Shown one piece after another: positions 1 through 64,000 of a DNA stretch of 64,000 bases (its first letter is position 1; the number at the start of each line of letters is the position of its first letter). Made by a program: the position numbers and the translations under genes. The stretch comes from a virus, in the IMG/VR virus record IMGVR_UViG_3300028590_000013, positions 1-64,000 of that record; one strand, given 5' to 3'. A model generated the notes under the pieces. That model had not been told where the DNA came from, did no database searches, and saw only the letters and a program-made list of their open reading frames with translations.

Positions 1-57
1 CCACGTGAGCCGCTCCTCTTCATTCATTTCATTTTTTGTGTCGGGCTGAGGCGGGAT

Positions 58-114
58 GGTGGGAGGGGGGTGGTTGACCCCCTTTAGGGGGGCCACCCCC
101 CTACCTCCCACCCC
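58..114. repeat. Large G/C-rich imperfect inverted repeat
   Basis: A G-rich arm (58-73) faces a C-rich arm (93-112), with an inner CCCCC-TTTA-GGGGG hairpin (78-91). The arms pair with a small bulge. No T-run follows on either strand, so it does not look like an ordinary terminator; a cruciform or a G-quadruplex is possible. The rest of 1-205 shows no gene. Confidence 0.6.
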
Positions 115-205
115 AGAGCCTTTGGTGGCAACCGCGGTAGCCTCACTAGCTTTAGTGCGGGCAGGCCTTGCGAAGCTAACGCGCTTGTTCACGTAGCTCT
201 CCTTG

Positions 206-658
206 TCAGGCCGAAGCCGAGCGCACAGAAGAGGCCGGACGATTCCGACGTGCGGCATCGACACCCTTGGAGATCGGCGCCACGTAGCCAGCCTCGCCCG
301 GACGTGGCAGCGGCTTCTTGGCGCGGGCAATGATCTTGGCCAGCTTTCGCGGAGAAGGCTTGCTCACTTGCTTCGTGCGCAGCGCCGACTTCTTCACCAC
401 AGGCTTCGTTTTCGGGCCGGGCTTCGTCGCGTGTTCGGCACCGGGAACGAGGGCGGCGGCATCGACGATGTCGATCTTGTGCGCCTTTGCCCAGCGCTTC
501 ACTTCAGCGGGCTTGAAGAGCACGGCCCGGCTGTCCGTTTCGACGACGGGGAGCGGTTCTTTGCTCGGGCTGCCCTTGCGCCAGGCATGGATGGTCATGT
601 GGCTGACGTCGAAGGCCTGCTGCACGGCTTTGGTGGTGATGGTGTTGCGGGTGGTCAT
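206..658 (-). CDS. MerR/Nu1-like helix-turn-helix DNA-binding protein
   Basis: A protein of 150 residues. The first 60 residues read as a MerR-type winged helix (TTKAVQQAFDVSHMTIHAW, then a PAEVKRWAK helix), as in small phage DNA-binding proteins and excisionases. The rest is a basic, Pro/Lys/Arg-rich tail that may bind DNA non-specifically. It is the only leftward gene at this end and diverges from queE, so a regulatory role is plausible. The start is chosen because a GAAAGGA ribosome site lies about 7 bases upstream, with a TTATATAAT box about 30 bases further up. It could instead be a terminase-small-like protein, but a separate candidate for that sits beside the large terminase. Confidence 0.6.
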   Translation of the reverse strand: MTTRNTITTKAVQQAFDVSHMTIHAWRKGSPSKEPLPVVETDSRAVLFKPAEVKRWAKAHKIDIVDAAALVPGAEHATKPGPKTKPVVKKSALRTKQVSKPSPRKLAKIIARAKKPLPRPGEAGYVAPISKGVDAARRNRPASSVRSASA

Positions 659-687
659 GATTGCGTCCTTTCAGATGGTTGATACGC

Positions 688-702
688 GTCGAGATTATAT
701 AA
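688..702 (-). promoter_or_regulatory. AT-rich promoter-like box (TTATATAATCTCGAC)
   Basis: Read on the minus strand this is TTATATAATCTCGAC, identical over 15 bases to the site before the gene at 6360. It lies about 30 bases upstream of the leftward HTH gene. No -35 hexamer is visible. Confidence 0.6.
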
Positions 703-729
703 GGTTCTGATAAAGATTCGACAGCTCAG

Positions 730-735
730 TATAAT
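730..735 (+). promoter_or_regulatory. TATAAT -10-like box upstream of queE
   Basis: TATAAT lies 31 bases upstream of the queE start, between the divergent HTH gene and queE. No good TTGACA is found at the usual spacing. A GAGGAGCAAC ribosome site follows just before the ATG. Confidence 0.45.
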
Positions 736-765
736 TGAGCGCCACCATCAACCCCGAGGAGCAAC

Positions 766-1500
766 ATGTTCGGCAAAAACCCCATTCGCGGCATCCTCCG
801 CGACCCCCTCAATCTCGCCGTGGAGGACATCTTCTACACGATCCAAGGCGAGGGCCCGCAAGCCGGGCGCCCGGCCCTCTTCATCCGCCTCGCCGGCTGC
901 AATCTCGCCTGTCATTTCTGCGACACGCAATTCGAGAGCAAAGCCGACATGCCCGAGACCGTCGTGGATCTGCTCGAACGCATTTTCGATACCACCACGC
1001 CGAAGCAGCGCGAACTCGTAGTCATCACGGGCGGCGAGCCCATGCGGCAAGATTGGTCGGGGCTTGCCCGCGTTCTCCTCAAGGGCGGCACGGATCTCAT
1101 CCAGGTCGAGACGGCTGGTACTCTCTGGCAGCCGGGCCTCGCCGAGTTCATTGAATCCGGCGACGTTCAGCTTGTGTGCAGCCCCAAGACGCCCCAAGTG
1201 CACCGCCTCATCTCTGAATCCTGCGCGCACTGGAAATACATCATCCGTGGTGGCGAAGTCGATGTCGAAGACGGGCTCCCCAACCGCGGCACGCAGGTCG
1301 CTACGCTTGGCAAGCCCAGCCGCCTCTACCGGCCCTGGGACAGAGGCGCTTGCGATGACTACGGCACCGTGTGGCTCTCGCCTTGCGACGACTACGACGC
1401 TGAGCTGAACAAGGTGAATCTGGAACTCGCACGGGATCTGTGCCTGAAGCACGGCTACCGCTTGAGTCTGCAGATGCACAAGCTCATTCAGGTGCCGTGA
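766..1500 (+). CDS. queE: 7-carboxy-7-deazaguanine (CDG) synthase, radical SAM
   Basis: A protein of 244 residues, normal for the family. QueE rearranges 6-carboxy-tetrahydropterin to CDG, the first committed 7-deazaguanine. The radical-SAM cluster motif CNLACHFC (C45, C49, C52) is intact with the CX3CX2C spacing used by this family. The leading FYTIQGEG and a following ITGGEP segment (SAM binding) are also typical. It sits about 8 kb from queC, folE and the DpdA-like gene, so the pathway is spread over the early block. The stop overlaps the next ATG (ATGA). Confidence 0.93.
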   Translation: MFGKNPIRGILRDPLNLAVEDIFYTIQGEGPQAGRPALFIRLAGCNLACHFCDTQFESKADMPETVVDLLERIFDTTTPKQRELVVITGGEPMRQDWSGLARVLLKGGTDLIQVETAGTLWQPGLAEFIESGDVQLVCSPKTPQVHRLISESCAHWKYIIRGGEVDVEDGLPNRGTQVATLGKPSRLYRPWDRGACDDYGTVWLSPCDDYDAELNKVNLELARDLCLKHGYRLSLQMHKLIQVP

Positions 1501-1931
1501 TGAAGGGCGGCAAACTGGAGCCAGGGGCCGTCTGTGTGGTCATCAGTGAGGCCCGTGGCTATGAGCGCAACATTGGGGTTCTCATCACGCTCGTAGATTA
1601 CGAAGTCAGCGGAACCTGGGGCAGCTTGACTCGGCGGGAGCCGGGTGGCGTGCGCGGCACCTGGACCTTCAAAGAGGCCAGCCGGCCCATCCTTGTGGCC
1701 CAGTATCCTGATCACTTCGTGACTAGCAGCGAACCCTATGAGATCGGTGGGGGCTATTTCTTAGTTCCGGCGTTTGCGCCTCACAGACTCTTGCCCATCA
1801 AGGGCGATGGCACAGGGGAGGAGCTTTGGCGAGAGCAGCCTCTTGCCCATGAGAAGCAGCTAGTCACCGGCCCCATGGCGCTGCAGCATTGGAACTGCCG
1901 CTGCGTTGTGCGGCCTATTGTCAAGCCATGA
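1500..1931 (+). CDS. Hypothetical protein, coupled to queE
   Basis: A protein of 143 residues that I do not recognise. It is mostly beta-strand in character and has a C-terminal HWNCRC cysteine pair. It overlaps queE by ATGA and the next gene by ATGA, so the three are probably co-translated. No signal peptide or membrane segment. Confidence 0.7.
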   Translation: MKGGKLEPGAVCVVISEARGYERNIGVLITLVDYEVSGTWGSLTRREPGGVRGTWTFKEASRPILVAQYPDHFVTSSEPYEIGGGYFLVPAFAPHRLLPIKGDGTGEELWREQPLAHEKQLVTGPMALQHWNCRCVVRPIVKP

Positions 1932-2179
1932 GCGGCATCATCTCTGCAAGACGCGTCACCGAAGAGCTGCTTGAAGTCGAGAGCAGCTACTTCGGAGAAG
2001 TCTTCACGCGGCAGCTCTGGGTGCATGGCAAGGCCAGGAAGGCAGCGCGTTGCGCTAAGTCGGACCGCCCCATCTCCACAGGGGACGACATCTACCGGCC
2101 CTTCGGCAACAAAGCCAATCGCTCGATGCGTGCCCTCGCCGTCGAGATTGAGAAGATCCTCCCGAAGGAAGCATCATGA
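1928..2179 (+). CDS. Small hypothetical protein
   Basis: A protein of 83 residues. The centre (KARKAARCAKSDRPISTGDD, then YRP) resembles a short phage motif with a basic stretch, one cysteine and a YRP turn, but no function follows from it. The ATG at 1928 is chosen because it overlaps the upstream stop; the ATG at 1889 would lie inside the upstream gene. The stop overlaps the exonuclease ATG. Confidence 0.65.
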   Translation: MSGIISARRVTEELLEVESSYFGEVFTRQLWVHGKARKAARCAKSDRPISTGDDIYRPFGNKANRSMRALAVEIEKILPKEAS

Positions 2180-3018
2180 AGAAAGTTCTGCTCTGCGTTG
2201 ACCTGAGCTACCAGAGCTACAGGGCGAGCGCGGCCAACGCCAAGCTCACAAGCCGCCGCATCTTCACGGGTGGCCTCTACGGCTTCTTCATGAGCTTCGC
2301 CGCTGCTGTGCGTGAGACAAGGGCCACACACGTCGCCATCTGCGAGGACAGCAAGCCCTACGTCCGAAGCGAGGAGTATCCCGACTATAAGATCTTTCGG
2401 GCGCGGACCGCGGATCCCGTGCTGAAGGAGAACCACAAGGTCAGCATGGAGATGATCCTCGACACGCTCTATGAGTGCGGCATCAACACGTGGAGCGTCA
2501 AAGGTTTCGAGAGTGACGACCTCATTGCCCACGCCGTCGACATCTATGAGCATCGCTTTGACGCCATCTATGCGCAGTCCAACGACAGCGACCTCTACCA
2601 GCTCTTCGACAAGGAGAACTTCCATCTTTATAACGACGGCATGATGAAGCTCTGGAATGGCAAGCGCCTGGCCAAGGAGCTGGGTATCACGCCGCAGCAA
2701 TACATGATGGCGACGGCGCTCACGGGCACGCACAACGACATCGAGGGCATCCAGGGCGTTGGCATCAAGACTGCGCTCAAGGCCCTCGCTGACGCTTCCC
2801 TCATGCGCAAGTACCGCGACAGCCACGGCCACATCATCGACCGCAACCTCCAGCTTATAAAGCTCCCGCATGCCAGCTTCCCCAGAGGGGAGCGCCTCCC
2901 CCAGCACGACGCCCAGCAATTCAACTCGCGGCGACTCGTCAGAAGCCTCGCGCGATACGACATCGACACGACCAGTGCGATGGTAAACGCCTTTGAGCAG
3001 CTTCTACAGTATAGATAG
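2176..3018 (+). CDS. 5'-3' exonuclease / flap endonuclease
   Basis: A protein of 280 residues, the size of T5/T4-type phage flap nucleases. Metal-binding acidic residues are in the expected order: D9 in the VDLS strand, the CED and EEYPDYK region with its basic helix, GFESDDLIA, and QSNDSDLYQ. A helix-hairpin-helix type segment (NDIEGIQGVGIKTA) follows and would bind the DNA backbone. The likely job is RNA-primer removal during lagging-strand synthesis. It lies just upstream of the helicase genes. The stop codon overlaps the TATAGATA box of the next gene. Confidence 0.9.
   Translation: MKKVLLCVDLSYQSYRASAANAKLTSRRIFTGGLYGFFMSFAAAVRETRATHVAICEDSKPYVRSEEYPDYKIFRARTADPVLKENHKVSMEMILDTLYECGINTWSVKGFESDDLIAHAVDIYEHRFDAIYAQSNDSDLYQLFDKENFHLYNDGMMKLWNGKRLAKELGITPQQYMMATALTGTHNDIEGIQGVGIKTALKALADASLMRKYRDSHGHIIDRNLQLIKLPHASFPRGERLPQHDAQQFNSRRLVRSLARYDIDTTSAMVNAFEQLLQYR
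3010..3017 (+). promoter_or_regulatory. TATAGATA promoter-like box
   Basis: GTATAGATAGG here matches exactly the sites at 18552 and, on the minus strand, 62592-62582. It lies 34 bases upstream of the ATG at 3044 and overlaps the exonuclease stop. No -35 element is seen, as in T4 late promoters (TATAAATA). Confidence 0.6.
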
Positions 3019-3043
3019 GGGTAACTACTTCAGAGGTGACCAC

Positions 3044-3289
3044 ATGCCAGAGACGCCCCGCTACTCCCACACGGAGGGCATCCGACTAGGCCGCAAGCAA
3101 GCCATCAGCGTGCTTATCAAGAACGCCGAGGACTTCGAGCAGATGGCGGCCCAGCAACAACAAGAGTTCGAGGCCCGCGCCAAGGAGCGTTGGTTCCAGG
3201 CCGTGAAGAATCGCACGCAAGCCATTGAATACGCCAGCAAGGCCCGCCTCTTGCGCGGCCAAGCAAAACTCATTGAAGAGCTTCCCTAA
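3044..3289 (+). CDS. Small Gln/Lys-rich helical hypothetical protein
   Basis: A protein of 81 residues, nearly all predicted helix, with a Q/E-rich centre (MAAQQQQEFEARAKERWF). The ATG at 3044 is preferred over 2993 because GAGGTGAC lies just before it and because 2993 lies inside the exonuclease gene. It ends 2 bases before the helicase ATG, so it is probably part of the replication operon. No recognised function. Confidence 0.65.
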   Translation: MPETPRYSHTEGIRLGRKQAISVLIKNAEDFEQMAAQQQQEFEARAKERWFQAVKNRTQAIEYASKARLLRGQAKLIEELP

Positions 3290-3291
3290 AA

Positions 3292-4743
3292 ATGGACAAC
3301 GACGAGAGACTCAGCGGCACGCTACAGGAGAACATCCTGTCCGTGCTTTGCTTCGACGACAAATTCTGTAAGCTGGTCTGCGCGACGGTGAGCCCCAAGC
3401 TCTTTGAGAGCACGGTCTTCCGCGAAGTCGCAGGCCATGCCATGGACTACATCGAGCAATACGGGGAGCCCATCAAGGAGCACCTCCCCGACCACCTCGA
3501 GTCCATCCTCATGGGCGACGACGCCCGCAAGGCTTCGACCTACAAGCGGCTGCTCGACAACCTCTTCTTGAGCAAGGATGGCGTCAACGGCGCCTACGTG
3601 GTTCAGCAGCTGCACAAGTTCGTGCGGCAGCAGAACATCAAATCCGGCTTGGCTGAAGCCATCGAAGCCGTGAACGACGGCCGCATCGACGATGCCGAGC
3701 TGGCCATGCAGAAGAGCCTCAACACGCAGGCCGTGGCTTTTGAGCCGGGCCTGCGCCTGGATAACGTGGACGACCTTGGCGCCATCCTCGACGATCCAGA
3801 GGAGGAGGGCTTCGACATGGGGATTCCGATGCTCGATGAGCGGGGAATCATCCCCAGGCGCAAAGAGCTTTACATGCTCATGGCCCCGCGTGGCAAAGGC
3901 AAGTCGTGGTTCCTCACGCATTGCGCCAAGCAAGCGCTGAAGAGCCGCTGGAGCGTGCTGATCGTCACCTTGGAGATGAGCGAGCGCCGCTACGCAGCAC
4001 GGATGCTGCAGAGCCTCTTCTCCATCAGCCGCCGTGAAGGCAGCGTCCTCGTGACCCGCTTCAGCAAGGACCGCGACGGCGATCTCCAGAGCTTCATCGA
4101 AGAGAAGATCGAGCGGCCCAGCATGAAGGACGAGGACATCCGCGCCTTCCTCATGCGCAAGGCCAAGAGCCAGTTCATGAAGCGCAAGCGCCTCGTCATC
4201 AAGGCCTTCTCCACGAAGCGCCTGACGATCCCCATGCTCAACGCCTACCTGGACGGTCTGCAGCGCTTCGAGAACTTCACGCCCGATGCCGTCATCATCG
4301 ACTATCCCGACCTCTTCGCCATGGATGCCAAGGCACAGAAGCGCGATGAAGTGGGCCGCATCGTGGAGGAGCTGCGCGGCATCGGCAATGACAGGAATGC
4401 CGCCATGATCACGGTGACGCAGGGCAACCGGGAGAGCGAGAAGGCGACCACGGTGACCGGCGACATGGTGGCCGAGGACATCAGCAAGCTTGCCACGGCG
4501 GACGTGCTGCTCACGTTGAGCCAGACCGCGGCGGAGTATGCCCTGGGCCTGGCGCGCCTCTTCGTGGAGAAGGTGCGCAATGAAGAGGGCAAGATGACGG
4601 CCCTCATTACGCAGGCCTATGCCATCGGTCAATTCTGCCTTGACAGCGTGCGCCTCAGCATCGACTACTGGGAGATGATGAAGGACCGCGGTGAGCGCAA
4701 CGGCCGGCGCCGCAAGCGCAGCGATGACGACGAGGAGGAATGA
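3292..4743 (+). CDS. DnaB-like replicative helicase (RecA fold)
   Basis: A protein of 483 residues. An alpha-helical N-terminal third (about 1-160) is followed by a RecA-type ATPase core: Walker A APRGKGKS near 205-212, Walker B DAVIIDYPD near 340, and an ITVTQGNR sensor strand near 375. This order is that of DnaB/gp41-family helicases that unwind the fork and recruit primase. The C-terminus is a charged tail (RRRKRSDDDEEE). Primase, clamp and polymerase are in the same block. No helicase-loader gene was identified. Confidence 0.88.
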   Translation: MDNDERLSGTLQENILSVLCFDDKFCKLVCATVSPKLFESTVFREVAGHAMDYIEQYGEPIKEHLPDHLESILMGDDARKASTYKRLLDNLFLSKDGVNGAYVVQQLHKFVRQQNIKSGLAEAIEAVNDGRIDDAELAMQKSLNTQAVAFEPGLRLDNVDDLGAILDDPEEEGFDMGIPMLDERGIIPRRKELYMLMAPRGKGKSWFLTHCAKQALKSRWSVLIVTLEMSERRYAARMLQSLFSISRREGSVLVTRFSKDRDGDLQSFIEEKIERPSMKDEDIRAFLMRKAKSQFMKRKRLVIKAFSTKRLTIPMLNAYLDGLQRFENFTPDAVIIDYPDLFAMDAKAQKRDEVGRIVEELRGIGNDRNAAMITVTQGNRESEKATTVTGDMVAEDISKLATADVLLTLSQTAAEYALGLARLFVEKVRNEEGKMTALITQAYAIGQFCLDSVRLSIDYWEMMKDRGERNGRRRKRSDDDEEE

Positions 4744-4756
4744 TCGTGGGCCTCAT

Positions 4757-6322
4757 ATGCTGATTAGCCGCCGTGCCGTCGCCGAGTACTTGGAGCGCGA
4801 CTTCAATAGCTACCTGTGGATGAAGAAGCTCCCGCTGGAGAAGATCGAGCGGGAGCTTTCCTATCTCAAGGTGCGGCCTCGCTTCAAGACGGTGCCCTGG
4901 CTGCACCAGCTCGTGTGCTTCTACATTTGCCTCATCGAGCCGCGCTTCCTCTTGCTGCTGGACATGGGCACTGGCAAGACTAAGATCCTGCTTGACGTGC
5001 TGACGCAGCTCATCAGGGAGAAGAGGGTGGAGCGCGCCCTCGTCACGGTGCCGCGCATCATCAATATCGACAGCTGGGTGCGCGCCGCCGACCAGCACTC
5101 GAACCTTGAACCTAATCGCATTGACGTCTCCGACATCGAAGAGAAGCGCCACCGCTTGCTCAATCCCATCGGCGAGTTGAGCATCATCGACTATGCGGGC
5201 TTGCGCCTGGCTCTGAGCAAGAAGAAAAAGGGTGGTGGCCTGGAGCGCGATGAGAGCCTTGTGCGGCAAGTGCAGAAGCTCTACAACTTCGTGGCGCCCG
5301 ACGAGAGCCATACGCTGAGCAATCACGACAACCTGCAGTACGGCATCATGCGCAAGCTCGCGCGCCGCGCTGACTATGTCTACGCCGCCACGGGGACGCT
5401 CTTCGGCGCCGACGTGGAGGATCTCTGGAGCCAGTTCTACCTCGTCGACCAGGGCGAGACCTTCGGCCCCAATCTCGGCATCTTCCGCGCCGCCTTCTTC
5501 ACGGAGAAGCAAGACAAGTGGAAGGGCGCCTTGTACCGCTACAACAAGCGGATGGACCACGATCTGCACCGAATGCTGCAGCACCGCAGCATTCGCTACG
5601 AGGATTACGAAGTCAGCGATCTCCCCAAACGCGTGCCCCTGCGCAAGATCTACGACATGGGGGACGAGCAGCGTGAGCATTACTTGCGAGCACTCGAGGG
5701 CCTCATCAATGCCGGTGGCGTGCTCAGCGATCTTGATGCCCAGTGGACGCGCATGCGGCAAATCAGCAGCGGCTACCTGGCGTGGAAGGACAACCTTGGC
5801 GACCACGTGCTGCGCTTCGCACACAACCCGAAGCTGGAGGGCCTCGTGTCCATCGTCAATGAGCTGGGCCGCAAGAAGATCATCATCTGCCACGACTACA
5901 CGGAAACGGGCAAGATGATCGTGGAGCGCCTCAAGAAGGAGGGCAACAAGGTCGAGTGGCTCTACGGGGGCACCAAAGATCGTTCAACCCTCATGAAGCG
6001 CTTCATGACCGATCCCAGCGTCAAGGTCCTGGTGATGAACACCATTGCCGGTGGCACGGGCACAGACGGCCTACAAGAGGTCGCCCATCACCTCGCCTTC
6101 TATGAGACGCCCACGAGCCCCAGCGTGCGCAAGCAGGCCGAGAAGCGCGTGCACCGATCCGGCCAGGAGCGCCGATCCTTCATCATCGACCTCATCATGG
6201 ACAAGAGCCTGGATCAGGGCCTGCTTGACAACATAGCGGCGGGGATCGACTGCCATGAGCGCGTCGTCAACGGCCGGCTGCCACAGAAAAAATTCTTCCT
6301 GACGGCCGCCCACGAGAGGTGA
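4757..6322 (+). CDS. SNF2/SF2-type DNA helicase
   Basis: A protein of 521 residues. Motif I is DMGTGKTK, motif II is DESH (in VAPDESHTL), and motif VI is the QAEKRVHRSGQERR arginine finger, which is the SNF2/RapA style. Related phage enzymes (T4 UvsW type) remodel branched DNA and R-loops and move replication from origin-dependent to recombination-dependent. The ATG at 4757 is chosen because the ATG at 4691 lies inside the helicase gene. A further in-frame ATG at 4724 cannot be excluded. The gene ends just before a TTATATAAT box. Confidence 0.85.
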   Translation: MLISRRAVAEYLERDFNSYLWMKKLPLEKIERELSYLKVRPRFKTVPWLHQLVCFYICLIEPRFLLLLDMGTGKTKILLDVLTQLIREKRVERALVTVPRIINIDSWVRAADQHSNLEPNRIDVSDIEEKRHRLLNPIGELSIIDYAGLRLALSKKKKGGGLERDESLVRQVQKLYNFVAPDESHTLSNHDNLQYGIMRKLARRADYVYAATGTLFGADVEDLWSQFYLVDQGETFGPNLGIFRAAFFTEKQDKWKGALYRYNKRMDHDLHRMLQHRSIRYEDYEVSDLPKRVPLRKIYDMGDEQREHYLRALEGLINAGGVLSDLDAQWTRMRQISSGYLAWKDNLGDHVLRFAHNPKLEGLVSIVNELGRKKIIICHDYTETGKMIVERLKKEGNKVEWLYGGTKDRSTLMKRFMTDPSVKVLVMNTIAGGTGTDGLQEVAHHLAFYETPTSPSVRKQAEKRVHRSGQERRSFIIDLIMDKSLDQGLLDNIAAGIDCHERVVNGRLPQKKFFLTAAHER

Positions 6323-6326
6323 ATCT

Positions 6327-6335
6327 TTATATAAT
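6327..6335 (+). promoter_or_regulatory. TTATATAAT promoter-like box
   Basis: TTATATAATCTCGAC starts at 6327, 33 bases upstream of the ATG at 6360. The same 15 bases occur in front of the leftward HTH gene. It begins 4 bases after the helicase stop. Confidence 0.6.
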
Positions 6336-6359
6336 CTCGACATCTCTAGGAGCATCCAC

Positions 6360-6605
6360 ATGTCCAAACCCAGTCCGACAGGGCGCCTCAGCGAAAGCAA
6401 GCCCGAGCTTCAGGAATTGCCGAGTACCCCTTATCGCCGCAAATTCGCCCTCGTGTCGGCGCTGCTCACACGCCCGGAGGGGAAGAGCTGGCTTGTTCAG
6501 CGCCTCTATGCTGAGCGCTTGCGCCTGCTGGCTGAACAGCGGCAGCTCGGGCAGCTTGCCATTAAAAAGGCCATCGCGGCTTTCCTCGCCTCCTTCAAGC
6601 GCTGA
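6360..6605 (+). CDS. Small basic hypothetical protein
   Basis: A protein of 81 residues, Leu/Arg-rich and helical in its second half (RLYAERLRLLAEQRQLGQLA). A TAGGAGC ribosome site precedes the ATG. It is followed 2 bases later by the primase GTG and starts a new transcript unit after the AT-rich box. No recognised function. Confidence 0.65.
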   Translation: MSKPSPTGRLSESKPELQELPSTPYRRKFALVSALLTRPEGKSWLVQRLYAERLRLLAEQRQLGQLAIKKAIAAFLASFKR

Positions 6606-6607
6606 TC

Positions 6608-7624
6608 GTGGCGCGCGTCTTCGATTGGGAGAAGCTGCTCCGTGAGCGGCGCATCCCTTACGCCGAGAGCGGACCCAACATAAAGCGGGGCGAGATAGGC
6701 ATTCGCTGCCCCTTCTGCGGCAGCGCGGATCCTTCCATGCACATGGGCCTGAGCCGCGAGACAGGTTGGTATTCCTGCTGGCGCAACCGCAAGCAGCACA
6801 GCGGCAAGAGCCCTCTGCGCCTCATCATGAAGCTCCTTGGCGTGCCATACGGCATGGCCAGGGAGATTGCGGGGCTTGGCGATGACTACGTAGACCCCGA
6901 AGGCTTCGACGCCATCGCCGCCGCCTTCATGGGGCGCATGGGGGGCACAGGCCGCAAGGAGGAGGTCCAACGACGTCGCCTGCATCTGGACCCGGAGTTC
7001 CAGGTGATCGAGGCACGTGGGCGAACAAGACGCCATCACGAGTACCTCGTGGAGGACCGCGGCTTCAATCGACCTGGGGACGTCGATCTCCTGGGCCGCC
7101 TCTACGGCATCTGCGCTGGCGTGAATGAAGCCTGGCGTGACCGCATCATCTTGCCCTACTACCTCGATGCCCAGCTCGTGACCTGGACGGGGCGCGCCAT
7201 CGGCAAGTCCTACATCCGCTACCGCGATCTGGAGATTGAGGAGAGCGTGCTGCCGCCCAAGCTCACACTCTACAACCACGACTGCGTGAGCGCAGGCGGC
7301 AAGGCTTTGATCCTTCAGGAAGGCCCCTTTGATGCCTTGAAGGTGGACTTCTATGGGCGGCGCTTCGGTGTGCGCTCTATGGGCCTCTCAACGAACTCCT
7401 TGCAGGATGCTCAGGCCTTTCTCCTGCAGGAGGCTGCCGACCGCTTCGAGCGGATAGTCGTGATGATGGACAATGCCAACAAGCTGGCTGTGATGGATTC
7501 CCTCAGGATGCAGCAAGAGCTTGCATTCCTCCCCAACGTAAAGATCGCCCCTGTGCCCTTCAAGCGCAAGGATGGGGGCGAGCTGTCCGCCGATGAAGTA
7601 GAAGAATGGGCGCAAGCCCTTTAG
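6608..7624 (+). CDS. DNA primase (zinc finger + Toprim)
   Basis: A protein of 338 residues. An N-terminal zinc ribbon is visible: CPFC at C34/C37, then C57 and H64. The Toprim core follows with LILQEGPFDALKV (glutamate) near 240 and VVMMDNANK (aspartate) near 285. It makes RNA primers for lagging-strand synthesis with the upstream DnaB-like helicase. The third metal ligand pattern (C and H rather than CXXC) suggests a CHC2-like finger. GTG start at 6608. Confidence 0.87.
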   Translation: MARVFDWEKLLRERRIPYAESGPNIKRGEIGIRCPFCGSADPSMHMGLSRETGWYSCWRNRKQHSGKSPLRLIMKLLGVPYGMAREIAGLGDDYVDPEGFDAIAAAFMGRMGGTGRKEEVQRRRLHLDPEFQVIEARGRTRRHHEYLVEDRGFNRPGDVDLLGRLYGICAGVNEAWRDRIILPYYLDAQLVTWTGRAIGKSYIRYRDLEIEESVLPPKLTLYNHDCVSAGGKALILQEGPFDALKVDFYGRRFGVRSMGLSTNSLQDAQAFLLQEAADRFERIVVMMDNANKLAVMDSLRMQQELAFLPNVKIAPVPFKRKDGGELSADEVEEWAQAL

Positions 7625-7632
7625 GAGAGCCC

Positions 7633-7998
7633 ATGGCTAATTGGAAGACATACATGAACAGCGACTTCGCGGGATGCCGCTTGCTCGCCTATGCGCACGA
7701 CAACTGCCGCAATCGCGACGTGCGCCTCTACCTCATCCCCGGTGAATGGGAAGCCGTCGGCGTCACCGATGGCGTCGACAAGTGGGTGGCCCCGGCTGTG
7801 CGCGACATCATGAGCGTCGACATTCCGAAGCTCTTGAGAATGCTACAGGCCGGAGATGACATCCCCAAGCCCACGCCGCTTGTGCGCCGTCAGCGCGAAG
7901 CTCTTGTCGTCGAAGAAGAGCCCCAGCCCAAAAAGCGCCCCCGCGTTGTCATTGAAGACCAACCCCAGCCAAGGAGAAGCCGTGTCCAACTCGTATGA
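7633..7998 (+). CDS. Hypothetical protein with basic Pro/Lys tail
   Basis: A protein of 121 residues. The first 75 residues look globular; the tail alternates Pro, Lys, Arg and Glu (EEPQPKKRPRVVIEDQPQPR). The tail overlaps the start of the sigma-like gene by 17 bases, so the two are probably coupled. An AGGAGAGCC ribosome site precedes the ATG. No recognised domain. Confidence 0.65.
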   Translation: MANWKTYMNSDFAGCRLLAYAHDNCRNRDVRLYLIPGEWEAVGVTDGVDKWVAPAVRDIMSVDIPKLLRMLQAGDDIPKPTPLVRRQREALVVEEEPQPKKRPRVVIEDQPQPRRSRVQLV

Positions 7999-8524
7999 AC
8001 CCATCTTCAAAGGCCCCATTGAGGGATTCGTTGTCAATTCGCTGAAGACCAACTTCTGGCGTATCGAGGCCTCGTGTACGATGGATGATGCTCTTCAGGA
8101 GGCCCGCTGCGCCTTCTTGCGCGTGGCACACAAGTACCCAGGCGTGGAAGCCCCCCAGTTCATGGCGCTGTTCAAGATGGCATGGCACAACAAGCTCACA
8201 GACCTCGCGAACGACGACACGAAGCTGCGCGCCATGGTGCCCCTACTTGCGCGCTCCGAGGACTCAGACTATGAAGTCGACACCGTGGGCGAGCTGGACA
8301 ACGAAGGCGCCCTCGGCGTGGCGATACGTCAGGCGCCCAAGGAAGTGCAGGCAGTCATCAATCTCTTTCTGTCTGCTCCCCAGGAGATCCTGGATCTCGC
8401 GCTACGTGGCTGGAGCGCCAAGGGCCGCCGCAAAACGGACGGTAGCCGCCGCATCTGCCGTTTGTTGGGCCTGGACGAGAATCTCGACGTGCTCGCTCTT
8501 GTGGAGGATCACTTCACGAAATAG
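7982..8524 (+). CDS. RNA polymerase sigma-70 region-2-like factor
   Basis: A protein of 180 residues with a GTG start after AAGGAG. Residues 23-80 follow the sigma region 2 pattern: NFWRI, an acidic DDALQEA helix, CAFLRVAHKY, then FMALFKMAWHNKLTDLA. The C-terminal half (QAPKEVQAVINLFLSAPQE, then a helix ending RICRLLGL) could be a degenerate region 4. Comparable small factors in phages redirect host polymerase to late or middle genes. The many AT-rich boxes in this genome are natural candidate targets. The family assignment rests on pattern only. Confidence 0.6.
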   Translation: MSNSYEPIFKGPIEGFVVNSLKTNFWRIEASCTMDDALQEARCAFLRVAHKYPGVEAPQFMALFKMAWHNKLTDLANDDTKLRAMVPLLARSEDSDYEVDTVGELDNEGALGVAIRQAPKEVQAVINLFLSAPQEILDLALRGWSAKGRRKTDGSRRICRLLGLDENLDVLALVEDHFTK

Positions 8525-8547
8525 AGAGACACAGCAAAATTCCCCCG

Positions 8548-8555
8548 TATATTTC
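8548..8555 (+). promoter_or_regulatory. TATATTTC promoter-like box
   Basis: GTATATTTCC lies in the 82-base gap between the sigma-like gene and the gene at 8607, 59 bases upstream of the ATG. It resembles the site at 23196 (TATATTTA). Confidence 0.45.
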
Positions 8556-8606
8556 CACAGCCATTTTGGCTACCCAACCCGCTTTAACTAACGGAGCACA
8601 CAGCAA

Positions 8607-9611
8607 ATGAAGAGCGCAATCTATTCCGAACTCAGCAAGGCCGCAGGCATCAAATTCAAGACCGGTGAAGACCTGCAGGCTTACTTCATCGAACTCCTGA
8701 AGGGCATTGCCAGCCTCAAGGATCCCGAGTGGGACGCCCTCAGCGTCGAAGCCCAGGACTGGTACAACGCCGCCGCCAAGGCGAAGAACAAGAAGGAGCC
8801 CATCGTCGACTTCCCCGACCTGGAAAAGGAGAAGGAAGAGGAGGAAGCTCCCCGCCGCTCGCGCCGCAAGGCCGAAGAAGAAGAAGACGACAAGGGCAGC
8901 GAAGAGCTGATGCTCAAGGTGGGCGACGAAGTCACCGTGGTGAACGCCAAGGGCAAGGAACGCGTGGGCACGATCGTCGAGCAGGACGCCAAGATGCTTG
9001 TCATCAAGGACAACGGCGACGGCGAAGAATACGAATACACGCGCGCCACGCTGCAGTCGATCACCAAGAAGAACGGCGACGTCGAAGAAGACCAGCCGCG
9101 TCGTTCGCGCCGCAAGGCCGAAGAAGAAGACGAACCGGCCGTGCCCGAGATCAAGAAGGGCGACAAGGTCGTGGCCGTCACCAAGCGCGGCAAGACCATC
9201 AAGGGCGTGGTCGAGAAGATCAGCGACGACATGGTGAGCATCGACGACGGTGACGACGTCTGGGACTTCGAGAAGGAGCGCCTGGAAAGCCTGCTGCCCG
9301 ATGGCGTCACCAAGACCGTGAAGAAGGAAGAAGACGGCGACGAAGCCCCGCGCCGTGGCCGCACCTCGACCAAGGAAAAGGAAGAACCCAAGGAAGAAGG
9401 CGCGCGCACCCGCTCCAGCAACAAGGAAGGCGTGAGCATCGGTCAGCGTATCCGCGAGCTGATCGCCGAAGACCTCGACATCACCGAAGAAGCCATCGGC
9501 AAGCAGCTCAAGAAGGAAGGCATCGACTTCAAGGAGAATACGCTGAACCTGAACTACAAGGAATCGATGAAGTTCATCGCCATCCTGAAGGCAGCGAAGC
9601 GCCTGAAGTAA
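8607..9611 (+). CDS. Highly charged protein with two KOW/SH3-like repeats
   Basis: A protein of 334 residues. Two similar beta-barrel-like modules are visible: VGDEVTVVNAKGKERVGTIV (about residues 109-160) and KGDKVVAVTKRGKTIKGVV (about 188-235). Each follows a PRRSRRKAEEE linker, and a third charged linker precedes a helical C-terminal domain (about 280-334). The modules look like KOW/Tudor-type folds used by nucleic-acid or polymerase-binding proteins. The Arg-Ser and Lys-Glu arms resemble those of the SSB encoded further right. It stands alone between a promoter-like box and a terminator, which suggests high expression. Function unknown. Confidence 0.7.
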   Translation: MKSAIYSELSKAAGIKFKTGEDLQAYFIELLKGIASLKDPEWDALSVEAQDWYNAAAKAKNKKEPIVDFPDLEKEKEEEEAPRRSRRKAEEEEDDKGSEELMLKVGDEVTVVNAKGKERVGTIVEQDAKMLVIKDNGDGEEYEYTRATLQSITKKNGDVEEDQPRRSRRKAEEEDEPAVPEIKKGDKVVAVTKRGKTIKGVVEKISDDMVSIDDGDDVWDFEKERLESLLPDGVTKTVKKEEDGDEAPRRGRTSTKEKEEPKEEGARTRSSNKEGVSIGQRIRELIAEDLDITEEAIGKQLKKEGIDFKENTLNLNYKESMKFIAILKAAKRLK

Positions 9612-9637
9612 GCCGCGGCTTCGGCCGTTGACTCGAA

Positions 9638-9668
9638 GGGCCCCGGTATATATGCCTGGGCCCTTTTT
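9638..9668 (+). terminator. Intrinsic terminator with promoter-like loop
   Basis: GGGCCCCGG (9638-9646) pairs with CCTGGGCCC (9655-9663) with one mismatch, followed by TTTTT. The 8-base loop is TATATATG. It closes the unit of the KOW-like gene and lies 27 bases before queC. Confidence 0.75.
9647..9654 (+). promoter_or_regulatory. TATATATG box in terminator loop
   Basis: GTATATATG forms the whole loop of the terminator and lies 48 bases upstream of the queC ATG. It fits the AT-rich box family, so one element may end one transcript and start the next. Confidence 0.4.
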
Positions 9669-9694
9669 CATTTCCCCATCAAGGAGTTTCCAGA

Positions 9695-10555
9695 ATGAGC
9701 ACCAAAATCCTCGTCGTCCTCAGTGGCGGCCAAGACTCGACCACCTGCCTTGCCATCGCCATGCAGATGAAGGCCACCGGGCAGGTCGACGAAGTCCATG
9801 CCCTCACCTTCGACTACGGCCAGCGCCACCGCCGCGAAATCGACGCCGCCTACCAGATCGGACGGCTTGCCGGCGTCGACAGCCATGAGTTCCTCGAAGT
9901 CGGCGCCATCCTCAAAGGCACGAGCCCGCTCACGGATAGCAGCCAAGAACTCGAGCAATACGCGGACCACGACAGCATGGCCGCCATCATCGGCGACCGC
10001 GTGGAGAAGACCTTCGTGCCGATGCGCAACGCCCTCTTTCTAACCCTCGCCGCGAATCGCGCCGTGGTGATGGGGGCCAAGGCGATCATGACCGGCGTGT
10101 GCGAGGCCGACAACGCCAACTACCCGGACTGCCGCTATGACTTCATTAGCGCCCAGCAGGCGGCCATCAACGAGGCCTTGGGCTTCAGCGGCGGTGACGA
10201 TGGCTACATCGACATCATCACGCCGCTCATGTTCCTGAGCAAGGCGCAAAGCATCAAGCATCTGTTGAACATCGGTGGTGCCGAGCAATTCGCCTGGCTT
10301 GCCTTCAGCCACACGGCCTACGACGGCCAGTATCCGCCCCTGGGCAAGGATCACGCCACGGTGCTGCGTGCCCATGGCTTTGAAGAGGCTGGCTACCCGG
10401 ACCCCCTTATCTTGCGTGCCGTGATGGAGGGAGCCATGCCACGCCCCACCACGAAGAACTACGAGCGCGTGCCCCACGGCGTGATGCGCGCCATCGACGC
10501 TCACATCGCGACCAGCCTGAGCTGGTCGAAGGAAGGGGTGAAGAGCAATGGCTGA
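9695..10555 (+). CDS. queC: QueC-like preQ0 synthase lacking zinc cysteines
   Basis: A protein of 286 residues. QueC uses ATP to turn CDG into the amide ADG and then preQ0. The PP-loop SGGQDST (10-16) and the conserved CEADNANYPDCRYDF segment (136-150) are present. The C-terminal zinc region is not: where QueC normally has SCY, PCGXCXXC and LRAXGF, this protein reads SHTAYDG, PPLGKDHAT and LRAHGF (205-229), with no cysteine after C146. The surrounding frame is well kept, so this is substitution rather than deletion. The protein may be structurally adapted or may stop at the amide. The 3' end overlaps folE by 8 bases. Confidence 0.88.
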   Translation: MSTKILVVLSGGQDSTTCLAIAMQMKATGQVDEVHALTFDYGQRHRREIDAAYQIGRLAGVDSHEFLEVGAILKGTSPLTDSSQELEQYADHDSMAAIIGDRVEKTFVPMRNALFLTLAANRAVVMGAKAIMTGVCEADNANYPDCRYDFISAQQAAINEALGFSGGDDGYIDIITPLMFLSKAQSIKHLLNIGGAEQFAWLAFSHTAYDGQYPPLGKDHATVLRAHGFEEAGYPDPLILRAVMEGAMPRPTTKNYERVPHGVMRAIDAHIATSLSWSKEGVKSNG

Positions 10556-11156
10556 AAGCAAGGGCCCCTACAAGCGTTTCCAGCCCATGGTGGGTGGTGC
10601 CATCGACAGCGCCGCCTACGCCACGGAAGGCCTCTTGCGGGCCATTGGCGAGGATCCCACGCGCCCAGGCTTGCGTGAGACGCCGATGCGCGTTGCCAAA
10701 GCCTGGGCCGAGTGGACGAGCGGCTACAGCCAGGATCCCGGTGAGATCCTCAAGACGTTCGAGGATGGCGCTGAGGGCGTGGATGAGATGGTGGTGGTCA
10801 AGGACATCGAGATCTACAGCCACTGCGAGCATCACATGGCGCCCTTCTTCGGCGTGGCGCACATCGCCTACATCCCCAACGGCAAAATCGTGGGCCTCTC
10901 GAAGCTCGCTCGCCTTGCCGACATCTTCGCCCATCGCCTGCAGGTGCAAGAGCGCCTAACTAACGACATTGCCAATGCGCTGGTGGAGCACCTGAACCCC
11001 GTGGGCGTGGGCGTCGTCGTTGAAGCCCGCCACTTTTGCATGTGCTCGCGCGGCATCAAGAAGCAAGGCTCCTCCACGATCACCTCCGCGCTCCGCGGTG
11101 CCATCAAGGACAAGGCCGAGGCCCGCGCCGAGTTCATGGCCTTTGTGAAGGGCTGA
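10548..11156 (+). CDS. folE: GTP cyclohydrolase I
   Basis: A protein of 202 residues, close to the usual length. FolE converts GTP to dihydroneopterin triphosphate, the entry to both folate and 7-deazaguanine synthesis. Zinc ligands C93 and H96 (SHCEHHMAPF) and C164 (HFCMC) are in place, and the substrate loop GSSTITSALRG is intact. It directly follows queC and precedes the DpdA-like genes, which points to a modification role rather than folate. No queD was found in the window, so the host QueD would have to supply the intermediate step. Confidence 0.95.
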   Translation: MAESKGPYKRFQPMVGGAIDSAAYATEGLLRAIGEDPTRPGLRETPMRVAKAWAEWTSGYSQDPGEILKTFEDGAEGVDEMVVVKDIEIYSHCEHHMAPFFGVAHIAYIPNGKIVGLSKLARLADIFAHRLQVQERLTNDIANALVEHLNPVGVGVVVEARHFCMCSRGIKKQGSSTITSALRGAIKDKAEARAEFMAFVKG

Positions 11157-11157
11157 A

Positions 11158-11283
11158 ATGAACACGTGGATGGCCGGGGGAGATAACAGCACTTGGGCCT
11201 TCAAGGCTCGCCTGGAGGGCGACCATCCGCGCACGCTTCTCTCTTTCCATTACCTCTCTCTCTCTCTCTGGGCACGAGCATGA
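11158..11283 (+). CDS. 41-residue DpdA N-terminal-like mini-ORF
   Basis: Begins one base after the folE stop and ends in TGA overlapping the DpdA-core ATG (ATGA). The product starts with MNTWMAGGDNSTWAF and ends LLSFHYL-SLSLWARA. The strand-loop-strand layout (MAGG ... LLSFHYL) is what I would expect just before the FLDSGAYS strand with which the core begins. It is one base out of frame with the core; a -1 shift or loss of one CT unit at 11254-11269 would join them. Three similar mini-genes follow at 12642-13216. Confidence 0.6.
   Translation: MNTWMAGGDNSTWAFKARLEGDHPRTLLSFHYLSLSLWARA
11254..11269 (+). repeat. (CT)8 dinucleotide tract
   Basis: Eight uninterrupted CT units at the junction of the mini-ORF and the DpdA core. 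In the mini-ORF frame it encodes LSLSL. Loss of one unit (2 bases) makes the two frames continuous. Confidence 0.9.
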
Positions 11284-12080
11284 TTGATCCCTCCGAGTTT
11301 TCTTTCTTCCTCGACTCCGGGGCCTACTCGGCATGGAGTCGAGGCACGGCCATTGACATCGACGAGTACATCGCATTCATCAAGGCCAACATCGAGCACA
11401 TCGAGGTCTACGCCTGCCTTGACGTGATCCCTGGATCACCAGGGAAAGCGGCCACGGAGCGCGAGCGCCAACAAGCCGCAGAGGAGACGTGGAAGAACTA
11501 CCTCTACATGAAGGCTGAGGGCCTCGATCCCCTTCCCGTCTATCACTACGGAGAGGACTACGCCTTCTTCCAGCGCATGCTGGACTACGGCTGCGACTAT
11601 GTCGGCATTGGAGGCCTCGTGGGCGTTCCTGGAGCGATGCGCAAGTATTGGCTGGATCGCCTCTTCAAGCGCATCACCGATGCCGACGGAAAGCCGCAGA
11701 TCAAGACGCACGGCTTTGGCATGACGTCTGTCTCTCTGATCTTTCGCTATCCCTGGTATAGCGTAGACAGCACGAGCTGGATCCAGGCCACGGCCAATGG
11801 TGGCATCCTCTTGCCTGCAATGCGTGGCGGTGAGTTCGTCTTCAACGAAACTCCGATGACCGTGGCTGTGTCCAATCAGAAGGGCACCACTCAGCTGAGC
11901 CCAGCCATGCGCAGCATCGTTGATCGATGGCTGGCGGTGTGCGGCAAGACCTATGCGGAGGTCAGCGAGCACTACTACCACCGCGCCGTGTGCAATGTGA
12001 CCTTCTTCAAGATGGTCAGCGAAACCAAAGCCGCCTCGGGATTCAAGCCCGATGGCATCCGTAAGCAAAGCCTCTGGTAA
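11280..12080 (+). CDS. dpdA: DpdA-like DNA 7-deazaguanine transglycosylase (core)
   Basis: A core of 266 residues with the TGT-like barrel layout of phage DpdA proteins: FLDSGAYSAWSRG (D12), VYACLDVIPG (D48), LPVYHYGED (85-93), VGIGGLVG (108-115), KTHGFGM (142-148) and YSVDSTSW (D163). D12/D48 and D163 are candidates for the catalytic aspartates. The enzyme would exchange guanine in DNA for a 7-deazaguanine made by the neighbouring FolE, QueC and QueE. The N-terminus begins abruptly at the strand before FLDSG, and the missing part seems to be the overlapping 41-residue ORF. No ribosome site of its own is obvious, so translational coupling is likely. Confidence 0.8.
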   Translation: MIDPSEFSFFLDSGAYSAWSRGTAIDIDEYIAFIKANIEHIEVYACLDVIPGSPGKAATERERQQAAEETWKNYLYMKAEGLDPLPVYHYGEDYAFFQRMLDYGCDYVGIGGLVGVPGAMRKYWLDRLFKRITDADGKPQIKTHGFGMTSVSLIFRYPWYSVDSTSWIQATANGGILLPAMRGGEFVFNETPMTVAVSNQKGTTQLSPAMRSIVDRWLAVCGKTYAEVSEHYYHRAVCNVTFFKMVSETKAASGFKPDGIRKQSLW

Positions 12081-12090
12081 GGAGACCACC

Positions 12091-12642
12091 ATGGCAAAAG
12101 GAAACGTCAGCCCCCTTGCGAAGCGCTGTAAGGCCGACTATGAAAAGCTGGGCCGCCTCCACGCCCGCACAGGCGCCGCAAAAGTCCCCTTCCCCCGTGA
12201 TGCCAGTTCCTGGCAGGCAAAAGCCTATTGGGCCGCATACGACGCTGATAAGGCTGAAGAAGAGAAGACACGCGAAGCCTTCGGAACCGGTGAAGAAGAT
12301 ACGGCCCAAGCTGAGGAGTTCTTCGGCGTCATGGACAAACAAATAGGCCGCATTGCCGAGGCTGCGGGACTGAGCAAAGAAGAGCTGGTTGGGCAGCAGA
12401 AGCCTGCCAAGATCAGCGCGGTCGTGAAAGTGACCACGAACCTCCAGCCCAGCGGTGTTTTCGATTTGGGTCTTCTCTTCGGGATGGATCTGAGCGAACT
12501 GCCTCCAGGTGCACGCGAGCACGTGCGCGTCCTGCGAGTGGCCGTGCTTAAGGAGACCAAGCCCCAACGCAAACAGCGGCTCAAGGCGGCCATAACCCGT
12601 ATAGCCCTGCGCCACACCCCAACCGTCAAGGCGGCAAGCTGA
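12091..12642 (+). CDS. Hypothetical protein downstream of dpdA
   Basis: A protein of 183 residues with a clear AAGGAGACCACC ribosome site. The first 55 residues (HARTGAAKVPFPRDASSWQA, then KAYWAAYDAD) resemble short RMF-like or phage WxxAY segments, but this is weak. The rest is mixed, with an acidic helix and a basic C-terminus. The stop overlaps the next ATG (TGATG), tying it to the mini-gene cluster that follows. Confidence 0.65.
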   Translation: MAKGNVSPLAKRCKADYEKLGRLHARTGAAKVPFPRDASSWQAKAYWAAYDADKAEEEKTREAFGTGEEDTAQAEEFFGVMDKQIGRIAEAAGLSKEELVGQQKPAKISAVVKVTTNLQPSGVFDLGLLFGMDLSELPPGAREHVRVLRVAVLKETKPQRKQRLKAAITRIALRHTPTVKAAS

Positions 12643-12857
12643 TGCGCGTCTACCTTGCATCAGGCAACGCGAACTATGCCAGCGAAAATGATGGCTATGA
12701 GAAAGCGTTGCGGATGGCAGAGCACAAACACACCCTCTATAGTTTTATCTGCTTAACAGGCCTCCAGCGCCTCCCCATATATGAAAGTCTTTCTGGTAGT
12801 CGGAGCAGCGAACTCGTGGCACTCAAGCGGGTGGGGAGCCGCAGTAAGAGCGGCTGA
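12642..12857 (+). CDS. DpdA N-domain-like mini-gene A
   Basis: A protein of 71 residues. It starts MRVYLASGNANYASENDGYE and has TLYSFICL at about 31-38, the same strand-loop-strand plan as the 41-residue ORF at 11158. No FLDSGA core follows. The 3' part overlaps mini-gene B by 77 bases in another frame and looks unconserved. It may be a small domain protein or a decaying duplicate. Confidence 0.5.
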   Translation: MRVYLASGNANYASENDGYEKALRMAEHKHTLYSFICLTGLQRLPIYESLSGSRSSELVALKRVGSRSKSG

Positions 12858-13062
12858 AGTCGACCGCGTGCTCGTGAGCTTCGTGGAGTACGTCAAGAGC
12901 CAACGGCAAGCCATGGCTATTGAAGTCCCCTCAGGAGCCTATGCCCCAATCATCAACCGTGACGCTCGCGCCGTTGAAGAGTTCGCAGGCCTCTTGAACC
13001 TGGGGCGCAATCTTCGGGAGACCTTGGAGGGTGACGATGAAGATCTTCCTCGCCGGGCTTGA
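12781..13062 (+). CDS. DpdA N-domain-like mini-gene B
   Basis: A protein of 93 residues. It starts MKVFLVVGAANSWHSSGWG and continues to RVLVSFVEYV (about 30-39), again the N-terminal plan alone. A longer acidic helical tail follows (RDARAVEEFAGLL). No strong ribosome site; it may be reached by coupling from mini-gene A, which overlaps its start. Confidence 0.5.
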   Translation: MKVFLVVGAANSWHSSGWGAAVRAAEVDRVLVSFVEYVKSQRQAMAIEVPSGAYAPIINRDARAVEEFAGLLNLGRNLRETLEGDDEDLPRRA

Positions 13063-13216
13063 TGCCAGCCACCTTGCAAGCAGGACCAACGGCTACACCC
13101 AGAGCGCCCACGTCTTCCCCCACGTTCTCGTTTCATTCTTTTTCTACGTCGATCCACAGAGTCATGCGCGGCAGAGCCCGCAGAACATCATCCCACCCGT
13201 GAAGGAAACCAAGTGA
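13037..13216 (+). CDS. DpdA N-domain-like mini-gene C
   Basis: A protein of 59 residues. It starts MKIFLAGLDASHLASRTNGY and reaches HVLVSFFFYV near 30-39, the best match of the four to a DpdA-type first strand pair, then ends in a Pro-rich tail. The ATG at 13037 follows GGAGGGTGAC. The stop overlaps the next GTG (GTGA). Confidence 0.55.
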   Translation: MKIFLAGLDASHLASRTNGYTQSAHVFPHVLVSFFFYVDPQSHARQSPQNIIPPVKETK

Positions 13217-13617
13217 ACAAGAAGCTCTATCTCTGCGGCCCCATTCATGGGCTTAGCGACGCCGAGTGCAACAACTGGCGCAAGTATGTCACCGCCAAGT
13301 GGAGCGGCGGCGTGATCGATCCCATGCGCCGTGATGCCCGCGGTCGCATGCACGAGCCGGGCGTTGCCAAAGAAGTCGTGGAGGCCGACAAGGCGGACAT
13401 TCTCGAAGCCTCGGCGGTCATCGTTTACTACGCCTTCCCCAGCGTGGGAACGAGCATGGAGATCCTCTTCGCCTGGGAGCAGCACAAGCCCATCATCGTC
13501 GTCAATGCCTCCATGCAGTACGACAAGGATCTCAGCCTGTGGCTGCAGTACCACGCCACGGTGATCGTCACCGGCCTGGACCCAGCTCTCCGCTATCTCG
13601 AAGCCGCTTACAACTGA
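13213..13617 (+). CDS. Nucleoside 2-deoxyribosyltransferase-like protein
   Basis: A protein of 134 residues, the size of this family. It shows the N-terminal strand with YLCGPIHGL, an ADILEASAVIVYY strand and the SVGTSMEILFAW segment that carries the catalytic glutamate in NDT enzymes. Such proteins move or hydrolyse bases on deoxyribose; related phage and bacterial proteins also act on modified or damaged nucleotides. Its place next to the DpdA cluster suggests a role in handling the displaced or modified base, but that is inference. GTG start overlapping the upstream stop. Confidence 0.7.
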   Translation: MNKKLYLCGPIHGLSDAECNNWRKYVTAKWSGGVIDPMRRDARGRMHEPGVAKEVVEADKADILEASAVIVYYAFPSVGTSMEILFAWEQHKPIIVVNASMQYDKDLSLWLQYHATVIVTGLDPALRYLEAAYN

Positions 13618-13628
13618 AAGGAAAAGCC

Positions 13629-14723
13629 ATGCCCACCATCAAACGCGAACTCATCCTGAAGACAGCCAACCTCGTGCGCCCAGCCCTGGCCACGGCGGCC
13701 TACATCCCAGCGCTGACGCACATCAGCTTCGACGGCGAATACGCGACGGCCTACAACGACATCTCGGCCATCTCGGTGCGCTGCAAAGCTGACGTGGGGC
13801 GCTGCGTTCCCGGTGACCTGCTCATCCGAGGCCTTGGCAGTTTCGGCGGCGACGAGATCGCTCTCCAGACCGGACCCAACGAAGAACTGGTGATGTCGAG
13901 CGGGCGCGGCGCCAAAGTCAAGCTCCCCACCCTCAAGCTCAAGGACTTCCCCTACCAGCCGCCTGAGGTCAACGCAAAGAAGGATGCCCCCATCACGATT
14001 GATGCAAGCATCCTCAAGGGCATTGAGCGATGCCTCATGAGCGTTAACAACGACCCCACGCACCCCGCGCAGATGGGCGTCACCCTGGACAGCGACGACA
14101 ACGGCGAAGCCCTCCTCTTCAGCACGGACAACTTCACGATCAGCCGCTATCAGACCAGCAGCGAGATCCGCCTCCCCGGCGACACGCCGGTGATCCTGCC
14201 CCGCTTCTTCTGCGAGCAGCTCATCAGCCTCTCGCGTGCCTTCCCCGCCGAGAAGATCCAGCTCTTCCTGCTGGGCGGTGCCCTCTTCGCCACCTTCGGC
14301 GAAGCCGCTGAACTCTTCAGCAAGACCCCCGTGGATCTGGAGCCCCTCGACTTCCCCACGATGATGGGCAAGCACGTGAAGCTCAAGGGCCTCAAGGATC
14401 AGCTCTTCCCCATCCCCGACTCCTGGGAGTCCGCCTTTGGCCGCGCCATGCTGGTGCTCGGCAGCGAAGACGACAAGGCCGTGAAGGTCACGCTCGGCGT
14501 CGACACGATCCAGCTCCTCTCGACTTCTCCGATGGGTGAGGCCGACGACGAGATGAAGTACGAAAGCGGCGACGGTGACCCTGACAAGCCCTTTCACGTC
14601 GACCCGGCCCTCATCATCCGCGCTTCCAAGAGCTGCGCGCTGCTGGGTTTCACGGATCGTGTCGTCATAATGGCCGACAAGGATCTCGCCTTCACTCACA
14701 TCGTTGCGCACTGCTCGAAGTAA
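13629..14723 (+). CDS. DnaN-like sliding clamp
   Basis: A protein of 364 residues, near the length of bacterial beta clamps and longer than T4 gp45. Three repeats of similar beta-sheet character are visible, with GDLLIRGLG in the first, PAQMGVTLDSDDNGEALLFS in the second and a C-terminal VVIMADKDLAFTHIVAH. A GAAAGGAAAAGCC ribosome site precedes the ATG at 13629. The clamp would tether the polymerase encoded immediately downstream. Clamp loader ATPase lies at 17566. Confidence 0.82.
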   Translation: MPTIKRELILKTANLVRPALATAAYIPALTHISFDGEYATAYNDISAISVRCKADVGRCVPGDLLIRGLGSFGGDEIALQTGPNEELVMSSGRGAKVKLPTLKLKDFPYQPPEVNAKKDAPITIDASILKGIERCLMSVNNDPTHPAQMGVTLDSDDNGEALLFSTDNFTISRYQTSSEIRLPGDTPVILPRFFCEQLISLSRAFPAEKIQLFLLGGALFATFGEAAELFSKTPVDLEPLDFPTMMGKHVKLKGLKDQLFPIPDSWESAFGRAMLVLGSEDDKAVKVTLGVDTIQLLSTSPMGEADDEMKYESGDGDPDKPFHVDPALIIRASKSCALLGFTDRVVIMADKDLAFTHIVAHCSK

Positions 14724-14727
14724 AGCC

Positions 14728-17358
14728 GTGAGCTTCTTCTACAACGAGACGAAGACCACCAAGAAGCCCAAGGCGGCGAGCGGGAAGAAGGCATCCGCTG
14801 TCATCCCTATCGCAAGCCTTCAGCAGCTTGGCTGCTCTGTCTGCCAACACAACGACAATCCCGACCTCATCACGCCGAAGATGGAGCCTAGCGGCGCCAA
14901 GAGCCCGCTGATCTATCTTCTGGGCGCCGCGCCCAGCGAAGAAGAGGACGAGGACAACAACCACTGGACCGACAAGGCGGGGGATCTGATCTACTCGAAG
15001 TTCGGCGCCAAGGTGATGCGCAAGGATGTGCGCTCCAACTTCATCACGCAGTGTCGAGGCGAGCAGACGGTCAAGGAGATCGAGTGCTGCCGCCCCCGCA
15101 TCGTCGCCGACATCGAGGCCACAGAGCCCGTGGTCATCGTGACGATCGGGGATGCCCCCTTCAAGTGGGTGACCGGCTCGACGTCGAATGCCATCCCGCA
15201 CCGCGGATCCGTCTTCCAGGTGCAGATCGGCAAACACGTTTGCTACTGCGTGCCCACCCTCTATCCGAACTTCGTCTTCAAAAAGAAGTCGTTCGGCAAG
15301 AGTGAGTATGAACTCGCCATCGAATTCGACGTTGCCAAGGCTCTGCAGCTGGCCAGCGACGTGGAGAGCGGCGAGCGCAAGCCTGCCAAGGTCTATCGCG
15401 CACCCTACGATGACGGCATTGAGATCATCACGGGGAATGAGCAGGGAGACATGGGGCGCCTGGAGCGTGCTCTCGCAGATCTCGCAAGTGAGAAGCACTC
15501 GGCACTTGACCTGGAGACGAGCGGCCTGCGGCCTTACTTCGTGAAGAAGCCGCTGATCTACATGGCGGCTGTCGGCACCTTCAAGCGCACCGTGGCCTTT
15601 GCCATCGATCACCCCGAGGGCTGGGGCACCGACGCTCGCCGCAAGAAGGTCAGTCAGCTCTTTGGCGAGTACATCATGGCGAGTGGACGCAAGCGCGTGC
15701 ACAACCTCGCCATGGAGCTGGAGTGGCTCTACTTCATCTATGGCGAGCCCATCCTCTGGTTGACCGAGTGGGATGACACTATGGCGATGGCGCACACGCT
15801 TGACGAGCGCAGTGGCACCAAGGGCCTGGGCATCCAAACGCTGATGCACTTTGGCTTCGACGTGAAGAAGCTCAGCAATATCGACGTCAGGCGCATGCTC
15901 GAGTACCCCATCAAGCAAACGCTGAAGTACAACGGCCTGGACACGAAGTGGACGGACAAGCTGGCTGATCACCTTGAGCCCATGGTGAACGCAGAGAATC
16001 GCCGTGAGTACGACCGCAAGGTGCGCCTGGCTCCGGCGCTCATTGCCACCGAAGCCAAGGGCTTGCCAGTCGACTTCAAGTATGCCCAGGCTATGAGCGA
16101 CAAGCTCGAAGACGATATCGACAAGATCGAGGCCAAGCTGCGCCGCACTCCTGAGATCCAGCGCTTCATGGAGCGCAAGGGCACGTTCCAGGCGAGCAAC
16201 CCTGACCACGTGCTCTACCTCATGGACAAGATCCTTGGCCGTCCCGAGGTTCGAGTCGAAGAGCGGGGACGTGAGGGCTACCGCATGACGACGGACGAAG
16301 AAGCGCTCTCGAAGATACCGGCGAGTGAAGTGCCCAGTGCGCCCCTGGTCCTAGCCCATCGCGGTGCCTCCAAGCTCAAGAGCACCTACATCGAGCCGGT
16401 GCTGGGCCGCCGCATCGTTTGCCCGGACGGCAAGATCCGCAGCAAGTACAGTTCCATGGTGGCCGAGACCGGGCGCCTGGCTAGCGAGGATCCCAACGTC
16501 CAGAACTTCCCGAAGCGCAAGCACAAGGAAGTGCGGGGCATGATCTACGCGCCTGACGGCCACATCATGGCGGCGCTCGACTACGGCCAGATTGAGTTCC
16601 GAGTCGTGGGCATGGCGAGCGAGGATCCTGAGCTGGTCAAAGCCTGCTGGACTGGCTACGACGTTCACCAGTTCTGGGCCCAGCGCATGGTCGACCTCTA
16701 CCCAGAGATCAAGGATTACATCGTCGAGGCCTTTGAAGTGGATTGGGATGAGAAGGGATTGAAGACGCTGCGGCAAGAGGCGAAGAATGGCTGGGTGTTC
16801 CCTCAGCTTTTCGGATCCTCTGTGCGCTCGTGTGCCGAGCAGCTCCACCTGCCCGAAGACGTCGCCGAGGATCTCGCCAGCGAGTTCTGGGACACGTTCC
16901 GCAAGGTGAAGAAGTGGCAGGAGGGACTCATGACGAAGTACTCCAAGACCCTCTACGTGGAAACGCTGGGAGGCCGCAAGCGTCGCGGCCCCATGACGAA
17001 GAACCAGATCATCAACCACCCGATCCAGGGCACGGCCTTCGACATCGTGGGCGAGGCCATGTGCGTGCTCAGCGAACAGGCCACGGCAGAGGGCGATGCC
17101 TACAAGCAGCCTGAGCTGAATGTGCACGATGACTTGACTTTCATCTTGCCCCAAGCTGACCACCTGGAGCGCATCGACGTCATCGCCCGCGAGATGTGCA
17201 AGCCGCGCTTCGACTACATCAACGTCCCACTTATCGTGGAGGCTTCGACGGGCCCACGCTGGCACGAGCTGAAGGAGATCAAGGTCTACCGCAGCCACGA
17301 GCTGTTCAACACCCCCAATCCCTACGAGAAGGAGCTGCGCCGCGCTGCGGCCCGCTGA
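14728..17358 (+). CDS. UDG-like / 3'-5' exonuclease / family A DNA polymerase fusion
   Basis: A protein of 876 residues starting at GTG 14728, just after the clamp stop (TTG 14704 is an alternative). The first ~190 residues resemble a family 4/5 uracil-DNA glycosylase: CSVC, LLGAAPSEEEDED and PTLYPNFVF. The exonuclease follows with ExoI SALDLETSGL, ExoII HNLAMELEWL and ExoIII YNGLDTKWT. Polymerase motifs are A LDYGQIEFR, B RQEAKNGWVFPQLFG and C NVHDDL. ExoII has glutamate where aspartate is usual. The iron-sulfur cysteines of true family 4 enzymes are mostly absent, so the UDG part may be a processivity or binding module. Confidence 0.9.
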   Translation: MSFFYNETKTTKKPKAASGKKASAVIPIASLQQLGCSVCQHNDNPDLITPKMEPSGAKSPLIYLLGAAPSEEEDEDNNHWTDKAGDLIYSKFGAKVMRKDVRSNFITQCRGEQTVKEIECCRPRIVADIEATEPVVIVTIGDAPFKWVTGSTSNAIPHRGSVFQVQIGKHVCYCVPTLYPNFVFKKKSFGKSEYELAIEFDVAKALQLASDVESGERKPAKVYRAPYDDGIEIITGNEQGDMGRLERALADLASEKHSALDLETSGLRPYFVKKPLIYMAAVGTFKRTVAFAIDHPEGWGTDARRKKVSQLFGEYIMASGRKRVHNLAMELEWLYFIYGEPILWLTEWDDTMAMAHTLDERSGTKGLGIQTLMHFGFDVKKLSNIDVRRMLEYPIKQTLKYNGLDTKWTDKLADHLEPMVNAENRREYDRKVRLAPALIATEAKGLPVDFKYAQAMSDKLEDDIDKIEAKLRRTPEIQRFMERKGTFQASNPDHVLYLMDKILGRPEVRVEERGREGYRMTTDEEALSKIPASEVPSAPLVLAHRGASKLKSTYIEPVLGRRIVCPDGKIRSKYSSMVAETGRLASEDPNVQNFPKRKHKEVRGMIYAPDGHIMAALDYGQIEFRVVGMASEDPELVKACWTGYDVHQFWAQRMVDLYPEIKDYIVEAFEVDWDEKGLKTLRQEAKNGWVFPQLFGSSVRSCAEQLHLPEDVAEDLASEFWDTFRKVKKWQEGLMTKYSKTLYVETLGGRKRRGPMTKNQIINHPIQGTAFDIVGEAMCVLSEQATAEGDAYKQPELNVHDDLTFILPQADHLERIDVIAREMCKPRFDYINVPLIVEASTGPRWHELKEIKVYRSHELFNTPNPYEKELRRAAAR

Positions 17359-17360
17359 CC

Positions 17361-17621
17361 ATGCCTAAGCAACTCGCCCTCTGGGAAGTCCCTCTCCGCA
17401 AGGATTGGGACCTCATCGCCAAGTGCACCACCGCCATCCCCATCGTGGAGAAGACGAGTCGCCGCGTCGTGATGACGACGGCTGACCGCTCCGACGGCAT
17501 GCTCAAGCACGCCCGCACCATCACCAGCAACCACAATGCCCACGTCCGGGCCGAAAGGAAGAAGAATGCCAAGAGAGAAACTCGAGCCCGATTCATCAGC
17601 AACTACGGGGGCACCCAGTGA
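17361..17621 (+). CDS. Small basic hypothetical protein
   Basis: A protein of 86 residues, rich in Arg and Lys towards the C-terminus (RAERKKNAKRETRARF). It sits 2 bases after the polymerase stop and its 3' end overlaps the clamp-loader start by 56 bases. The position between polymerase and clamp loader is where T4 keeps the small loader subunit and translational repressor, but I see no sequence resemblance. Confidence 0.65.
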   Translation: MPKQLALWEVPLRKDWDLIAKCTTAIPIVEKTSRRVVMTTADRSDGMLKHARTITSNHNAHVRAERKKNAKRETRARFISNYGGTQ

Positions 17622-18549
17622 GCCCATCCACACGAAGTATCGGCCCCGCAAGCTCTCGGCTGTCGTCGGCCAGAAAGCCATCGTCAAGAGCATTGAGGCC
17701 GCGCTGAAGAGCAAGGCCCGCCCTCACGCCTATCTCTTCAGTGGTGGCGCTGGTACTGGCAAGACGACGCTGGCCCGCATCATTGCCGCCGAGTGTGGCT
17801 GTGATGCCATGAACCTAATCGAAGTCGATGCGGCAAGCGAGAGCGGCGTCGACGATGTGCGCAGCCTGACGTCGAGCCTCCGCTACAACGGCTTCGGCGC
17901 CAACCCGAGTAAAGCCGTCATCATCGATGAGTGCCATCGCCTGAGCAAAAACGCCTGGGACGCCCTGCTGAAGATCACCGAAGAGCCGCCGCCGCACGTC
18001 TTCTTCTTCTTCTGCACGACTGACCCAGGCAAGGTGCCCAAGGCCATTGTGACGCGCTGCTCGGCCTACAGCCTGGCGGCGCTGAAGCGCGACGACATCA
18101 TCGACGTCCTCGAAGATGTTTGTGACAAGGAGCGCTACGAGACCAACGAGCGGATCATCGACCTCATCGCTGACTCCTGCGAGGGAAGCATGCGCGGCGC
18201 CCTGACGATGCTCGCCAAGGTGCACGACTGCGACGACATCAAGGAGGCCGCCGAGCTACTGCAAAGCGCCCTGGAAAGCCCGGAGATCTTCGAGCTTTGC
18301 AAGCTGCTTTGCTGGGGCCGTCCGAACTGGGGCGAAGTCGTGGGTCTCCTTGGCGCCATCGAAGATGCACAGCCGGAGAGTATCCGCATCATGGTCACGA
18401 CCTACGTGTCCGCGGTGCTGCTGAAACCGAAGAACAAGCAGGACGTGCCCAGGCTCCTCGACGTCCTGGGTGCCTTCAGCAAGCCGTGCAATCCCACCGA
18501 CAAGATGGGCCCGATCCTCTTGGCCTGCGGCAAGCTCCTCTACGACTGA
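17566..18549 (+). CDS. Clamp loader AAA+ ATPase (DnaX/RFC-like)
   Basis: A protein of 327 residues. Walker A GGAGTGKTT (near 45-53), Walker B VIIDECH, and the sensor-2 region are in order, with the HVFFFFCTT strand and TRCSAY as in DnaX and gp44. KYRPRKLSAVVGQ is the typical family start. ATG 17566 follows AAGGAAG and is preferred over ATG 17536. It would load the clamp at 13629. I found no partner subunit, so it may act as a homomer or recruit host delta proteins. Confidence 0.88.
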   Translation: MPREKLEPDSSATTGAPSEPIHTKYRPRKLSAVVGQKAIVKSIEAALKSKARPHAYLFSGGAGTGKTTLARIIAAECGCDAMNLIEVDAASESGVDDVRSLTSSLRYNGFGANPSKAVIIDECHRLSKNAWDALLKITEEPPPHVFFFFCTTDPGKVPKAIVTRCSAYSLAALKRDDIIDVLEDVCDKERYETNERIIDLIADSCEGSMRGALTMLAKVHDCDDIKEAAELLQSALESPEIFELCKLLCWGRPNWGEVVGLLGAIEDAQPESIRIMVTTYVSAVLLKPKNKQDVPRLLDVLGAFSKPCNPTDKMGPILLACGKLLYD

Positions 18550-18552
18550 GCG

Positions 18553-18560
18553 TATAGATA
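18553..18560 (+). promoter_or_regulatory. TATAGATA promoter-like box
   Basis: GTATAGATAGG, 25 bases upstream of ATG 18578 and 4 bases after the clamp-loader stop. Identical to the sites at 3009 and (minus strand) 62592. The close spacing leaves room for a short leader only. Confidence 0.6.
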
Positions 18561-18577
18561 GGACGAAAGGAGCCTAG

Positions 18578-19102
18578 ATGCCAACGATTCAACAATACCG
18601 CTCGATGCTAGTGCTGAACAAGCACCGCCTCGACGATGAGCTGGAAGCTCAGGCTGACGTGCAAGAGCGCATCAGCCGGGAAGTCGTGCTCCTCAACTCG
18701 GCAATGCTCGCTGCCAAAGACAAGCTTGCGCGGGTCGAGGGGCGCCTTGGCGAAGAGCTGCGCGAGGATGAGCCCAAGTTGACGGTTGAATTGCGCGCCG
18801 CCAAGGTGGCCCGTGATCCCGCGCGCATCGCCTCATGGGAGGCCTACCAGAGCGCACGGGCTCAGCATGAGGAATGGTCGAACTTGCTGGAGGCCTGGAG
18901 ACAGCGGGGCTACAGTATTAAGACCCTCGCCGACCTCTACGGCTCCCAGTACTTCAGCCTGCGCTCTGCCGTGGCCAGGAGCCCTCAGGAACGCCGAAGT
19001 GAGTCCCGTGGCGACCGCAACGCACAGAGGGCGCTGGACTCGATCAAAGAGGCCGCGCCCACGGACACACCAGTTCGTAGCCGCAGAAGAACGGGGGATT
19101 AA
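18578..19102 (+). CDS. Coiled-coil protein, possible recombination mediator
   Basis: A protein of 174 residues. The first 110 residues are a strong heptad-rich coiled coil (LDDELEAQADVQERISREVV and on), and the C-terminus is basic and Ser/Arg-rich. It lies in front of SSB and RecA, where T4 UvsY-type mediators and similar loaders are often found, and has a similar helical character. There is no sequence proof; a scaffold function is equally possible. An AAAGGAGCC ribosome site precedes the ATG. Confidence 0.55.
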   Translation: MPTIQQYRSMLVLNKHRLDDELEAQADVQERISREVVLLNSAMLAAKDKLARVEGRLGEELREDEPKLTVELRAAKVARDPARIASWEAYQSARAQHEEWSNLLEAWRQRGYSIKTLADLYGSQYFSLRSAVARSPQERRSESRGDRNAQRALDSIKEAAPTDTPVRSRRRTGD

Positions 19103-19236
19103 TGTCCTTCATTGAAGTTTGCGCCTACTCAGTCCTCGGGCTGGGTGCGCTTTACCTAGGCGTGCGTCTGTGCAGCGCCGCCTATTTCCGCTCGAAGCAC
19201 GAATACGAAACCCGAATGAAAAGGAAACAGCAATGA
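19102..19236 (+). CDS. 44-residue single-pass membrane protein
   Basis: Starts in the stop of the upstream gene (TAATG) and stops in the start of SSB (ATGA), so both junctions are overlap-coupled. One hydrophobic segment (about residues 4-28, VCAYSVLGLGALYLGVRLCS) is followed by a basic RMKRKQQ tail. The tight junctions and clear topology argue for a real gene. No function is known. Confidence 0.6.
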   Translation: MSFIEVCAYSVLGLGALYLGVRLCSAAYFRSKHEYETRMKRKQQ

Positions 19237-20606
19237 GCCGCTACAGCGAACGCGATACGGACCGGGGATCGCGCCGGTCGCGCGAAGAGGACGACGACCA
19301 ACCCCGGCGCCGCTCCCGTGAAGAAGACGAACCTCGTAGCCGCTCTCGTGGCCGCGACGAGGATGATGACCGCGGCAGCCGCTCCCGCAGTCGCGATGAC
19401 GATCGTGGTGGCCGCCGCAGTCGCGATGATGACGATGATGACCGTGGCTCGCGGCGCTCTTCGGGATCCTCCAGCGGCTACAGCTACGAGCGCCGCGATC
19501 CCGAGGCCACCAAGCGCCGCAGCCAGCGGGGAAACACGGACTTTGACAAGTACCTGGATTCCAAGCTCAAGACCTTCAAGGTGAATGCCGGCGATAACCG
19601 CGTGCGCATCTTGCCGCCGACCTGGAAGGGCGCGGATCACTACGGCCTTGACCTCTACGTGCACTATGGCGTGGGCGCCGACAGGCAGACCTATATCTGC
19701 CCGAACAAGCAGAACGGCGCGGGGCTCCCCTGCCCGATCTGCGAAGAGCGCGCACGTGCCCGTGACGATGGCGACGACGAGTACGCAAAGGAACTCGAGC
19801 CCAAGCGCCGCACGCTGGTCTACGTGGTCGACCGCGACAAGCCCAAGGAAGGCGTGCAGGCCTGGGCCATGCCCTGGACCCTGGACAACGACATCATCAA
19901 GGTCAGCCAGGACAAGGGCACGGGGCAGGTGCTGGAGATCGACCATCCTGAAGAAGGCTTCGACGTCGAGTTCGAGAAGAACGGCACGGGCCTGAAGACG
20001 AAGTACGAAGGCGTGGCTATTGCGCGGCGCGAGAGCCCGCTGGGCAAAGCTGAATGGCTCGACTACGCCATGGACAACCCGCTCCTCGATCAGCTCGTCA
20101 TCTTCAGCTACGACGACATTGCCAAGAGCTTCGGCGCGAAGACGGCGCAGCGCAGCAGCCGCCGCGATGACGATGAAGATCGTCCGCGTGGCCGGGGTCG
20201 TGATGACGATCGGGACAGCCGCTCCAGTCGCCGCCCTGAGCGCGATGACGATGACCGCGGCAGCCGCTCGCGCGGCGACGATCGTGGATCTCGTGGCCGC
20301 AACGACGAGCCCGAAGAACCGACGTGGGAGAGCGTGCATGAGATGACCAAGTCGGAACTCGAGGATCTCATCGAAGACAAGGATCTCGACATCAATCCCA
20401 AGGATGCCAAGGACACCGAAGACCTGGCCGACTGGATCTGCGAAGAAATGAAGCTCAAGAAGAGCGAGCGGCGTGAGCGCGTGAAGGACGATGAAGATCG
20501 TCCGCGTGGCCGGGGTCGTGATGACGATGACGACAAGCTGGGGGAGATGCGCCGCCGTCGCGAAAGCGATGACGAGGATCGCCCCCGCCGTCGTCGGGAG
20601 GACTAA
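19233..20606 (+). CDS. gp32-like ssDNA-binding protein with SR/RD-repeat arms
   Basis: A protein of 457 residues, much longer than T4 gp32 (301). The ssDNA-binding core spans about 100-300: FKVNAGDNRVRILPPTW, then a zinc-type group H144, C156, C167, C170 (LPCPICEERAR), then AWAMPWTLDN. Residues 1-80 and about 310-370 and 430-457 are Arg-Ser and Arg-Asp dipeptide repeats interleaved with poly-Asp, an arrangement recalling eukaryotic SR proteins. The ATG at 19233 follows AGGAAACAGCA. The core would coat ssDNA for RecA and polymerase. Confidence 0.82.
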   Translation: MSRYSERDTDRGSRRSREEDDDQPRRRSREEDEPRSRSRGRDEDDDRGSRSRSRDDDRGGRRSRDDDDDDRGSRRSSGSSSGYSYERRDPEATKRRSQRGNTDFDKYLDSKLKTFKVNAGDNRVRILPPTWKGADHYGLDLYVHYGVGADRQTYICPNKQNGAGLPCPICEERARARDDGDDEYAKELEPKRRTLVYVVDRDKPKEGVQAWAMPWTLDNDIIKVSQDKGTGQVLEIDHPEEGFDVEFEKNGTGLKTKYEGVAIARRESPLGKAEWLDYAMDNPLLDQLVIFSYDDIAKSFGAKTAQRSSRRDDDEDRPRGRGRDDDRDSRSSRRPERDDDDRGSRSRGDDRGSRGRNDEPEEPTWESVHEMTKSELEDLIEDKDLDINPKDAKDTEDLADWICEEMKLKKSERRERVKDDEDRPRGRGRDDDDDKLGEMRRRRESDDEDRPRRRRED

Positions 20607-20609
20607 GCC

Positions 20610-21731
20610 ATGGCCGCAGCAGCAAAGAAAGCTGCGGCTAAAGTGCCTGCTCGCAAGAGACAGGCACTTGCCGCTGAGCCCACGCCCAAGAAGCGCGAGC
20701 GCATCGATATCGACGAAGGAGATCTGCCCCCCACGCCCCCCAACTACTTCGCCTCCATGGACAAGGAGGGCGTCGACTTCATCAGCAGCGGCGCCCAGCT
20801 CATCGACTGCGCCCTCGGCGGTGGCTACGCCGAGGGCCGTGTGGTGAACATCGTGGGGGATCGCAGCGCCGGCAAGACACTCCTCGCCATCGAAGCCATC
20901 ACGAACTTTTGCATGCGCTACGCCAAGGGTGCGGCGCGCTACGCGGAGTCCGAGTCGGCCTTCGATGAGAACTACGCCGAGGCCCTGGGCTTGCCCCTGG
21001 ATCGCGTGGAGTTCAACAAGAAGGGCGTGCCGCTTCGCACCATCGAAGATTGGTACAAGGACATGGTCGAGTTTCTTGACAAGAACAAGGACGTGCCTTC
21101 CATCTACGTGCTCGACAGCCTGGATGCGCTCAGCGATGACGCCGAGATGGAGCGAGGCATCGACGAGACGAACACCTACGGCACGCAGAAGGCCAAGAAG
21201 CTCGGCGAACTTTTCCGCAAGCTCGTGGAGCGTATCGAGAGCCAGCGTTGCATCCTGATCGTCGTGAGCCAGCTGCGCGACAAGATCGGCGTCACGTTCG
21301 GCGAAACGAAGACGCGCAGTGGGGGCAAGGCCCTTGACTACTACGCCTCCCACATCCTGTGGCTGCGCGAGAAGAACAAGCTCAAGCGGACCATCCGTGG
21401 CGTCGAGCGCGTCATCGGCATGGACGTCGAGTTGCGCGTGAAGAAGAACAAGGTGGGCCTGCCCTTCCGCAGCGCCGACTACCCGGTGATCTTCGGCTAC
21501 GGCATCGACGACCTGACAGCCGGGGTGGAGTGGCTTCTCAGCGTGGGCCTTGCCGACGTGCTGGAAGCGGAACTCGACATGAGCAAGGCTGGCTACAAGC
21601 TGCGGCTGCAGAAGCTGCGCAACGTAGGCGGCGATGAGATGCGCGAAGTCCGCGTGCAGCTCAACAAGATCTTGAAGCGCGAATGGTCGCGCATTGAGAC
21701 GGACTTCCTCCCCAGGGCACGTAAGTACTAG
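20610..21731 (+). CDS. RecA/UvsX-like recombinase
   Basis: A protein of 373 residues. Walker A is GDRSAGKT (83-90) and Walker B is the YVLDSLDAL strand near 165; ESESAF (RecA-like EAEHA position) and SQLRDKIG (L2 region) follow. A Lys/Ala-rich leader (1-25) precedes the core. It would drive strand exchange with SSB, RuvC-like and Mre11/Rad50-like partners, supporting recombination-dependent replication. It begins 3 bases after the SSB stop. Confidence 0.85.
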   Translation: MAAAAKKAAAKVPARKRQALAAEPTPKKRERIDIDEGDLPPTPPNYFASMDKEGVDFISSGAQLIDCALGGGYAEGRVVNIVGDRSAGKTLLAIEAITNFCMRYAKGAARYAESESAFDENYAEALGLPLDRVEFNKKGVPLRTIEDWYKDMVEFLDKNKDVPSIYVLDSLDALSDDAEMERGIDETNTYGTQKAKKLGELFRKLVERIESQRCILIVVSQLRDKIGVTFGETKTRSGGKALDYYASHILWLREKNKLKRTIRGVERVIGMDVELRVKKNKVGLPFRSADYPVIFGYGIDDLTAGVEWLLSVGLADVLEAELDMSKAGYKLRLQKLRNVGGDEMREVRVQLNKILKREWSRIETDFLPRARKY

Positions 21732-21741
21732 GAGATGAGCC

Positions 21742-21951
21742 ATGACCAAGGACATCCGAATCAATCAGCAATGGCGAACCCGAGATGGCAGCGTTGTTCG
21801 GGTGGCCTTGGATCGTGGCCCAGGCGCCTTTGATGGCTGGCGGTGGGTGCTCAGCAATGGCTTTGTGGCCCACGAGGATGATGGCCGCGTCATCTTCTTC
21901 GAGGGCAAGGAGGGGCCCAGCGACCTCGTTGAGCCTGTGGCGGATCCCTGA
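21742..21951 (+). CDS. Small hypothetical protein
   Basis: A protein of 69 residues, beta-rich and acidic, with repeated Gly-Trp turns (GAFDGWRWVLSNGFV). A GGAGATGAGCC ribosome site is present. Probably translated with RecA. No recognised function. Confidence 0.6.
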   Translation: MTKDIRINQQWRTRDGSVVRVALDRGPGAFDGWRWVLSNGFVAHEDDGRVIFFEGKEGPSDLVEPVADP

Positions 21952-21981
21952 AGAAATATTTACGTGCACTTCGTAAAATCT

Positions 21982-21990
21982 TTATATAAT
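21982..21990 (+). promoter_or_regulatory. TTATATAAT promoter-like box
   Basis: TTATATAATCGAGCC, 39 bases upstream of ATG 22021, is a close relative of the sites at 6327 and (minus) 702. AAAATCT precedes it. It lies in a gap after 21951. Confidence 0.6.
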
Positions 21991-22020
21991 CGAGCCATCG
22001 CAATCAACGAGGGCTACGAG

Positions 22021-22221
22021 ATGGGACACCGGAAATTCAAGCACACGGACTTCGGAGACTTCAATGCTCCACCGTTTCGCTACGTGAGCAAGCAAGAGAA
22101 GAAGCAGGACCACGGTCCCTGGTGGACGTGGGTTGTCACCCGCATCTTGGCGGGCACGCTCTTCATGACGATGCTGGCCTTCTTCGCCTTCGAGGCCTAC
22201 TACAAGCACTTCCTGCGCTGA
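22021..22221 (+). CDS. 66-residue membrane protein
   Basis: A soluble N-terminus with basic and aromatic residues (KQEKKQDHGPWW) precedes one transmembrane segment (about 35-58, VTRILAGTLFMTMLAFFAF). ATG 22021 is chosen over 21964 because the promoter-like box lies between them and GAGGGCTACGAG precedes it. A hairpin follows the stop, so it appears to be a one-gene unit. Possible host-envelope effector. Confidence 0.6.
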   Translation: MGHRKFKHTDFGDFNAPPFRYVSKQEKKQDHGPWWTWVVTRILAGTLFMTMLAFFAFEAYYKHFLR

Positions 22222-22224
22222 GCG

Positions 22225-22263
22225 CCCAGCGCAAAGCCTTCCATCCGAGGGCTTTCCGCTGGG
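22225..22263 (+). terminator. 14-bp hairpin, terminator-like
   Basis: CCCAGCGCAAAGCC (22225-22238) pairs with GGCTTTCCGCTGGG (22250-22263) with one mismatch. There is no strong T-run after it, so it may be a weak or factor-assisted terminator or an mRNA 5' stem for the next gene. Confidence 0.5.
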
Positions 22264-22299
22264 CAATTCCGCTTGGCTCTACATCTGGAGAAGTGCATC

Positions 22300-23175
22300 A
22301 TGAAGAAGATTCTTTGTTTCGCGGCGCTCGCCTTTGCCCTCGTCGGCATGGCCAGCGCAACGCCGGGCAACAACGGTGGTGGCAATGGCGGCTGTGGCGT
22401 GGGCCAGCAAACCAACGGCTGCGGCTCCACGGGCGGCAGCGGCGGCGCTGGTGGCACCGGGGGTGCAGGCGGTGCCGGTGGAACTGGCGTGGGCATCGGC
22501 ATTGCAGGGGCCGCTGCGCAAGCCGCAGCCAATGCAGCCGCACAGGCCAATGCAGGCGCCGCGGTGGTGGGCTCGGGCAATAGCTCGAACAACATCAAGA
22601 ACACGAACAACATGGCTCAGGGCCAGCAGCAAGGCCAGGCGCAGGGGCAGAGCCAGTCGGCGCGCAGCAATGCCACGGGCGGCGCATCCAACGCGAACTC
22701 GATGAGCGGCGGTAACTCCCTCAGCGGCGGCGCCGTGACAGTCTCTGTCGAGGGCGCCAAGGGCGACGTCTACGTGGCCCCAGCTCAGGAGCGCAACCCC
22801 GTTGCCACGGCCTATGCGGCGCCTCTGACATCGACGAACGGTACCTGCATGGGCTCTTCCAGCGGCGGTGGCCAGGGGGCAGCCATCGGCATCAGCTTTG
22901 CCACCACATGGACGGACAACAACTGCGACATCCGCTATGACGCCGAAGCCCTCCGTGCCGCCGGTCTTGCCGATGCTGCCCGCGCCCGCCTCTGCCAAAA
23001 GCCGGAGATCAAGGCCGCCATGGAAGCCGCAGGAACGCCTTGCCAGGACAAAGGCTCGGCCAAGCGTGCCGAAGCTGCCCTGAGTGGCACTTCCGTGGCA
23101 TCGGCTGAAGTCGCCAAGCCGCAATACACGGACCCGATCGTGCGCGCCCGCCTCGGCCTGCCACCGCTGAAATAA
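22300..23175 (+). CDS. Exported Gly/Ala/Asn/Gln-rich protein
   Basis: A protein of 291 residues. A clean signal peptide (MKKILCFAALAFALVGMASA, cleavage after residue 20) is followed by low-complexity GGSGGAGGTGGAGG, an Ala-rich helix and a Q/G/S-rich stretch (about 110-135), then a more ordered C-terminal part with five cysteines. It would be exported to the periplasm or surface, which is unusual for a replication-region phage gene. A role in envelope modification, exclusion of other phages or adhesion is possible; none is proven. ATG 22300 is used because the hydrophobic leader begins there. Confidence 0.7.
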   Translation: MKKILCFAALAFALVGMASATPGNNGGGNGGCGVGQQTNGCGSTGGSGGAGGTGGAGGAGGTGVGIGIAGAAAQAAANAAAQANAGAAVVGSGNSSNNIKNTNNMAQGQQQGQAQGQSQSARSNATGGASNANSMSGGNSLSGGAVTVSVEGAKGDVYVAPAQERNPVATAYAAPLTSTNGTCMGSSSGGGQGAAIGISFATTWTDNNCDIRYDAEALRAAGLADAARARLCQKPEIKAAMEAAGTPCQDKGSAKRAEAALSGTSVASAEVAKPQYTDPIVRARLGLPPLK

Positions 23176-23195
23176 GCAAGAGCTTCGCGCTTGCG

Positions 23196-23203
23196 TATAT
23201 TTA
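23196..23203 (+). promoter_or_regulatory. TATATTTA promoter-like box
   Basis: GTATATTTAGG directly abuts the UUCG hairpin at 23204, 45 bases upstream of ATG 23241. A transcript starting a few bases downstream would carry the hairpin near its 5' end. Confidence 0.45.
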
Positions 23204-23228
23204 GGGGACTTCGGTCCCCTTTTCTTTT
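23204..23228 (+). terminator. Intrinsic terminator with UUCG tetraloop
   Basis: GGGGAC-TTCG-GTCCCC (23204-23219) is followed by TTTTCTTTT. It closes the exported-protein transcript. A smaller GCAAG/CTTGC stem lies just upstream (about 23176-23194). Confidence 0.85.
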
Positions 23229-23240
23229 CTGGAGAACCTC

Positions 23241-23570
23241 ATGCCCAAAGCCAAAACCAAGCTGCCGACTATCGAATACTACTGGTCAACTCCCACGCGT
23301 GTCGTAGGAGGCACTGGCGAGATCGGGAATCCCTTCCGTTACGCCGATGGCACGCCCGTGGTGAATGTCCGCATCATGGCGGCCAATGGCTTGCTCGTCG
23401 CTCAGATCACGCAGGGCTTCAGAGACAAGCATGATGCACGGCGCGGAGTCGAAACTCTAGCCGCTTGCTTCCGCGCCGTTCCAGACCCTCACCTCCTCTC
23501 TGACTTGGTCGCACTGAAGGCCCTCAAGGAGGTCGGCCCTGGACCGAAGCCCAAGGCCCCGAAGGATTGA
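23241..23570 (+). CDS. DUF1508/YegP-like small protein
   Basis: A protein of 109 residues. The middle (RIMAANGLLVAQITQGFRDK, then a HDARRGVETLA helix) follows the YegP/DUF1508 repeat plan of strand, NG turn, strand, helix, present once rather than twice. The C-terminus is Pro/Lys-rich. Stop is one base before the next ATG. The match is by eye. Confidence 0.5.
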   Translation: MPKAKTKLPTIEYYWSTPTRVVGGTGEIGNPFRYADGTPVVNVRIMAANGLLVAQITQGFRDKHDARRGVETLAACFRAVPDPHLLSDLVALKALKEVGPGPKPKAPKD

Positions 23571-23571
23571 C

Positions 23572-24219
23572 ATGCAAGACCACTACGAAGTCCTGGGCAT
23601 CGAAGAAAGCGCCACGCTCGGCGAGATCAAGGCGGCGTGGCGTCGCGCTAACAGCCGGGCACACCCGGATCGCGAAGGCGGCAGCCACGAGGCCCAGGCG
23701 CGCGTTAATGAGGCCTATCGCATCCTCAGCGACCCGGAGGAGCGGGCGGCCTACGACAGCGGCCTGGAGAGCGCTATTGCCGACCCCAAAATGGCGTGGG
23801 CCCGTGAGTTCCTTGCCACGGTCTTTCTTGCCGTGCTGACTCAAGCGCCCGAGGGCTTGAACCTCGTAGAGGATACGTTCCGCATGCTGGCCGAGCATCG
23901 AGCCGAGCACGTGCGAAGTCTCACGGAGCAGCGCCGGACGCTCAGTCAGCTCGTGAGGCGCAGCAACGCGTTGCTGTTCAAGGGACAGGGCATCGACTAC
24001 CTCAAGGCAGCTGTGGAGCAGCGCATGAGCCAATTGCGCGAAGCCATTGAGGCCAACACGAAGATGATCGAGCGCATCGATGGCGCCCACGAGATCCTGC
24101 GCGACTACGAGTTCAAGGTGGCCGCTGGTGGTCAAGCTCCTACCATATGGGACCAGATCGACCGGCCTAAAGCCATTCCCGCCCGCCGCTTTGCCATCCA
24201 GTGGCCGGAGGGCTCTTGA
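23572..24219 (+). CDS. J-domain (DnaJ-like) protein
   Basis: A protein of 215 residues. Residues 1-65 form a J domain: YEVLGIEESATLGEIKAAWR, the HPD signature in AHPDREGG, then YRILSDPEERAAYD. The rest is a long helical region (about 95-180) with heptads. It would recruit host DnaK, perhaps to remodel replication or head-assembly complexes. The TGA overlaps the next ATG. Confidence 0.85.
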   Translation: MQDHYEVLGIEESATLGEIKAAWRRANSRAHPDREGGSHEAQARVNEAYRILSDPEERAAYDSGLESAIADPKMAWAREFLATVFLAVLTQAPEGLNLVEDTFRMLAEHRAEHVRSLTEQRRTLSQLVRRSNALLFKGQGIDYLKAAVEQRMSQLREAIEANTKMIERIDGAHEILRDYEFKVAAGGQAPTIWDQIDRPKAIPARRFAIQWPEGS

Positions 24220-24917
24220 TGAAAGTCAAAGGACTCAGTATCGACGTGGGCTTCACCAACATGGGCTTTGCCTTTGTCGAGGTGGATCTCAGCCTCGGGG
24301 GCCTCAAGAGCATTGAATGCATCGGCCTGGGACTGGCACAGACCGCCAAGGATCAGGGGAAAGCCGTGCGGGTGAGCAGTGACCGCCTGAGGCGCGCTCA
24401 GGAGCTTCACGAGGCCCTCCACGAAGCCATTGGCCGCTACGGTGCTCAGGTGGCCTTCGCTGAGATCCCAGGAGGCAATACCCAGAGCGCCACGGCTGCC
24501 TATTCCTTGGGAATCGCCGTAGGCGTCTTGGCCTCCTGCTCCATCCCCATCATCGAAGTGAGCCCCATGGAAGTGAAAGCGGCCGTGGCTGGGCGCAAGG
24601 TTCAGAAGGGGGCTAGCAAGGCCGAGGTCATAGCCTGGGCAGAAAAACATTGGCCTGAGGCCCCATGGATGCGAGCCACTGGCCGCGCCACTGTGAAACG
24701 CCCACTCGCCCCTGGGAGCAAGGAAACCATCACGGTCAGCCTTCCAGCGGGGCGCCTCACTAATGACAACGAGCACCTCGCTGATGCCATGGCTACCGTA
24801 GCTGCTGGGATCGACACGCCAGCCTTCAAACAACTTCTTGCCATCCACCAACATGCAATACCCATGTCTGCTCACCAGCGACCTGCACCTCGTCGCGAGC
24901 GAGTCAACCTCCTATAG
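24219..24917 (+). CDS. RuvC-like Holliday junction resolvase
   Basis: A protein of 232 residues with the RNase-H-fold layout: LSIDVGFTNMGFAF (first Asp), VAFAEIPGG (Glu), and DNEHLADAMATVAA (C-terminal Asp pair). A KVQKGASKAEVIAWA helix matches RuvC-type enzymes. It would cut branched intermediates before packaging. The start at 24219 overlaps the J-domain stop. Its 3' end overlaps the metallophosphoesterase by 65 bases. Confidence 0.75.
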   Translation: MKVKGLSIDVGFTNMGFAFVEVDLSLGGLKSIECIGLGLAQTAKDQGKAVRVSSDRLRRAQELHEALHEAIGRYGAQVAFAEIPGGNTQSATAAYSLGIAVGVLASCSIPIIEVSPMEVKAAVAGRKVQKGASKAEVIAWAEKHWPEAPWMRATGRATVKRPLAPGSKETITVSLPAGRLTNDNEHLADAMATVAAGIDTPAFKQLLAIHQHAIPMSAHQRPAPRRERVNLL

Positions 24918-25863
24918 GTTCTCTCTCTTTCCCTGGTTGATCGAGGAAGCGAGGGCGGAGAAGGTGAAGAGCCTCTACATCCTGGGCGATCTCACCGATG
25001 CCAAGGACAACCACAACGCGGATCTTGTGAATGCCATCGTGGAGAACCTGTGGAAGCTCTCCCAGGTGGTGCCGGACATCAAGATCCTCACGGGGAACCA
25101 TGACTGGCTGCTCGATGGCCAGGAGTACTTCCGATTCCTCGACAAGCTCGACGGTGGCCGCGTGAAGTTCATTACGACGCCCTTCGAGGATCCAGACGTC
25201 AAGGGCCCCTCCGCCTTCTTCCTGCCTTACAGCAAGCAGCCTGCCAAGGACTGGGCGGGCTTCGACTTCAGCCACTACGAGTTTCTCTTCATGCATCAGA
25301 CCGTGAAGGGCTCCGTGTCCAGCAACGGCCAAGAGATGGAGGGCGAGGATCTACCAGCCTTGAATGCTGGGAAGGTCTACAGCGGCGACATTCACGTGCC
25401 CCAGACCATTGGCAACGTCGAATACGTGGGGAGCCCTTACCACGTGCACTTCGGCGATGCCTTCACCCCACGCTGTGTGCTGCTGGAGCGCGGCGGCAAT
25501 CCGGTGAACCTTTACTTCAAGACGCTGCAGCGCGTCACGCTGGTCGTGCGTGATCGGCTCGTGGCTGGAGATCTCGCTCGCGCCAAATTGCGCAAAGGTG
25601 ATCAGGTCAAGCTCCGCATCAAAATGAGCGAAGCCGACAAACATGGCTGGGCAAAGATCCGCCGCGATGCCGTGGCGATGCTGCGGGACTACGAAGTCGT
25701 TATCGCCGGTGTTGAGCTGATCGTGGAGAAGGTGGAGCGCAGTCTCAGCTCAGCTGCGCGGCAGGCCACCTACAGCCCCTCCCAGGCCCTCACGCGCTTC
25801 GTGGAAGCCGAGGAATTGGGAGGCCTCGCCCTTGAACTCGGAATGAAGGTGATCGAATCATGA
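24853..25863 (+). CDS. Mre11/SbcD-like metallophosphoesterase nuclease
   Basis: A protein of 336 residues. Metal motifs are in order: TSDLHL, LGDLTDAKDN, TGNHDW, FMHQTVKG and SGDIHVPQ. The last has D in place of the usual H (GHxH), and the rest is intact. With the Rad50/SbcC-like gene at 27856 it forms the end-processing complex used in recombination-dependent replication (T4 gp46/47 type). ATG 24853 is used; a TTG at 24838 is possible. Confidence 0.85.
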   Translation: MQYPCLLTSDLHLVASESTSYRFSLFPWLIEEARAEKVKSLYILGDLTDAKDNHNADLVNAIVENLWKLSQVVPDIKILTGNHDWLLDGQEYFRFLDKLDGGRVKFITTPFEDPDVKGPSAFFLPYSKQPAKDWAGFDFSHYEFLFMHQTVKGSVSSNGQEMEGEDLPALNAGKVYSGDIHVPQTIGNVEYVGSPYHVHFGDAFTPRCVLLERGGNPVNLYFKTLQRVTLVVRDRLVAGDLARAKLRKGDQVKLRIKMSEADKHGWAKIRRDAVAMLRDYEVVIAGVELIVEKVERSLSSAARQATYSPSQALTRFVEAEELGGLALELGMKVIES

Positions 25864-26207
25864 AGCTCTACGCTATCCGCCACGTGGCTACGAAGGAACT
25901 CATGCCGGAGACTCACGGCCACTACACGAAGTGGGAACCTACGGCCAAACTTGACCGCTGGGGAGACCCAAAGAAAGAGCTGCCACCTCGCATGTTTCTG
26001 TCGAGGAGAACGGCCGTTTTGGCCGCAGCCGCTTGGGTACGCGGCATCTACAAGACTGCCATCGAAAGTGCCAGTGAGGGTTGGGAAAGCCCAAACTCAA
26101 ACTATGACTACCAGACCGAACCTCAGCTCCACTCTCCAGCGATCCCGAGAAATAAGGGCGATCTCGTCGTCGTAGGGTTCAACTTATTTGAGGATGTGAA
26201 GTTATGA
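25860..26207 (+). CDS. Hypothetical protein
   Basis: A protein of 115 residues. It opens MKLYAIRHVATKELMPETHG, a style seen in small phage proteins of unknown role. Overlaps both neighbours by ATGA. No recognised domain. Confidence 0.6.
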   Translation: MKLYAIRHVATKELMPETHGHYTKWEPTAKLDRWGDPKKELPPRMFLSRRTAVLAAAAWVRGIYKTAIESASEGWESPNSNYDYQTEPQLHSPAIPRNKGDLVVVGFNLFEDVKL

Positions 26208-26554
26208 AAGACGGGCCTAAGTACTTCGTGCGCAACGCGGACCGGTTCTACTGGGTAGGCGAGGTGTGGCGGGTCTGGTGGCAGCGGCTCAAAGGGCCCG
26301 GCGTGAGCGTGGATCGCATCCGCGCAGAGCTGACGGCCTTCGATCATTTCTATCTCGCTGTGCAAGCCTCTGTGGCCCTCCTCATGCGCTGGGAAGCCCC
26401 TGAGCTTTGCGCCTACGAAGCCTGGGAGTGGGGCATTGAGATCGCCTGGCGTGAGATCGGCGCCTATGAACTCGACGGCGACATTGGCTACGCCTTCGAC
26501 TACCTCCGCGTGCGCGGCTTTCAATACATCATTCAATCGGACGGAACACTATGA
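26204..26554 (+). CDS. Trp-rich hypothetical protein
   Basis: A protein of 116 residues with eight or more tryptophans (VWRVWWQRLK, WEWGIEIAW), mostly helical and soluble-looking. ATGA overlaps on both sides place it firmly in the operon. Function unknown. Confidence 0.6.
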   Translation: MKDGPKYFVRNADRFYWVGEVWRVWWQRLKGPGVSVDRIRAELTAFDHFYLAVQASVALLMRWEAPELCAYEAWEWGIEIAWREIGAYELDGDIGYAFDYLRVRGFQYIIQSDGTL

Positions 26555-26790
26555 CAATCAAGAGCATCCACATTGAGGTCATCGGCAACGCAGGACGCTA
26601 CCGCACGGTGGTGGTCGAAACGCCGACGACCATGGGCAATCTCCGCTTCGAGATCCAGGTCGACCTGGGTTACACGGCTTCTGCTTTGGCCGGGTCCGAG
26701 GCATCGCCCATCACTGCGAAAGCACGCGTGCAAGATGCCGTCGTCAAGGCTCTTGCTGAGGTCGTCAAGCATCCGGCGTTTGGGCTATGA
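26551..26790 (+). CDS. Small hypothetical protein
   Basis: A protein of 79 residues, two beta strands and a C-terminal helix (ARVQDAVVKALAEVV). Overlaps the next gene by ATGA. No recognised function. Confidence 0.6.
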   Translation: MTIKSIHIEVIGNAGRYRTVVVETPTTMGNLRFEIQVDLGYTASALAGSEASPITAKARVQDAVVKALAEVVKHPAFGL

Positions 26791-27659
26791 CTCTTGCCAT
26801 TGCAGGGCCGCTCGAAGCCTTCCCCATTCGCAAAACGTACTCACGCATTCTTGTGCCCGTTAGTGGGGGCAAGGATTCTCAGGTCTGCCTGGCCCTAGCG
26901 GTTGACCGCTTCGGCGCCGACAGAGTTCTGGGCGTCCACCAGAGAACGAACTTTGATCACTCGCTGACCTATGCACACATGAAGTACATGGAAGAGCGCT
27001 ACGGCGTGAAGATCATCGACATCCATAGTGAGCAGTACGAGGACGTCCCGGACGTGATGCTGCAGAACTCCATGCTCCCCAGCCGCCAGGCCAGACTCTG
27101 CACTCGACAGCTGAAAACCGGGCCCTGGTTTCGCTGGCTGGCCCGACAAGAAGACAAGGATCACCTCCTTGTCTATCTGGGAATGCGGGCAGCCGAGAGC
27201 AATGATCGCCGCAAGAATTACGGGCATCTGGAGAACAACGATCTGTATGAAATGGGCGACGTCAGTGGTGAGTGCCCCAAGAGCTGCGCCAAGGTTTCCG
27301 TCCAGCTCCCTATTGTGAGCATGAGCACATCAGCGATCTTTGAGTTCGCACGCAAACGGGGAGACAAGCTCAACCCCCTCTACAAGATGGGGCACAAGAG
27401 GGTCGGCTGCTTCCCGTGCGTATTGGCAGGGCCACGTTCAATGAAGATGACCGCAAGGGATCCAGAAGGGCGGGCAAACCTCGCACTGCTTGGCGAGATC
27501 GTGCAGGTCGTGAAGTGGGCTCGGCCAGATCAAGATCTGAGCCAGTTCTGGCCGCACGACGTCGACGCCATTCTTAGCGGGAAAGACGACCTCGATCCAT
27601 TTGGCTGGAGAGACCAGCAAGAAGACAATGCAGGTGGCTGCTCATGGTGCAATTTATGA
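26787..27659 (+). CDS. PAPS-reductase-family PP-loop protein (DndC/CysH-like)
   Basis: A protein of 290 residues. PP-loop VSGGKDS (26-31) binds ATP or PAPS. RLCTRQLK and GMRAAESNDRR match the CysH/DndC style. Cysteine pairs ECPKSC, CFPC and C-terminal CSWC could hold an iron-sulfur cluster. Such proteins are common in phages and are not all PAPS reductases; DndC is needed for DNA phosphorothioation. No dndD/E or cysteine desulfurase gene is nearby. The position between small ORFs and the Mre11/Rad50-like genes gives no pathway. A thiolation or modification role is possible. Confidence 0.7.
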   Translation: MTLAIAGPLEAFPIRKTYSRILVPVSGGKDSQVCLALAVDRFGADRVLGVHQRTNFDHSLTYAHMKYMEERYGVKIIDIHSEQYEDVPDVMLQNSMLPSRQARLCTRQLKTGPWFRWLARQEDKDHLLVYLGMRAAESNDRRKNYGHLENNDLYEMGDVSGECPKSCAKVSVQLPIVSMSTSAIFEFARKRGDKLNPLYKMGHKRVGCFPCVLAGPRSMKMTARDPEGRANLALLGEIVQVVKWARPDQDLSQFWPHDVDAILSGKDDLDPFGWRDQQEDNAGGCSWCNL

Positions 27660-27859
27660 GAGAAGCCCTCCTCATCGAAGAAGAGCCCGACGATCTCCTG
27701 CCTCAGATGGCGGGAGTCTTTCGTTGGAAAGCTGACGGCTCCTGGTGGTGCGCCAGGCTCGCCAATAGCCATCACCACGGCCAGGGCCCCACGCCTGAGG
27801 CCGCAATGCGCGCTGCCATCGCAGCCGCTCAGCCCAGGAAGAGGGAGAGGCTCGAATGA
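27656..27859 (+). CDS. Small hypothetical protein
   Basis: A protein of 67 residues (MREALLIEEEPDDLL ...), with a WWCARLANSHHHGQGPTPEA centre that resembles a DUF2591-like phage segment. The ATG at 27656 overlaps the upstream stop and its own stop overlaps the next ATG. Confidence 0.55.
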   Translation: MREALLIEEEPDDLLPQMAGVFRWKADGSWWCARLANSHHHGQGPTPEAAMRAAIAAAQPRKRERLE

Positions 27860-29724
27860 TCCCCGTCGCATTACGCATTACCAATTTCCGCAGCTTCAAG
27901 AAGACTGCGGAGTTTGTCTTTCCCCAGGCCCCTGGTCTCTACTTCATGCAGGGACTCAATGAACGCGAGCCCCAGCTCGAAGGCAACGGCGCCGGTAAGT
28001 CATCCCTCTGGGAGGCGCTTACTTGGTGCATCTTCGGCAAGACCAGCCGGGGCCTCAAGGCAGGCGAAGTGGGAAACTGGGATGCCGCCAAAGGCACGCG
28101 GGTCGAGTTCGACTTCATCACGCCCAGCGGTGAGGAGTGCACCCTCATGCGCTCGTGGAAGCCCAATCAGTGGCGCCTCTACTCCACCGCCAACCCTGAC
28201 GACTTCGAGGATCTCGACAAGGCCAAGCGTAATTTCTTCATGGGCTGGTTGGGCCTGGACTACGATCCGTGGCTGAGCGCGATCATGATGGCGCAGAACC
28301 AGCCCATGTTCTTGGATCTCAAGGCCGAGCCCAAGGCGGCGCTCTTCTCTGCCGTCATGGGCCTGGACTACTGGCTTGATGCATCTGGCAAAGCCTCGAA
28401 GATGGCCTCCGCCGAAGACACGGAGATCCGCCAACTCGAGCGCCGTGAGTCCGAAGTCGAGGGCGCCCTCGCAGCGCTGGAGCGCACGGACTTCAAGGCG
28501 CAGCACAAGGAGTGGCTGAAGAGCACGGCAAAGCGCCTGGATGAGCTACGCAGCGAATGGGCGGCCTATGAGGAGTACTCCACCCTCAAGGAAGATCTGA
28601 CCGCCGCCGAGAAAAAAGAGCGCAAGGCCCGCGAGGATCTCAAGAGCCTTGTGGACGCCAGCCGCGATGAGCAAGACGTCTCCCAGCGCGCAGAGCGTGA
28701 GCTGGCCGAGATTGACCGGGATCTCGCCAAGGCTGAGCAAGACGAGAAGCATGCCGAGGATCATGTCGTCGCCATCGAAGACAACGCAGCATGCTCCCAG
28801 TGCGGGCAGAAGCTCGACGCAAAGACGCGGGCGAAGCACTTGGCAGATGCTGAGGCCATCTACGTCAAGGCGAAGCGCCGAGAGGCTGATCTGAGCGGCC
28901 TCTACGAGGACAAGAGGCAAGAGGTGCGTGCGAAGCAGGATGCATTCTTCGCGGCACAGACTCACATTGAAGATGCACGTAAAGCATTGCGCCAGGCCGA
29001 AGACGCTACCGCGGGCCTGCGCCGCGACAAGCTCGCCGAGGACAAGAGACTCGATGCTATTGAGGATGAGGCCGAAAAGCTGGAGAAGGCACGCAGCCCT
29101 TTCGCCGACATGATTGAGAAGAGCAATGAGCAGGTAACAGAAATGGAGGGGGAGCTTGTGAGGCTTCACAAGAGCCTTGACGCGCGGCGGCACAACCAGA
29201 GCATCTATGGCTACTGGGTGCGTGGCTTCAAGGAGCTTCGTCTGCAGCAGATCGCCGAGGCATTGACGGAACTGGAGATCGAAGTGAACAGCGCCGTGGC
29301 GGCACTGGGATTGATCGAGTGGGAGCTTCTCTTCCAGGTTGATCGGGAAACGGCAAAGGGGACTCTTCAACGCGGCTTCAACGTGGCCGTGATGAGCCCG
29401 CACAATGAGAAGCCCGTGCCCTGGGAGGCCTGGAGTGGTGGAGAGGGGCAACGGCTGCGCATCGCCGGTAACATGGGCCTTGCGGATCTCATCCGCAACC
29501 GCACGGGCACGACGCTGAACCTGGAAGTCTGGGATGAGCCTACGCAAGGCCTGAGCCCTCGCGGAGTCGCGGATCTACTCGAGAGCCTGGCTCAGCGGGC
29601 TCGGAATGAGTCCCGTCAGATCTGGATCGTTGACCACAGAAGCTACGACTTCGGCGGCTTTGCGGGGACGGCCACGATCGTGAAGAGCCCGAGCGGCTCG
29701 CGTATCAGACAATCCACGGTATAG
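27856..29724 (+). CDS. Rad50/SbcC-like ATPase
   Basis: A protein of 622 residues. Walker A GNGAGKSSL (near 38-46), a long coiled-coil middle (about 180-520), a zinc-hook CSQC (about 313-316), then ABC signature SGGEGQRLRIA and D-loop WDEPTQGLSP. This is the T4 gp46 plan. It pairs with the Mre11-like nuclease at 24853, with five genes between the two. The stop overlaps the TATAGATT box. Confidence 0.88.
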   Translation: MIPVALRITNFRSFKKTAEFVFPQAPGLYFMQGLNEREPQLEGNGAGKSSLWEALTWCIFGKTSRGLKAGEVGNWDAAKGTRVEFDFITPSGEECTLMRSWKPNQWRLYSTANPDDFEDLDKAKRNFFMGWLGLDYDPWLSAIMMAQNQPMFLDLKAEPKAALFSAVMGLDYWLDASGKASKMASAEDTEIRQLERRESEVEGALAALERTDFKAQHKEWLKSTAKRLDELRSEWAAYEEYSTLKEDLTAAEKKERKAREDLKSLVDASRDEQDVSQRAERELAEIDRDLAKAEQDEKHAEDHVVAIEDNAACSQCGQKLDAKTRAKHLADAEAIYVKAKRREADLSGLYEDKRQEVRAKQDAFFAAQTHIEDARKALRQAEDATAGLRRDKLAEDKRLDAIEDEAEKLEKARSPFADMIEKSNEQVTEMEGELVRLHKSLDARRHNQSIYGYWVRGFKELRLQQIAEALTELEIEVNSAVAALGLIEWELLFQVDRETAKGTLQRGFNVAVMSPHNEKPVPWEAWSGGEGQRLRIAGNMGLADLIRNRTGTTLNLEVWDEPTQGLSPRGVADLLESLAQRARNESRQIWIVDHRSYDFGGFAGTATIVKSPSGSRIRQSTV

Positions 29725-29727
29725 ATT
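29720..29727 (+). promoter_or_regulatory. TATAGATT promoter-like box
   Basis: GTATAGATTGA lies 33 bases upstream of ATG 29753, overlapping the Rad50-like stop. It matches the minus-strand site at 63623-63613 (GTATAGATTGG) in nine bases. Confidence 0.55.
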
Positions 29728-29752
29728 GACGGAACGAACTGAAAGGAAAGCA

Positions 29753-30199
29753 ATGACTCAGCAATTGGAAATGGACCTCCCGCGCAAGCGGGTGGCACTG
29801 GCAGAAGACGTCGACGCAGCTCCGAAGGGAGAGGCAACGTTGCCAAAGACAAAGAGGTGGCGCCTGCGGCTTCTGCAGACGGAGCCCCTCGTGATCGACA
29901 GCGAGACAGGCCTTGGCTACTCTTCGTGGTTCATCCACCAGATCCCGCCTTGTGGTGGCTACTGGGACACGCGGGTAGACAAGACGAGTGAGCACCAGCG
30001 CCTCTGGTTTGCTCCCAGCGATGATCCCGTGACGGGAGGCGGCATGTGGTACGAGGAGCGGGCAGGCGGCCTCAAGTTCGTGGGCTCCCATGGGGAGCTG
30101 GGCGGCGCTCTGTGGTGGCGCGGCCTCTACCGCCCGCACCCCGATGGCTACACCTGGGTGGTGCCTGGCGCGAAGCGCAAGCGCGTGGGGTTGGTATGA
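29753..30199 (+). CDS. Hypothetical protein, Trp/Gly-rich
   Basis: A protein of 148 residues. The N-terminus is basic; the middle and end are rich in Trp, Gly and Pro (RGLYRPHPDGYTW). An AAAGGAAAGCA ribosome site is present. It overlaps the next gene by ATGA and is the first gene after the promoter-like box. Function unknown. Confidence 0.6.
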   Translation: MTQQLEMDLPRKRVALAEDVDAAPKGEATLPKTKRWRLRLLQTEPLVIDSETGLGYSSWFIHQIPPCGGYWDTRVDKTSEHQRLWFAPSDDPVTGGGMWYEERAGGLKFVGSHGELGGALWWRGLYRPHPDGYTWVVPGAKRKRVGLV

Positions 30200-30378
30200 G
30201 CTGGGCCGCATTGGGCCCCATCCTACTAGCCCTGCTTTGCGTGATCGTGGTCTTCGTCTTCCCCGGGCTGTGGGATGCCATGGAACGCAAGCACATGCGC
30301 GATTCCATACGCGAGGCCGATGACATGATGGAACGCGCGCACCCAGGCTGGCGTAAATCCCGAGGACGGCGGGATTAA
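30196..30378 (+). CDS. 60-residue membrane protein
   Basis: One transmembrane segment (about 4-26, ALGPILLALLCVIVVFVFPGL) and a basic cytoplasmic tail (HPGWRKSRGRRD). Last gene of the rightward block; its stop overlaps the leftward late block stop. It could be a small holin-like or envelope protein. Confidence 0.6.
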   Translation: MSWAALGPILLALLCVIVVFVFPGLWDAMERKHMRDSIREADDMMERAHPGWRKSRGRRD

Positions 30379-31223
30379 AGCGGCAGATCAGGGCGCCCCT
30401 CATACCACGTCAAATACGTGGAAACCCGCTGCGCATCCGTGGGATCGGTGCTGGTCAACCTGAGGAGGTAGGTCGTGCTGGGGGCAAGGAGTCGTTCCTG
30501 CCCAGCCACTGAGTAGGCGCCTTGAACACTCTGGCCCTGGAGGTCGGAGCCGATAGCGAAAGTAGGGGCGCCGAACTCCACGCCCGCCGCTGAGACCGCG
30601 GCGCCGCTCAGGGCTTGAACCGTGCTTGCCACGGGATTTATCTCGTTGAGGTTGTAGATCGGCACTGGAGTGCCACCCGTATAGGTGGGCCCCCGGTAGA
30701 CACGAGCGGTCAAACCCTTGCCGTCAAAAGCAAGCTGCCGCGCCTTGACGATGACTGGCTTCAAACCAGTGATGAAGATCGTATCCACGGTGGCGCCCGC
30801 CGCAAGCGCTGCCACCAAAGCACTGGCCTCGAACTGCACTCCGTTCTTGACATTGGCTTCCGTGTAACTTTGCGCGGTCAGGGCACGCGTGCCGCTGAAG
30901 GCTCCCTGCGGGAAGCTGAGGCCCTGCAGATCAGACCACCATGCCGAAAGGCCCGAGCCCCCAGAGATTCCCGCGAGGGTCAGGCGGTACTGGGCCACGG
31001 CCCCGTAGTTGAAAATGACCTGTGGCCCCTGTAGGGGCAGATTCACTCCCCCTGGGACTGGCGACCAAACATTCGAGCCCATCAAGCGAGATTCGAGGGT
31101 TGCCGTGCCGGAGCCAGGATAAGTGTCGCACGTCAGCACCACCTGCTGATTCGTACCGGGGGCACCAGCTATCAAAAAGGTTTGCTGGCCGTTAGCGAGG
31201 TTCAACGGGTATTGCTGGTTCAT
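30375..31223 (-). CDS. Putative virion structural protein
   Basis: A protein of 282 residues, beta-rich with many Gly/Ala/Thr, no membrane segment. The C-terminal YLTWYEGRPDLPL and the LNLANGQQTFLIAG start recall tail or capsid-decoration proteins, but I do not recognise the family. It is the last gene of the late block and starts inside Rz. Confidence 0.5.
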   Translation of the reverse strand: MNQQYPLNLANGQQTFLIAGAPGTNQQVVLTCDTYPGSGTATLESRLMGSNVWSPVPGGVNLPLQGPQVIFNYGAVAQYRLTLAGISGGSGLSAWWSDLQGLSFPQGAFSGTRALTAQSYTEANVKNGVQFEASALVAALAAGATVDTIFITGLKPVIVKARQLAFDGKGLTARVYRGPTYTGGTPVPIYNLNEINPVASTVQALSGAAVSAAGVEFGAPTFAIGSDLQGQSVQGAYSVAGQERLLAPSTTYLLRLTSTDPTDAQRVSTYLTWYEGRPDLPL

Positions 31224-31725
31224 GGCGGCTCCTCAGGGCTTCAATGGCGGCTTGGGCTTCGGCGTATTGCTTGTAGCAGGTATCTCGTTGCAGTCGGACG
31301 TGCTGCCAGAGAGCAGCCTTCCCCGCAAGAAACAATCCATCGTCACGGTATAGTCCGGCTCCTGTTGACCAACCGCTGGTTCCAAGGCTGGGAACCGCGG
31401 CAGGGCTGGTCGGCTCGGCTGGCCGCTGGGGACGCTTTGACAGCTCGCCAACAACAAGCTGAAGACGGCGATTGATGTCTGTAAGTAGCGCGGCATTGCT
31501 CTTCCTTTCTTCATCGGCTTTCGCCTGAAGTTGATCACTGACTTCACGAACCCTCTCGGCATCGCGCAGAGTGGCCTGCGTGCGCTTGAGTTCGACTTGA
31601 TTCCAGAGGCTTTGCACGCCCTCTGCGCCATTTTTAGAGCCCAACCCATAGCCGCCCCCACCCACGGCCACAAACGCGGCTACGAGGCCCAGTAACACCC
31701 AGGGGTTGAGTAGGCCGAGGTTCAT
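31192..31725 (-). CDS. Rz-like inner-membrane spanin subunit
   Basis: A protein of 177 residues. One N-terminal transmembrane segment (8-28, WVLLGLVAAFVAVGGGGYG) is followed by a coiled coil (VELKRTQATLRDAERVREVS and on). It would span the periplasm with the embedded Rz1 lipoprotein to fuse inner and outer membrane at lysis. ATG 31725 overlaps the endolysin stop. Confidence 0.75.
   Translation of the reverse strand: MNLGLLNPWVLLGLVAAFVAVGGGGYGLGSKNGAEGVQSLWNQVELKRTQATLRDAERVREVSDQLQAKADEERKSNAALLTDINRRLQLVVGELSKRPQRPAEPTSPAAVPSLGTSGWSTGAGLYRDDGLFLAGKAALWQHVRLQRDTCYKQYAEAQAAIEALRSRHEPAIPVEPR
31233..31496 (-). CDS. Rz1-like outer-membrane lipoprotein, nested in Rz
   Basis: A protein of 87 residues read in another frame entirely within Rz. 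It has a signal peptide with lipobox SLLLASC (C19) and Pro-rich sequence after it (PSGQPSRPALPRF), as in Rz1. ATG 31496 follows AAAGGAAGAGC; ATG 31514 is an alternative. Full nesting of Rz1 within Rz is the classic lambda arrangement. Confidence 0.75.
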   Translation of the reverse strand: MPRYLQTSIAVFSLLLASCQSVPSGQPSRPALPRFPALEPAVGQQEPDYTVTMDCFLRGRLLSGSTSDCNEIPATSNTPKPKPPLKP

Positions 31726-32360
31726 TTCAACGCTCCCACGATACGGGCCTTAATGGCCTTGACGTCTTCGAGGCCGATCTGCCCGCCGTTGATCACCTTG
31801 CGGATGGCGCGTGCGTCGCCGATGATGGCATCGGGCACACGGCCTTCCCAGTAGTCCAGGGCGAACCCCAAAGCGAAGTGCGGCTGCGCGGCGAGATCTG
31901 GAATGCCCACGAGATCCTGACCGCTGCGTTCCCCCTGCCAGGCATAGTTGGCCTTGCCCGTGAGCATGATGAGACCACGCCCCGGATAGAGGGCGCCATC
32001 ACCAGGCAAGTTGTTGCCCAGGCGCCCCCCGTACACAGCCTCGAAGAAAGCCCCCTCGTTGTAGGCCAAGGCATCGGCGCGCGGCACGAGGGAGCGCCAG
32101 CGGCTGCCCGGGGGCTGGCTGTTGCCGATCTCGCGGATCCGCGCGGCGCTGTACTTGCCGTTCTCTTTGAGGGTTTCCAACTTGCCGCACTCGTGCAGCG
32201 TGGTCGAGAGGAAATCAGGCAGCTCCTCGGCGCCCTTGCTGAAGCTTTCGGCGCGAATGGTGTTTTGAAAGATGGGCCCCCATAGGGCAGCCGTGAGGGG
32301 GCGGCAACCCGCCGCCTTGAGCAGGGCTTCCCACTCGCCCGGCGATTGCGGAAATTTCAT
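31722..32360 (-). CDS. GH19 chitinase-class endolysin
   Basis: A protein of 212 residues. LSTTLHECGKLE (E57, E62 as candidate catalytic acids), YPGRGLIMLTGKANY and the VINGG segment follow the family-19 plan used by many phage endolysins that cut peptidoglycan. No signal peptide, so release depends on a holin. It overlaps both neighbours by 4 bases. Confidence 0.85.
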   Translation of the reverse strand: MKFPQSPGEWEALLKAAGCRPLTAALWGPIFQNTIRAESFSKGAEELPDFLSTTLHECGKLETLKENGKYSAARIREIGNSQPPGSRWRSLVPRADALAYNEGAFFEAVYGGRLGNNLPGDGALYPGRGLIMLTGKANYAWQGERSGQDLVGIPDLAAQPHFALGFALDYWEGRVPDAIIGDARAIRKVINGGQIGLEDVKAIKARIVGALK

Positions 32361-32536
32361 GGCGTTGCTCCTGCGCATTGCGCGTAGAGTTGGATAACGA
32401 TGGCGTAGTGGTTCGCGCGGTCGGCCTCAGTGGCGCGTTGCGCGAGTTCAGGCAGAGGCGGACAACGGCGAGGTGGGGCTTCCGGGGGAACCGCGGCGCA
32501 CCCTGCCAACAAGAGGACAAGCAGCGTAATTCTCAT
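32357..32536 (-). CDS. 59-residue Pro-rich lipoprotein, second spanin-like
   Basis: MRITLLVLLLAGC gives a signal peptide and lipobox (LAGC, C13). Residues 14-30 are Pro-rich (AAVPPEAPPRRCPPLPE), like Rz1. The ATG overlaps the upstream membrane protein stop (ATGA) and the stop overlaps the endolysin start. It may pair with the gene at 32533 as an extra spanin set. Confidence 0.7.
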   Translation of the reverse strand: MRITLLVLLLAGCAAVPPEAPPRRCPPLPELAQRATEADRANHYAIVIQLYAQCAGATP

Positions 32537-32985
32537 CGGCTGTGTTCCCGCAGCTTCTCATTTGCCTTGCGGATCTCGCGATTGACGACCTCTGGTTGCA
32601 CAGAAGCCGCTGGGGGCGGCGAGGCCTTGGCCGCAACAACTGCGGCCTTCTTGGCCGCCTTGTCAGCCTTGCTAGCAGCCTCTGCCGCTTTGTCTGCTGC
32701 TTCGTTAACAGCTGCGGTTGCTTCTACCGCACTGCCGGTTGCCTGGCGGGCGGTGTTGACGCACATCTGCGCCTGGCCGAGCACGGCGTCGAGTGCCACC
32801 TTGTTAGCCTTCTGCAGGCGGTCCAGTTCGGCGAGGTGGTTGGTGCGCTCGATCTGCACGGCTGCGTAGTAGCCAAGAAAGGCGCCTCCCCCGGCCAGGC
32901 CACAAAGCACCATCACAGACTCGAAGCCCCGCCGCAGATGGGTTCGCATGGGCGTTTTGCGGACTTCGCCCTCATTGTTTTGCAT
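32533..32985 (-). CDS. Membrane-anchored Ala-rich coiled-coil protein
   Basis: A protein of 150 residues. One transmembrane segment (about 24-44, VMVLCGLAGGGAFLGYYAAV), then a long A/K/E-rich helix. The topology suits an i-spanin, with the lipoprotein at 32357 as partner; a scaffold function is also possible. It overlaps the gene above by 14 bases. Confidence 0.6.
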   Translation of the reverse strand: MQNNEGEVRKTPMRTHLRRGFESVMVLCGLAGGGAFLGYYAAVQIERTNHLAELDRLQKANKVALDAVLGQAQMCVNTARQATGSAVEATAAVNEAADKAAEAASKADKAAKKAAVVAAKASPPPAASVQPEVVNREIRKANEKLREHSR

Positions 32986-33346
32986 TTCCGTTCCCTTCCA
33001 TGGCAGCGACCTTTTTCTGCAGCTCTGCCAGTTGTTTGGTTAAGAGTTCGACCTGCCCCGTCAGCACCCACACCTGCTGCAGCGCCGCGTTCCGCTCTTT
33101 GGCGATCTCATCGGCGCGAGCTTCGGCGGCAAGGCGGGCGGTCCTCTCGTCGTCGGCGCGCTTAGCGTTTTGGGCCGCAATCTCCTTCCAGCTGTTGATG
33201 GCGCCGACCGTGCCCTCGGCGTTGGCCGTGTTCACGGCGTCGGCGTTGCGTTGACGGAAGAGGTACCAACCGGCTGCGGCGCCGACGGCGAGTGTGGGGC
33301 CCAGGTATTCCTTCAGCAGGCCGAAGACTTTGAGGAAGTCATCCAT
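32972..33346 (-). CDS. Membrane-anchored coiled-coil protein, holin candidate
   Basis: A protein of 124 residues. A weak hydrophobic segment (about 16-31, TLAVGAAAGWYLF) near the N-terminus, then a long coiled coil (ERTARLAAEARADEIAKER). It is the first gene of the lysis cassette, the usual place for a holin, but the helix is marginal for one. AAAGGAGACTCCCGCG precedes the ATG. Confidence 0.5.
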   Translation of the reverse strand: MDDFLKVFGLLKEYLGPTLAVGAAAGWYLFRQRNADAVNTANAEGTVGAINSWKEIAAQNAKRADDERTARLAAEARADEIAKERNAALQQVWVLTGQVELLTKQLAELQKKVAAMEGNGNAKQ

Positions 33347-33379
33347 CGCGGGAGTCTCCTTTTGTTATAGCCTGGCGGG

Positions 33380-35362
33380 TCACACTACGTTCGGCACGGT
33401 GGGCTCGATCAAGACTTTGGTCGCACCAGTGTTCGCGAACGCCCCGAAGTTGCGAACGGTAATCCCAGCAATGGCAGTCGGGTAGACGCCAGAGACCGCA
33501 GAAAGCAGCACGCGCACCGAAGTGGCCGCTGCTTGAGAGATGAATGGCAAGCTGACCAGCGCCCATCTTCCGTTGAGTTCCGTTGCCAGGGTGGTGTTAG
33601 GCGCGCTGCCCCGCAAATGAACTCCGCTCTCATTGCGCACGTACATGCCGAGGGATCCCGGAGTGGTCTCACTGGCCCGCATGAGGATGTTCACGCAAAC
33701 CAAATCACCAGCAGCCACTGCCATGCTGACAGCCAAGTTCGTACCACCCGGCGTCACGTTCCTGACGCCGAAGGGCGTCATGTCTGTGGTGCCCGCCACG
33801 GGAAGCCCGTGCGTCCAAGCTGCGGCCCCGTCCGCCAAATTAACAAACTCCCGATGAACCAACTCGTTGAGGTACGAGGCGCCCATTGCTGGCGTTTGCA
33901 CGGGGTTCGTGGGATCGTTCGACAGCTGCAGTACCTCGTAGCCCCGCGTGTTGGCGTTGTACGGCACCGATTCGTAGTGCATGCGCAAGCTGGAGTTCTT
34001 CAGCGTGAACGGGTAAGGATCCTTGTTAATGAAGACCACGCCGCCCGTGCTCCCTTCGAGGAGCACGTAGTTCGCAAAGGTCTGCGCGCCTGAGATGAAG
34101 TTCGGCCCCACCTCCAGGTAAGAGCGCGTCGCATTGCAGCGAAAACGCAGCACGAACTCCCCAGTGTTGGCCTCCAAGTAATTGCGAGCGAACAGGACGG
34201 CGGGGCGGTTGCCCGTCACGGGCGGAATGTCAAACGACACCACCCGCGCTTGACCTTCGAGCATGTTGTCGGTGATCGTCACCGGGCCGTTGATTGACCC
34301 GTTGATGACCGCCATGCCGGCGTCCGGCGCATTCTGCTCCCCTTGGACGCCAACCATTCGCAAGCCGAACAGCATACCCTTGGCGTTCAAGATTGATCGG
34401 TTGCTTTGGAAAACGCCACCCTCAATGTTCAGGGTGGCCAGGACCGTCGCAATGTCTGGGTTCTCCACGGTGATGGCATCGCGCAAGCCAATAGCCGAGA
34501 TATCCCGGATCGTGGCGCCACGATCCGGGCCGTTAGTGCGCGCGGTGAAAGCGATCCCGTCGATGCTTTTAGCTGCAACGCCCACTGCCTGCTTGAAGCT
34601 CAGGCCGTCTACCTGCCAGTTGTCGGCAGGGTTGCCCGTCGTGCGCGAGGCGCCGAGGTCAAAGAATCGCGTGAGCCCAGCCTGCCCAATGAGCCAACCG
34701 TCTTTCCCGGTGCCGCGGTTGTAGCTCCCGCCTTGGTCGCCGTAGATGCGCACGCCCGGGTTAGTGAAAGTGACTGTTGAGCCCCAATTGAAGGATCCGT
34801 CCCAGTTGGAGATGTGCAAATAGCGCTTCTTGCCGGAGTCACAGAGCGTGGCAATGGCTTGCGCAATAGGCGCCACGTCGATGACGCCGTTGGAGATGTC
34901 GCCGCCCGCCCAAGCGAGGTCAACGGTCCCCGCCTGCTGGCGCTTCCAACGGCGCCCCGAGGCGTCCACGATGACCGTGATGCCGTTGTCGGCGCTCGTG
35001 ACGTCGGCCGCGTCCCGGAGGAAAACGCCACCGACGCCCAGCGCCGTGAGCCGAACACCGAGGGCGCGCCCCGTGTACGCACGCAAGGCAGTGTAGCCCT
35101 GCATGGGCAACGCGTTGTCCACGATGCTCTGGACCTCGGCAGCCGTGAAGGCCCAAGCAGCCACCGTAGAAGCCGCACTGAGGTCTGCCGTCTTCACGCT
35201 GGCCGCGAGCACAGTTGCCGCCTCCGCCGCGCTCTCCCCGGCGTCCGTAGCGTATTGCTGCGCCAGTGTGATTGCGTTGTTGGCCGCCGTCACCAGCGCG
35301 GCGTTGGTCTGCGTGAGCAGGGCGACCTGCTGGGCGAGGTCGGCGATTGGATTGGTTGCCAT
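33380..35362 (-). CDS. Tail fibre/tailspike 1
   Basis: A protein of 660 residues. An N-terminal coiled coil (about 1-70) is followed by a conserved segment shared with tailspike 2 (DNALPMQGYTALRAYTGRA, then GRRWKR near 135), then many short beta turns typical of a beta-helix receptor-binding domain (about 150-450), and a C-terminal galectin-like or chaperone-like domain. It is the receptor-binding module nearest the lysis genes. Confidence 0.7.
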   Translation of the reverse strand: MATNPIADLAQQVALLTQTNAALVTAANNAITLAQQYATDAGESAAEAATVLAASVKTADLSAASTVAAWAFTAAEVQSIVDNALPMQGYTALRAYTGRALGVRLTALGVGGVFLRDAADVTSADNGITVIVDASGRRWKRQQAGTVDLAWAGGDISNGVIDVAPIAQAIATLCDSGKKRYLHISNWDGSFNWGSTVTFTNPGVRIYGDQGGSYNRGTGKDGWLIGQAGLTRFFDLGASRTTGNPADNWQVDGLSFKQAVGVAAKSIDGIAFTARTNGPDRGATIRDISAIGLRDAITVENPDIATVLATLNIEGGVFQSNRSILNAKGMLFGLRMVGVQGEQNAPDAGMAVINGSINGPVTITDNMLEGQARVVSFDIPPVTGNRPAVLFARNYLEANTGEFVLRFRCNATRSYLEVGPNFISGAQTFANYVLLEGSTGGVVFINKDPYPFTLKNSSLRMHYESVPYNANTRGYEVLQLSNDPTNPVQTPAMGASYLNELVHREFVNLADGAAAWTHGLPVAGTTDMTPFGVRNVTPGGTNLAVSMAVAAGDLVCVNILMRASETTPGSLGMYVRNESGVHLRGSAPNTTLATELNGRWALVSLPFISQAAATSVRVLLSAVSGVYPTAIAGITVRNFGAFANTGATKVLIEPTVPNVV

Positions 35363-35415
35363 GTGCGTGGTCCTTCGATGCGGCCCCACGTGGGGCCCGT
35401 GTTGATTCTCAAGGC

Positions 35416-35440
35416 AAAAGAAAACCCGCCGAAGCGGGTT
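35416..35440 (-). terminator. Intrinsic terminator (minus strand)
   Basis: AACCCGC-TTCG-GCGGGTT followed by TTTCTTTT on the minus strand. It lies between the chaperone at 35463 and tailspike 1 at 35362, so either tailspike 1 has its own promoter or transcription reads through partially. Confidence 0.8.
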
Positions 35441-35462
35441 GGGTGGTGGCGGTCATGCGCAA

Positions 35463-35885
35463 TCAGAGCGATGCAGCGTGGATAAAAAGTTGATCCAGCG
35501 ACGCCTCATCGAAGCCAAGCTCTGAAGCGAGCACAGACGCGATGAGAGAAGTTCGCTCCACGCTCGTGGCGAATTCCCATTCGATTTCGACGGCTTCCTT
35601 CTGGGGGCTGGGTAGAACAGCGATGGCGGCACTGATGGACTGAAGCTTCCCGACAGCCAGCAACGCGAGGCGCGCCTGGCGCATGGTCACGGTCGTAGGT
35701 ATGGGAGAAACTGGCGGCTCGTGAGGCGAATTTTCAGAGTGGTAGGGCACGAGCGACGCGATGAATTCTGGTGTGTATCGATCGGCCATGGGCACGAGCA
35801 CGGCGTCGACACCCTCCCCCGAGACTACGTATTCAGGGACGATGTCGGTCATGCGACCGTTGATGATCGAAGCGAACTGTTTCAT
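35463..35885 (-). CDS. Tail fibre assembly-like protein 1
   Basis: A protein of 140 residues, a paralogue of 38022-38423: both have RQxRLALLxxGK, an IEW helix, ERTSxxVAS and a C-terminal LFIxAAxL. The N-terminal part carries a divergent beta segment. The genes sit directly after tailspikes, which suggests fibre assembly or attachment. ATG 35885 follows TTTTGGAGACC. Confidence 0.6.
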   Translation of the reverse strand: MKQFASIINGRMTDIVPEYVVSGEGVDAVLVPMADRYTPEFIASLVPYHSENSPHEPPVSPIPTTVTMRQARLALLAVGKLQSISAAIAVLPSPQKEAVEIEWEFATSVERTSLIASVLASELGFDEASLDQLFIHAASL

Positions 35886-35902
35886 TGCATGGTCTCCAAA
35901 AC

Positions 35903-37990
35903 TCATCGGGCCAAAACGGAAAACCTGCATTGCCGAATCGAAATCACATCGGCGTTTGCAGCACCCGTGATCGTGATTGCGGGGCTTAGAGAGATGATCT
36001 TCTTACCCCCGATTAAGGAGGGCAGAGGTAGCGTGTAGAAGATTCGCTTCCAGCCAGCGGACGCGCTGTAGTAGGTCGGCGATGCATAGGTCGCCGGGGC
36101 CGGCGAACTGAAGGTCCCGTCAGCGTTCCGTGCCCCGCATGTGAGGGAAAGGGTCGTGCCTGCGTTGGAATGCCACTCGACCTCGCACAACAGGAACAGT
36201 TCGCGATATGCGTTCGGCAGGGCAGGCATGAGCGCCAGTCGATCTACCGTAAGGTCGTTCGACTGCATCGACGTGGTGCCGCCTGCACCAACGGTGAACT
36301 GCTCGGCATAGTTGTCACCAACGAGTGCAAAGCCGGTGCGCGTGAGGTTCGTCTTGAGCCAGTAGGCGTTTGAAAAGTCGGGGAAAGCAATTTGCTTGGT
36401 ATTGGCGAACGACCCACTCAGATCGATCAACCCGCCACCACCAAAAAGATCCGAGAAACGGGGCGCCAACCAAGCATTGCTAGTCAACGTTGCGCCGGCG
36501 TCAACAAGCCATGTGTTCAGTTCGTAATAGCCACCGGAAATCACAACGTCGGTGCGGCCCTTGAATCGGAATCCGCGCGAGGCGAAGTCGAGATACGGCG
36601 TGGTCGGATCGACCTTCTTGCAGATACCCTCTGCCGAGCAGCCAATCAAATTGATCGTGCAGTAGGCGACCGTGCCAATCGGCGCCTGTACGAGGAAATA
36701 TCCATCGACTGTGCTGTCGCAGCGGAAGTAGGTTTGAACATACGTTTCGTCCGTGACGTGATCTAGATTGCACACCGAATAAGTGCAATTCAAGAAGCCG
36801 CAGTAGTTGAAATGTTTATAAGCGCCGGCCCATCCGGGCGGGTTTGCCAGAGGTGTTGGGCTGACTCCAAGTTTGCCAATGTCGAAACCAGTGAACTGGC
36901 AGTTTTCAAAGCGGCCACGCGACAGGCCATCCTGAAAAACAAGTGCGGCATTGCCGAACGTGCGCAACGCTGGATCGGAAGCCTCAGGATTGATTCCACC
37001 CACCTTCATGCCATCGATCCGCAAGTTCCGAATGTCGAAGAGGTAGGCGTTCTGAGTGAAGCTGAAACCACTGCAATTCTGAAAGAAGATGCGCGGCGTG
37101 GTCTGGCTGTTGAGTGCTCGGCCCTGACCTTCGCCCACGATGGTGATGGGTCGATCAATCGTGATCGGTGCCGTGCAGAGATACGAGAGTTGCGTGTTCT
37201 CGATGTGCAGCGGAAGTCCAGTCAGCACCTTCGTGTCGGCCGGCACCTCTGTCACCGACAGGTTCTTGCAGGCGTTGACGGCCGCTTGAATGGCGGCGGT
37301 GTCATTCGTGCCGGTCGTCCCGTTCCAGTCGCCCTTCGCCTGGAACCAACTCAGACGCACAACCTGGTCGAAGATGCGTTTCCATCGGCGTGCGGAAGCA
37401 TCCACAATGATCGTGCCGCCGTTGTCGGCGCTCGTCGTGTCGGCGGCATCTCGCTGGAAGGTGCCCGCGATGCCCGGCGTGGTGATGCGAACCCCGGCCG
37501 CCCGGCCTGTATAGGCGCGAAGGGCGGTGTAGTTCTGCATTGGTAGCGCGTTGTCGAAGATGCTCTGAGCCTCGGCAGCGCTGAAGGCGTAGGCCGGCAC
37601 CGTGGCAGGCGTCGAAAGCTCGTCCTGCTTCACCCGCCCATCCAGCGCATCCTGCACTGTGCCCCCCTCGGCAACGCCCACCTCGGTGGCACCAGTGGGA
37701 AGCGCGAGTCCGTTCTTATTGGCGATGACTTGCGCGGCAATGTCGTCGACGGCAATGCCCATCTGCACGAAGGCCGCGTTCATGTCGTCGTAGATGGCCG
37801 CTGCCGCCACGGCTTGATCGCGCGCCTCCTCGGCCGTAACAGCTGCCGCTTCGGCGTCGATCACGGCCTGGTTGATCGTTCCGATCTGCTGCCCCACCTG
37901 CTGCAGACCGTCGTTGAGTTCCGAAAAATTGCCGTCGAGTTCCGCCCAGGTCAGGGGCCGTCCGATGTTGCGGCGCAGTGTGATGGTCAT
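35903..37990 (-). CDS. Tail fibre/tailspike 2
   Basis: A protein of 695 residues. It opens with MTITLRRNIGRPLTWAELDG and a coiled coil, then shares the DNALPMQNYTALRAYTGRA module with tailspike 1 (near 195-255). A beta-helix region follows (about 270-580) and a carbohydrate-binding-like C-terminus (SNAGTTLSLTCGARNADG). The middle looks less G+C-rich than its neighbours, consistent with exchange of receptor-binding modules. Confidence 0.7.
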   Translation of the reverse strand: MTITLRRNIGRPLTWAELDGNFSELNDGLQQVGQQIGTINQAVIDAEAAAVTAEEARDQAVAAAAIYDDMNAAFVQMGIAVDDIAAQVIANKNGLALPTGATEVGVAEGGTVQDALDGRVKQDELSTPATVPAYAFSAAEAQSIFDNALPMQNYTALRAYTGRAAGVRITTPGIAGTFQRDAADTTSADNGGTIIVDASARRWKRIFDQVVRLSWFQAKGDWNGTTGTNDTAAIQAAVNACKNLSVTEVPADTKVLTGLPLHIENTQLSYLCTAPITIDRPITIVGEGQGRALNSQTTPRIFFQNCSGFSFTQNAYLFDIRNLRIDGMKVGGINPEASDPALRTFGNAALVFQDGLSRGRFENCQFTGFDIGKLGVSPTPLANPPGWAGAYKHFNYCGFLNCTYSVCNLDHVTDETYVQTYFRCDSTVDGYFLVQAPIGTVAYCTINLIGCSAEGICKKVDPTTPYLDFASRGFRFKGRTDVVISGGYYELNTWLVDAGATLTSNAWLAPRFSDLFGGGGLIDLSGSFANTKQIAFPDFSNAYWLKTNLTRTGFALVGDNYAEQFTVGAGGTTSMQSNDLTVDRLALMPALPNAYRELFLLCEVEWHSNAGTTLSLTCGARNADGTFSSPAPATYASPTYYSASAGWKRIFYTLPLPSLIGGKKIISLSPAITITGAANADVISIRQCRFSVLAR

Positions 37991-38021
37991 TGAACTGAAC
38001 TCCTGTTTTGTTGTTGGCGCG

Positions 38022-38423
38022 TCAGAGTTGCGCAGCCTGGATGAAGAGCGCGTCGATGGCGGCGCTGTTGAGGCCCACAGACGCCCCCATGCTCGCCACG
38101 AAAGCCGAGGTGCGCTCGTAGGTGGCGGCGTCCCATTCAATGCGCGCGCGGTCCCTTGCCGGGCCTGCCAGCGCTTCGATGGCGTCGATCACCGCTTGAT
38201 ACTTGCCGGCGTCCAGCAAAGCCAGGCGCCCCTGCCGTTTGGTCACGCTGTGGGGCACGGCAACTGGCGGCGCGTAAGCAGCCCACTGACCGCCCACGTA
38301 CTTCCACTTGCCGGGCTCTTTGTTGAAGTCCTCGGCCACTTCCACGAGCTGATCGTTGTTGTTGGAAGCTGCATAGCCGTGCGAGGTCAGAATGCCACTC
38401 GCGTTGATGAATGCGTTTTTCAT
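38022..38423 (-). CDS. Tail fibre assembly-like protein 2
   Basis: A protein of 133 residues, paralogous to 35463-35885 (shared RQGRLALLDAGK and IEWDAATYERTSAFVAS). It begins MKNAFINASG like MKQFASIING in its paralogue. Fibre assembly or attachment is inferred from position. Confidence 0.6.
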   Translation of the reverse strand: MKNAFINASGILTSHGYAASNNNDQLVEVAEDFNKEPGKWKYVGGQWAAYAPPVAVPHSVTKRQGRLALLDAGKYQAVIDAIEALAGPARDRARIEWDAATYERTSAFVASMGASVGLNSAAIDALFIQAAQL

Positions 38424-38428
38424 GCTGT

Positions 38429-39448
38429 TCACTCGCCTCCGTTGGGATTTTGGTACGCGTTCACGTGGTGGGTGGATGAGACGGGATTCGCAGCACCGGT
38501 TGCCACCAGGTAAAAGTATTGCTGACCGATATTCGGCATCGGGTAAAGTTGGCCGCCGGTGGTCTCATTGAAAGCGGATTGACCGGTGCCGCCAAAACCA
38601 AGTCGGAAAGTGCTCTCGGTTGCTGTGGGGGCGAGTGTCTGCGTCACGTCGAAAATACCCGTTCCGGCTGCTGGGGTGCAGACAAAATCGCGGATCAGCA
38701 CATTGAAGCTCAGTGCATTAGGCGGCACCAGCGCTGCCACGTTAACGGCAGTCATCGACGTCGCCGTGCCGTTGGTCAGCACGACCTGGCTTGAACCGTA
38801 AGTCGACATCGACCCCTGGAAGCGCACGTTGGCCAAAGTGCCAGTTCCGAGGCGTGCGGCCCCGATGTAGGCGCTTGCCGTGTATCCGGCTGGCAACGTT
38901 GGCGCGGTTGCCGACAAGCTGCAGAGCGTTTGAACCAGCGTCCCGTTGGTGATGAAGAAAAAGTGCACCCAGGTATTGTTCCCGAATGCCGCCGCCTGAT
39001 CGCGACCATTGATGATCGGGCCCGCCGCGTTGATATTGCAGGCGGGCGGCGCGACGGTCGAGAACAGGTATGACGCGCCGCTCGCGGCATCGCGCAGCAA
39101 CACTTCAGCCGCCGTGAAGAGGGCCGTTGTGAAACCGGCGCCCACGGTATTTCCCACGAGGCCCTTCACCCGTGAGCCAGCCGAGGGTTGCGCAGCGGAC
39201 AGAATCGCCGCAATCGCAGCCGGCGTAAGGGTGTCGTCGATGTTCGCAGCCTGGCGGGCGGCGGCCCATTCGGCGAGGCCTGCGGCCATCAACGAGGCCT
39301 GCCGCAGCGCCTTGTTGACGAGGCGCGACGAAGCGACCCCTGGCTTGTTGCCGCTGATACGGCCGCTGTCGGCCAGGTACTCGGCATCGGTGAGCAGATT
39401 CGTACCCAGGTCAGTGGGTACGAATTTTTGAATATTGCTAGAGCCCAT
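38429..39448 (-). CDS. Tail fibre / collar-type protein
   Basis: A protein of 339 residues, Ala/Thr/Gly-rich, with a helical N-terminus and a beta-rich C-terminus ending near VSSTHHVNAYQNPNGGE. Lies between the baseplate wedge and the fibre-assembly gene, as expected for the fibre attached to the baseplate. Confidence 0.6.
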   Translation of the reverse strand: MGSSNIQKFVPTDLGTNLLTDAEYLADSGRISGNKPGVASSRLVNKALRQASLMAAGLAEWAAARQAANIDDTLTPAAIAAILSAAQPSAGSRVKGLVGNTVGAGFTTALFTAAEVLLRDAASGASYLFSTVAPPACNINAAGPIINGRDQAAAFGNNTWVHFFFITNGTLVQTLCSLSATAPTLPAGYTASAYIGAARLGTGTLANVRFQGSMSTYGSSQVVLTNGTATSMTAVNVAALVPPNALSFNVLIRDFVCTPAAGTGIFDVTQTLAPTATESTFRLGFGGTGQSAFNETTGGQLYPMPNIGQQYFYLVATGAANPVSSTHHVNAYQNPNGGE

Positions 39449-39463
39449 GATTTTGTCCTTCTG

Positions 39464-40189
39464 TTACGGTGAAATTTCCTGCGCCCAGCGCCCGGTGTCC
39501 CAGCCCTGAAGCTCGGGGCTATCTGCATCCCATGCGAAGAGCGGTCCGGTATCAATGGGGATGGCGTAAAAACGGATACGGACGCCCGAAGGCTTCAAAG
39601 GGAAGTAGCCCCCCTCCAAGAGTGCGCGCTGCACAGCGTTGAGGGGATTCCCCACAAAGCCCAGCGTCATCGTCATGTCCTGGTTGTCTTGAACGATGAT
39701 GGTCTGGGCCCCAGCAAAAACAATACCCCAGATGCGCTCTGCCCCCTCCATGGTCCCATCCCACGCATTGGCAGCGATCTTTGCGCGAATGAGCTGGCGA
39801 TAGTCCTCATCACCAAGCTCTGCAAGCCCTGAATCGGGATCGAACAAGCCCTGCCATACCCCAGAGTCCCAGCCCAGAAGTGGCGTGGCATCCCAGCTGA
39901 AGTAGACGTTCTCCAAGGGGATCGGAATGCGGCGGCTAATGCCCACCCACTCGCCGTCAATGTCGAGTTGCTTGCCCACAGCCACGTCCAGGTTGAAGCC
40001 TGAGATCATGTCCTGGCAGGCGAGCTGCATGTCAAGGGCGGGATTCGTCAGAGCCTCCACGGTTGCCATGAACCGTGGCTTGTCGCGATGCTCGCTGGTG
40101 ATGAGTCCTGAGTAGTCGACGCCAATATCGCCGTAAGCGTAGCCCGGTGGCATCCAGTACCCGGGCACACTGTAGGTGCGCCCGCTCAT
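39464..40189 (-). CDS. DUF2612-like baseplate wedge / tail protein I
   Basis: A protein of 241 residues. Repeated aromatic and aspartate turns (FSWDATPLLGWDSGVWQGLF and FAWDADSPELQGWDTGRW) are distinctive of the DUF2612 type. It follows gpJ-like protein with ATGA overlap, the normal order J then I in Mu/P2-like baseplates. Confidence 0.7.
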   Translation of the reverse strand: MSGRTYSVPGYWMPPGYAYGDIGVDYSGLITSEHRDKPRFMATVEALTNPALDMQLACQDMISGFNLDVAVGKQLDIDGEWVGISRRIPIPLENVYFSWDATPLLGWDSGVWQGLFDPDSGLAELGDEDYRQLIRAKIAANAWDGTMEGAERIWGIVFAGAQTIIVQDNQDMTMTLGFVGNPLNAVQRALLEGGYFPLKPSGVRIRFYAIPIDTGPLFAWDADSPELQGWDTGRWAQEISP

Positions 40190-41415
40190 GGCACGACCAC
40201 CAGCTCAACGTCTTCGGGATCGCAAACAGCGCGGGCATTGAATGCGATGGTGACGTCAGCATCAGCAGGGACCGCGGGGTCAATGGCGAGCAGAACCTCG
40301 TTCACCTCGAAGGTCCGCGCCTGGGCGGCGAGCAAGGGATCAAAGATGTTCGTCACCGGATCCATGCCGAAGTAGAACTGCGCGGGCCCGTAGATGCGGC
40401 CCTGATCCACGCGCCCACCAATCTCCAGGCCGGAGATGTAGGCCGCCACCATAGTCTGGATTTGCAGGCCAATGGCGGTCGTGTAGCCACTGCGCGCCTT
40501 GACGGTGATCTTGACCTTAATCCGCGTTGCATCTGCCACGAAGTAGCGAATGAAATAGAGAATCCCCGTGGCGCTCGTGACTTCGACCACCGTGGTGCCA
40601 TGCGTGTAGGCCCCCGGTGTCTTCTTTCGCAAGTAGGTGTTGGCGATCTCCTGCGGATCACCACCCACGGTCACGATGGCCGTCGAGTGCTCAGGCAGCC
40701 CGTTGCCATCAGTGGTGTCGGTGTCATTCTCATAGCCCTTGACCTCTTGCACCCCTGGAAGGTTGGCGATGGCCCCCACAATGCCGTCAAGGACGGTCTG
40801 GGAGGGCAGGGCCGTGCTCATGGTTTGGCGGCGACGTAGGGCCGCGTCTGTCTCCACAGGAGCCCCTGGGGTAGCAGCTGCTGGATTGGTCACGCTTTGC
40901 CAGCCCAGTGTGGGTGTGGCGATCTGCGTGATGGTTCCCGCCTCGGCCTCGATAGCGCCCTCGTCGGCGGCCGTGGCGAGCACGTTCACAAAGCCTGCAG
41001 GAGGAATGACGACAAAGACCGGGAGGTTCCAACGTCGGCCTTGGTCATCCGTGGCGACGCCGCCCGTGATCGTGGCGCCGACATTGCCCTCGATCACCAG
41101 GGTGGCCGTGCTCCGGCTCGCCACTTGGCGGGCGATGCCATTGAGCTTCACGTTGTTGCTCAGCGCCGTGAACTGCCCAGTGCTTGGCGAGAAGCTGTGG
41201 AAGGTGGCGATGATCGAATCGTTGGCATCGCTGAAGCCCTTGGCAACCACGGCGAGGAGCTGGCCGTCCTGGCTGTCGGGAGCGATGTAGGCGTCCGTGC
41301 CATAGATCTGCTGGAAGCTCGTTTGCAAGGACTCATAGATCTCGGCATAGGTCGGTGCCACGGGGCCGCTGGGCGTGAGCGTGACGGCCAGAGAGGGGAG
41401 GGGATAGGCTGGCAT
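40186..41415 (-). CDS. Baseplate wedge gpJ-like protein
   Basis: A protein of 409 residues. PAYAEIYESL-type start, DSQDGQLLAVVAKG, ALRRRQTMST and the C-terminal domain are as in Mu gp47/P2 J/T4 gp6-type wedges. It lies immediately after the gpW/gp25-like gene. Overlap of one base with it. Confidence 0.87.
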   Translation of the reverse strand: MPAYPLPSLAVTLTPSGPVAPTYAEIYESLQTSFQQIYGTDAYIAPDSQDGQLLAVVAKGFSDANDSIIATFHSFSPSTGQFTALSNNVKLNGIARQVASRSTATLVIEGNVGATITGGVATDDQGRRWNLPVFVVIPPAGFVNVLATAADEGAIEAEAGTITQIATPTLGWQSVTNPAAATPGAPVETDAALRRRQTMSTALPSQTVLDGIVGAIANLPGVQEVKGYENDTDTTDGNGLPEHSTAIVTVGGDPQEIANTYLRKKTPGAYTHGTTVVEVTSATGILYFIRYFVADATRIKVKITVKARSGYTTAIGLQIQTMVAAYISGLEIGGRVDQGRIYGPAQFYFGMDPVTNIFDPLLAAQARTFEVNEVLLAIDPAVPADADVTIAFNARAVCDPEDVELVVVP

Positions 41416-41762
41416 TAGAAGACCTTATCGAGGTTAATGGTTGTCGGCCCATAGATGGTGTCGATGGCTGCCACCACTCTGAAGTTGCGCACCTCGACGG
41501 TGCTGTAGTACTTGGTCAACCGCGTGACGCCCGGCGTTTCGAGGATGCGGGTCTTCACCGCGATATCTCGAGTCAGCGCCGTGCGGTTGCCCAGGATGCG
41601 CTGCAGGTTCAAGCCTTCGCGAGTATCGAGGAACCACTCGTCTGTGAAGAGGCGCAAGCGCGTGAGGACGGCTTGCGCCACCGTAGCCGGGCTGTTGATG
41701 AGGAAGCGCGAGTTCCCGAAGAACTGGTAATCGCCGTTCGCATCCATGGCTCTGTATCGCAT
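41415..41762 (-). CDS. gpW/gp25-like baseplate protein
   Basis: A protein of 115 residues. TRLRLFTDEWFLDTREGLNL and the C-terminal NFRVVAAIDTIYGPTTINL are typical of the gp25-like wedge that nucleates baseplate and sheath. The stop touches the gpJ-like start. Confidence 0.8.
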   Translation of the reverse strand: MRYRAMDANGDYQFFGNSRFLINSPATVAQAVLTRLRLFTDEWFLDTREGLNLQRILGNRTALTRDIAVKTRILETPGVTRLTKYYSTVEVRNFRVVAAIDTIYGPTTINLDKVF

Positions 41763-41771
41763 AGGGCCTCC

Positions 41772-42629
41772 TTAATTGACCACGGCCGTGCTGTCACCGC
41801 CAATGGTGACTCCGCCATGGGTGTGCGTGTCCGTGAGGTTCTTGCCGTTGTAGGTGAAGGTGCCGCCGACATAGGCCGTTGCCACGTTGCTGTAGGCCAT
41901 GGAGCCGCCGCTGATGCTCATGTTCATGTTCGTCATGGTCACCGTGCCAGCGCCGCCGCCAACCCCCAGCCAGCTCATGTTGCCCAGGAAGGCAATGATG
42001 GGCGATGCCACGCCGAAGCTGGTGGCCGCCGTGCTCTGGATGACAGGCGCCTGCAGGTCGATCCGCGTGCCGCTCTTGATGAGCACGTCGTCATCGGCAT
42101 CCGCCTCGAACTTGCCACTCGTCTTGACGCGCACCAAGTGACTCTCGGGGTCGATCTCCACAAAAGCCTCCCCGTCGTTGCTACGGAACTGAGCGCGCGT
42201 TGTCGAGATATCCGAGATGACGCGAGGCACCGAGGAAACGCCCACAAAGGCGAAGCCATCGCTGAGGTCGTGCATTCGGATGTCAGCCTGAACCTGAATA
42301 CCACCACTTTGCCACCAAGCATCAATGCAGCGATTAGCGAAGACGACGAGGGCCTCATCTCCGCTCTTGATGGGGAAGGTCATGGTGACGCCACCGCCCT
42401 CAGGGAAGTGCACAGGTAAGTCCACGAGGAGGGGGAGGGCGATCCACTGGAAGCTGCCATCCGGGTTTTGCGCCTGGGCCTTCACAACGGGCTGGGCCGT
42501 CACCGTGCGCTTCTCAGGGTTGAAGCTCTGGATGAGGGCAGGCATGCTCGTGTAGATCTCCGACTGCATGCCCTGGAAGGCGGCAAGCAATGCGGTCTGT
42601 TGGCTGGCGCTTCGTTCTCGCCTATCCAT
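41772..42629 (-). CDS. Baseplate spike protein (gpV/gp138-like)
   Basis: A protein of 285 residues. An N-terminal OB-fold is followed by a beta-rich shaft, and the tip carries HTHGG (H269, H271), the iron-binding apex motif of central spikes. It would puncture the outer membrane when the sheath contracts. Confidence 0.82.
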   Translation of the reverse strand: MDRRERSASQQTALLAAFQGMQSEIYTSMPALIQSFNPEKRTVTAQPVVKAQAQNPDGSFQWIALPLLVDLPVHFPEGGGVTMTFPIKSGDEALVVFANRCIDAWWQSGGIQVQADIRMHDLSDGFAFVGVSSVPRVISDISTTRAQFRSNDGEAFVEIDPESHLVRVKTSGKFEADADDDVLIKSGTRIDLQAPVIQSTAATSFGVASPIIAFLGNMSWLGVGGGAGTVTMTNMNMSISGGSMAYSNVATAYVGGTFTYNGKNLTDTHTHGGVTIGGDSTAVVN

Positions 42630-43575
42630 AGGGTTTCACCTTTTTCGTAACGAGGTCGACGGCTAGGCAGACGAGGTCAACATACCACTCGGGGCCTCGC
42701 GTGTCGCCAACAAACTCAGCGCTGTAGATCCGATAGATGCCGTCGTCCGCGATGCTCGCGAATTGCTGAACTCCAGCCCAGCGGTCGTAGGGCACTTGGC
42801 CGCCGACGATGGCAGCCTCGGGGCTGTTCTCCGTGCGGTTGATGCTTCTGTTGTCGATCTTCACGAGGGCACCGATGACGAGCTTCGGGTTGATGAGCGC
42901 GCGACAGCGCATGCCGTCCTCTGTTTGCTCCACGCGGCCAATGAGGCCAGAAGCCGATGTGAGCACCACGGCCTCACTGGGCAGGTAGCCATCCAGGGGA
43001 ATGACATTCACTCGCCCGTTGGAGATCGTCCAGGTGGCACCTTGGGCCGCAGTCTCCTGCCGCAATGCAGCCCGAGCCAGGCCGAAGAGCACCTTCCCAC
43101 GGGGCAGCACGCCTCCCGTGCTGGGGACGAGCACCTTGCCGCTCTCTACGCCCTGTGGGGCCATAGCCCCGATCATTGCGCCGAGGCGCTGTGCGGGCGT
43201 GCTTCCCGAAGCCAACGTGGCATTGACCAAGGAGAAGTTGTACGCCATGTCGCCATCAGCCGCGAGGATGTCCAGGTACGTCGAGATGCCCGTGGGATCC
43301 TTGACGTCGCGGAATTGCTTGATGGTGCCCTGGAAAATGACGCCGAAGGCGCTGTTCTCGTAGCCTGCCTGGAGCACGACCTTGCTGTATTCGCCCTTTA
43401 CCTGGTTGACCGTGTCCTCGCTGAGATTGAAGACGCGAATGGCGCAGTTGTCCGGGCTCTCCTCGTCGGCTTGCCGCGTGGAGAACTTGAACTGCATCTC
43501 GCTCAGGTCAAGAGCCTTCTCACCCTCGACAAGGAGCAAGGAGGCCTTGCGCAGGTATTGGCTATCGGGTTCCAT
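42622..43575 (-). CDS. Baseplate hub protein (gpD/gp27-like)
   Basis: A protein of 317 residues. Beta-rich with phage hub-like segments (FSTRQADEESPDNCAIRVFN, LVNATLASGSTPAQRL). Its position between spike and plug genes fits the hub that seats the spike. It overlaps the spike gene by 8 bases. Confidence 0.7.
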   Translation of the reverse strand: MEPDSQYLRKASLLLVEGEKALDLSEMQFKFSTRQADEESPDNCAIRVFNLSEDTVNQVKGEYSKVVLQAGYENSAFGVIFQGTIKQFRDVKDPTGISTYLDILAADGDMAYNFSLVNATLASGSTPAQRLGAMIGAMAPQGVESGKVLVPSTGGVLPRGKVLFGLARAALRQETAAQGATWTISNGRVNVIPLDGYLPSEAVVLTSASGLIGRVEQTEDGMRCRALINPKLVIGALVKIDNRSINRTENSPEAAIVGGQVPYDRWAGVQQFASIADDGIYRIYSAEFVGDTRGPEWYVDLVCLAVDLVTKKVKPYG

Positions 43576-43576
43576 G

Positions 43577-43894
43577 TCAGTCCTCGACTACAAAAAAGAG
43601 GCGCCCCGCGGTGCCCAGGTTCTCCAGCGTTGGAACGGCATCGGTGTCGCCATCGGTTTGCACGATCAGCATGCCGCCAAACTTCATGTAGGCGTACTGG
43701 CCAAGGAGGTCAGCGCCCGTCACCAGCGGGATACCAGAGAGCATTGCCACGCGGTCCTGATCGGCAATGTCCAGGCTCCAGCAGCTCCCCGTGATGTTCC
43801 AGCGCAACGTGAGGAAGTAAGTGACCCCCGCCAGCTGGATGTTGAAGAGCTGCGGCTGTGCACTGAGAGGGATCTCGTAGGCTGTGCGGCTCAT
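43577..43894 (-). CDS. Baseplate plug protein
   Basis: A protein of 105 residues, a compact beta protein with FNIQLAGVTYFLTLRWN and a LNLG-type end; this is the baseplate-plug pattern of contractile phages. The start overlaps the upstream gene by 4 bases. Confidence 0.7.
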   Translation of the reverse strand: MSRTAYEIPLSAQPQLFNIQLAGVTYFLTLRWNITGSCWSLDIADQDRVAMLSGIPLVTGADLLGQYAYMKFGGMLIVQTDGDTDAVPTLENLGTAGRLFFVVED

Positions 43895-44562
43895 GGCGTG
43901 ACTCCTCCCGTAGCCGAGGCTGCGGCACTTGCTTCACCTGCCGTCGCGTTGTACTTGTTGCCATCGGCGAGCTGCTTGGTGCCCTTCTCGACGACTGGTG
44001 CCGTAGACTCGGGCTCCTGCTGGGCTTCGGGAGGCGCGCCCACTGCCACGACCTGCGTGGTGACGATCTGGACTTCGCGGCACTCGATGGTCAGCACCAT
44101 CGAGTTCTCATTCTCCTTGTCCGAGAGCGTGTCCATACTACGGATCAGCATGTTCTTGTAGATCCGCTTTCCCGTGAGGATCTCGAAGGGGATTCGAGAG
44201 GCTTGGAGCTGCCGCATGTTTTCGTACATGTCCCGCAAGGAACCCACGCCCTCACCACTGGTCATAGAGGTGAGGCCAGAAAGGCCATCGAAGGCGCCGC
44301 CGTCATCGAGCAGGGAACCCACGTCGGAGTCTCCCCCCGGGCTCTCACTCCAACCCGCACGGATAGTCACGCTGCTAGGCAGCATGAAAGCGTGGTCGCT
44401 GATGACGGCGCCGCTCTCCACCGGGTGGTCCGTGATGACCATCTCATCACGGTGGCGCTCTTCGATGGTGACCTGTGCGGTGAAGGGGCCAATCATGCGC
44501 ACAGGCGTCACTTGGATGACCTGCTCGCCGGCGTCAAGGCCCGGGTTCAGGAAGCCGATCAT
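43891..44562 (-). CDS. Baseplate/distal tail protein
   Basis: A protein of 223 residues. Residues 55-175 contain SGAVISDHAFMLPSSVTIRA and an IPFEILTGKRIYKNMLI segment, the pattern of Dit-like phage baseplate proteins (DUF6046/phage_base_V neighbours). The tail is Ala/Gly/Ser-rich. Starts one base inside the tape-measure stop. Confidence 0.65.
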   Translation of the reverse strand: MIGFLNPGLDAGEQVIQVTPVRMIGPFTAQVTIEERHRDEMVITDHPVESGAVISDHAFMLPSSVTIRAGWSESPGGDSDVGSLLDDGGAFDGLSGLTSMTSGEGVGSLRDMYENMRQLQASRIPFEILTGKRIYKNMLIRSMDTLSDKENENSMVLTIECREVQIVTTQVVAVGAPPEAQQEPESTAPVVEKGTKQLADGNKYNATAGEASAAASATGGVTP

Positions 44563-46205
44563 TACTGTACCCTCGGTTTCATGTTGCGCACCACGTCAGA
44601 GTTGGCGTTGTTGATCTCCGCCCCCACGGCCTTCGCGGCTTGGTTGGGATCGCTGACACCGCTGATGCTGATGTGATTGGTCTGAGTGAAGCTGCCTGCG
44701 GCTTGGCCGCCGCCACCGGCGATAGCCGCCATGTAGCCGCGCGTCTCGGCGGGGGCGCGCCCCAGGCCCTTGCGGTCCACGTTGCCTTCACCCCAGTTGT
44801 AGGCAGCCGCCGCCTTGTTCTGGTCGCCGTCGTACTTCTTAAGCAGATTGCTATACATCTTGGCGGCAGCCGTGGCGCTCTGGTCGAGGTCGTTGGGATC
44901 CGAGAGCCCATACTGCTTGGCCGTGGCAGGCATGAACTGGAAGTGCCCTTGTGCCCCCGCACTCGAGAGCATGGATCCACCGCGGCGGCTCTCCTGGGCC
45001 CAAACGCGGCCCAGCCACCCCTTGGGCAGCCCATACTGCTTCTCCAGCTTGGCGAAGAGGGGCGCCGCCTTTTCGGCAGCCGCAGCCTGGCGCGCCACCT
45101 CGGCTTTGCTTGCCTTGGGGCCTGGAGCGGGGCCGCCATCGGCCAACGTGCCACCAGAAGGGGCCGCAACGGGCGCAGAGGAGGGCGCAGCCACGGAGGG
45201 AGGGGGAGTGCCTCCCGTCTTGAAAGCGGCGTCGTCCTGGGCCGTATCCACGCTCGCTTCGTTGGCGATGGGCCGCGCATACTTCTTACTCCCTGCAGAA
45301 CGCATGAAGTCCTCGTACTTGCCGCGAATCCATCCGGTAACCCCGGTACGAGCTGCTGTGCTCTCGCCTTCACTGATGCCAAGGCGCTCCTTGCTCTCCT
45401 TGCTCATCTCCACGCCGCCGCCCGTGGGCTTCAGGCCCACGCCTTCTAGCAGCCGTGACCAGATGTCGCCCTGCTGGACGATCTTGATCCAATCGCTGAG
45501 CACCTCACGGCTCACTGCGCTCACCTCCAGCAACTTCGGGAGGAGGGCGATGGCGAGAGTGTCCTTGAAGAGGCCGAGGACTTCATACGTCTCGCGCCAG
45601 CTGTTGGCGATGTCCACGCTCGCCTTGGCTGCCTTGTCTTGATCTATGCCAAAAGCCGCCGCCATCTCCTTGCGCTGAGCATTGGCCGCCTTCAGCTTGT
45701 CCAGGCCATCCTGCAACATGAAGAGGGTATCTGGGTCAATGCCGAAGAGGTTGGCGTACTTCTCAGCCACGAAGAATGGCATCTTCTTCAGCTGGGTGAC
45801 GAGGTCTACCAGCACGTCGCTCTTATCGCGGCCCTTCACTTGCACGCCGAGGCTGTTCAGGAGGCCCGTGAGACCTGGGTTGCTCCGCAGGTTGCGGGCC
45901 ACGGCTTCAAGGCTCTCCTGAACGTTCTTGACGCCTACATTGCGCGCCGCGTAGTCCAAGGCCCTCATGCTCCCCACAGCGCTATCCGTTCTCCGGCTAG
46001 CGTAGTAGAGTTTCTCCATGCTGTAGGCGAACGTCGAGACCATGGCGACCGCTGCCGTGCCAACGCCAATGAGGGACTTGCCGAGCTTATCGGCGCGCTT
46101 GTCCCAGTTCTTCAGCCCATCGTCGAACTTCTTGCCTTCCTTCTCATCGACCTTGAAGCCAAGGCTGATGAGGTACTCACGCAAGATTGTCGAATTGTCG
46201 GCCAT
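44562..46205 (-). CDS. Tail tape measure protein with lytic transglycosylase domain
   Basis: A protein of 547 residues. Helical N-terminus with a hydrophobic segment (about 41-62), then a coiled tape region, a Pro/Ala linker (about 315-360), and an SLT domain (about 370-470: VWAQESRRGGSMLSSAGAQG, then FQFMPATAKQYGL). The glutamate in QES is the expected catalytic residue. It sets tail length and opens peptidoglycan during injection. It is short, implying a short tail. Confidence 0.85.
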   Translation of the reverse strand: MADNSTILREYLISLGFKVDEKEGKKFDDGLKNWDKRADKLGKSLIGVGTAAVAMVSTFAYSMEKLYYASRRTDSAVGSMRALDYAARNVGVKNVQESLEAVARNLRSNPGLTGLLNSLGVQVKGRDKSDVLVDLVTQLKKMPFFVAEKYANLFGIDPDTLFMLQDGLDKLKAANAQRKEMAAAFGIDQDKAAKASVDIANSWRETYEVLGLFKDTLAIALLPKLLEVSAVSREVLSDWIKIVQQGDIWSRLLEGVGLKPTGGGVEMSKESKERLGISEGESTAARTGVTGWIRGKYEDFMRSAGSKKYARPIANEASVDTAQDDAAFKTGGTPPPSVAAPSSAPVAAPSGGTLADGGPAPGPKASKAEVARQAAAAEKAAPLFAKLEKQYGLPKGWLGRVWAQESRRGGSMLSSAGAQGHFQFMPATAKQYGLSDPNDLDQSATAAAKMYSNLLKKYDGDQNKAAAAYNWGEGNVDRKGLGRAPAETRGYMAAIAGGGGQAAGSFTQTNHISISGVSDPNQAAKAVGAEINNANSDVVRNMKPRVQ

Positions 46206-46209
46206 GCGG

Positions 46210-46880
46210 TTACCTCCGTTTGTTCAGTGCTTCGAGCTTCTCAGCCTCAGCTTTGTTGAAGCGATAGAGGTTCTCGTCCTCTACGTCAATCGCCTCGTTA
46301 AGCAGCATGACACGGCCCAACGAGATGCTGCCGTCGTAGAGAGCGGCCTCTGGGAGGACGCGCCGCATGACAGGGCGGTACATCTGGTCCTCGCCCTCCA
46401 CCATGCCGATAGTCTCTACGCTGCTGGAGCCTCGGGACTTGCTGAGGAGCTTCTCGATTCGACCTGCGCGAGAAGCTCCTTGAAAAAATCCTCCAGATTG
46501 ACCTGGAGGACGGCCACCACGATAGCGATCATGTGCTGCATCTTGATGTCCTCGTACTGCAGCGCCGCGCCCGTGCTGACAGGCGCCCACATGTCTTTGC
46601 CACCGGGGCCCTTCTCGGCCCGCTTCACCACGCCCAAGCAAGTGGCGAAGATGTAGTCAGTCTGCTCGTCACTCATCGTGGAGAGCACTTGGCTCACCGG
46701 GCCCAGCACAGGCATGAGCTGATCCACGTCAATGCTGCGATGCTGCAGGATCGTGGCAAAGCTAATGCCCATGGTGGCGAGGAGGGGGGCGATGCGGCGA
46801 CTCACATGGAATTGCTGCATCGCGTTGAGCTGGCCGATCTGGTACTTGTGGCCGCCGATGACGGGTTCGGGATTGATCAT
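46210..46880 (-). CDS. Tail assembly chaperone, -1 frameshift product (G-T type)
   Basis: Shares 133 codons with the short form and then continues in the -1 frame after T-TTT-TTC at 46488-46482, giving 223 residues. The downstream frame (46212-46482) has no plausible start of its own and directly precedes the tape measure, exactly as in lambda G/GT and similar chaperone pairs. It would recruit tube subunits to the tape measure. Confidence 0.8.
46416..46880 (-). CDS. Tail assembly chaperone, short form (G type)
   Basis: A protein of 154 residues, mostly helical, in-frame stop at 46416. CCCAGGAGACCAATAA precedes ATG 46880. The slippery site lies at codons 131-133. Located between tube and tape measure as in other contractile phages. 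Confidence 0.82.
   Translation of the reverse strand: MINPEPVIGGHKYQIGQLNAMQQFHVSRRIAPLLATMGISFATILQHRSIDVDQLMPVLGPVSQVLSTMSDEQTDYIFATCLGVVKRAEKGPGGKDMWAPVSTGAALQYEDIKMQHMIAIVVAVLQVNLEDFFKELLAQVESRSSSASPEAPAA
46445..46488 (-). promoter_or_regulatory. Programmed -1 frameshift signal
   Basis: TTTTTTC (46488-46482) in the X-XXY-YYZ phase, followed one base later by a perfect 12-bp stem: AGGAGCTTCTCG (46480-46469) and CGAGAAGCTCCT (46456-46445) with a 12-base loop. The spacer is shorter than usual, so the lower base pairs would melt at the ribosome entrance. Confidence 0.82.
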
Positions 46881-46904
46881 TTATTGGTCTCCTGGGGATT
46901 AAAC

Positions 46905-47345
46905 TTACACGCCGAGGTTGGCGTCGCAGCGCACGACGTCGAACTCCCACGACACGATGCCGCCTTCCTTGGCGTAGGTGAGATCGGGCACCTTGGAGAA
47001 GGCGGTCTGACGGCAGGAGATGCCGTCATTGCGGCTCACGTCAGCGATGACCAGCGTGTTCTGGCCGTGGAGGGCGCCACTCGAACGCTGGAAGTTCGCC
47101 ATCTGCATGAGCTTCGCATTGGTAGGCGAAGTCTTCAGCAGGTTGACGGTGACCTTGGCGCTGCGGTCAGCGAAGAGGCTGTGCATGCCCTCGCCGTCCG
47201 CACCGATGGTCATGCCGTTGAAGGGGCCCGTGGGCACGATCGTGATGCCTTCCTCACTGTTGCCGGCACCGGCACCGATGGAAAAGGCCCCACCGGGGCC
47301 CGTGATCGATGCCGTGACGTCGAGGAAGCTGTAGGTCTTGCTCAT
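46905..47345 (-). CDS. Tail tube protein (DUF3277-like)
   Basis: A protein of 146 residues. SYTDVTASITGPGG-like N-terminus and the C-terminal SWEFDVVRCDANLGV are typical of the tube family paired with DUF3383 sheath. It lies between the sheath gene and the chaperone. Confidence 0.82.
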   Translation of the reverse strand: MSKTYSFLDVTASITGPGGAFSIGAGAGNSEEGITIVPTGPFNGMTIGADGEGMHSLFADRSAKVTVNLLKTSPTNAKLMQMANFQRSSGALHGQNTLVIADVSRNDGISCRQTAFSKVPDLTYAKEGGIVSWEFDVVRCDANLGV

Positions 47346-47372
47346 TGCTCTACTCCTGAAGTTGCTTTGGGT

Positions 47373-48857
47373 TTACTGATTGACCGTGACAGCGATGTCG
47401 ACGTGGTGGATGGCGCCTGCCAGCTTGGCGGCGATCTGGATGGGCACGGCAAGGCGGGCCGCACGATCGGCGGGGTCTTGCGTGTCCACGTTGGGAGCGT
47501 AGACGTAGTAACCCTTCTCCAGGTAGGAGCCCTGGGTGATGGTGCCGAAGCCGTTGCTGTTCCACACGCCCGGAGCCAGCAGGCCATTCACCACGGCCTG
47601 GGCACAGACAGCCTCGCACGTGGTCGTGAGGAGCTGCATGCCAGCATTGGTCTGCGGGATCTTCGTGGGGCTCGTGTAGAGCAGGTTGTAGACGCGCTGC
47701 TGCAGCTCGACGGCAAGCCAGTCGGTGCCCGTCACGATGTCCACGAACGTGCCATCGGTCATCACGCCTTGCTCGATGATGGCCGTGTCGTTGTTGTAGT
47801 TCACGAAGATGTTGGCGTTCTTCGCTTCGGCTGCATCGGCTTGGTTGCTGTTCAGCGATTCCGCCACGACGCCAGGCTCCTGCTTGAACTTCAGGGTCAT
47901 CACCGTGTTGTTGCCGTTGAAGTCCGTGGTCAGGATCCGGCCTGCCGCACTGAAGGCGGCAAACAGATCGCTGCTGGAGAACTGCACGAACGTACGGCGG
48001 TAGTTGAGCTGCGAGAGCAGGTAGGCGATATCGGTGGTGGACACCGTCGAGAGCACGCCCGCTTCGTTGGTCGTGAGCCAGTAGGTGTGCTTCGTGTTCG
48101 TGCCTTCGATGAAGCCAGCAATGGCCAGGTGATCGGCATTGGCAGCAGAGGGCACGCCCACGCCATACCACTTCTGGCCCAGCATGGCATCCATGAGCTG
48201 CACAGCGGCCACCGCGGACTCGGCAACCTGCCCCGTGAAGAGGTAGGCGCCACTCGAGGCCGCCGTCATGCCGATCAGCGTGGAGATGTCGGTGCCCGTG
48301 GCGGCAGCCTGCATGAAGCTGATGGCCGAGGCAGCGCCGGTCGTGTTGCTGGTGATCTCGAAGCGCTGGTAGTTGGCGTTCCAGATCACCGTAGTGCCGA
48401 CAAGGGCCGTCTGGATGATGGCCGCCACTGCGTTGAGGTTCGCGGCAGCCGAGAAGTCCAAGCCCGTGATGTCAGCAGCGGCTGCGCCATCCTTGGCGAT
48501 CTTGAAGGAACCCGTGGTGATGGCGTTCCAGGTGGCGATCAGCTGACTCGAAGAGGGCAGCGTGGCACCGCGGATGCCGCCCTTGCTTGCCGCATTCACC
48601 CAGCGGGCGATGAGCATCTCGGTGGGCTGGGGCGACTGGCTGAACCAGCGCTGTGCCGCTTTGTATTCCTCGGCGAGCAGGCCGAAGTCATTGGCGACGT
48701 CCGTGAGGTCCGTGTAGCTGCGGTAGCGCTCCACCGGGTCAATGATGGCTGAGGTGCCCATGACCAGCATGTTGGAAAGGCTTTGCGCCTGGGCGCCGGC
48801 TTGCGTCAGGAAGACGCTGACGGCGACGACACGCGAAACGGAAAGGGAGGGCTTCAT
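47373..48857 (-). CDS. Contractile tail sheath protein (DUF3383-like)
   Basis: A protein of 494 residues. VSRVVAVSVFLTQAGAQAQS at the N-terminus is the first beta strand of this sheath family rather than a signal peptide. A C-terminal domain with YYVYAPNVDTQDPADRAAR and a final HHVDIAVTVNQ strand fits strand-swapped sheath subunits. AAGGAAGCC precedes the ATG. Confidence 0.85.
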   Translation of the reverse strand: MKPSLSVSRVVAVSVFLTQAGAQAQSLSNMLVMGTSAIIDPVERYRSYTDLTDVANDFGLLAEEYKAAQRWFSQSPQPTEMLIARWVNAASKGGIRGATLPSSSQLIATWNAITTGSFKIAKDGAAAADITGLDFSAAANLNAVAAIIQTALVGTTVIWNANYQRFEITSNTTGAASAISFMQAAATGTDISTLIGMTAASSGAYLFTGQVAESAVAAVQLMDAMLGQKWYGVGVPSAANADHLAIAGFIEGTNTKHTYWLTTNEAGVLSTVSTTDIAYLLSQLNYRRTFVQFSSSDLFAAFSAAGRILTTDFNGNNTVMTLKFKQEPGVVAESLNSNQADAAEAKNANIFVNYNNDTAIIEQGVMTDGTFVDIVTGTDWLAVELQQRVYNLLYTSPTKIPQTNAGMQLLTTTCEAVCAQAVVNGLLAPGVWNSNGFGTITQGSYLEKGYYVYAPNVDTQDPADRAARLAVPIQIAAKLAGAIHHVDIAVTVNQ

Positions 48858-48868
48858 TTTGGCTTCCT

Positions 48869-49444
48869 TCAGGGGGTGGGAGGGCTGACGATGATGGGAG
48901 TGATGTAGTGCTCGTTGTCCAGGCCGATACCGGCGCTGTTGATCGAGGCACTCTTGTAGACGCGGCGAATGCGACGGCGCAAGAGCACAGGGAGGTCATA
49001 GCGCTGCTGATAGACCTCCTTCACCAGAGAGGGTAGGTGGCGCTCTCGCGCCGTGTTGACGAGCTTGATGCCTTCACGGCCAAGGGCGAAACGGTTCTGC
49101 TCGATCTGCAGGCCATCCTTGAAGATGCCGCACACGCGCTGCGAGTTCGGCCCATAAAAGGAAGCCAAGAGATTGATCTCTTGGTCACGCTCCAGCTCGA
49201 TATCCGTTTCGTTGACCTGCCGGATGAAGGCGAAGGCATCGGCGTCGCTCGTGTTGATGAGCAGCGCCACCCAGTTCACCGAGAAGTCGGGAAGCAGGGG
49301 TGGATTGGGTTGAGCCGAGGGCCGCACCAGCGTAGGGAGCAGACCAGTGATGCCAACCACCGTTTCTTGGATGACGTCAACTAGGACGTCATCCTCCAGA
49401 ATAGCGGGTAGGGCCTCTGGTAGCACAAAGGGGACTGTTGCCAT
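48869..49444 (-). CDS. Neck/tail terminator-like protein
   Basis: A protein of 191 residues with two domains: beta/helix N-terminal part and a C-terminal part with RRRIRRVYKSASINSAG. Its position just above the sheath gene suggests a neck or terminator protein (LIC_12616-like). Confidence 0.6.
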   Translation of the reverse strand: MATVPFVLPEALPAILEDDVLVDVIQETVVGITGLLPTLVRPSAQPNPPLLPDFSVNWVALLINTSDADAFAFIRQVNETDIELERDQEINLLASFYGPNSQRVCGIFKDGLQIEQNRFALGREGIKLVNTARERHLPSLVKEVYQQRYDLPVLLRRRIRRVYKSASINSAGIGLDNEHYITPIIVSPPTP

Positions 49445-49452
49445 TGCTTCTC

Positions 49453-49884
49453 CTATTGCGGGACGTCCACGGCCTTCTGGGACGATGCCACGACCTCGTA
49501 GACGCCTTGCCCGTAGCGGCCATAGGGCAGCACTTGCTCAACGACGTAATCGGTGGCGCCGAAGGCATCGGCCCCGGCTGCAGTGACCGGCCAGCGGATA
49601 ACGTCGGGCTGGTAATGCGTCAAGCCATCGGGGCTCACGCTTGCGCCACGAAAGGCGAAGACGGAGGCCACAAAGATCTTGCGAGGCACGTGCACCTCGG
49701 CTTCCCGCTTCATGATGTCGGCGGGATCCTGCTGCGTGACGACGCCCAACAGACCCACGAAGGTTTCCGTGGTGGGGGCCGTCATGCGGCCATGCACGTC
49801 GAGCACCTCTGTGCGGCGGCGCACACTGAAGCTATCGGTGAGCATGGGGTCTTGCGTCACGAAACTAACGTCAAGTAGCGGCAT
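49453..49884 (-). CDS. Neck protein, hypothetical
   Basis: A protein of 143 residues, beta-rich with conserved DPADIMKREAEVHVPRKI and a Tyr/Gly-rich C-terminal strand (VLPYGRYGQGVYEVV). It overlaps the upstream gene by 14 bases. Neck function is inferred from position only. Confidence 0.55.
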   Translation of the reverse strand: MPLLDVSFVTQDPMLTDSFSVRRRTEVLDVHGRMTAPTTETFVGLLGVVTQQDPADIMKREAEVHVPRKIFVASVFAFRGASVSPDGLTHYQPDVIRWPVTAAGADAFGATDYVVEQVLPYGRYGQGVYEVVASSQKAVDVPQ

Positions 49885-50521
49885 TTTCGCCCTCCTGTTT
49901 CTTCTTCCTGCTACGAATCACGAAGGTCACGGCGTTGCGCATCTGCGCGGTGTCGACGAGGGGCTTCGCGTATTCAGTGCTGGGCTCTTCACCGGCCCAG
50001 CGGCGATCCAGCTCCTGCGCCGCACCCTTGCGGGCACCACCGCCGTTCTTGCGCCCCTTCTTCATGCGCTGACGCAACGTGAAGTCGGAGAGGGGAGGGG
50101 GGATGCCCTCGTTGATCGTGCGCTTGATGCTGTTGGCCGCCTTGAAGCCGACCTGCGTGAGGCCCGCCATAGCCTTCTCGGGGCCGCCACCGGCGAGAAC
50201 CGCCTTGGCCGTTTTGGAGAGCAGCTCCGTGACGTCATCGAGCACGGCCTCCACGCCTGGCGTCATGAACTCGCGCTGTGGGATGTTGGCCTCAGGCGCG
50301 CCGTTGTCGTGGATGTAGCCGAGCACGGCATTCGTGAGGTCGGTGTCGACGGGCTTGCCGTTCTCGTCCAGGGCGGGCTTGCGGTCGCTCGTGTCGTCCG
50401 GGAAGCCCACTAACACGCGGGCATCAAGGAGGATCTCCAGCCCAGCTAGGAGATCCTGCAGCTCGCCTTTGAAGCTGATCTTCTTGACGCCTGTATCCCC
50501 AAGGCCACGCTTGCTTGCCAC
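49871..50521 (-). CDS. Tail completion / virion morphogenesis protein (gp10/gpG-like)
   Basis: A protein of 216 residues. Contains VLVGFPDDTSDRKPA, AVLGYIHDNGAPEANIPQRE, FMTPGVEAVL and a helical middle, the family used to finish tails and heads (HK97 gp10 and Mu gpG types). The GTG at 50521 overlaps the upstream TAG. Confidence 0.72.
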   Translation of the reverse strand: MASKRGLGDTGVKKISFKGELQDLLAGLEILLDARVLVGFPDDTSDRKPALDENGKPVDTDLTNAVLGYIHDNGAPEANIPQREFMTPGVEAVLDDVTELLSKTAKAVLAGGGPEKAMAGLTQVGFKAANSIKRTINEGIPPPLSDFTLRQRMKKGRKNGGGARKGAAQELDRRWAGEEPSTEYAKPLVDTAQMRNAVTFVIRSRKKKQEGENAAT

Positions 50522-50991
50522 TACTGCACCGGCTGGGGGAAGACGACTCCAGGCCACGCAAGGCCGGGGTCGTAGTTGCTGCCGCCTTCGGGGACGCCTA
50601 CCTGAACGGGACCGGCGCCGACCATCCGCACGAGCTGGATGTAGCGCAGGCCATACGAGGTGAGATTCCAGTGGCCGTTCTTCGGATCCATGGCAACGCC
50701 TGGATTGCGCGAGTAGCTGACCTTGTCGACACTGCCCGAAGTGAGGGGGCCCACAATGGCCCCAGGCGTGCCACCGCCACCAGAGCCTGTGCTCATGGCT
50801 TCGAGGGCGAGGTTGTGGGCTACGAACAGCATGATGCCGTAGCTCTGCAGATCTCCCCAGCGGTAAGCGTTAGCCACGAGGAGGTTGCCGAGATTGATCC
50901 AAAAATTGATCTCGGCATCGGGGTATTTGGTGACGTCCGAGAACGCCGGGAATGCCGCCCTGAATTCGGCCACGGTGACGGGAAGAGCCAT
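50521..50991 (-). CDS. Head-tail adaptor (DUF4054-like)
   Basis: A protein of 156 residues. Starts with TVAEFRAAFPAFSDVTKYPD and a WGDLQSYGIMLFVAHNLAL helix, the DUF4054 pattern for head-tail connectors. It precedes the tail completion gene. Confidence 0.72.
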   Translation of the reverse strand: MALPVTVAEFRAAFPAFSDVTKYPDAEINFWINLGNLLVANAYRWGDLQSYGIMLFVAHNLALEAMSTGSGGGGTPGAIVGPLTSGSVDKVSYSRNPGVAMDPKNGHWNLTSYGLRYIQLVRMVGAGPVQVGVPEGGSNYDPGLAWPGVVFPQPVQ

Positions 50992-51017
50992 GTGGCCTCC
51001 TTCTTTAAGGGTGGGGG

Positions 51018-51527
51018 TTACTTGATGACGACGCCATTGGCCTCGGCGTACCAGTGCTCGGCGTGCTCCTTCGGCATGCGCGTCGTGCCGACCGGGTAGA
51101 CGTGCATCTGGTGGTTGTCGTCGAGCATCTGGAAGTGCTTGGTCGTGGGCTCGACTTCCACTTCCTCGTCGCTGGCCAGCTTGGCGCGCTTGCGCGGGCC
51201 CACGGTCGTGCCGCCGAGGGTGGCCGCATTGGCCAGGCCACCGGCGCCCGGATGCTTGTTGGCATCTTCGAGGTCGTTGTTCTGGTTCGGCGTGGGAGCT
51301 GCCGCCACGACTGCATCGGCAGCGCGCACGGCGTCCGTGGCTTCCTTGTCGACGGCGGCATCGACGGCGGGATCGCGCGTGTTGTCGGTGCCAGCGTCAT
51401 TGCCGTCACGAGGATCGGCGCTGACTCGGGGGGAGGGGGCACGCTCAGGGGTGAGGGGCGTGCGTTTGACTGCCGGCGCGGCGGCCTTCGTGGCGGATGC
51501 GGCGGGTTTCTTGTTGGCTGCTGCCAT
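51018..51527 (-). CDS. Ala/Pro-rich hypothetical with C-terminal globular part
   Basis: A protein of 169 residues. Residues 1-70 are low-complexity Ala, Pro, Lys, Asp; the C-terminal 70 (KHFQMLDDNHQMHVYPVGTT) look folded. It is the first gene after the capsid terminator, so it may be a head decoration or head-tail protein. AAGGAGCACACC precedes the ATG. Confidence 0.6.
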   Translation of the reverse strand: MAAANKKPAASATKAAAPAVKRTPLTPERAPSPRVSADPRDGNDAGTDNTRDPAVDAAVDKEATDAVRAADAVVAAAPTPNQNNDLEDANKHPGAGGLANAATLGGTTVGPRKRAKLASDEEVEVEPTTKHFQMLDDNHQMHVYPVGTTRMPKEHAEHWYAEANGVVIK

Positions 51528-51558
51528 GGTGTGCTCCTTGAAAGGGATGGGATGAAGT

Positions 51559-51590
51559 AAGCCGCCTCGACGGGATTGCCGAGGCGGCTT
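51559..51590 (-). terminator. Capsid-end hairpin
   Basis: AAGCCGCCTCG (51559-51569) and CGAGGCGGCTT (51580-51590) form an 11-bp perfect stem in the 99-base gap after the capsid gene. The downstream T content is weak on the minus strand, so it may attenuate rather than end transcription. Confidence 0.6.
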
Positions 51591-51626
51591 GCGTTCCTCA
51601 CTCACAGGCCTTGCGGCCCTCGCGGC

Positions 51627-52820
51627 TTAGAAGCCGTCGCGGTATGCGATCGTCTCGGGGTAGACGACTTCGACGACGCCCAGGCGGCAGAAGTACGTCG
51701 ACTTGTGGTAGATCGAGTCGTACTGCACCGGGGTGCGCTGCAGCGGGGTCATGGGGAAGCGCAGGTACTTCTTGTCCTTGCGGTACGCCACCATGCGGTC
51801 GGCACCGCTCACGCCGATGTTGCCGCCGACGCCCGCGCCCACCAGCCACTTCGCCGGAGCGATGACGATGTTACCCAGGCCCTGCGCCACCAGCAGGTTG
51901 TTCTCCATGATGAACTTCAGGATGGAGCCCGTGCCAGCCGAGGTGACCGGCGTCGAGTTGATGTAGCCGAACTTCAGCGGCGGCAGGAGCAGCCGGTTGG
52001 GCAGCACCGCGTAGGCCGAAGCAGCCCAGGCCGAGAAGATGATCTCGTTGATGTCCGCGAGGATCTCGTTGGGCGTCTTGTTGCTCCACAGGGGGGAGCC
52101 ACCGACGCCGTTGGGCACGTTGGCGATGTTGGTCACCAGCGCGTTGTTCACGAGACCGCCGACGGCCAGCGTGGCATCACCCACGTAGACCTGCTCATCG
52201 GTGTCCATCTGCAGCTTCAGCTGGAGGGCTTCGTACTTCTGCGCGTCGATGGGGCGGCCCATCTTCGCAGCGCTCTCGAGTTCGAGGATGGAGTACTTGA
52301 TCTCCAGACCCCACGGGGTCAGCGGGTTCGGGATCTTGCCCGTGTCCACGCCGACACCGGAGATCTGGTCGGTGGCCTTGCCGATCCAGGCCTTGCCGTT
52401 GCGCACGCCGTTACCCGTGCCCAGCGAGCCCTGGCTACCGAAGGCCGTCAGCGTGAAGCTGGAGACTTCGTCGGCGATGGTCACATCCTCGCGCAGCTCG
52501 ATGTCGCGGCTCCAGGTCACAGCCGCGAGCGGCGTGTTGATGGTCTGGTCGAGGCGTTCGAGTTCGCCGATGAGGAAGGCGCCCGTGCTGTCCACGGTGC
52601 GCTTGCCGTCCCAGGTGCGGTAGCTGTGGTCCAGCACCTTGCCGCGCATGTTGCCGTAGCCGTCGAGCGGCGTGAAGGGCAGCATGGCGTTGTCGAACGT
52701 CAGCGCCGTGTCGCGGGTGCGGGCACGGATGATGGCCGGCGCACCGGGGAGCACCAGAGGGCTTGCGCCCATGGCGACCAGTGCTGCAGCTGCCACGTTG
52801 GAGGAGAAGAGGCGTTTCAT
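51627..52820 (-). CDS. Major capsid protein (DUF2184-like)
   Basis: A protein of 397 residues. An HK97-fold type: VTWSRDIELREDVTIADEVS, EIKYSILELESAAKMGRPID, and the C-terminal RMVAYRKDKKYLRFPM, with PETIAYRDGF at the end. The first ~34 residues (MKRLFSSNVAAAALVAMGAS ... IIRARTRD) look like a signal peptide and match the start of the cement protein. It would be cleaved or used to target assembly. AAGGACTCGACAAA precedes the ATG. Confidence 0.85.
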   Translation of the reverse strand: MKRLFSSNVAAAALVAMGASPLVLPGAPAIIRARTRDTALTFDNAMLPFTPLDGYGNMRGKVLDHSYRTWDGKRTVDSTGAFLIGELERLDQTINTPLAAVTWSRDIELREDVTIADEVSSFTLTAFGSQGSLGTGNGVRNGKAWIGKATDQISGVGVDTGKIPNPLTPWGLEIKYSILELESAAKMGRPIDAQKYEALQLKLQMDTDEQVYVGDATLAVGGLVNNALVTNIANVPNGVGGSPLWSNKTPNEILADINEIIFSAWAASAYAVLPNRLLLPPLKFGYINSTPVTSAGTGSILKFIMENNLLVAQGLGNIVIAPAKWLVGAGVGGNIGVSGADRMVAYRKDKKYLRFPMTPLQRTPVQYDSIYHKSTYFCRLGVVEVVYPETIAYRDGF

Positions 52821-52878
52821 TTTGTCGAGTCCTTGAATCTGTTGAAGGATGGTTAACCGGTCTGACGTTGGCCTTGGC

Positions 52879-53481
52879 TTACGCCAGCGGTGCCGCCACC
52901 TGGATTTCGGTCACGCCGCCTGCATCGGTCGGGCCGTTCCACTTCGCGTTGGTGATCGCGATGGTGTTGGCACCGTTCGCCACGCTCTCGAAGCCGCCCT
53001 GGACGTGAGCGCCGCTGGAGGCCGTCACCCACACGAACACGGCGCCGCCCTTGGTGGGCTGCTGAGTCGCGAAGTTGTTGCAGCGCGCCATGATGAAGCC
53101 CTCGTTGAGGACGTCGATCACCTGGTTGCCCAGGGGACCAGGAGCCGCGCCGAGAGGCGAGGCCATGCCGCCCGTTTGCTGCTGGGTGGGGTAGGGGCGC
53201 ACGAGGATGCCGTCGATCTTCGTGACCGCGGTATCGCTGGCCAGCACAGCACGGTAGCTGTTCGTGGCCGTGTCGATCAGCACGGGGTCGCCGTAGAGGC
53301 GCGGCGGGTTCGTGGGGTTGCTCAGGCCCGGCAGCACCGAGAAAGGATGCGTGCGGTTCGGGTCACCGGGGAAGCCTGCGGGCATGCGCAGGTTGTAGGC
53401 AACGTCGCGGGTCTTGGCGCGCACGCCCGAAGAAGCGAGAGCCAGAGCAGCAACGGCGTAGGCGATGAGAGACTTTTTCAT
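52879..53481 (-). CDS. Capsid cement/decoration protein
   Basis: A protein of 200 residues. After a signal-like start (MKKSLIAYAVAALALASSGV, then RAKTRD) it has PAGFPGDPNRTHPFSVLPG and a beta-rich body, a pattern of structural cement proteins (Gp24-like). ATG 53481 is used rather than 53565. It lies directly upstream of the capsid gene. Confidence 0.7.
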   Translation of the reverse strand: MKKSLIAYAVAALALASSGVRAKTRDVAYNLRMPAGFPGDPNRTHPFSVLPGLSNPTNPPRLYGDPVLIDTATNSYRAVLASDTAVTKIDGILVRPYPTQQQTGGMASPLGAAPGPLGNQVIDVLNEGFIMARCNNFATQQPTKGGAVFVWVTASSGAHVQGGFESVANGANTIAITNAKWNGPTDAGGVTEIQVAAPLA

Positions 53482-53542
53482 TTCGTAGTCCTGTTCAGGA
53501 AGTTGAAGATTGGGATGCTGGGTTGTGGTCGGGCTTTTCGTC

Positions 53543-54958
53543 TTATTGGCCCTTCCAGAAGTCATCAGCAGCCTTGTTGAAGTCGGCCGGGCTGGGGAGC
53601 TTCGGCGCGCCGACGTCGAGGATGCCCGTGGGGGCGCCCATCGTCTTGCTGTCGCGGGTTGCCGTGGCGTTGTTGGCCGCAGCCTTCATGCCAGCCGCAG
53701 CCGTGAAGAGCGTGGCGCAGCCCGCGCAGTCCATGCTCAGCAGATCCACGGCGTTGCCACCGTTGGCAGCGAGCAGCATGACCGCGCCTTCGGGAGTGGC
53801 GCCGAAGGCATCGAGCACCTTGCGGCGCACGTTGCACATGCGGTCCACGGTGGCGGCGCGCGTGATGGCAGCGTCGAAGGTCGGCACCTTGAAGCCAGGC
53901 TGCAGGATCTCGGCCTGGCTGGCGAGTGCCGTGTAGCTCGTGGCGAGTGCCGCGCTGTCGCCGGTGGAGGCCTTGGCTTTCTTGCGCTTGCCGCCCTTGC
54001 CGTCGTCTTCCATCTCGTCGTCGTCCTCTTCGGTCGCCGCGTCGATGGTCTTGCCGGCCTTGAGCAGGGCCTTGATCTCTTCGATGCCGCCTTCGAGCTT
54101 CACGAAGCGCTCCTCGGTGGCAGCGGCGTCCAGGGTCTTGGCGTTGCCTTCGTTGGCGGGGCCGCCGTAGTTGTGCACGTGGACATGCGTGGCCAGGCCG
54201 CCGTCTTCTTCGCCCTCACCTTCGAGGGCTTCGAGTTCGGCCTGGGCATCACGCACCTTCTGGCGCGCGGCTTCTTTGCTGGCTTCGTCGACGAGTTGAA
54301 CGCGCGCATTGCGCAGGGGAGTACGGGATGCCATGGGAGTTTCCTTTAGTGGCGTGGGTGGAACAAAGAAAGCGTTGTCGCCGATTGCGCAGCGAGGACC
54401 ACAGCGGCCTTTTTCGACCAGTGCGATGTGGTTGCCGATGATGTTGGATTGACGGCCGAAGCCATCACCGAGATCGATGTAGTCGGCGTCGTAGCCGGCG
54501 CTAACTTCGATCTTGCCCTTGTCGATGGCCTCGATAAGAGCCTTGTTGGTCACGACGAGATCCGCGAGGAGCACGTCCTGATCGTCGCCCGAGCCCTGAC
54601 GTACGTTGATGGCGAAGCCACCGGCGATGCCATTCCAGTTGAGCGGCGTCACGTCGTCGGGCGGATGGTCGTTCGTCAGCGCTGCTGCGTTGAAGCTCGA
54701 CATCGTCAGGGGGTTGAAGAGGTCTTCGGTCTTGCGCTCGATGTAGACGATGCCATTGGCACCGGGCTTCACCGGCACTTCACCGGGGCCATAGAGGAGC
54801 CAACCACTCCGGGCAATGGGGACGGCCGTGCACAGCAGATTGCCGTTGGGCAAGAGCTGGCGGTTGGGGCCGATCTGGTGGACGGTGTGCACCGCCATCA
54901 CTTTCTCTTGTGTTGGCGGCCCACGGTCGAGGGTCGCACGTCGAATAGGGGTCTTCAC
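53543..54958 (-). CDS. Prohead protease with scaffold-like tail (DUF2213-like)
   Basis: A protein of 471 residues. N-terminal half: LTNDHPPDDVTPLNWNGIAG with a His-Pro loop, and YDADYIDLGDGFGRQSNII, the DUF2213 serine-protease plan. Residues about 210-360 are acidic, coiled and Lys/Glu-rich (EALEGEGEEDGG), a scaffold-like stretch, and the C-terminus has DFNKAADDFWKGQ. The GTG at 54958 lies 5 bases after AGGAGG. It would cut the capsid propeptides. Confidence 0.75.
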   Translation of the reverse strand: MKTPIRRATLDRGPPTQEKVMAVHTVHQIGPNRQLLPNGNLLCTAVPIARSGWLLYGPGEVPVKPGANGIVYIERKTEDLFNPLTMSSFNAAALTNDHPPDDVTPLNWNGIAGGFAINVRQGSGDDQDVLLADLVVTNKALIEAIDKGKIEVSAGYDADYIDLGDGFGRQSNIIGNHIALVEKGRCGPRCAIGDNAFFVPPTPLKETPMASRTPLRNARVQLVDEASKEAARQKVRDAQAELEALEGEGEEDGGLATHVHVHNYGGPANEGNAKTLDAAATEERFVKLEGGIEEIKALLKAGKTIDAATEEDDDEMEDDGKGGKRKKAKASTGDSAALATSYTALASQAEILQPGFKVPTFDAAITRAATVDRMCNVRRKVLDAFGATPEGAVMLLAANGGNAVDLLSMDCAGCATLFTAAAGMKAAANNATATRDSKTMGAPTGILDVGAPKLPSPADFNKAADDFWKGQ

Positions 54959-54971
54959 TGGATCCTCCTGT

Positions 54972-55391
54972 TTAAGTTGCGATGGTCCCGGACGTGCGGA
55001 GGGCCGCAAGCAGGGCGTTGAGTTGCGTGACGGCGCTTGCCTCGTCCGTGGCATCGACGACAGCTACGCCTTGGAGCACGAGGCCCCGCGTGGCGGCGCC
55101 GGCATTGGGCGGCGCGTAGTCACCAGCCTTGGCCGTGACGCTGGTCGTGCCAATGGCAAGGCTGCTCGTGCCCGCACCGATGGCCGTGCGTGCTGCCGCC
55201 TGCGTGGCGCCAGCTGCGATGACGGCCGGCTTGCCCGTGATGTCATCCCAGGCTACGGCACCAGCGGAAGGCGTGTAGGCGCTGCCGTCGGGCAAGAGGA
55301 TAGTGGTGTTGTCCTCGCTCACGCGAAGCACGCCGAGGGCCAGCAGATCGCGCAGGATGGGTGACGTCTGCGCGCGTGGAGTGGTTGCCAT
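54972..55391 (-). CDS. Head fibre-like/decoration protein
   Basis: A protein of 139 residues. WDDITGKPAVIAAGATQAAA is the tail-fibre-like turn repeat, and the C-terminal half (TDEASAVTQLNALLAALRTS) matches head-fibre proteins. Lies between the protease and the minor head genes. Confidence 0.6.
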   Translation of the reverse strand: MATTPRAQTSPILRDLLALGVLRVSEDNTTILLPDGSAYTPSAGAVAWDDITGKPAVIAAGATQAAARTAIGAGTSSLAIGTTSVTAKAGDYAPPNAGAATRGLVLQGVAVVDATDEASAVTQLNALLAALRTSGTIAT

Positions 55392-55403
55392 TGCTTGTCC
55401 TTT

Positions 55404-56153
55404 CTAGAGTTCGGGGAAGATGGGCTCCGCATAGCAGCGGCAGTTAGGGCCGCAGCCTGCGTGGTAGGGGTCGAGGTTCTTGTCCGTCTTTGGCGGCGAG
55501 TCCCAGCGAATGAACTTGCCGTTCTGTGCCTTGTGGGTTTCGCGCACGTCGCTATCCTCACTCGTGCGCCAGATGTAGCCCTCGCTGCCGACTTGCATGG
55601 CGCGGGCCTGATGGAAGTTCGCCGACGTGCGGGCCACCTCCGTGCGAGCGATGAGGCGGGCACGGCTCTTTGTCACGCCCGTGCTTGCCTGGATCTCGCG
55701 GCTGATGCTCTCGGCCCGGCGCCCCGTGGAGAGGGCCTCTGTGGTGAGCTGGTGCACGCGCTCGCCCGCCTTCGTGGGGATGCTCTTAATCAGCTCCACG
55801 TTCTCGGCCATCATCTCGCGGTACACCACGCCTTGGGGACTGGTGGCAAGCTCACGGCGGATCTCGCGGCCCATCTCCTTCCCCACGCGCTTCCAGATCA
55901 CTTCGTTGCGCCGGTTGACGTCAGCCACCATCGAGTTAGCCACGCTGGTGGCCCAGGGCGTGATGAGGGCGCTGTAGCGGTTGAGCATGTCGAGGAGGGC
56001 ACCCATGTCGGAGACCACGCCATTGGGGGCCATGGCGTCAATCATGGCCCCCACCTGCCGCGCTACCGTGAGGAGCCTACTCTGATACGAGCGCTCGACG
56101 CCGCTGGCCACCTCCCACTGACTTCGCTTTCCCGTTCTGTCCAGTCGTGCCAT
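55404..56153 (-). CDS. Minor head protein (SPP1 gp7/Mu gpF-like)
   Basis: A protein of 249 residues. A helical N-terminus and the C-terminal RLIARTEVARTSANFHQARA and GCGPNCRCYAEPIFPEL zinc/cysteine end are typical of the phage head morphogenesis family. It overlaps the portal 3' end by 77 bases. Confidence 0.82.
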   Translation of the reverse strand: MARLDRTGKRSQWEVASGVERSYQSRLLTVARQVGAMIDAMAPNGVVSDMGALLDMLNRYSALITPWATSVANSMVADVNRRNEVIWKRVGKEMGREIRRELATSPQGVVYREMMAENVELIKSIPTKAGERVHQLTTEALSTGRRAESISREIQASTGVTKSRARLIARTEVARTSANFHQARAMQVGSEGYIWRTSEDSDVRETHKAQNGKFIRWDSPPKTDKNLDPYHAGCGPNCRCYAEPIFPEL

Positions 56154-57690
56154 CGTCGTCCCCCGGTAGTGAATTGTCCTCCTCGCCTGTGGCCCCCTTG
56201 GCCTTGGCAGTGGCCTCGGTGATCATGAGCTGCTGGTCGAGTTCGCTGATGGGAGGCTGCACCTCGTCATCGGCTGCCTCAATGGCCTCGCTCGTGATCT
56301 TGCCGAAGATGCCGGTCGTGCGGCTGCTCTGGCGAAGTTCCTGCATGCCGGTCTGCTGAGTGACAAGGCCTGCGTCGAGGGCCTTCGTGACGGCCTCTGC
56401 GACCTTGCCTGCCACCTCGGCCTTCTTCTCGTCGTTGAGCTGCTGAAGGCTTGCGAAGTCCAGGGCGAAGGTGGGCGGCAGCACAATCGACTTGCTGGCT
56501 GCCGTGAGCTTGTAGGTCATCAGCACGCCCTGGGTCATCTCCTTGCGCTGCTTCTGCTGGATGCTGTCGTGGTACGTGCGCATGCCGCTCTCGTCGTCCG
56601 TGCTCAAGCCACCGGGGGCCTGGCCGAAGAGGCGAGTCATGGGGATCTGCAGGGCACCACTGACTTGCATGGCGAGCTGCGTGATGACAGAGTCCACGCC
56701 CGAGAAGGCACTGGTGGCCTGCACCTCGAACTCGTCTTCGCCATCGATCAGAGTCATGCCCTCGATGCCCTGGAAGCGCCGCATCATCTCCGTGTAGGCA
56801 AGGAGGCCATTCAGCACCTGCCCACCTGCGGCCACGATCTCCCGCAGGTTCGGGATCTTCAGCGTGCGCAGGTGCGCCTTGAAGACCAGCTGCGCGGCTC
56901 CCGTGCTCGCCGAGTCAAAGGCGATGAGCCGGTCGTAGAGGCGCTCGAGTACCGAGATGCCCCAGAGGTTTTCTGTCATGGCCTGCTGATAGGGCAGCTT
57001 GATACCGACGTGGCGCAGCACCACCCGGCTGTGGTGGATGACTTGCCCGCGCAGGGCAGGGGCGTTGCTCTGCACCTTGTAGTACTTCGGCAGCCCCATG
57101 TGGGGGCCGTAGTCCGTGACGAGATCCTCCAGGCTGGGCTCCACCATCCAGCGGTCGAGGACGGTGAGGCCCTTGAACTGGTCGGGGCCCACGCTCTCCA
57201 GGCGCAGTGGCGTCTTGGGGTCCTGGCCATCGATCAGCGCTACGACGATGGAGCCCCCGTAGAGGCGCCCCCATTGGATGCCCTCGTTCAGGCTGTCCCA
57301 CACGCCGAGATTGGTGATCTCGTGTTCGAGATCCTCTTGGTCGCTGGCGTCCATCTCCGTCATGAAGTCCACGCCAGCGCGGGTCATGTCGTCGGCAATG
57401 ATGTCGATAGCCACGCCGCCCAACCAGGAGCCGCGGTGAATCCACTCGAGTAGCTGGCGGTTGCGCGTGATGGGGTTGAAGCCATAGCTGCCAGACGTCA
57501 GGGCGTTGTCGGCTCCCACGCCGAGCTTGTGGGCGAAGTTCACGAAGCTGTCGAACGTAGCGCTCCCCACGAGCTTCTTGCCGTGCTCCGGCGTCTTGTA
57601 GCCACCGGCGATGGTAAGGGCCTTGCGGGCACTTACGTCTTCGCGCTTGGCATCGCGCACGGCTGCGCGGACTGATAGCTTTGCAGCCAT
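56077..57690 (-). CDS. Portal protein (DUF1073 type)
   Basis: A protein of 537 residues. NRQLLEWIHRGSWLGGVAID, GIQWGRLYGGSIVVALIDGQ and the PMTRLFGQAPGGLSTDDESG loop are hallmarks of this portal family. It forms the head vertex through which DNA enters. In many phages this portal is fused to a 2H phosphoesterase; here the 2H domain is the next upstream gene. AAGGAGTGCCC precedes ATG 57690. Confidence 0.88.
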   Translation of the reverse strand: MAAKLSVRAAVRDAKREDVSARKALTIAGGYKTPEHGKKLVGSATFDSFVNFAHKLGVGADNALTSGSYGFNPITRNRQLLEWIHRGSWLGGVAIDIIADDMTRAGVDFMTEMDASDQEDLEHEITNLGVWDSLNEGIQWGRLYGGSIVVALIDGQDPKTPLRLESVGPDQFKGLTVLDRWMVEPSLEDLVTDYGPHMGLPKYYKVQSNAPALRGQVIHHSRVVLRHVGIKLPYQQAMTENLWGISVLERLYDRLIAFDSASTGAAQLVFKAHLRTLKIPNLREIVAAGGQVLNGLLAYTEMMRRFQGIEGMTLIDGEDEFEVQATSAFSGVDSVITQLAMQVSGALQIPMTRLFGQAPGGLSTDDESGMRTYHDSIQQKQRKEMTQGVLMTYKLTAASKSIVLPPTFALDFASLQQLNDEKKAEVAGKVAEAVTKALDAGLVTQQTGMQELRQSSRTTGIFGKITSEAIEAADDEVQPPISELDQQLMITEATAKAKGATGEEDNSLPGDDDGTTGQNGKAKSVGGGQRRRALVSE

Positions 57691-57700
57691 GGGCACTCCT

Positions 57701-58261
57701 TCATGTTTCTAGGTCGCTTTGCGAGAGGATCGGACTTCTCGTTTCTGCGGCGAGGGTGATGGGCTCATCGTAGACGGGGATGAGATCCTCCGATGTCGGT
57801 CCCATGAAGCCCATGTCGTAGGCCAGCGTGATGTGAGGGCGGTAGCTCGGGTAGTCCCAGCTCGCCCCTGCCTTCACGTAGTCGGCATGCCGGGCGTGCA
57901 GCTGTGGGCAGTCCAGGCACAGTACGATGGCCTCGCCAAAGCGCTCGATGCTTCGACCGCCTGGGTGAACGATCATGCCTCCGCTCATCTTGGGCACGCT
58001 GCTTGCCTTGATGGGCTTGCGCGTGTAGGCCACCGTCACGTGCGGATCCATGACGAGGGGGATGCCCCAGGTGGCCGCCCATCCAGCCAGGGCATCTGCG
58101 CTCACCTGGGAAAGAGGGTAGGCCGCATAGAGGGGCGTGGCCTCTTCCTTCGTGCCGTGCACATAGGGTTCGAGCTGGGCGGCGAGCATGTCGCGCGTCA
58201 GCCCTCGCTTCGTTGTCCTGCCCTGCATGAGCTGATGCAAGTGGACGTAGGCGCGGCTCAC
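57701..58261 (-). CDS. 2H phosphoesterase, Acb1-like
   Basis: A protein of 186 residues. Two HxT motifs are present: DPHVTVAYT (H74, T76) and RPHITLAYD (H143, T145), the catalytic pair of 2H phosphoesterases. Anti-CBASS Acb1 enzymes of this fold degrade cyclic oligonucleotide messengers. Its place beside the DUF1073 portal, where the domain is often fused, supports that reading, though RNA 2',5' activity is possible. GTG start overlaps the upstream stop. Confidence 0.72.
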   Translation of the reverse strand: MSRAYVHLHQLMQGRTTKRGLTRDMLAAQLEPYVHGTKEEATPLYAAYPLSQVSADALAGWAATWGIPLVMDPHVTVAYTRKPIKASSVPKMSGGMIVHPGGRSIERFGEAIVLCLDCPQLHARHADYVKAGASWDYPSYRPHITLAYDMGFMGPTSEDLIPVYDEPITLAAETRSPILSQSDLET

Positions 58262-58602
58262 AGCTTGCCTCGCAGGTAGTCGAGGGCCTCCGCCTTGTAG
58301 GCCGCCACGCTGGGGTGCGCGCGGTTCGTGGCAATGGCTTCGATCTTCTCGATGCCTGCCGCCACGGCCTCGGGGTGCCGGCTGTAGAGGGCGGCGGCGA
58401 GATGCTCGCGGATGGCCGTGACCACCTGGGGGCTGTTCCCGCTCACCGCCTTGGGAGCCGTAGGAGCCGTGCGACGGTGCTCCGTGGGGGGATGGGGCTG
58501 CGCCTGGCTTTCAGGGGCTTGCTGCTCGATCTGGGCGTCTTCCTGCGGCTCTTCTGCGGCGAGAGCTTGGGAAGTCTTAGCCTTCTGCTTGTTCGTTGCC
58601 AT
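58258..58602 (-). CDS. Hypothetical, disordered start and helical end
   Basis: A protein of 114 residues. The first 60 are Gln/Pro/Glu-rich (PESQAQPHPPTEHRR) and probably disordered; the last 50 form helices (VVTAIREHLAAALYSRHPEA). AAAGGAGCCCGAA precedes ATG 58602. Lies between terminase and portal genes. Confidence 0.6.
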   Translation of the reverse strand: MATNKQKAKTSQALAAEEPQEDAQIEQQAPESQAQPHPPTEHRRTAPTAPKAVSGNSPQVVTAIREHLAAALYSRHPEAVAAGIEKIEAIATNRAHPSVAAYKAEALDYLRGKL

Positions 58603-58921
58603 TTCGGGCTCCTTTCTTGATGAGGTAGGGGCGGATGCTCCAGAGATCGCCCACGCGTTCGTAGAAAACGAGGCACCCGATGCGGGCCTGCTGCACGGCA
58701 CCAACGCGCATGTAGCGCAGCAGGCCGAGGTTCAGCAGGGCATGGCCCTCGTAGGCCACGTAGACTGTTTTGCCGAAGAGCTTGCAGTTGCTGCGCGTTC
58801 CCGCACGTGCCCAGCGCAGTCCAGGCATGGTGAAGCGCGCGAGGTCCGGGCCCGGGTTCTCCCAGTGGAACAGCAGGAAGCTCCAGCGCCAGGCAAGCAG
58901 CCTGCGAATCGATGCCATCAT
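58577..58921 (-). CDS. Hypothetical protein
   Basis: A protein of 114 residues, basic with a Trp-rich start (MMASIRRLLAWRWSFLLFHW). It overlaps the gene downstream by 26 bases. An AAGGAGAGAACATG site is visible at the start. Function unknown. Confidence 0.55.
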   Translation of the reverse strand: MMASIRRLLAWRWSFLLFHWENPGPDLARFTMPGLRWARAGTRSNCKLFGKTVYVAYEGHALLNLGLLRYMRVGAVQQARIGCLVFYERVGDLWSIRPYLIKKGARNGNEQAEG

Positions 58922-58931
58922 GTTCTCTCCT

Positions 58932-60425
58932 TCAGGTTGTCGTTAAGCCGCGCTGTGGCAGGCCCGCATTGGCTTGGCCCAGGCGCTCCCACATGCCCAT
59001 GGCCCCCTGGCGTTGGATGTAGCCATCTAGGCCGTAGCGCACGCCATCCCAAGTGTGGTCATGCTTCTGCACGAGGATAGGCAGCACGAGGGGTTGTCCC
59101 TTCTCGTCGACCTGCTTGGGGTCCACCTTCCAGCGCCACAGGAAGGCCTCGCGGGCATGCTGCACGCAGCGCGTGTGGATCACTATCTTGTTGAAGCTAC
59201 GCAAGGTCTGGATGCCGTCCTTGACGCTGCCCTCCCACTTCTCGGCTGCGCTCATGGCATAGCCCTTGCGCCGGATTGCGCTAATGGTCTCGGGGCGAGC
59301 GCCGTCAGCCTTGATGTGCCAGTCCTTGCTATCGGGCACGCTGCCATAGAACTCGTCGTACTCGTCGGTCTCTACGTGCGAGCCATAGGCCTCGTGGCTG
59401 ATGTAGAGGTCGTCTCCACGTGCCCCCGCCTCCCTAACGTTGGCGGGGAGGATGAACATGCGGCTGAGCGTCGAGGGATCCTGACTGTAGCCGAAGTCGG
59501 CGCCGAAGAGCAGCCGCGGTGCTTGCTTCCACAGCTCGTCGTCGAACTCCATGGTGACGTACTTCTGGTTGAGCACGATAGCCGAGGAGATCTTCTTGGG
59601 CATGCCAAGCCAGATGTGCTCGTAGAGGTGGAAGTCGGCTTCCCGATCTGCTTCCATTTCCTCCCGCAAGACCGACGTGAAGAAGGGATTGCGGTCGTAG
59701 TTGACCTTGTGCACGATGCTATTGGGCCGCTTGGGCTCACAGAGCGTCTCGCGCGGATCCGTGGGCGGCGCCTTCACGAAGCGTTGGTATGTGGCGTCGT
59801 TCTCGTCGATCAAGTTGAAGCTCACCCAGACCTCGGAGCCCTCCTTACGCATGGTGGGGGTCAGGCTCTGCCAGCTATTGGCCGTCACGGTCTGGGCTTC
59901 CTCCACCCACACGATGTCCACGCCTTCCATGGAACGTATGCCATTCTCGGCGCCATGTAGGCCCTTGAAGATGAACTCCGAGCCGATGCGCGAGTGGATG
60001 CTGTTCGCCGTGACAACGAACCAGCTATCCATGCCCAGGCGAGTGATCGTGTCCTTGAGCAGCTTATGTGAGCTGTCCTTGATGCTGATCTGGAACTCGC
60101 GAGTGCACAGAATACGTAGCGGGATCTGGCTGGCTAGCCGGACGAGGGCCTCAGCGAATGCCCAGGACTTAGCGGAGCCACGTCCACCCCAGTAGACTTT
60201 GTTGCGTGCCTTCTTGTAGTAGAGGTCGCTTAGCGGGTGGTTCTTGTCGAGGACAAGGCTCGGGCTGTTCTTGAACTCGGGGCGCAAGTCCCCGTGGTCG
60301 CTAATCCTCTCTGTGGCGGCGAGGCGACTCGCTTTGATCTTCTCCCTCCTCGCCTTCTCCGTGAGCGCCAAGATCAAAGCCTGCTTCGGCGGCAGCGCGC
60401 GCAATGATTGCGTCAAGTTCGTCAT
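58932..60425 (-). CDS. Large terminase subunit
   Basis: A protein of 497 residues. Walker A GGRGSAKS (80-87), Walker B VDIVWVEEA, and the RNase-H nuclease with LLFGADFGYSQDP and HIKADGARPETISA, the PBSX/terminase-3 plan. It packages DNA with the small subunit. ATG 60425 is chosen because GGAG lies 6 bases upstream. It overlaps the small subunit 3' end by 125 bases, and a start near 60285 cannot be excluded. Confidence 0.9.
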   Translation of the reverse strand: MTNLTQSLRALPPKQALILALTEKARREKIKASRLAATERISDHGDLRPEFKNSPSLVLDKNHPLSDLYYKKARNKVYWGGRGSAKSWAFAEALVRLASQIPLRILCTREFQISIKDSSHKLLKDTITRLGMDSWFVVTANSIHSRIGSEFIFKGLHGAENGIRSMEGVDIVWVEEAQTVTANSWQSLTPTMRKEGSEVWVSFNLIDENDATYQRFVKAPPTDPRETLCEPKRPNSIVHKVNYDRNPFFTSVLREEMEADREADFHLYEHIWLGMPKKISSAIVLNQKYVTMEFDDELWKQAPRLLFGADFGYSQDPSTLSRMFILPANVREAGARGDDLYISHEAYGSHVETDEYDEFYGSVPDSKDWHIKADGARPETISAIRRKGYAMSAAEKWEGSVKDGIQTLRSFNKIVIHTRCVQHAREAFLWRWKVDPKQVDEKGQPLVLPILVQKHDHTWDGVRYGLDGYIQRQGAMGMWERLGQANAGLPQRGLTTT

Positions 60426-60711
60426 CGGGCACTCCACTAATCACTTCAACAGTACTGATCTTTGGCGCGTAGTAGGGCGCTGCCGCCTTCATGGCATCCA
60501 CGCGGGTCTGGAAGTCGTAGGGCTCTGGCTCTTCGATGACAAGGCCACGCTTCACCACGACTCTATGCATGGGCTCTCCACGTGCTACCTGGAGAAGCAG
60601 CTCGTGTGGCAGCAAGCCCTGCAGCTTGGCTTGCTCGATAGCCTGGGCTGCCAGCTTGTTCATGCTGCCTACAGGCCTGCCACCCTTGTTCTTTGGCTTT
60701 GGTGTTTCCAC
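60301..60711 (-). CDS. Small terminase subunit candidate
   Basis: A protein of 136 residues. PKNKGGRPVGSMNKLAAQAI opens a DNA-binding start seen in terminase-small-like proteins, followed by helices and an acidic tail (GEGEEGEDQSESPRRHRED). It lies directly upstream of the large subunit. GTG start after AGGAG. The tail is encoded in the overlap. Confidence 0.72.
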   Translation of the reverse strand: METPKPKNKGGRPVGSMNKLAAQAIEQAKLQGLLPHELLLQVARGEPMHRVVVKRGLVIEEPEPYDFQTRVDAMKAAAPYYAPKISTVEVISGVPDDELDAIIARAAAEAGFDLGAHGEGEEGEDQSESPRRHRED

Positions 60712-60754
60712 GGTATTTATCTCCTATGCCCACGTTGAGGCGCTGACGCACGAA

Positions 60755-60789
60755 AGCCTACGTAAGGCTCGTTAGGTCTTACGTAGGCT
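60755..60789. repeat. 12-bp perfect inverted repeat before small terminase
   Basis: AGCCTACGTAAG (60755-60766) and CTTACGTAGGCT (60778-60789) with an 11-base centre. It ends 44 bases before the small terminase start. It could be an operator, a packaging (pac/cos) landmark or a weak terminator of the upstream leftward unit; no T-run is present on the minus strand. Confidence 0.65.
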
Positions 60790-61385
60790 ATGTGAATAGT
60801 GGGGGCCACCAGAGGCTGCTTCGCCTGTCATGCCCAAGAGGGTGAGTGCACCCGTGCAAGAGAAAGCCTCATGGCTCCCGCTGATGCATATCCTCTGGTG
60901 GCTTATCTGGGAAGGGCCTCTCAGCCCCTCTGTCTCGTTGCCTGCCTAGGTTCCCATGGCTGTCGCCAAATTCCAGGGCTTACGGCATTCGCGAACGCAG
61001 GGTCTAGCGTGGTGCCGCGCATATGTCAGCTGGGGCATTCAAGGAGCCGAGCTGCTCCTCTGTTAGTGCTGGTTACGTTATCCAGCTCGTGAGGCATCGA
61101 CGTATGACGTTCATCTGCACATGCTCTTGTGCTTATCCCTTGCTTACGCGAAGAGAAGGCCAGGCGCTTCTTAGCTATAGGCCATCGCGGCTCATTGCCC
61201 ACATAGGGGCCTATCGCCCACAGAGCTTGTGGGCACACGTGGGCAAGGGTTGGTTGCCTTGCGCCTCTCGTGAATGGTGGGAAGGCCATGCGGCTAAGTC
61301 ATGGCTCAAGCTGGAGTAGCGCGCTGACAGATCCATCGCCGGAGGATGGGTGCCCCGCTTCGCCTCACTTGCCTCTAAGGCCTGG
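60790..61385. other. Non-coding structured stretch, about 600 bases
   Basis: I see no convincing gene. Structures: GCCACCAGAGG (60805-60815) with CCTCTGGTGGC (60892-60902), a hairpin AGGAGC/GCTCCT near 61041-61058, and a nested element at 61195-61246: outer TTGCCCAC/GTGGGCAA enclosing ATAGG/CCTAT and GCCCACA/TGTGGGC. Best read as non-coding RNA or regulatory DNA. Confidence 0.55.
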
Positions 61386-61601
61386 CTACAGGCTTCTTCC
61401 CTTATTCGTTGGCTGCATTTCACGTGCACTGATGATCAGCACTCCAGGCTTCTCCCGCTCCAGCACGTAGCCACTCACCAGATAGTGCTTCACCGTTCTT
61501 CCAATGCTCACTCTCATGTGGGGATCATCCACGATCTGCTGCGTGAGTTCGAGGAGATAGGCTGGTGTGCCCTGGATGACCAGCTTGGATTCTTCAGGCA
61601 T
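61386..61601 (-). CDS. Small hypothetical protein
   Basis: A protein of 71 residues (MPEESKLVIQGTPAYLLELT ...). It overlaps the upstream gene by 8 bases, which supports a real start at 61601. Strand-helix-strand in character. Last gene of the leftward mini-operon. Confidence 0.6.
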   Translation of the reverse strand: MPEESKLVIQGTPAYLLELTQQIVDDPHMRVSIGRTVKHYLVSGYVLEREKPGVLIISAREMQPTNKGRSL

Positions 61602-61956
61602 GGCAGCCTCCCATGAGCCAATCAATCTGTCGTGGCTCGTAGCCCATGTCGACGAGAGCCAACACAGTGCGCGCCACGTTCTCCGCCATCCTGCCACGTG
61701 CAAGGCGTTCATTCCGCAGAGCACGCAGATCCACGTCGTTGTAGAGGATCTCTTCAGCCGTGAAAGCGCGCTGCAGATGGCAGCCCACAGAGATCTCCTT
61801 GGGCAGTGACGTGATCTCCATTTCTGGGAGCACGTCGAGCTTCAGATCAACGACAAGAGATCCGTGTGGGCCATTGCGAATGGGGCCCACGACAACGCAG
61901 CCCACCTTTTCGCCGCGCTCATTGCGAAGATCCACGCCATCGATGTGTAAGCTCAT
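61594..61956 (-). CDS. Hypothetical protein
   Basis: A protein of 120 residues. A beta-rich half with GCVVVGPIRNGPHGSLVVDL and a helical half (VDLRALRNERLARGRMAENV). Good ribosome site (CCAGGAGAAAGAA). No known family recognised. Confidence 0.6.
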   Translation of the reverse strand: MSLHIDGVDLRNERGEKVGCVVVGPIRNGPHGSLVVDLKLDVLPEMEITSLPKEISVGCHLQRAFTAEEILYNDVDLRALRNERLARGRMAENVARTVLALVDMGYEPRQIDWLMGGCHA

Positions 61957-61982
61957 TTCTTTCTCCTGGGAGGGCATCCGAC

Positions 61983-62005
61983 TAGTAGCCCGGGTGGGGC
62001 TACTA
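61983..62005 (-). terminator. 9-bp hairpin between small genes
   Basis: TAGTAGCCC (61983-61991) and GGGCTACTA (61997-62005) with loop GGGTG, in the 61-base gap between two leftward genes. No T-run; a mild attenuator or mRNA-stabilising stem is likely. Confidence 0.45.
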
Positions 62006-62017
62006 AGCTGAGGCTCT

Positions 62018-62485
62018 CTAGAACCTTGCATCGCCGTGACGTTGCTTCCACAAGGTCATCGGGCTCATCTTCTGCCGCATGGCCTCGCCCACGAAGAATG
62101 GGCTCGTTGGTGCCAGCATCTGCGCGTTGTGCTCGCCCTTGTTCAAGGCAAGCAGTGGTTCGTTGAGCGTGACTTCCAGCTTGGTGACGTCATCGGAGCT
62201 AAGGAAGGCTTCGATGCTGAACTCGTCGCTTGTCGTGTGGAGCAAGCTGGGTTCAGCCTGCCGCCACGCCTCAAGCGCCCTGGAGAGCGCTTCATTCACG
62301 CTCCTCAGGCCCTCGGCATCGGCTTTGAGGCGGAGCTGCTGGTGGAGCGCCGATGTCATCTCATTGTGAATGACGGCCATGAGGCGCGTGAAGCAACTCA
62401 TCTGCAGCAGGGCGTTGTTCTCGGCCTGCCACTTGATTTGCGCGGCCTCGCGTTGCGCCAGGCTCATGGTGAAGAAGCTCACCAT
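62018..62485 (-). CDS. Helical hypothetical protein
   Basis: A protein of 155 residues, largely helical (LRLKADAEGLRSVNEALSRA), with an acidic helix and a basic end. TTAGGAGACC precedes ATG 62485. Overlaps the Arg-rich micro-ORF by 7 bases. Function unknown. Confidence 0.6.
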   Translation of the reverse strand: MVSFFTMSLAQREAAQIKWQAENNALLQMSCFTRLMAVIHNEMTSALHQQLRLKADAEGLRSVNEALSRALEAWRQAEPSLLHTTSDEFSIEAFLSSDDVTKLEVTLNEPLLALNKGEHNAQMLAPTSPFFVGEAMRQKMSPMTLWKQRHGDARF

Positions 62486-62556
62486 GGTCTCCTAAAGGCT
62501 CGGACGATGTGCCGTCTGGGCTGCTTGCGAATGACCCGCGGTCGCACTCTACGCAT
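62479..62556 (-). CDS. 25-residue Arg-rich micro-ORF
   Basis: MRRVRPRVIRKQPRRHIVRA then FRRPW; ten of 25 residues are Arg. The start overlaps the stop of the nuclease gene and the stop overlaps the next ATG. It lies 28 bases after a TATAGATA box, so it is the first ORF of that transcript. It could bind nucleic acid or be a leader peptide. Support is positional. Confidence 0.45.
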   Translation of the reverse strand: MRRVRPRVIRKQPRRHIVRAFRRPW

Positions 62557-63097
62557 GTTCGTTTCCTTGCAGTGGTTGGAGCCTATCTATACGCTCAAGG
62601 GCGTCCCAGAGCCGTAACCCTGCGAGGCGCGCAATGTCAATGACTTCATGCGGCAAGAGCTTCTCCGCATCCCTGTTCGGCTTTGAGCGGCGCCATGACG
62701 CAATGCTGGCTCGGCCTGGACTCCCGGAGGCCAAGAGAATGCCCGAGGCCGCTGGAACGAAAGCCGCCAGCTCAGGTGTCCAGACCTCTGTTGGGATCAG
62801 GTAGTAGTGCTTCCAGATCTTGGGCGGCCATTCCCTGGGGCTAGGCTCACTAGGCCTGCGGCTGCGGGACCAAGGCCGCTCTCGCCACCACTTGTCCTTC
62901 TTGGCATCAGCCTTGAAGTCGCTGCGGCTTATCTTCATCTCCACGTCTATCAGACGGCAATCCTTGCTGACGACGAGGAGGTCGGCCTCGTGGCCTGTCC
63001 AGCCGCAGCAGGGCACAGCCAGGACTGAGTTCTGAAAGAACTGGCGGACGAGAGCTTTGGTGAGGCTTGCCTCACTCCATGGCATGGGCTTCTTCAT
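62549..63097 (-). CDS. MmcB/PD-(D/E)XK-like nuclease
   Basis: A protein of 182 residues. WTGHEADLLVVSKDCRLIDV then EMKISRSDFKAD give D39, E53 and K55, the nuclease core ligands, within an MmcB-like or VRR-like fold. The rest is basic. It may attack host DNA or process phage DNA. ATG 63097 follows AAAGGGAATAG. A TATAGATA box lies inside its 3' end for the next gene. Confidence 0.65.
   Translation of the reverse strand: MKKPMPWSEASLTKALVRQFFQNSVLAVPCCGWTGHEADLLVVSKDCRLIDVEMKISRSDFKADAKKDKWWRERPWSRSRRPSEPSPREWPPKIWKHYYLIPTEVWTPELAAFVPAASGILLASGSPGRASIASWRRSKPNRDAEKLLPHEVIDIARLAGLRLWDALERIDRLQPLQGNEHA
62584..62591 (-). promoter_or_regulatory. TATAGATA promoter-like box (minus)
   Basis: On the minus strand GTATAGATAGG, identical to plus-strand sites at 3009 and 18552. 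It lies inside the nuclease 3' end, 28 bases before the Arg-rich micro-ORF. Confidence 0.6.
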
Positions 63098-63370
63098 ATC
63101 TATTCCCTTTTCTGTGCCTTGAGCTGATCCAGCCATGCCGTGAAGCTGCTGGGGCCACTCATATCGCATAACGAAGCCTGCTAGGTCAAGCCTAGTGGTG
63201 CAACGAAGGGGTTTGTGGGTGGCAACCCGCCCAAGCCTCAAGGCACAGAAAAGGGAGATGGTCAAGTCCACTGCGGCGGCTCACATGGGGCAGTGGGGGA
63301 GACATGGAAAGGGCTTTCTCTTCAGAGCAACCAACGGCGCCAACCCGTTGGACCCCGAGTAGGGACTCAA

Positions 63371-63482
63371 CCATCACAGGAGCGCCTTCGGCAAGCGGCA
63401 GTGAAGGTTTCTTAGGCCTCGTTGCCATTATTAGGGAGCCGGGTTCACCGCTACCTACTCTCCGAAGACTCTCCTGTGATGG
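63371..63482. repeat. 12-bp inverted repeat enclosing 88 bases
   Basis: CCATCACAGGAG (63371-63382) and CTCCTGTGATGG (63471-63482) would close a 112-base domain. The inside has small GC stems. A structured RNA or long-range DNA hairpin is possible. Confidence 0.6.
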
Positions 63483-63484
63483 CT

Positions 63485-63513
63485 TAGAAAGAAGCCCGGT
63501 CCGACGCGGGCTT
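63485..63513 (-). terminator. Intrinsic terminator (minus strand)
   Basis: GAAGCCCGC and CGGGCTTC pair in 8 of 9 positions around a 6-base loop, followed by TTTCT on the minus strand (63490-63485). Together with the box at 63622 it delimits a transcript of about 120 bases. Confidence 0.6.
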
Positions 63514-63614
63514 CTCCACTCAAGCATCTCGGAGCAATTGCGCTACATATAGCCTCCAGGTGGTCACCGCATGAGAGGCCCCCACCGCGGGGGCGCCGTG
63601 CAGCTCGGCATGCC

Positions 63615-63622
63615 AATCTATA
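63615..63622 (-). promoter_or_regulatory. TATAGATT promoter-like box (minus)
   Basis: GTATAGATTGG on the minus strand, close to the site at 29719. It starts 9 bases after a terminator T-run and is followed within 110 bases by another terminator. Confidence 0.5.
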
Positions 63623-63630
63623 CGCCGCTA

Positions 63631-63669
63631 AAAAGGATCCCCGGAGGCTCCGGCTGTGGCCTCCGGGGA
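63631..63669 (-). terminator. Intrinsic terminator (minus strand)
   Basis: TCCCCGGAGGC (63669-63659 on minus) and GCCTCCGGGGA (63648-63638) form an 11-bp perfect stem with TTTTT at 63635-63631. Confidence 0.85.
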
Positions 63670-63823
63670 GCTGGGCAGAAATGCGAGGAGGGGCAACCCT
63701 TCCCAACGTTGAAAGGGCCCTGACTTGCGCCTTGTGGCGGGGCTCCGGGAGACTGGCGGCGGCCCTGCCCTGCGTCCTCCATGCCTCTCGATGGCGCCCA
63801 GCCACCACGCGATTTCTCCAATG

Positions 63824-63847
63824 AAAAAGCCCGCTTGTGGCGGGCTT
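63824..63847 (-). terminator. Intrinsic terminator (minus strand)
   Basis: AAGCCCGC and GCGGGCTT with a 5-base loop and TTTTT on the minus strand. It ends a leftward transcript arriving from beyond the window edge. Confidence 0.8.
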
Positions 63848-64000
63848 CCCGTTGCGGTGGCGGAACTTCCACCACTAGCAAATTGCTGCGCATATTAGCT
63901 TGTTTTCACCAAGCCAACAAACTTTTGCGTTTTGCCCACAAAAAGCCACTAGCCCTCCCCAGTCTCTGCCTGCACAGCGAGGGCTGCGCTCTTGGTCAAG

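Follow-up and report, generated by a model that had tools for sequence, protein, structure and literature searches.

The window analysed here is a stretch of 64,000 nucleotides from a virus and carries the catalytic core of a DpdA-like enzyme. The core is preceded by a 41-residue open reading frame and accompanied by genes of the preQ0 pathway and by further small reading frames. The features are as follows.

766..1494, + strand: queE-like gene, preQ0 pathway (tblastn of ZHS ZHS_84, 79% identity over 245 aa)
9695..10555, + strand: queC, preQ0 synthase (PF06508, E 8.3e-48)
10548..11156, + strand: folE, GTP cyclohydrolase I, preQ0 pathway (PF01227, E 1.4e-73)
11158..11283, + strand: module E, the 41-aa ORF, abutting the core; from its translation the putative beta1-alpha1-beta2 of the DpdA barrel
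11254..11269, + strand: (CT)8 tract, between the putative beta2 and the core, separating the frames of module and core
11280..12080, + strand: DpdA catalytic core, 266 aa, beta3 to the C-terminus, with its own ATG (phrog_887, E 1e-50)
12642..12857, + strand: candidate module A (MRVYLASGNANYASENDGYEKALRMAEHKHTLYSF...)
12781..13062, + strand: module B (MKVFLVVGAANSWHSSGWGAAVRAAEVDRVLVSFVEYV...), with homologues in ZHS (ZHS_63), L022, L024, L025, L026, L028 and L030
13037..13216, + strand: module C (MKIFLAGLDASHLASRTNGYTQSAHVFPHVLVSFFFYVDP...), ranked first by profile A7 within the window clade (E 4.8e-4)

Since folE, queC, the queE-like gene and a queD-like gene (G000 66822-67319, beyond the window) are all present in the genome, the preQ0 pathway is complete. 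Directly 3' of the modules, at 13213-13617, lies a nucleoside 2-deoxyribosyltransferase-like gene (PF05014), which also occurs in Edwardsiella phage ZHS and is possibly linked to 7-deazaguanine metabolism. Just upstream of queC, positions 8607-9611 encode a hypothetical protein that is acidic and rich in lysine; it has an internal repeat, seen as a 38-bp match of ~8850 with 9096-9133.

Module E starts 1 nt past the folE stop codon and is translated as MNTWMAGGDNSTWAFKARLEGDHPRTLLSFHYLSLSLWARA, followed by a TGA (11281-11283) that overlaps the core ATG (11280) in the sequence ATGA. The (CT)8 tract is the sole dinucleotide tract of at least 10 nt within the 64-kb window, and hence its longest; its length of 16 nt was reached in one of 200 order-1 simulations of the window. 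A search for the window's own CT tract in other contigs delivered unrelated sequences only. The arrangement described in the first-pass annotation, a 41-residue ORF and a DpdA-like core with frames parted at (CT)8 and a TGA/ATG overlap, is present in every element. Its statement that the loss of one CT unit gives a continuous protein also holds: by frame arithmetic 4, 7 or 10 units fuse module E to the core, and the fused product would comprise ~306 aa. With 5, 6, 8, 9 or 11 units the module E ORF stops at nt +1 or +5 of the core ATG. Each tract length tested thus either fuses module E or ends it at the core ATG, so that the start of the core is always open or coupled.

The match of the core to phrog_887 (queuine tRNA-ribosyltransferase) starts at profile position 57, which means that about 56 residues of a typical DpdA are absent from it. 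The N-terminus of typical phage DpdA proteins follows the pattern [KN][IV][YF][LM]A(G/A)...(I)L.S(Y)HY..., then FLDSGAF. The core shares 35-39% identity with the proteins of CAjan, Seurat and others (tblastn), and its dN/dS is ~0.09 (vs ZHS). Its first residue is conserved in six aligned cores, with M1, D12, D48, G111-G112, H144 and D163 invariant in alignment A1. The motif residues DSGA, LD, GG, HGFG and DS are invariant in A1 and also in A3, which includes canonical members; we take the invariant residues to correspond to the catalytic motifs of tRNA-guanine transglycosylases (TGT).

Relatives of the window's own clade share between 56% and 91% core identity with it (L022 91%, ZHS/L023 90%, L024 78%, L025 76%, L027 68%, L026 66%, L028 and L029 61%, L030 56%). 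A single-chain DpdA with an N-terminal beta1-alpha1-beta2, fused in frame from the folE stop, is found in ZHS (L003/L023), L025, L028 and L029; in the window the module lies in another frame at (CT)8. L022, the closest relative, and L024, L027 and L030 have no upstream module and their proteins start at the core, while L026 is cut by the contig end. The relatives, proposed earlier as a check, are therefore mixed, neither all with one uninterrupted gene nor all core-only. To judge from these sequences, the module is optional and exchangeable within the window clade. Module E of ZHS contains an in-frame (AG)6 tract (L003:3720-3731), and the annotated gene start leaves this module out.

The first-pass annotation had proposed that slippage might turn the modification enzyme on and off. 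The frameshift does part beta1-beta2 from the core, and phase-variable modification genes are known in bacteria. However, the core start is kept in all relatives and stays usable at every tract length, the closest relative (91% core identity) lacks an upstream module altogether, core-only DpdA with other modules alongside is common, and the genome of the window holds two or three more modules. Simple on/off phase variation of DNA modification is accordingly rather improbable, and it was rejected as the main reading on the conserved core start and the core-only relatives; the switch is probably of another kind. The further proposal of two separately translated halves is plausible, because core-only DpdA with free-standing modules is common.

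The AlphaFold2 model of the naturally fused protein of L025 (mean pLDDT 85, pTM 0.83) shows eight strands in barrel order, of which the module forms the first two, that is the first beta-alpha-beta; the module part itself reaches a pLDDT of 60-77 only. Best solved matches of the model are tRNA-guanine transglycosylases (7owz, 2ash); a search by sequence found no solved structure matching DpdA. The fold is thus shared with TGTs such as QTRT1/QTRT2, in which both chains are whole barrels. DpdA differs in its substrate, which by homology with CAjan DpdA would be DNA, and in the window the barrel would be divided between chains. The assignment of the 41-residue ORF as a DpdA N-terminus, already made from the letters alone, is supported by its having the plan and position of the relatives' fused extensions and by its rank with profile A7. 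By sequence comparison, module E is identified as the first beta-alpha-beta of the DpdA barrel.

Profile A7 was built from 22 mini-ORFs (small ORFs of the same kind) of distant phages only. Among 2,530 six-frame ORFs of the window clade it ranks module C first and module E fourth, and its best matches are modules C, E and A. The match to module E (E 0.022) is alone not significant, and the assignment rests on position, plan and rank; the match to module A alone (E 2.1) is not significant either. Shuffled controls gave one match at E 0.015 and otherwise values >1. On the canonical set the best matches are DpdA N-termini, and in the complete CAjan genome the single match is the DpdA N-terminus (E 0.0026). 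In records the profile matches only near dpdA, and in two MAGs (2.2 and 2.6 Mb) only on the dpdA contig. A short HMM from canonical N-termini was too weak to detect the modules, whereas the mini-ORF profiles did find them.

The window contains two or three free-standing modules 3' of dpdA (A, B and C). The small-ORF families A-D of the window-clade genomes are mutually homologous by hhalign (probabilities A-B 95%, A-C 91%, B-C 92%, B-D 95%), and L022 and L024 have homologues of module A in the corresponding position. Module C is 81% identical to ZHS_62, with a dN/dS of ~0.05 (vs ZHS); for module B the value is ~0.08 (vs ZHS). These ratios indicate purifying selection on modules B and C. Module E shows little conservation, with 29% identity to its counterpart in ZHS. 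It could be a decaying relic, with the core as complete enzyme and the mini-ORFs in another role, for example as decoys or inhibitors; the divergence of E between window and ZHS and the wide spread of core-only forms speak for this. Against it, the core would miss two of eight barrel strands, the mini-ORFs adjoin dpdA and share homology with the missing part of the barrel, and B and C appear to be selectively maintained. We regard the relic as improbable.

Arrays of mini-ORFs adjoin dpdA in dozens of metagenomic phages. Five lie beside dpdA in L033, four in L034 and one in L035, all distant phages, and ATGA overlaps are frequent in such arrays. With a strict start-plus-beta2 pattern applied to 125 loci, 115 mini-ORF candidates were found on the + strand and 0 on the - strand. 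If DpdA proteins with at most 28 residues ahead of the core motif are termed core-only, 24 loci belong to this type, and 23 of them carry at least one in-frame mini-ORF; no mini-ORFs were found in typical fused Queuovirinae-type DpdA loci. The tested mini-ORFs have no entry in Pfam or PHROGs and two tested types were not found in annotated phage records, so the family is effectively unannotated. Modules from one genome differ among themselves no more than randomly drawn ones do, and no diversifying selection on the repertoires is therefore claimed.

Several other arrangements were observed. In L037, L040, L043 and L044 the N-termini of the fused DpdA proteins (upstream of ~4000) carry two to four tandem modules in one chain, with no dinucleotide tracts. 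L124:4168-4560 and L128:3735-4560 have near-identical flanks and differ by an ORF of ~430 nt inserted between a mini-ORF and the fused DpdA module; the comparison suggests gain or loss of a cassette. L051:2011-3099 encodes a DpdA core without N-terminal module, and a C-terminal stretch (CIYHVASSKDHLGKVLSKELPILISYYHLK) resembles one. A circular permutation in L051 was considered and dropped: AlphaFold2 left the C-terminal candidate unplaced (pLDDT 30-40) and profile A7 supports its beta2 half only.

Dinucleotide tracts are nearly confined to the modules. A whole-record search for (AG)5.5 in 15 records found seven (AG)/(CT) tracts of at least 11 nt, all inside modules; the mini-ORFs of L033 and L034 had been listed before repeats were looked at in them. 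Another 89 loci gave 38 tracts, 35 of them 3' of a module start. Over 117 unique loci (1.03 Mb), 38 of the 40 dinucleotide tracts of at least 11 nt begin within 125 nt of a module-type start, in stretches that make up 3.7% of the bases, and the 39th belongs to a module overlooked by the start pattern (L034/L093 mini d). Since the start pattern was adjusted while loci were still being added, the nominal P of 2e-52 for this enrichment is descriptive only. A chance origin of the tracts was rejected on the simulations, the whole-record search and the 117-locus count. Mere amino-acid preference (RERE in helix 1) might be considered, since the majority of tracts are AG and encode RERE. However, at other positions the encoded residues are IYIY (AT tracts) and SLSL (CT tracts), and out-of-frame copies exist. 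In synonymous resampling with each locus's codon usage only 1.6 of 38 tracts are expected to be kept, so that coding preference does not explain them; this explanation was rejected on the resampling and is most improbable.

Where beta2 lies 3' of the tract, the tract-bearing modules divide into 26 that are in frame and 11 that are not (11/37; own count). In the out-of-frame modules the conserved beta2 is intact in another frame directly after the tract. Nine tract-bearing modules are core-adjacent, in frame in ZHS, L117, L130 and L177 and out of frame in the window, L096, L105, L109 and L183, and all nine loci have a Met 7-10 residues ahead of the core motif. Orthologous VPGGG modules occur in both states: those of L117 and L177 are in frame, whereas those of L105, L109 and L183 are not. 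The core-adjacent module of L102 contains a stop codon while the core is intact. When 2.9 million viral contigs were searched for a core-like motif with an AG tract 65-95 nt ahead of it, five contigs were found, four of them known DpdA loci and the fifth a new one (L183). Tract-length polymorphism was not observed; none of the near-identical contigs compared for it carries a tract. As is characteristic of contingency loci, the tract lies in the reading frame beyond chance, and in-frame and out-of-frame alleles, broken only at the tract, are found across different phages. Phase variation of the modules is well supported by these comparisons, and we infer that slippage occurs within a population. 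Slippage had been suggested in the first-pass annotation and is likely, because such tracts are nearly confined to modules and a good share of modules is out of frame exactly at the tract.

The out-of-frame state of the window could be an assembly or sequencing indel in the CT tract, the real gene being fused as in ZHS. The window is a metagenomic contig, such a tract is error-prone, and four relatives are fused. But the closest relative L022 is without any module, many independently made assemblies have tracts at similar positions, some copies in frame and others out of frame, and the tract and its enrichment stand even if the window allele is wrong. An assembly error is conceivable for the window allele but hardly for the entire tract family; as an explanation of the locus the indel has a low probability.

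Nine of the 11 out-of-frame modules are offset in one direction, as if one unit short, which could stem from mutation bias or from slippage compensation. The strongest rival is slippage of the RNA polymerase or ribosome on the repeat, yielding some fused protein so that fused and separate forms coexist without mutation; mixed products would likewise be expected. Dinucleotide runs permit slippage, the common offset of 9/11 modules agrees with it, and the coupled start allows both products. However, the offsets are of both kinds, with L091, L135 and the window departing from the majority, and a single directional shift can therefore not rescue all modules; the AG, AT and CT units stand at differing positions with no constant slippery motif. 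We consider this rival unlikely.

The reading we favour, and hold to be probable, is a divided-barrel preQ0-DNA transglycosylase (DpdA) in which the (CT)8 switch exchanges the N-terminal module rather than abolishing the enzyme. The core (11280-12080) would supply beta3-beta8 together with the counterparts of the TGT catalytic-motif residues, and a separate module of ~45 aa would provide beta1-alpha1-beta2. The (CT)8 in module E would act as a slipped-strand switch. Read in one frame, E and the core would form a single chain. The two remaining frames bring the end of E onto the ATG of the core, so that the core would still be made, probably by coupled re-initiation. The detached core may then pair in trans with E, A, B or C, and a change of the tract would swap the N-terminal module of the enzyme. 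Most simply, the benefit would be a change in which guanines are modified. Against this explanation count the negative result on tract-length polymorphism, the weak conservation of E, the modest single-profile E-value, the module pLDDT of 60-77 and the same-direction offsets (9/11). A wider view is offered tentatively, as possible but doubtful: a combinatorial enzyme, in which a repertoire of quarter-barrels of ~45 aa, each tract-switched, completes one DpdA core in cis or trans, resets the 7-deazaguanine motifs and gives pre-diversified protection against host restriction.

With the 9g/CAjan-type DpdA of the Queuovirinae (PMC6884629) the window shares the catalytic core and the preQ0 neighbourhood of folE, queC, queD and queE, and the canonical proteins bear the same N-terminal beta-alpha-beta, there fused. 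CAjan DpdA differs in being an uninterrupted chain with no tract and with no mini-ORF in the genome beyond its own N-terminus, whereas in the window the N-terminus is a separate, tract-bearing and apparently exchangeable ORF. CAjan carries the modification on about a third of its guanines and needs DpdA for it (PMC6884629). The title of Kot et al. 2020, as cited in PMC9650216, names two distinct motifs, which, as far as a title goes, indicates that DpdA specificity exists. Phase-variable type I (hsdS) and type III (mod) restriction-modification systems (phasevarions) are alike in the repeat-driven switching of a specificity element of DNA modification, with several alternatives per genome; they differ in that here the genes are of phages, the enzyme exchanges bases, what is switched amounts to a quarter of the catalytic barrel and the effect on specificity is hypothetical. 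The literature searched holds no account of slipped-strand contingency in phage genomes acting on a DNA-camouflage enzyme, nor of an enzyme fold completed by interchangeable fragments from separate tiny genes.

In the window phage and in dozens of distant phages, DpdA appears to be built from a fixed core and small interchangeable pieces, with repeats switching the pieces. If true, this would be a phage slipped-strand contingency system on a DNA-camouflage enzyme, and an enzyme fold finished by interchangeable fragments, each a separate tiny gene. The modules are a concrete candidate for what sets DpdA specificity, and they make this question testable.
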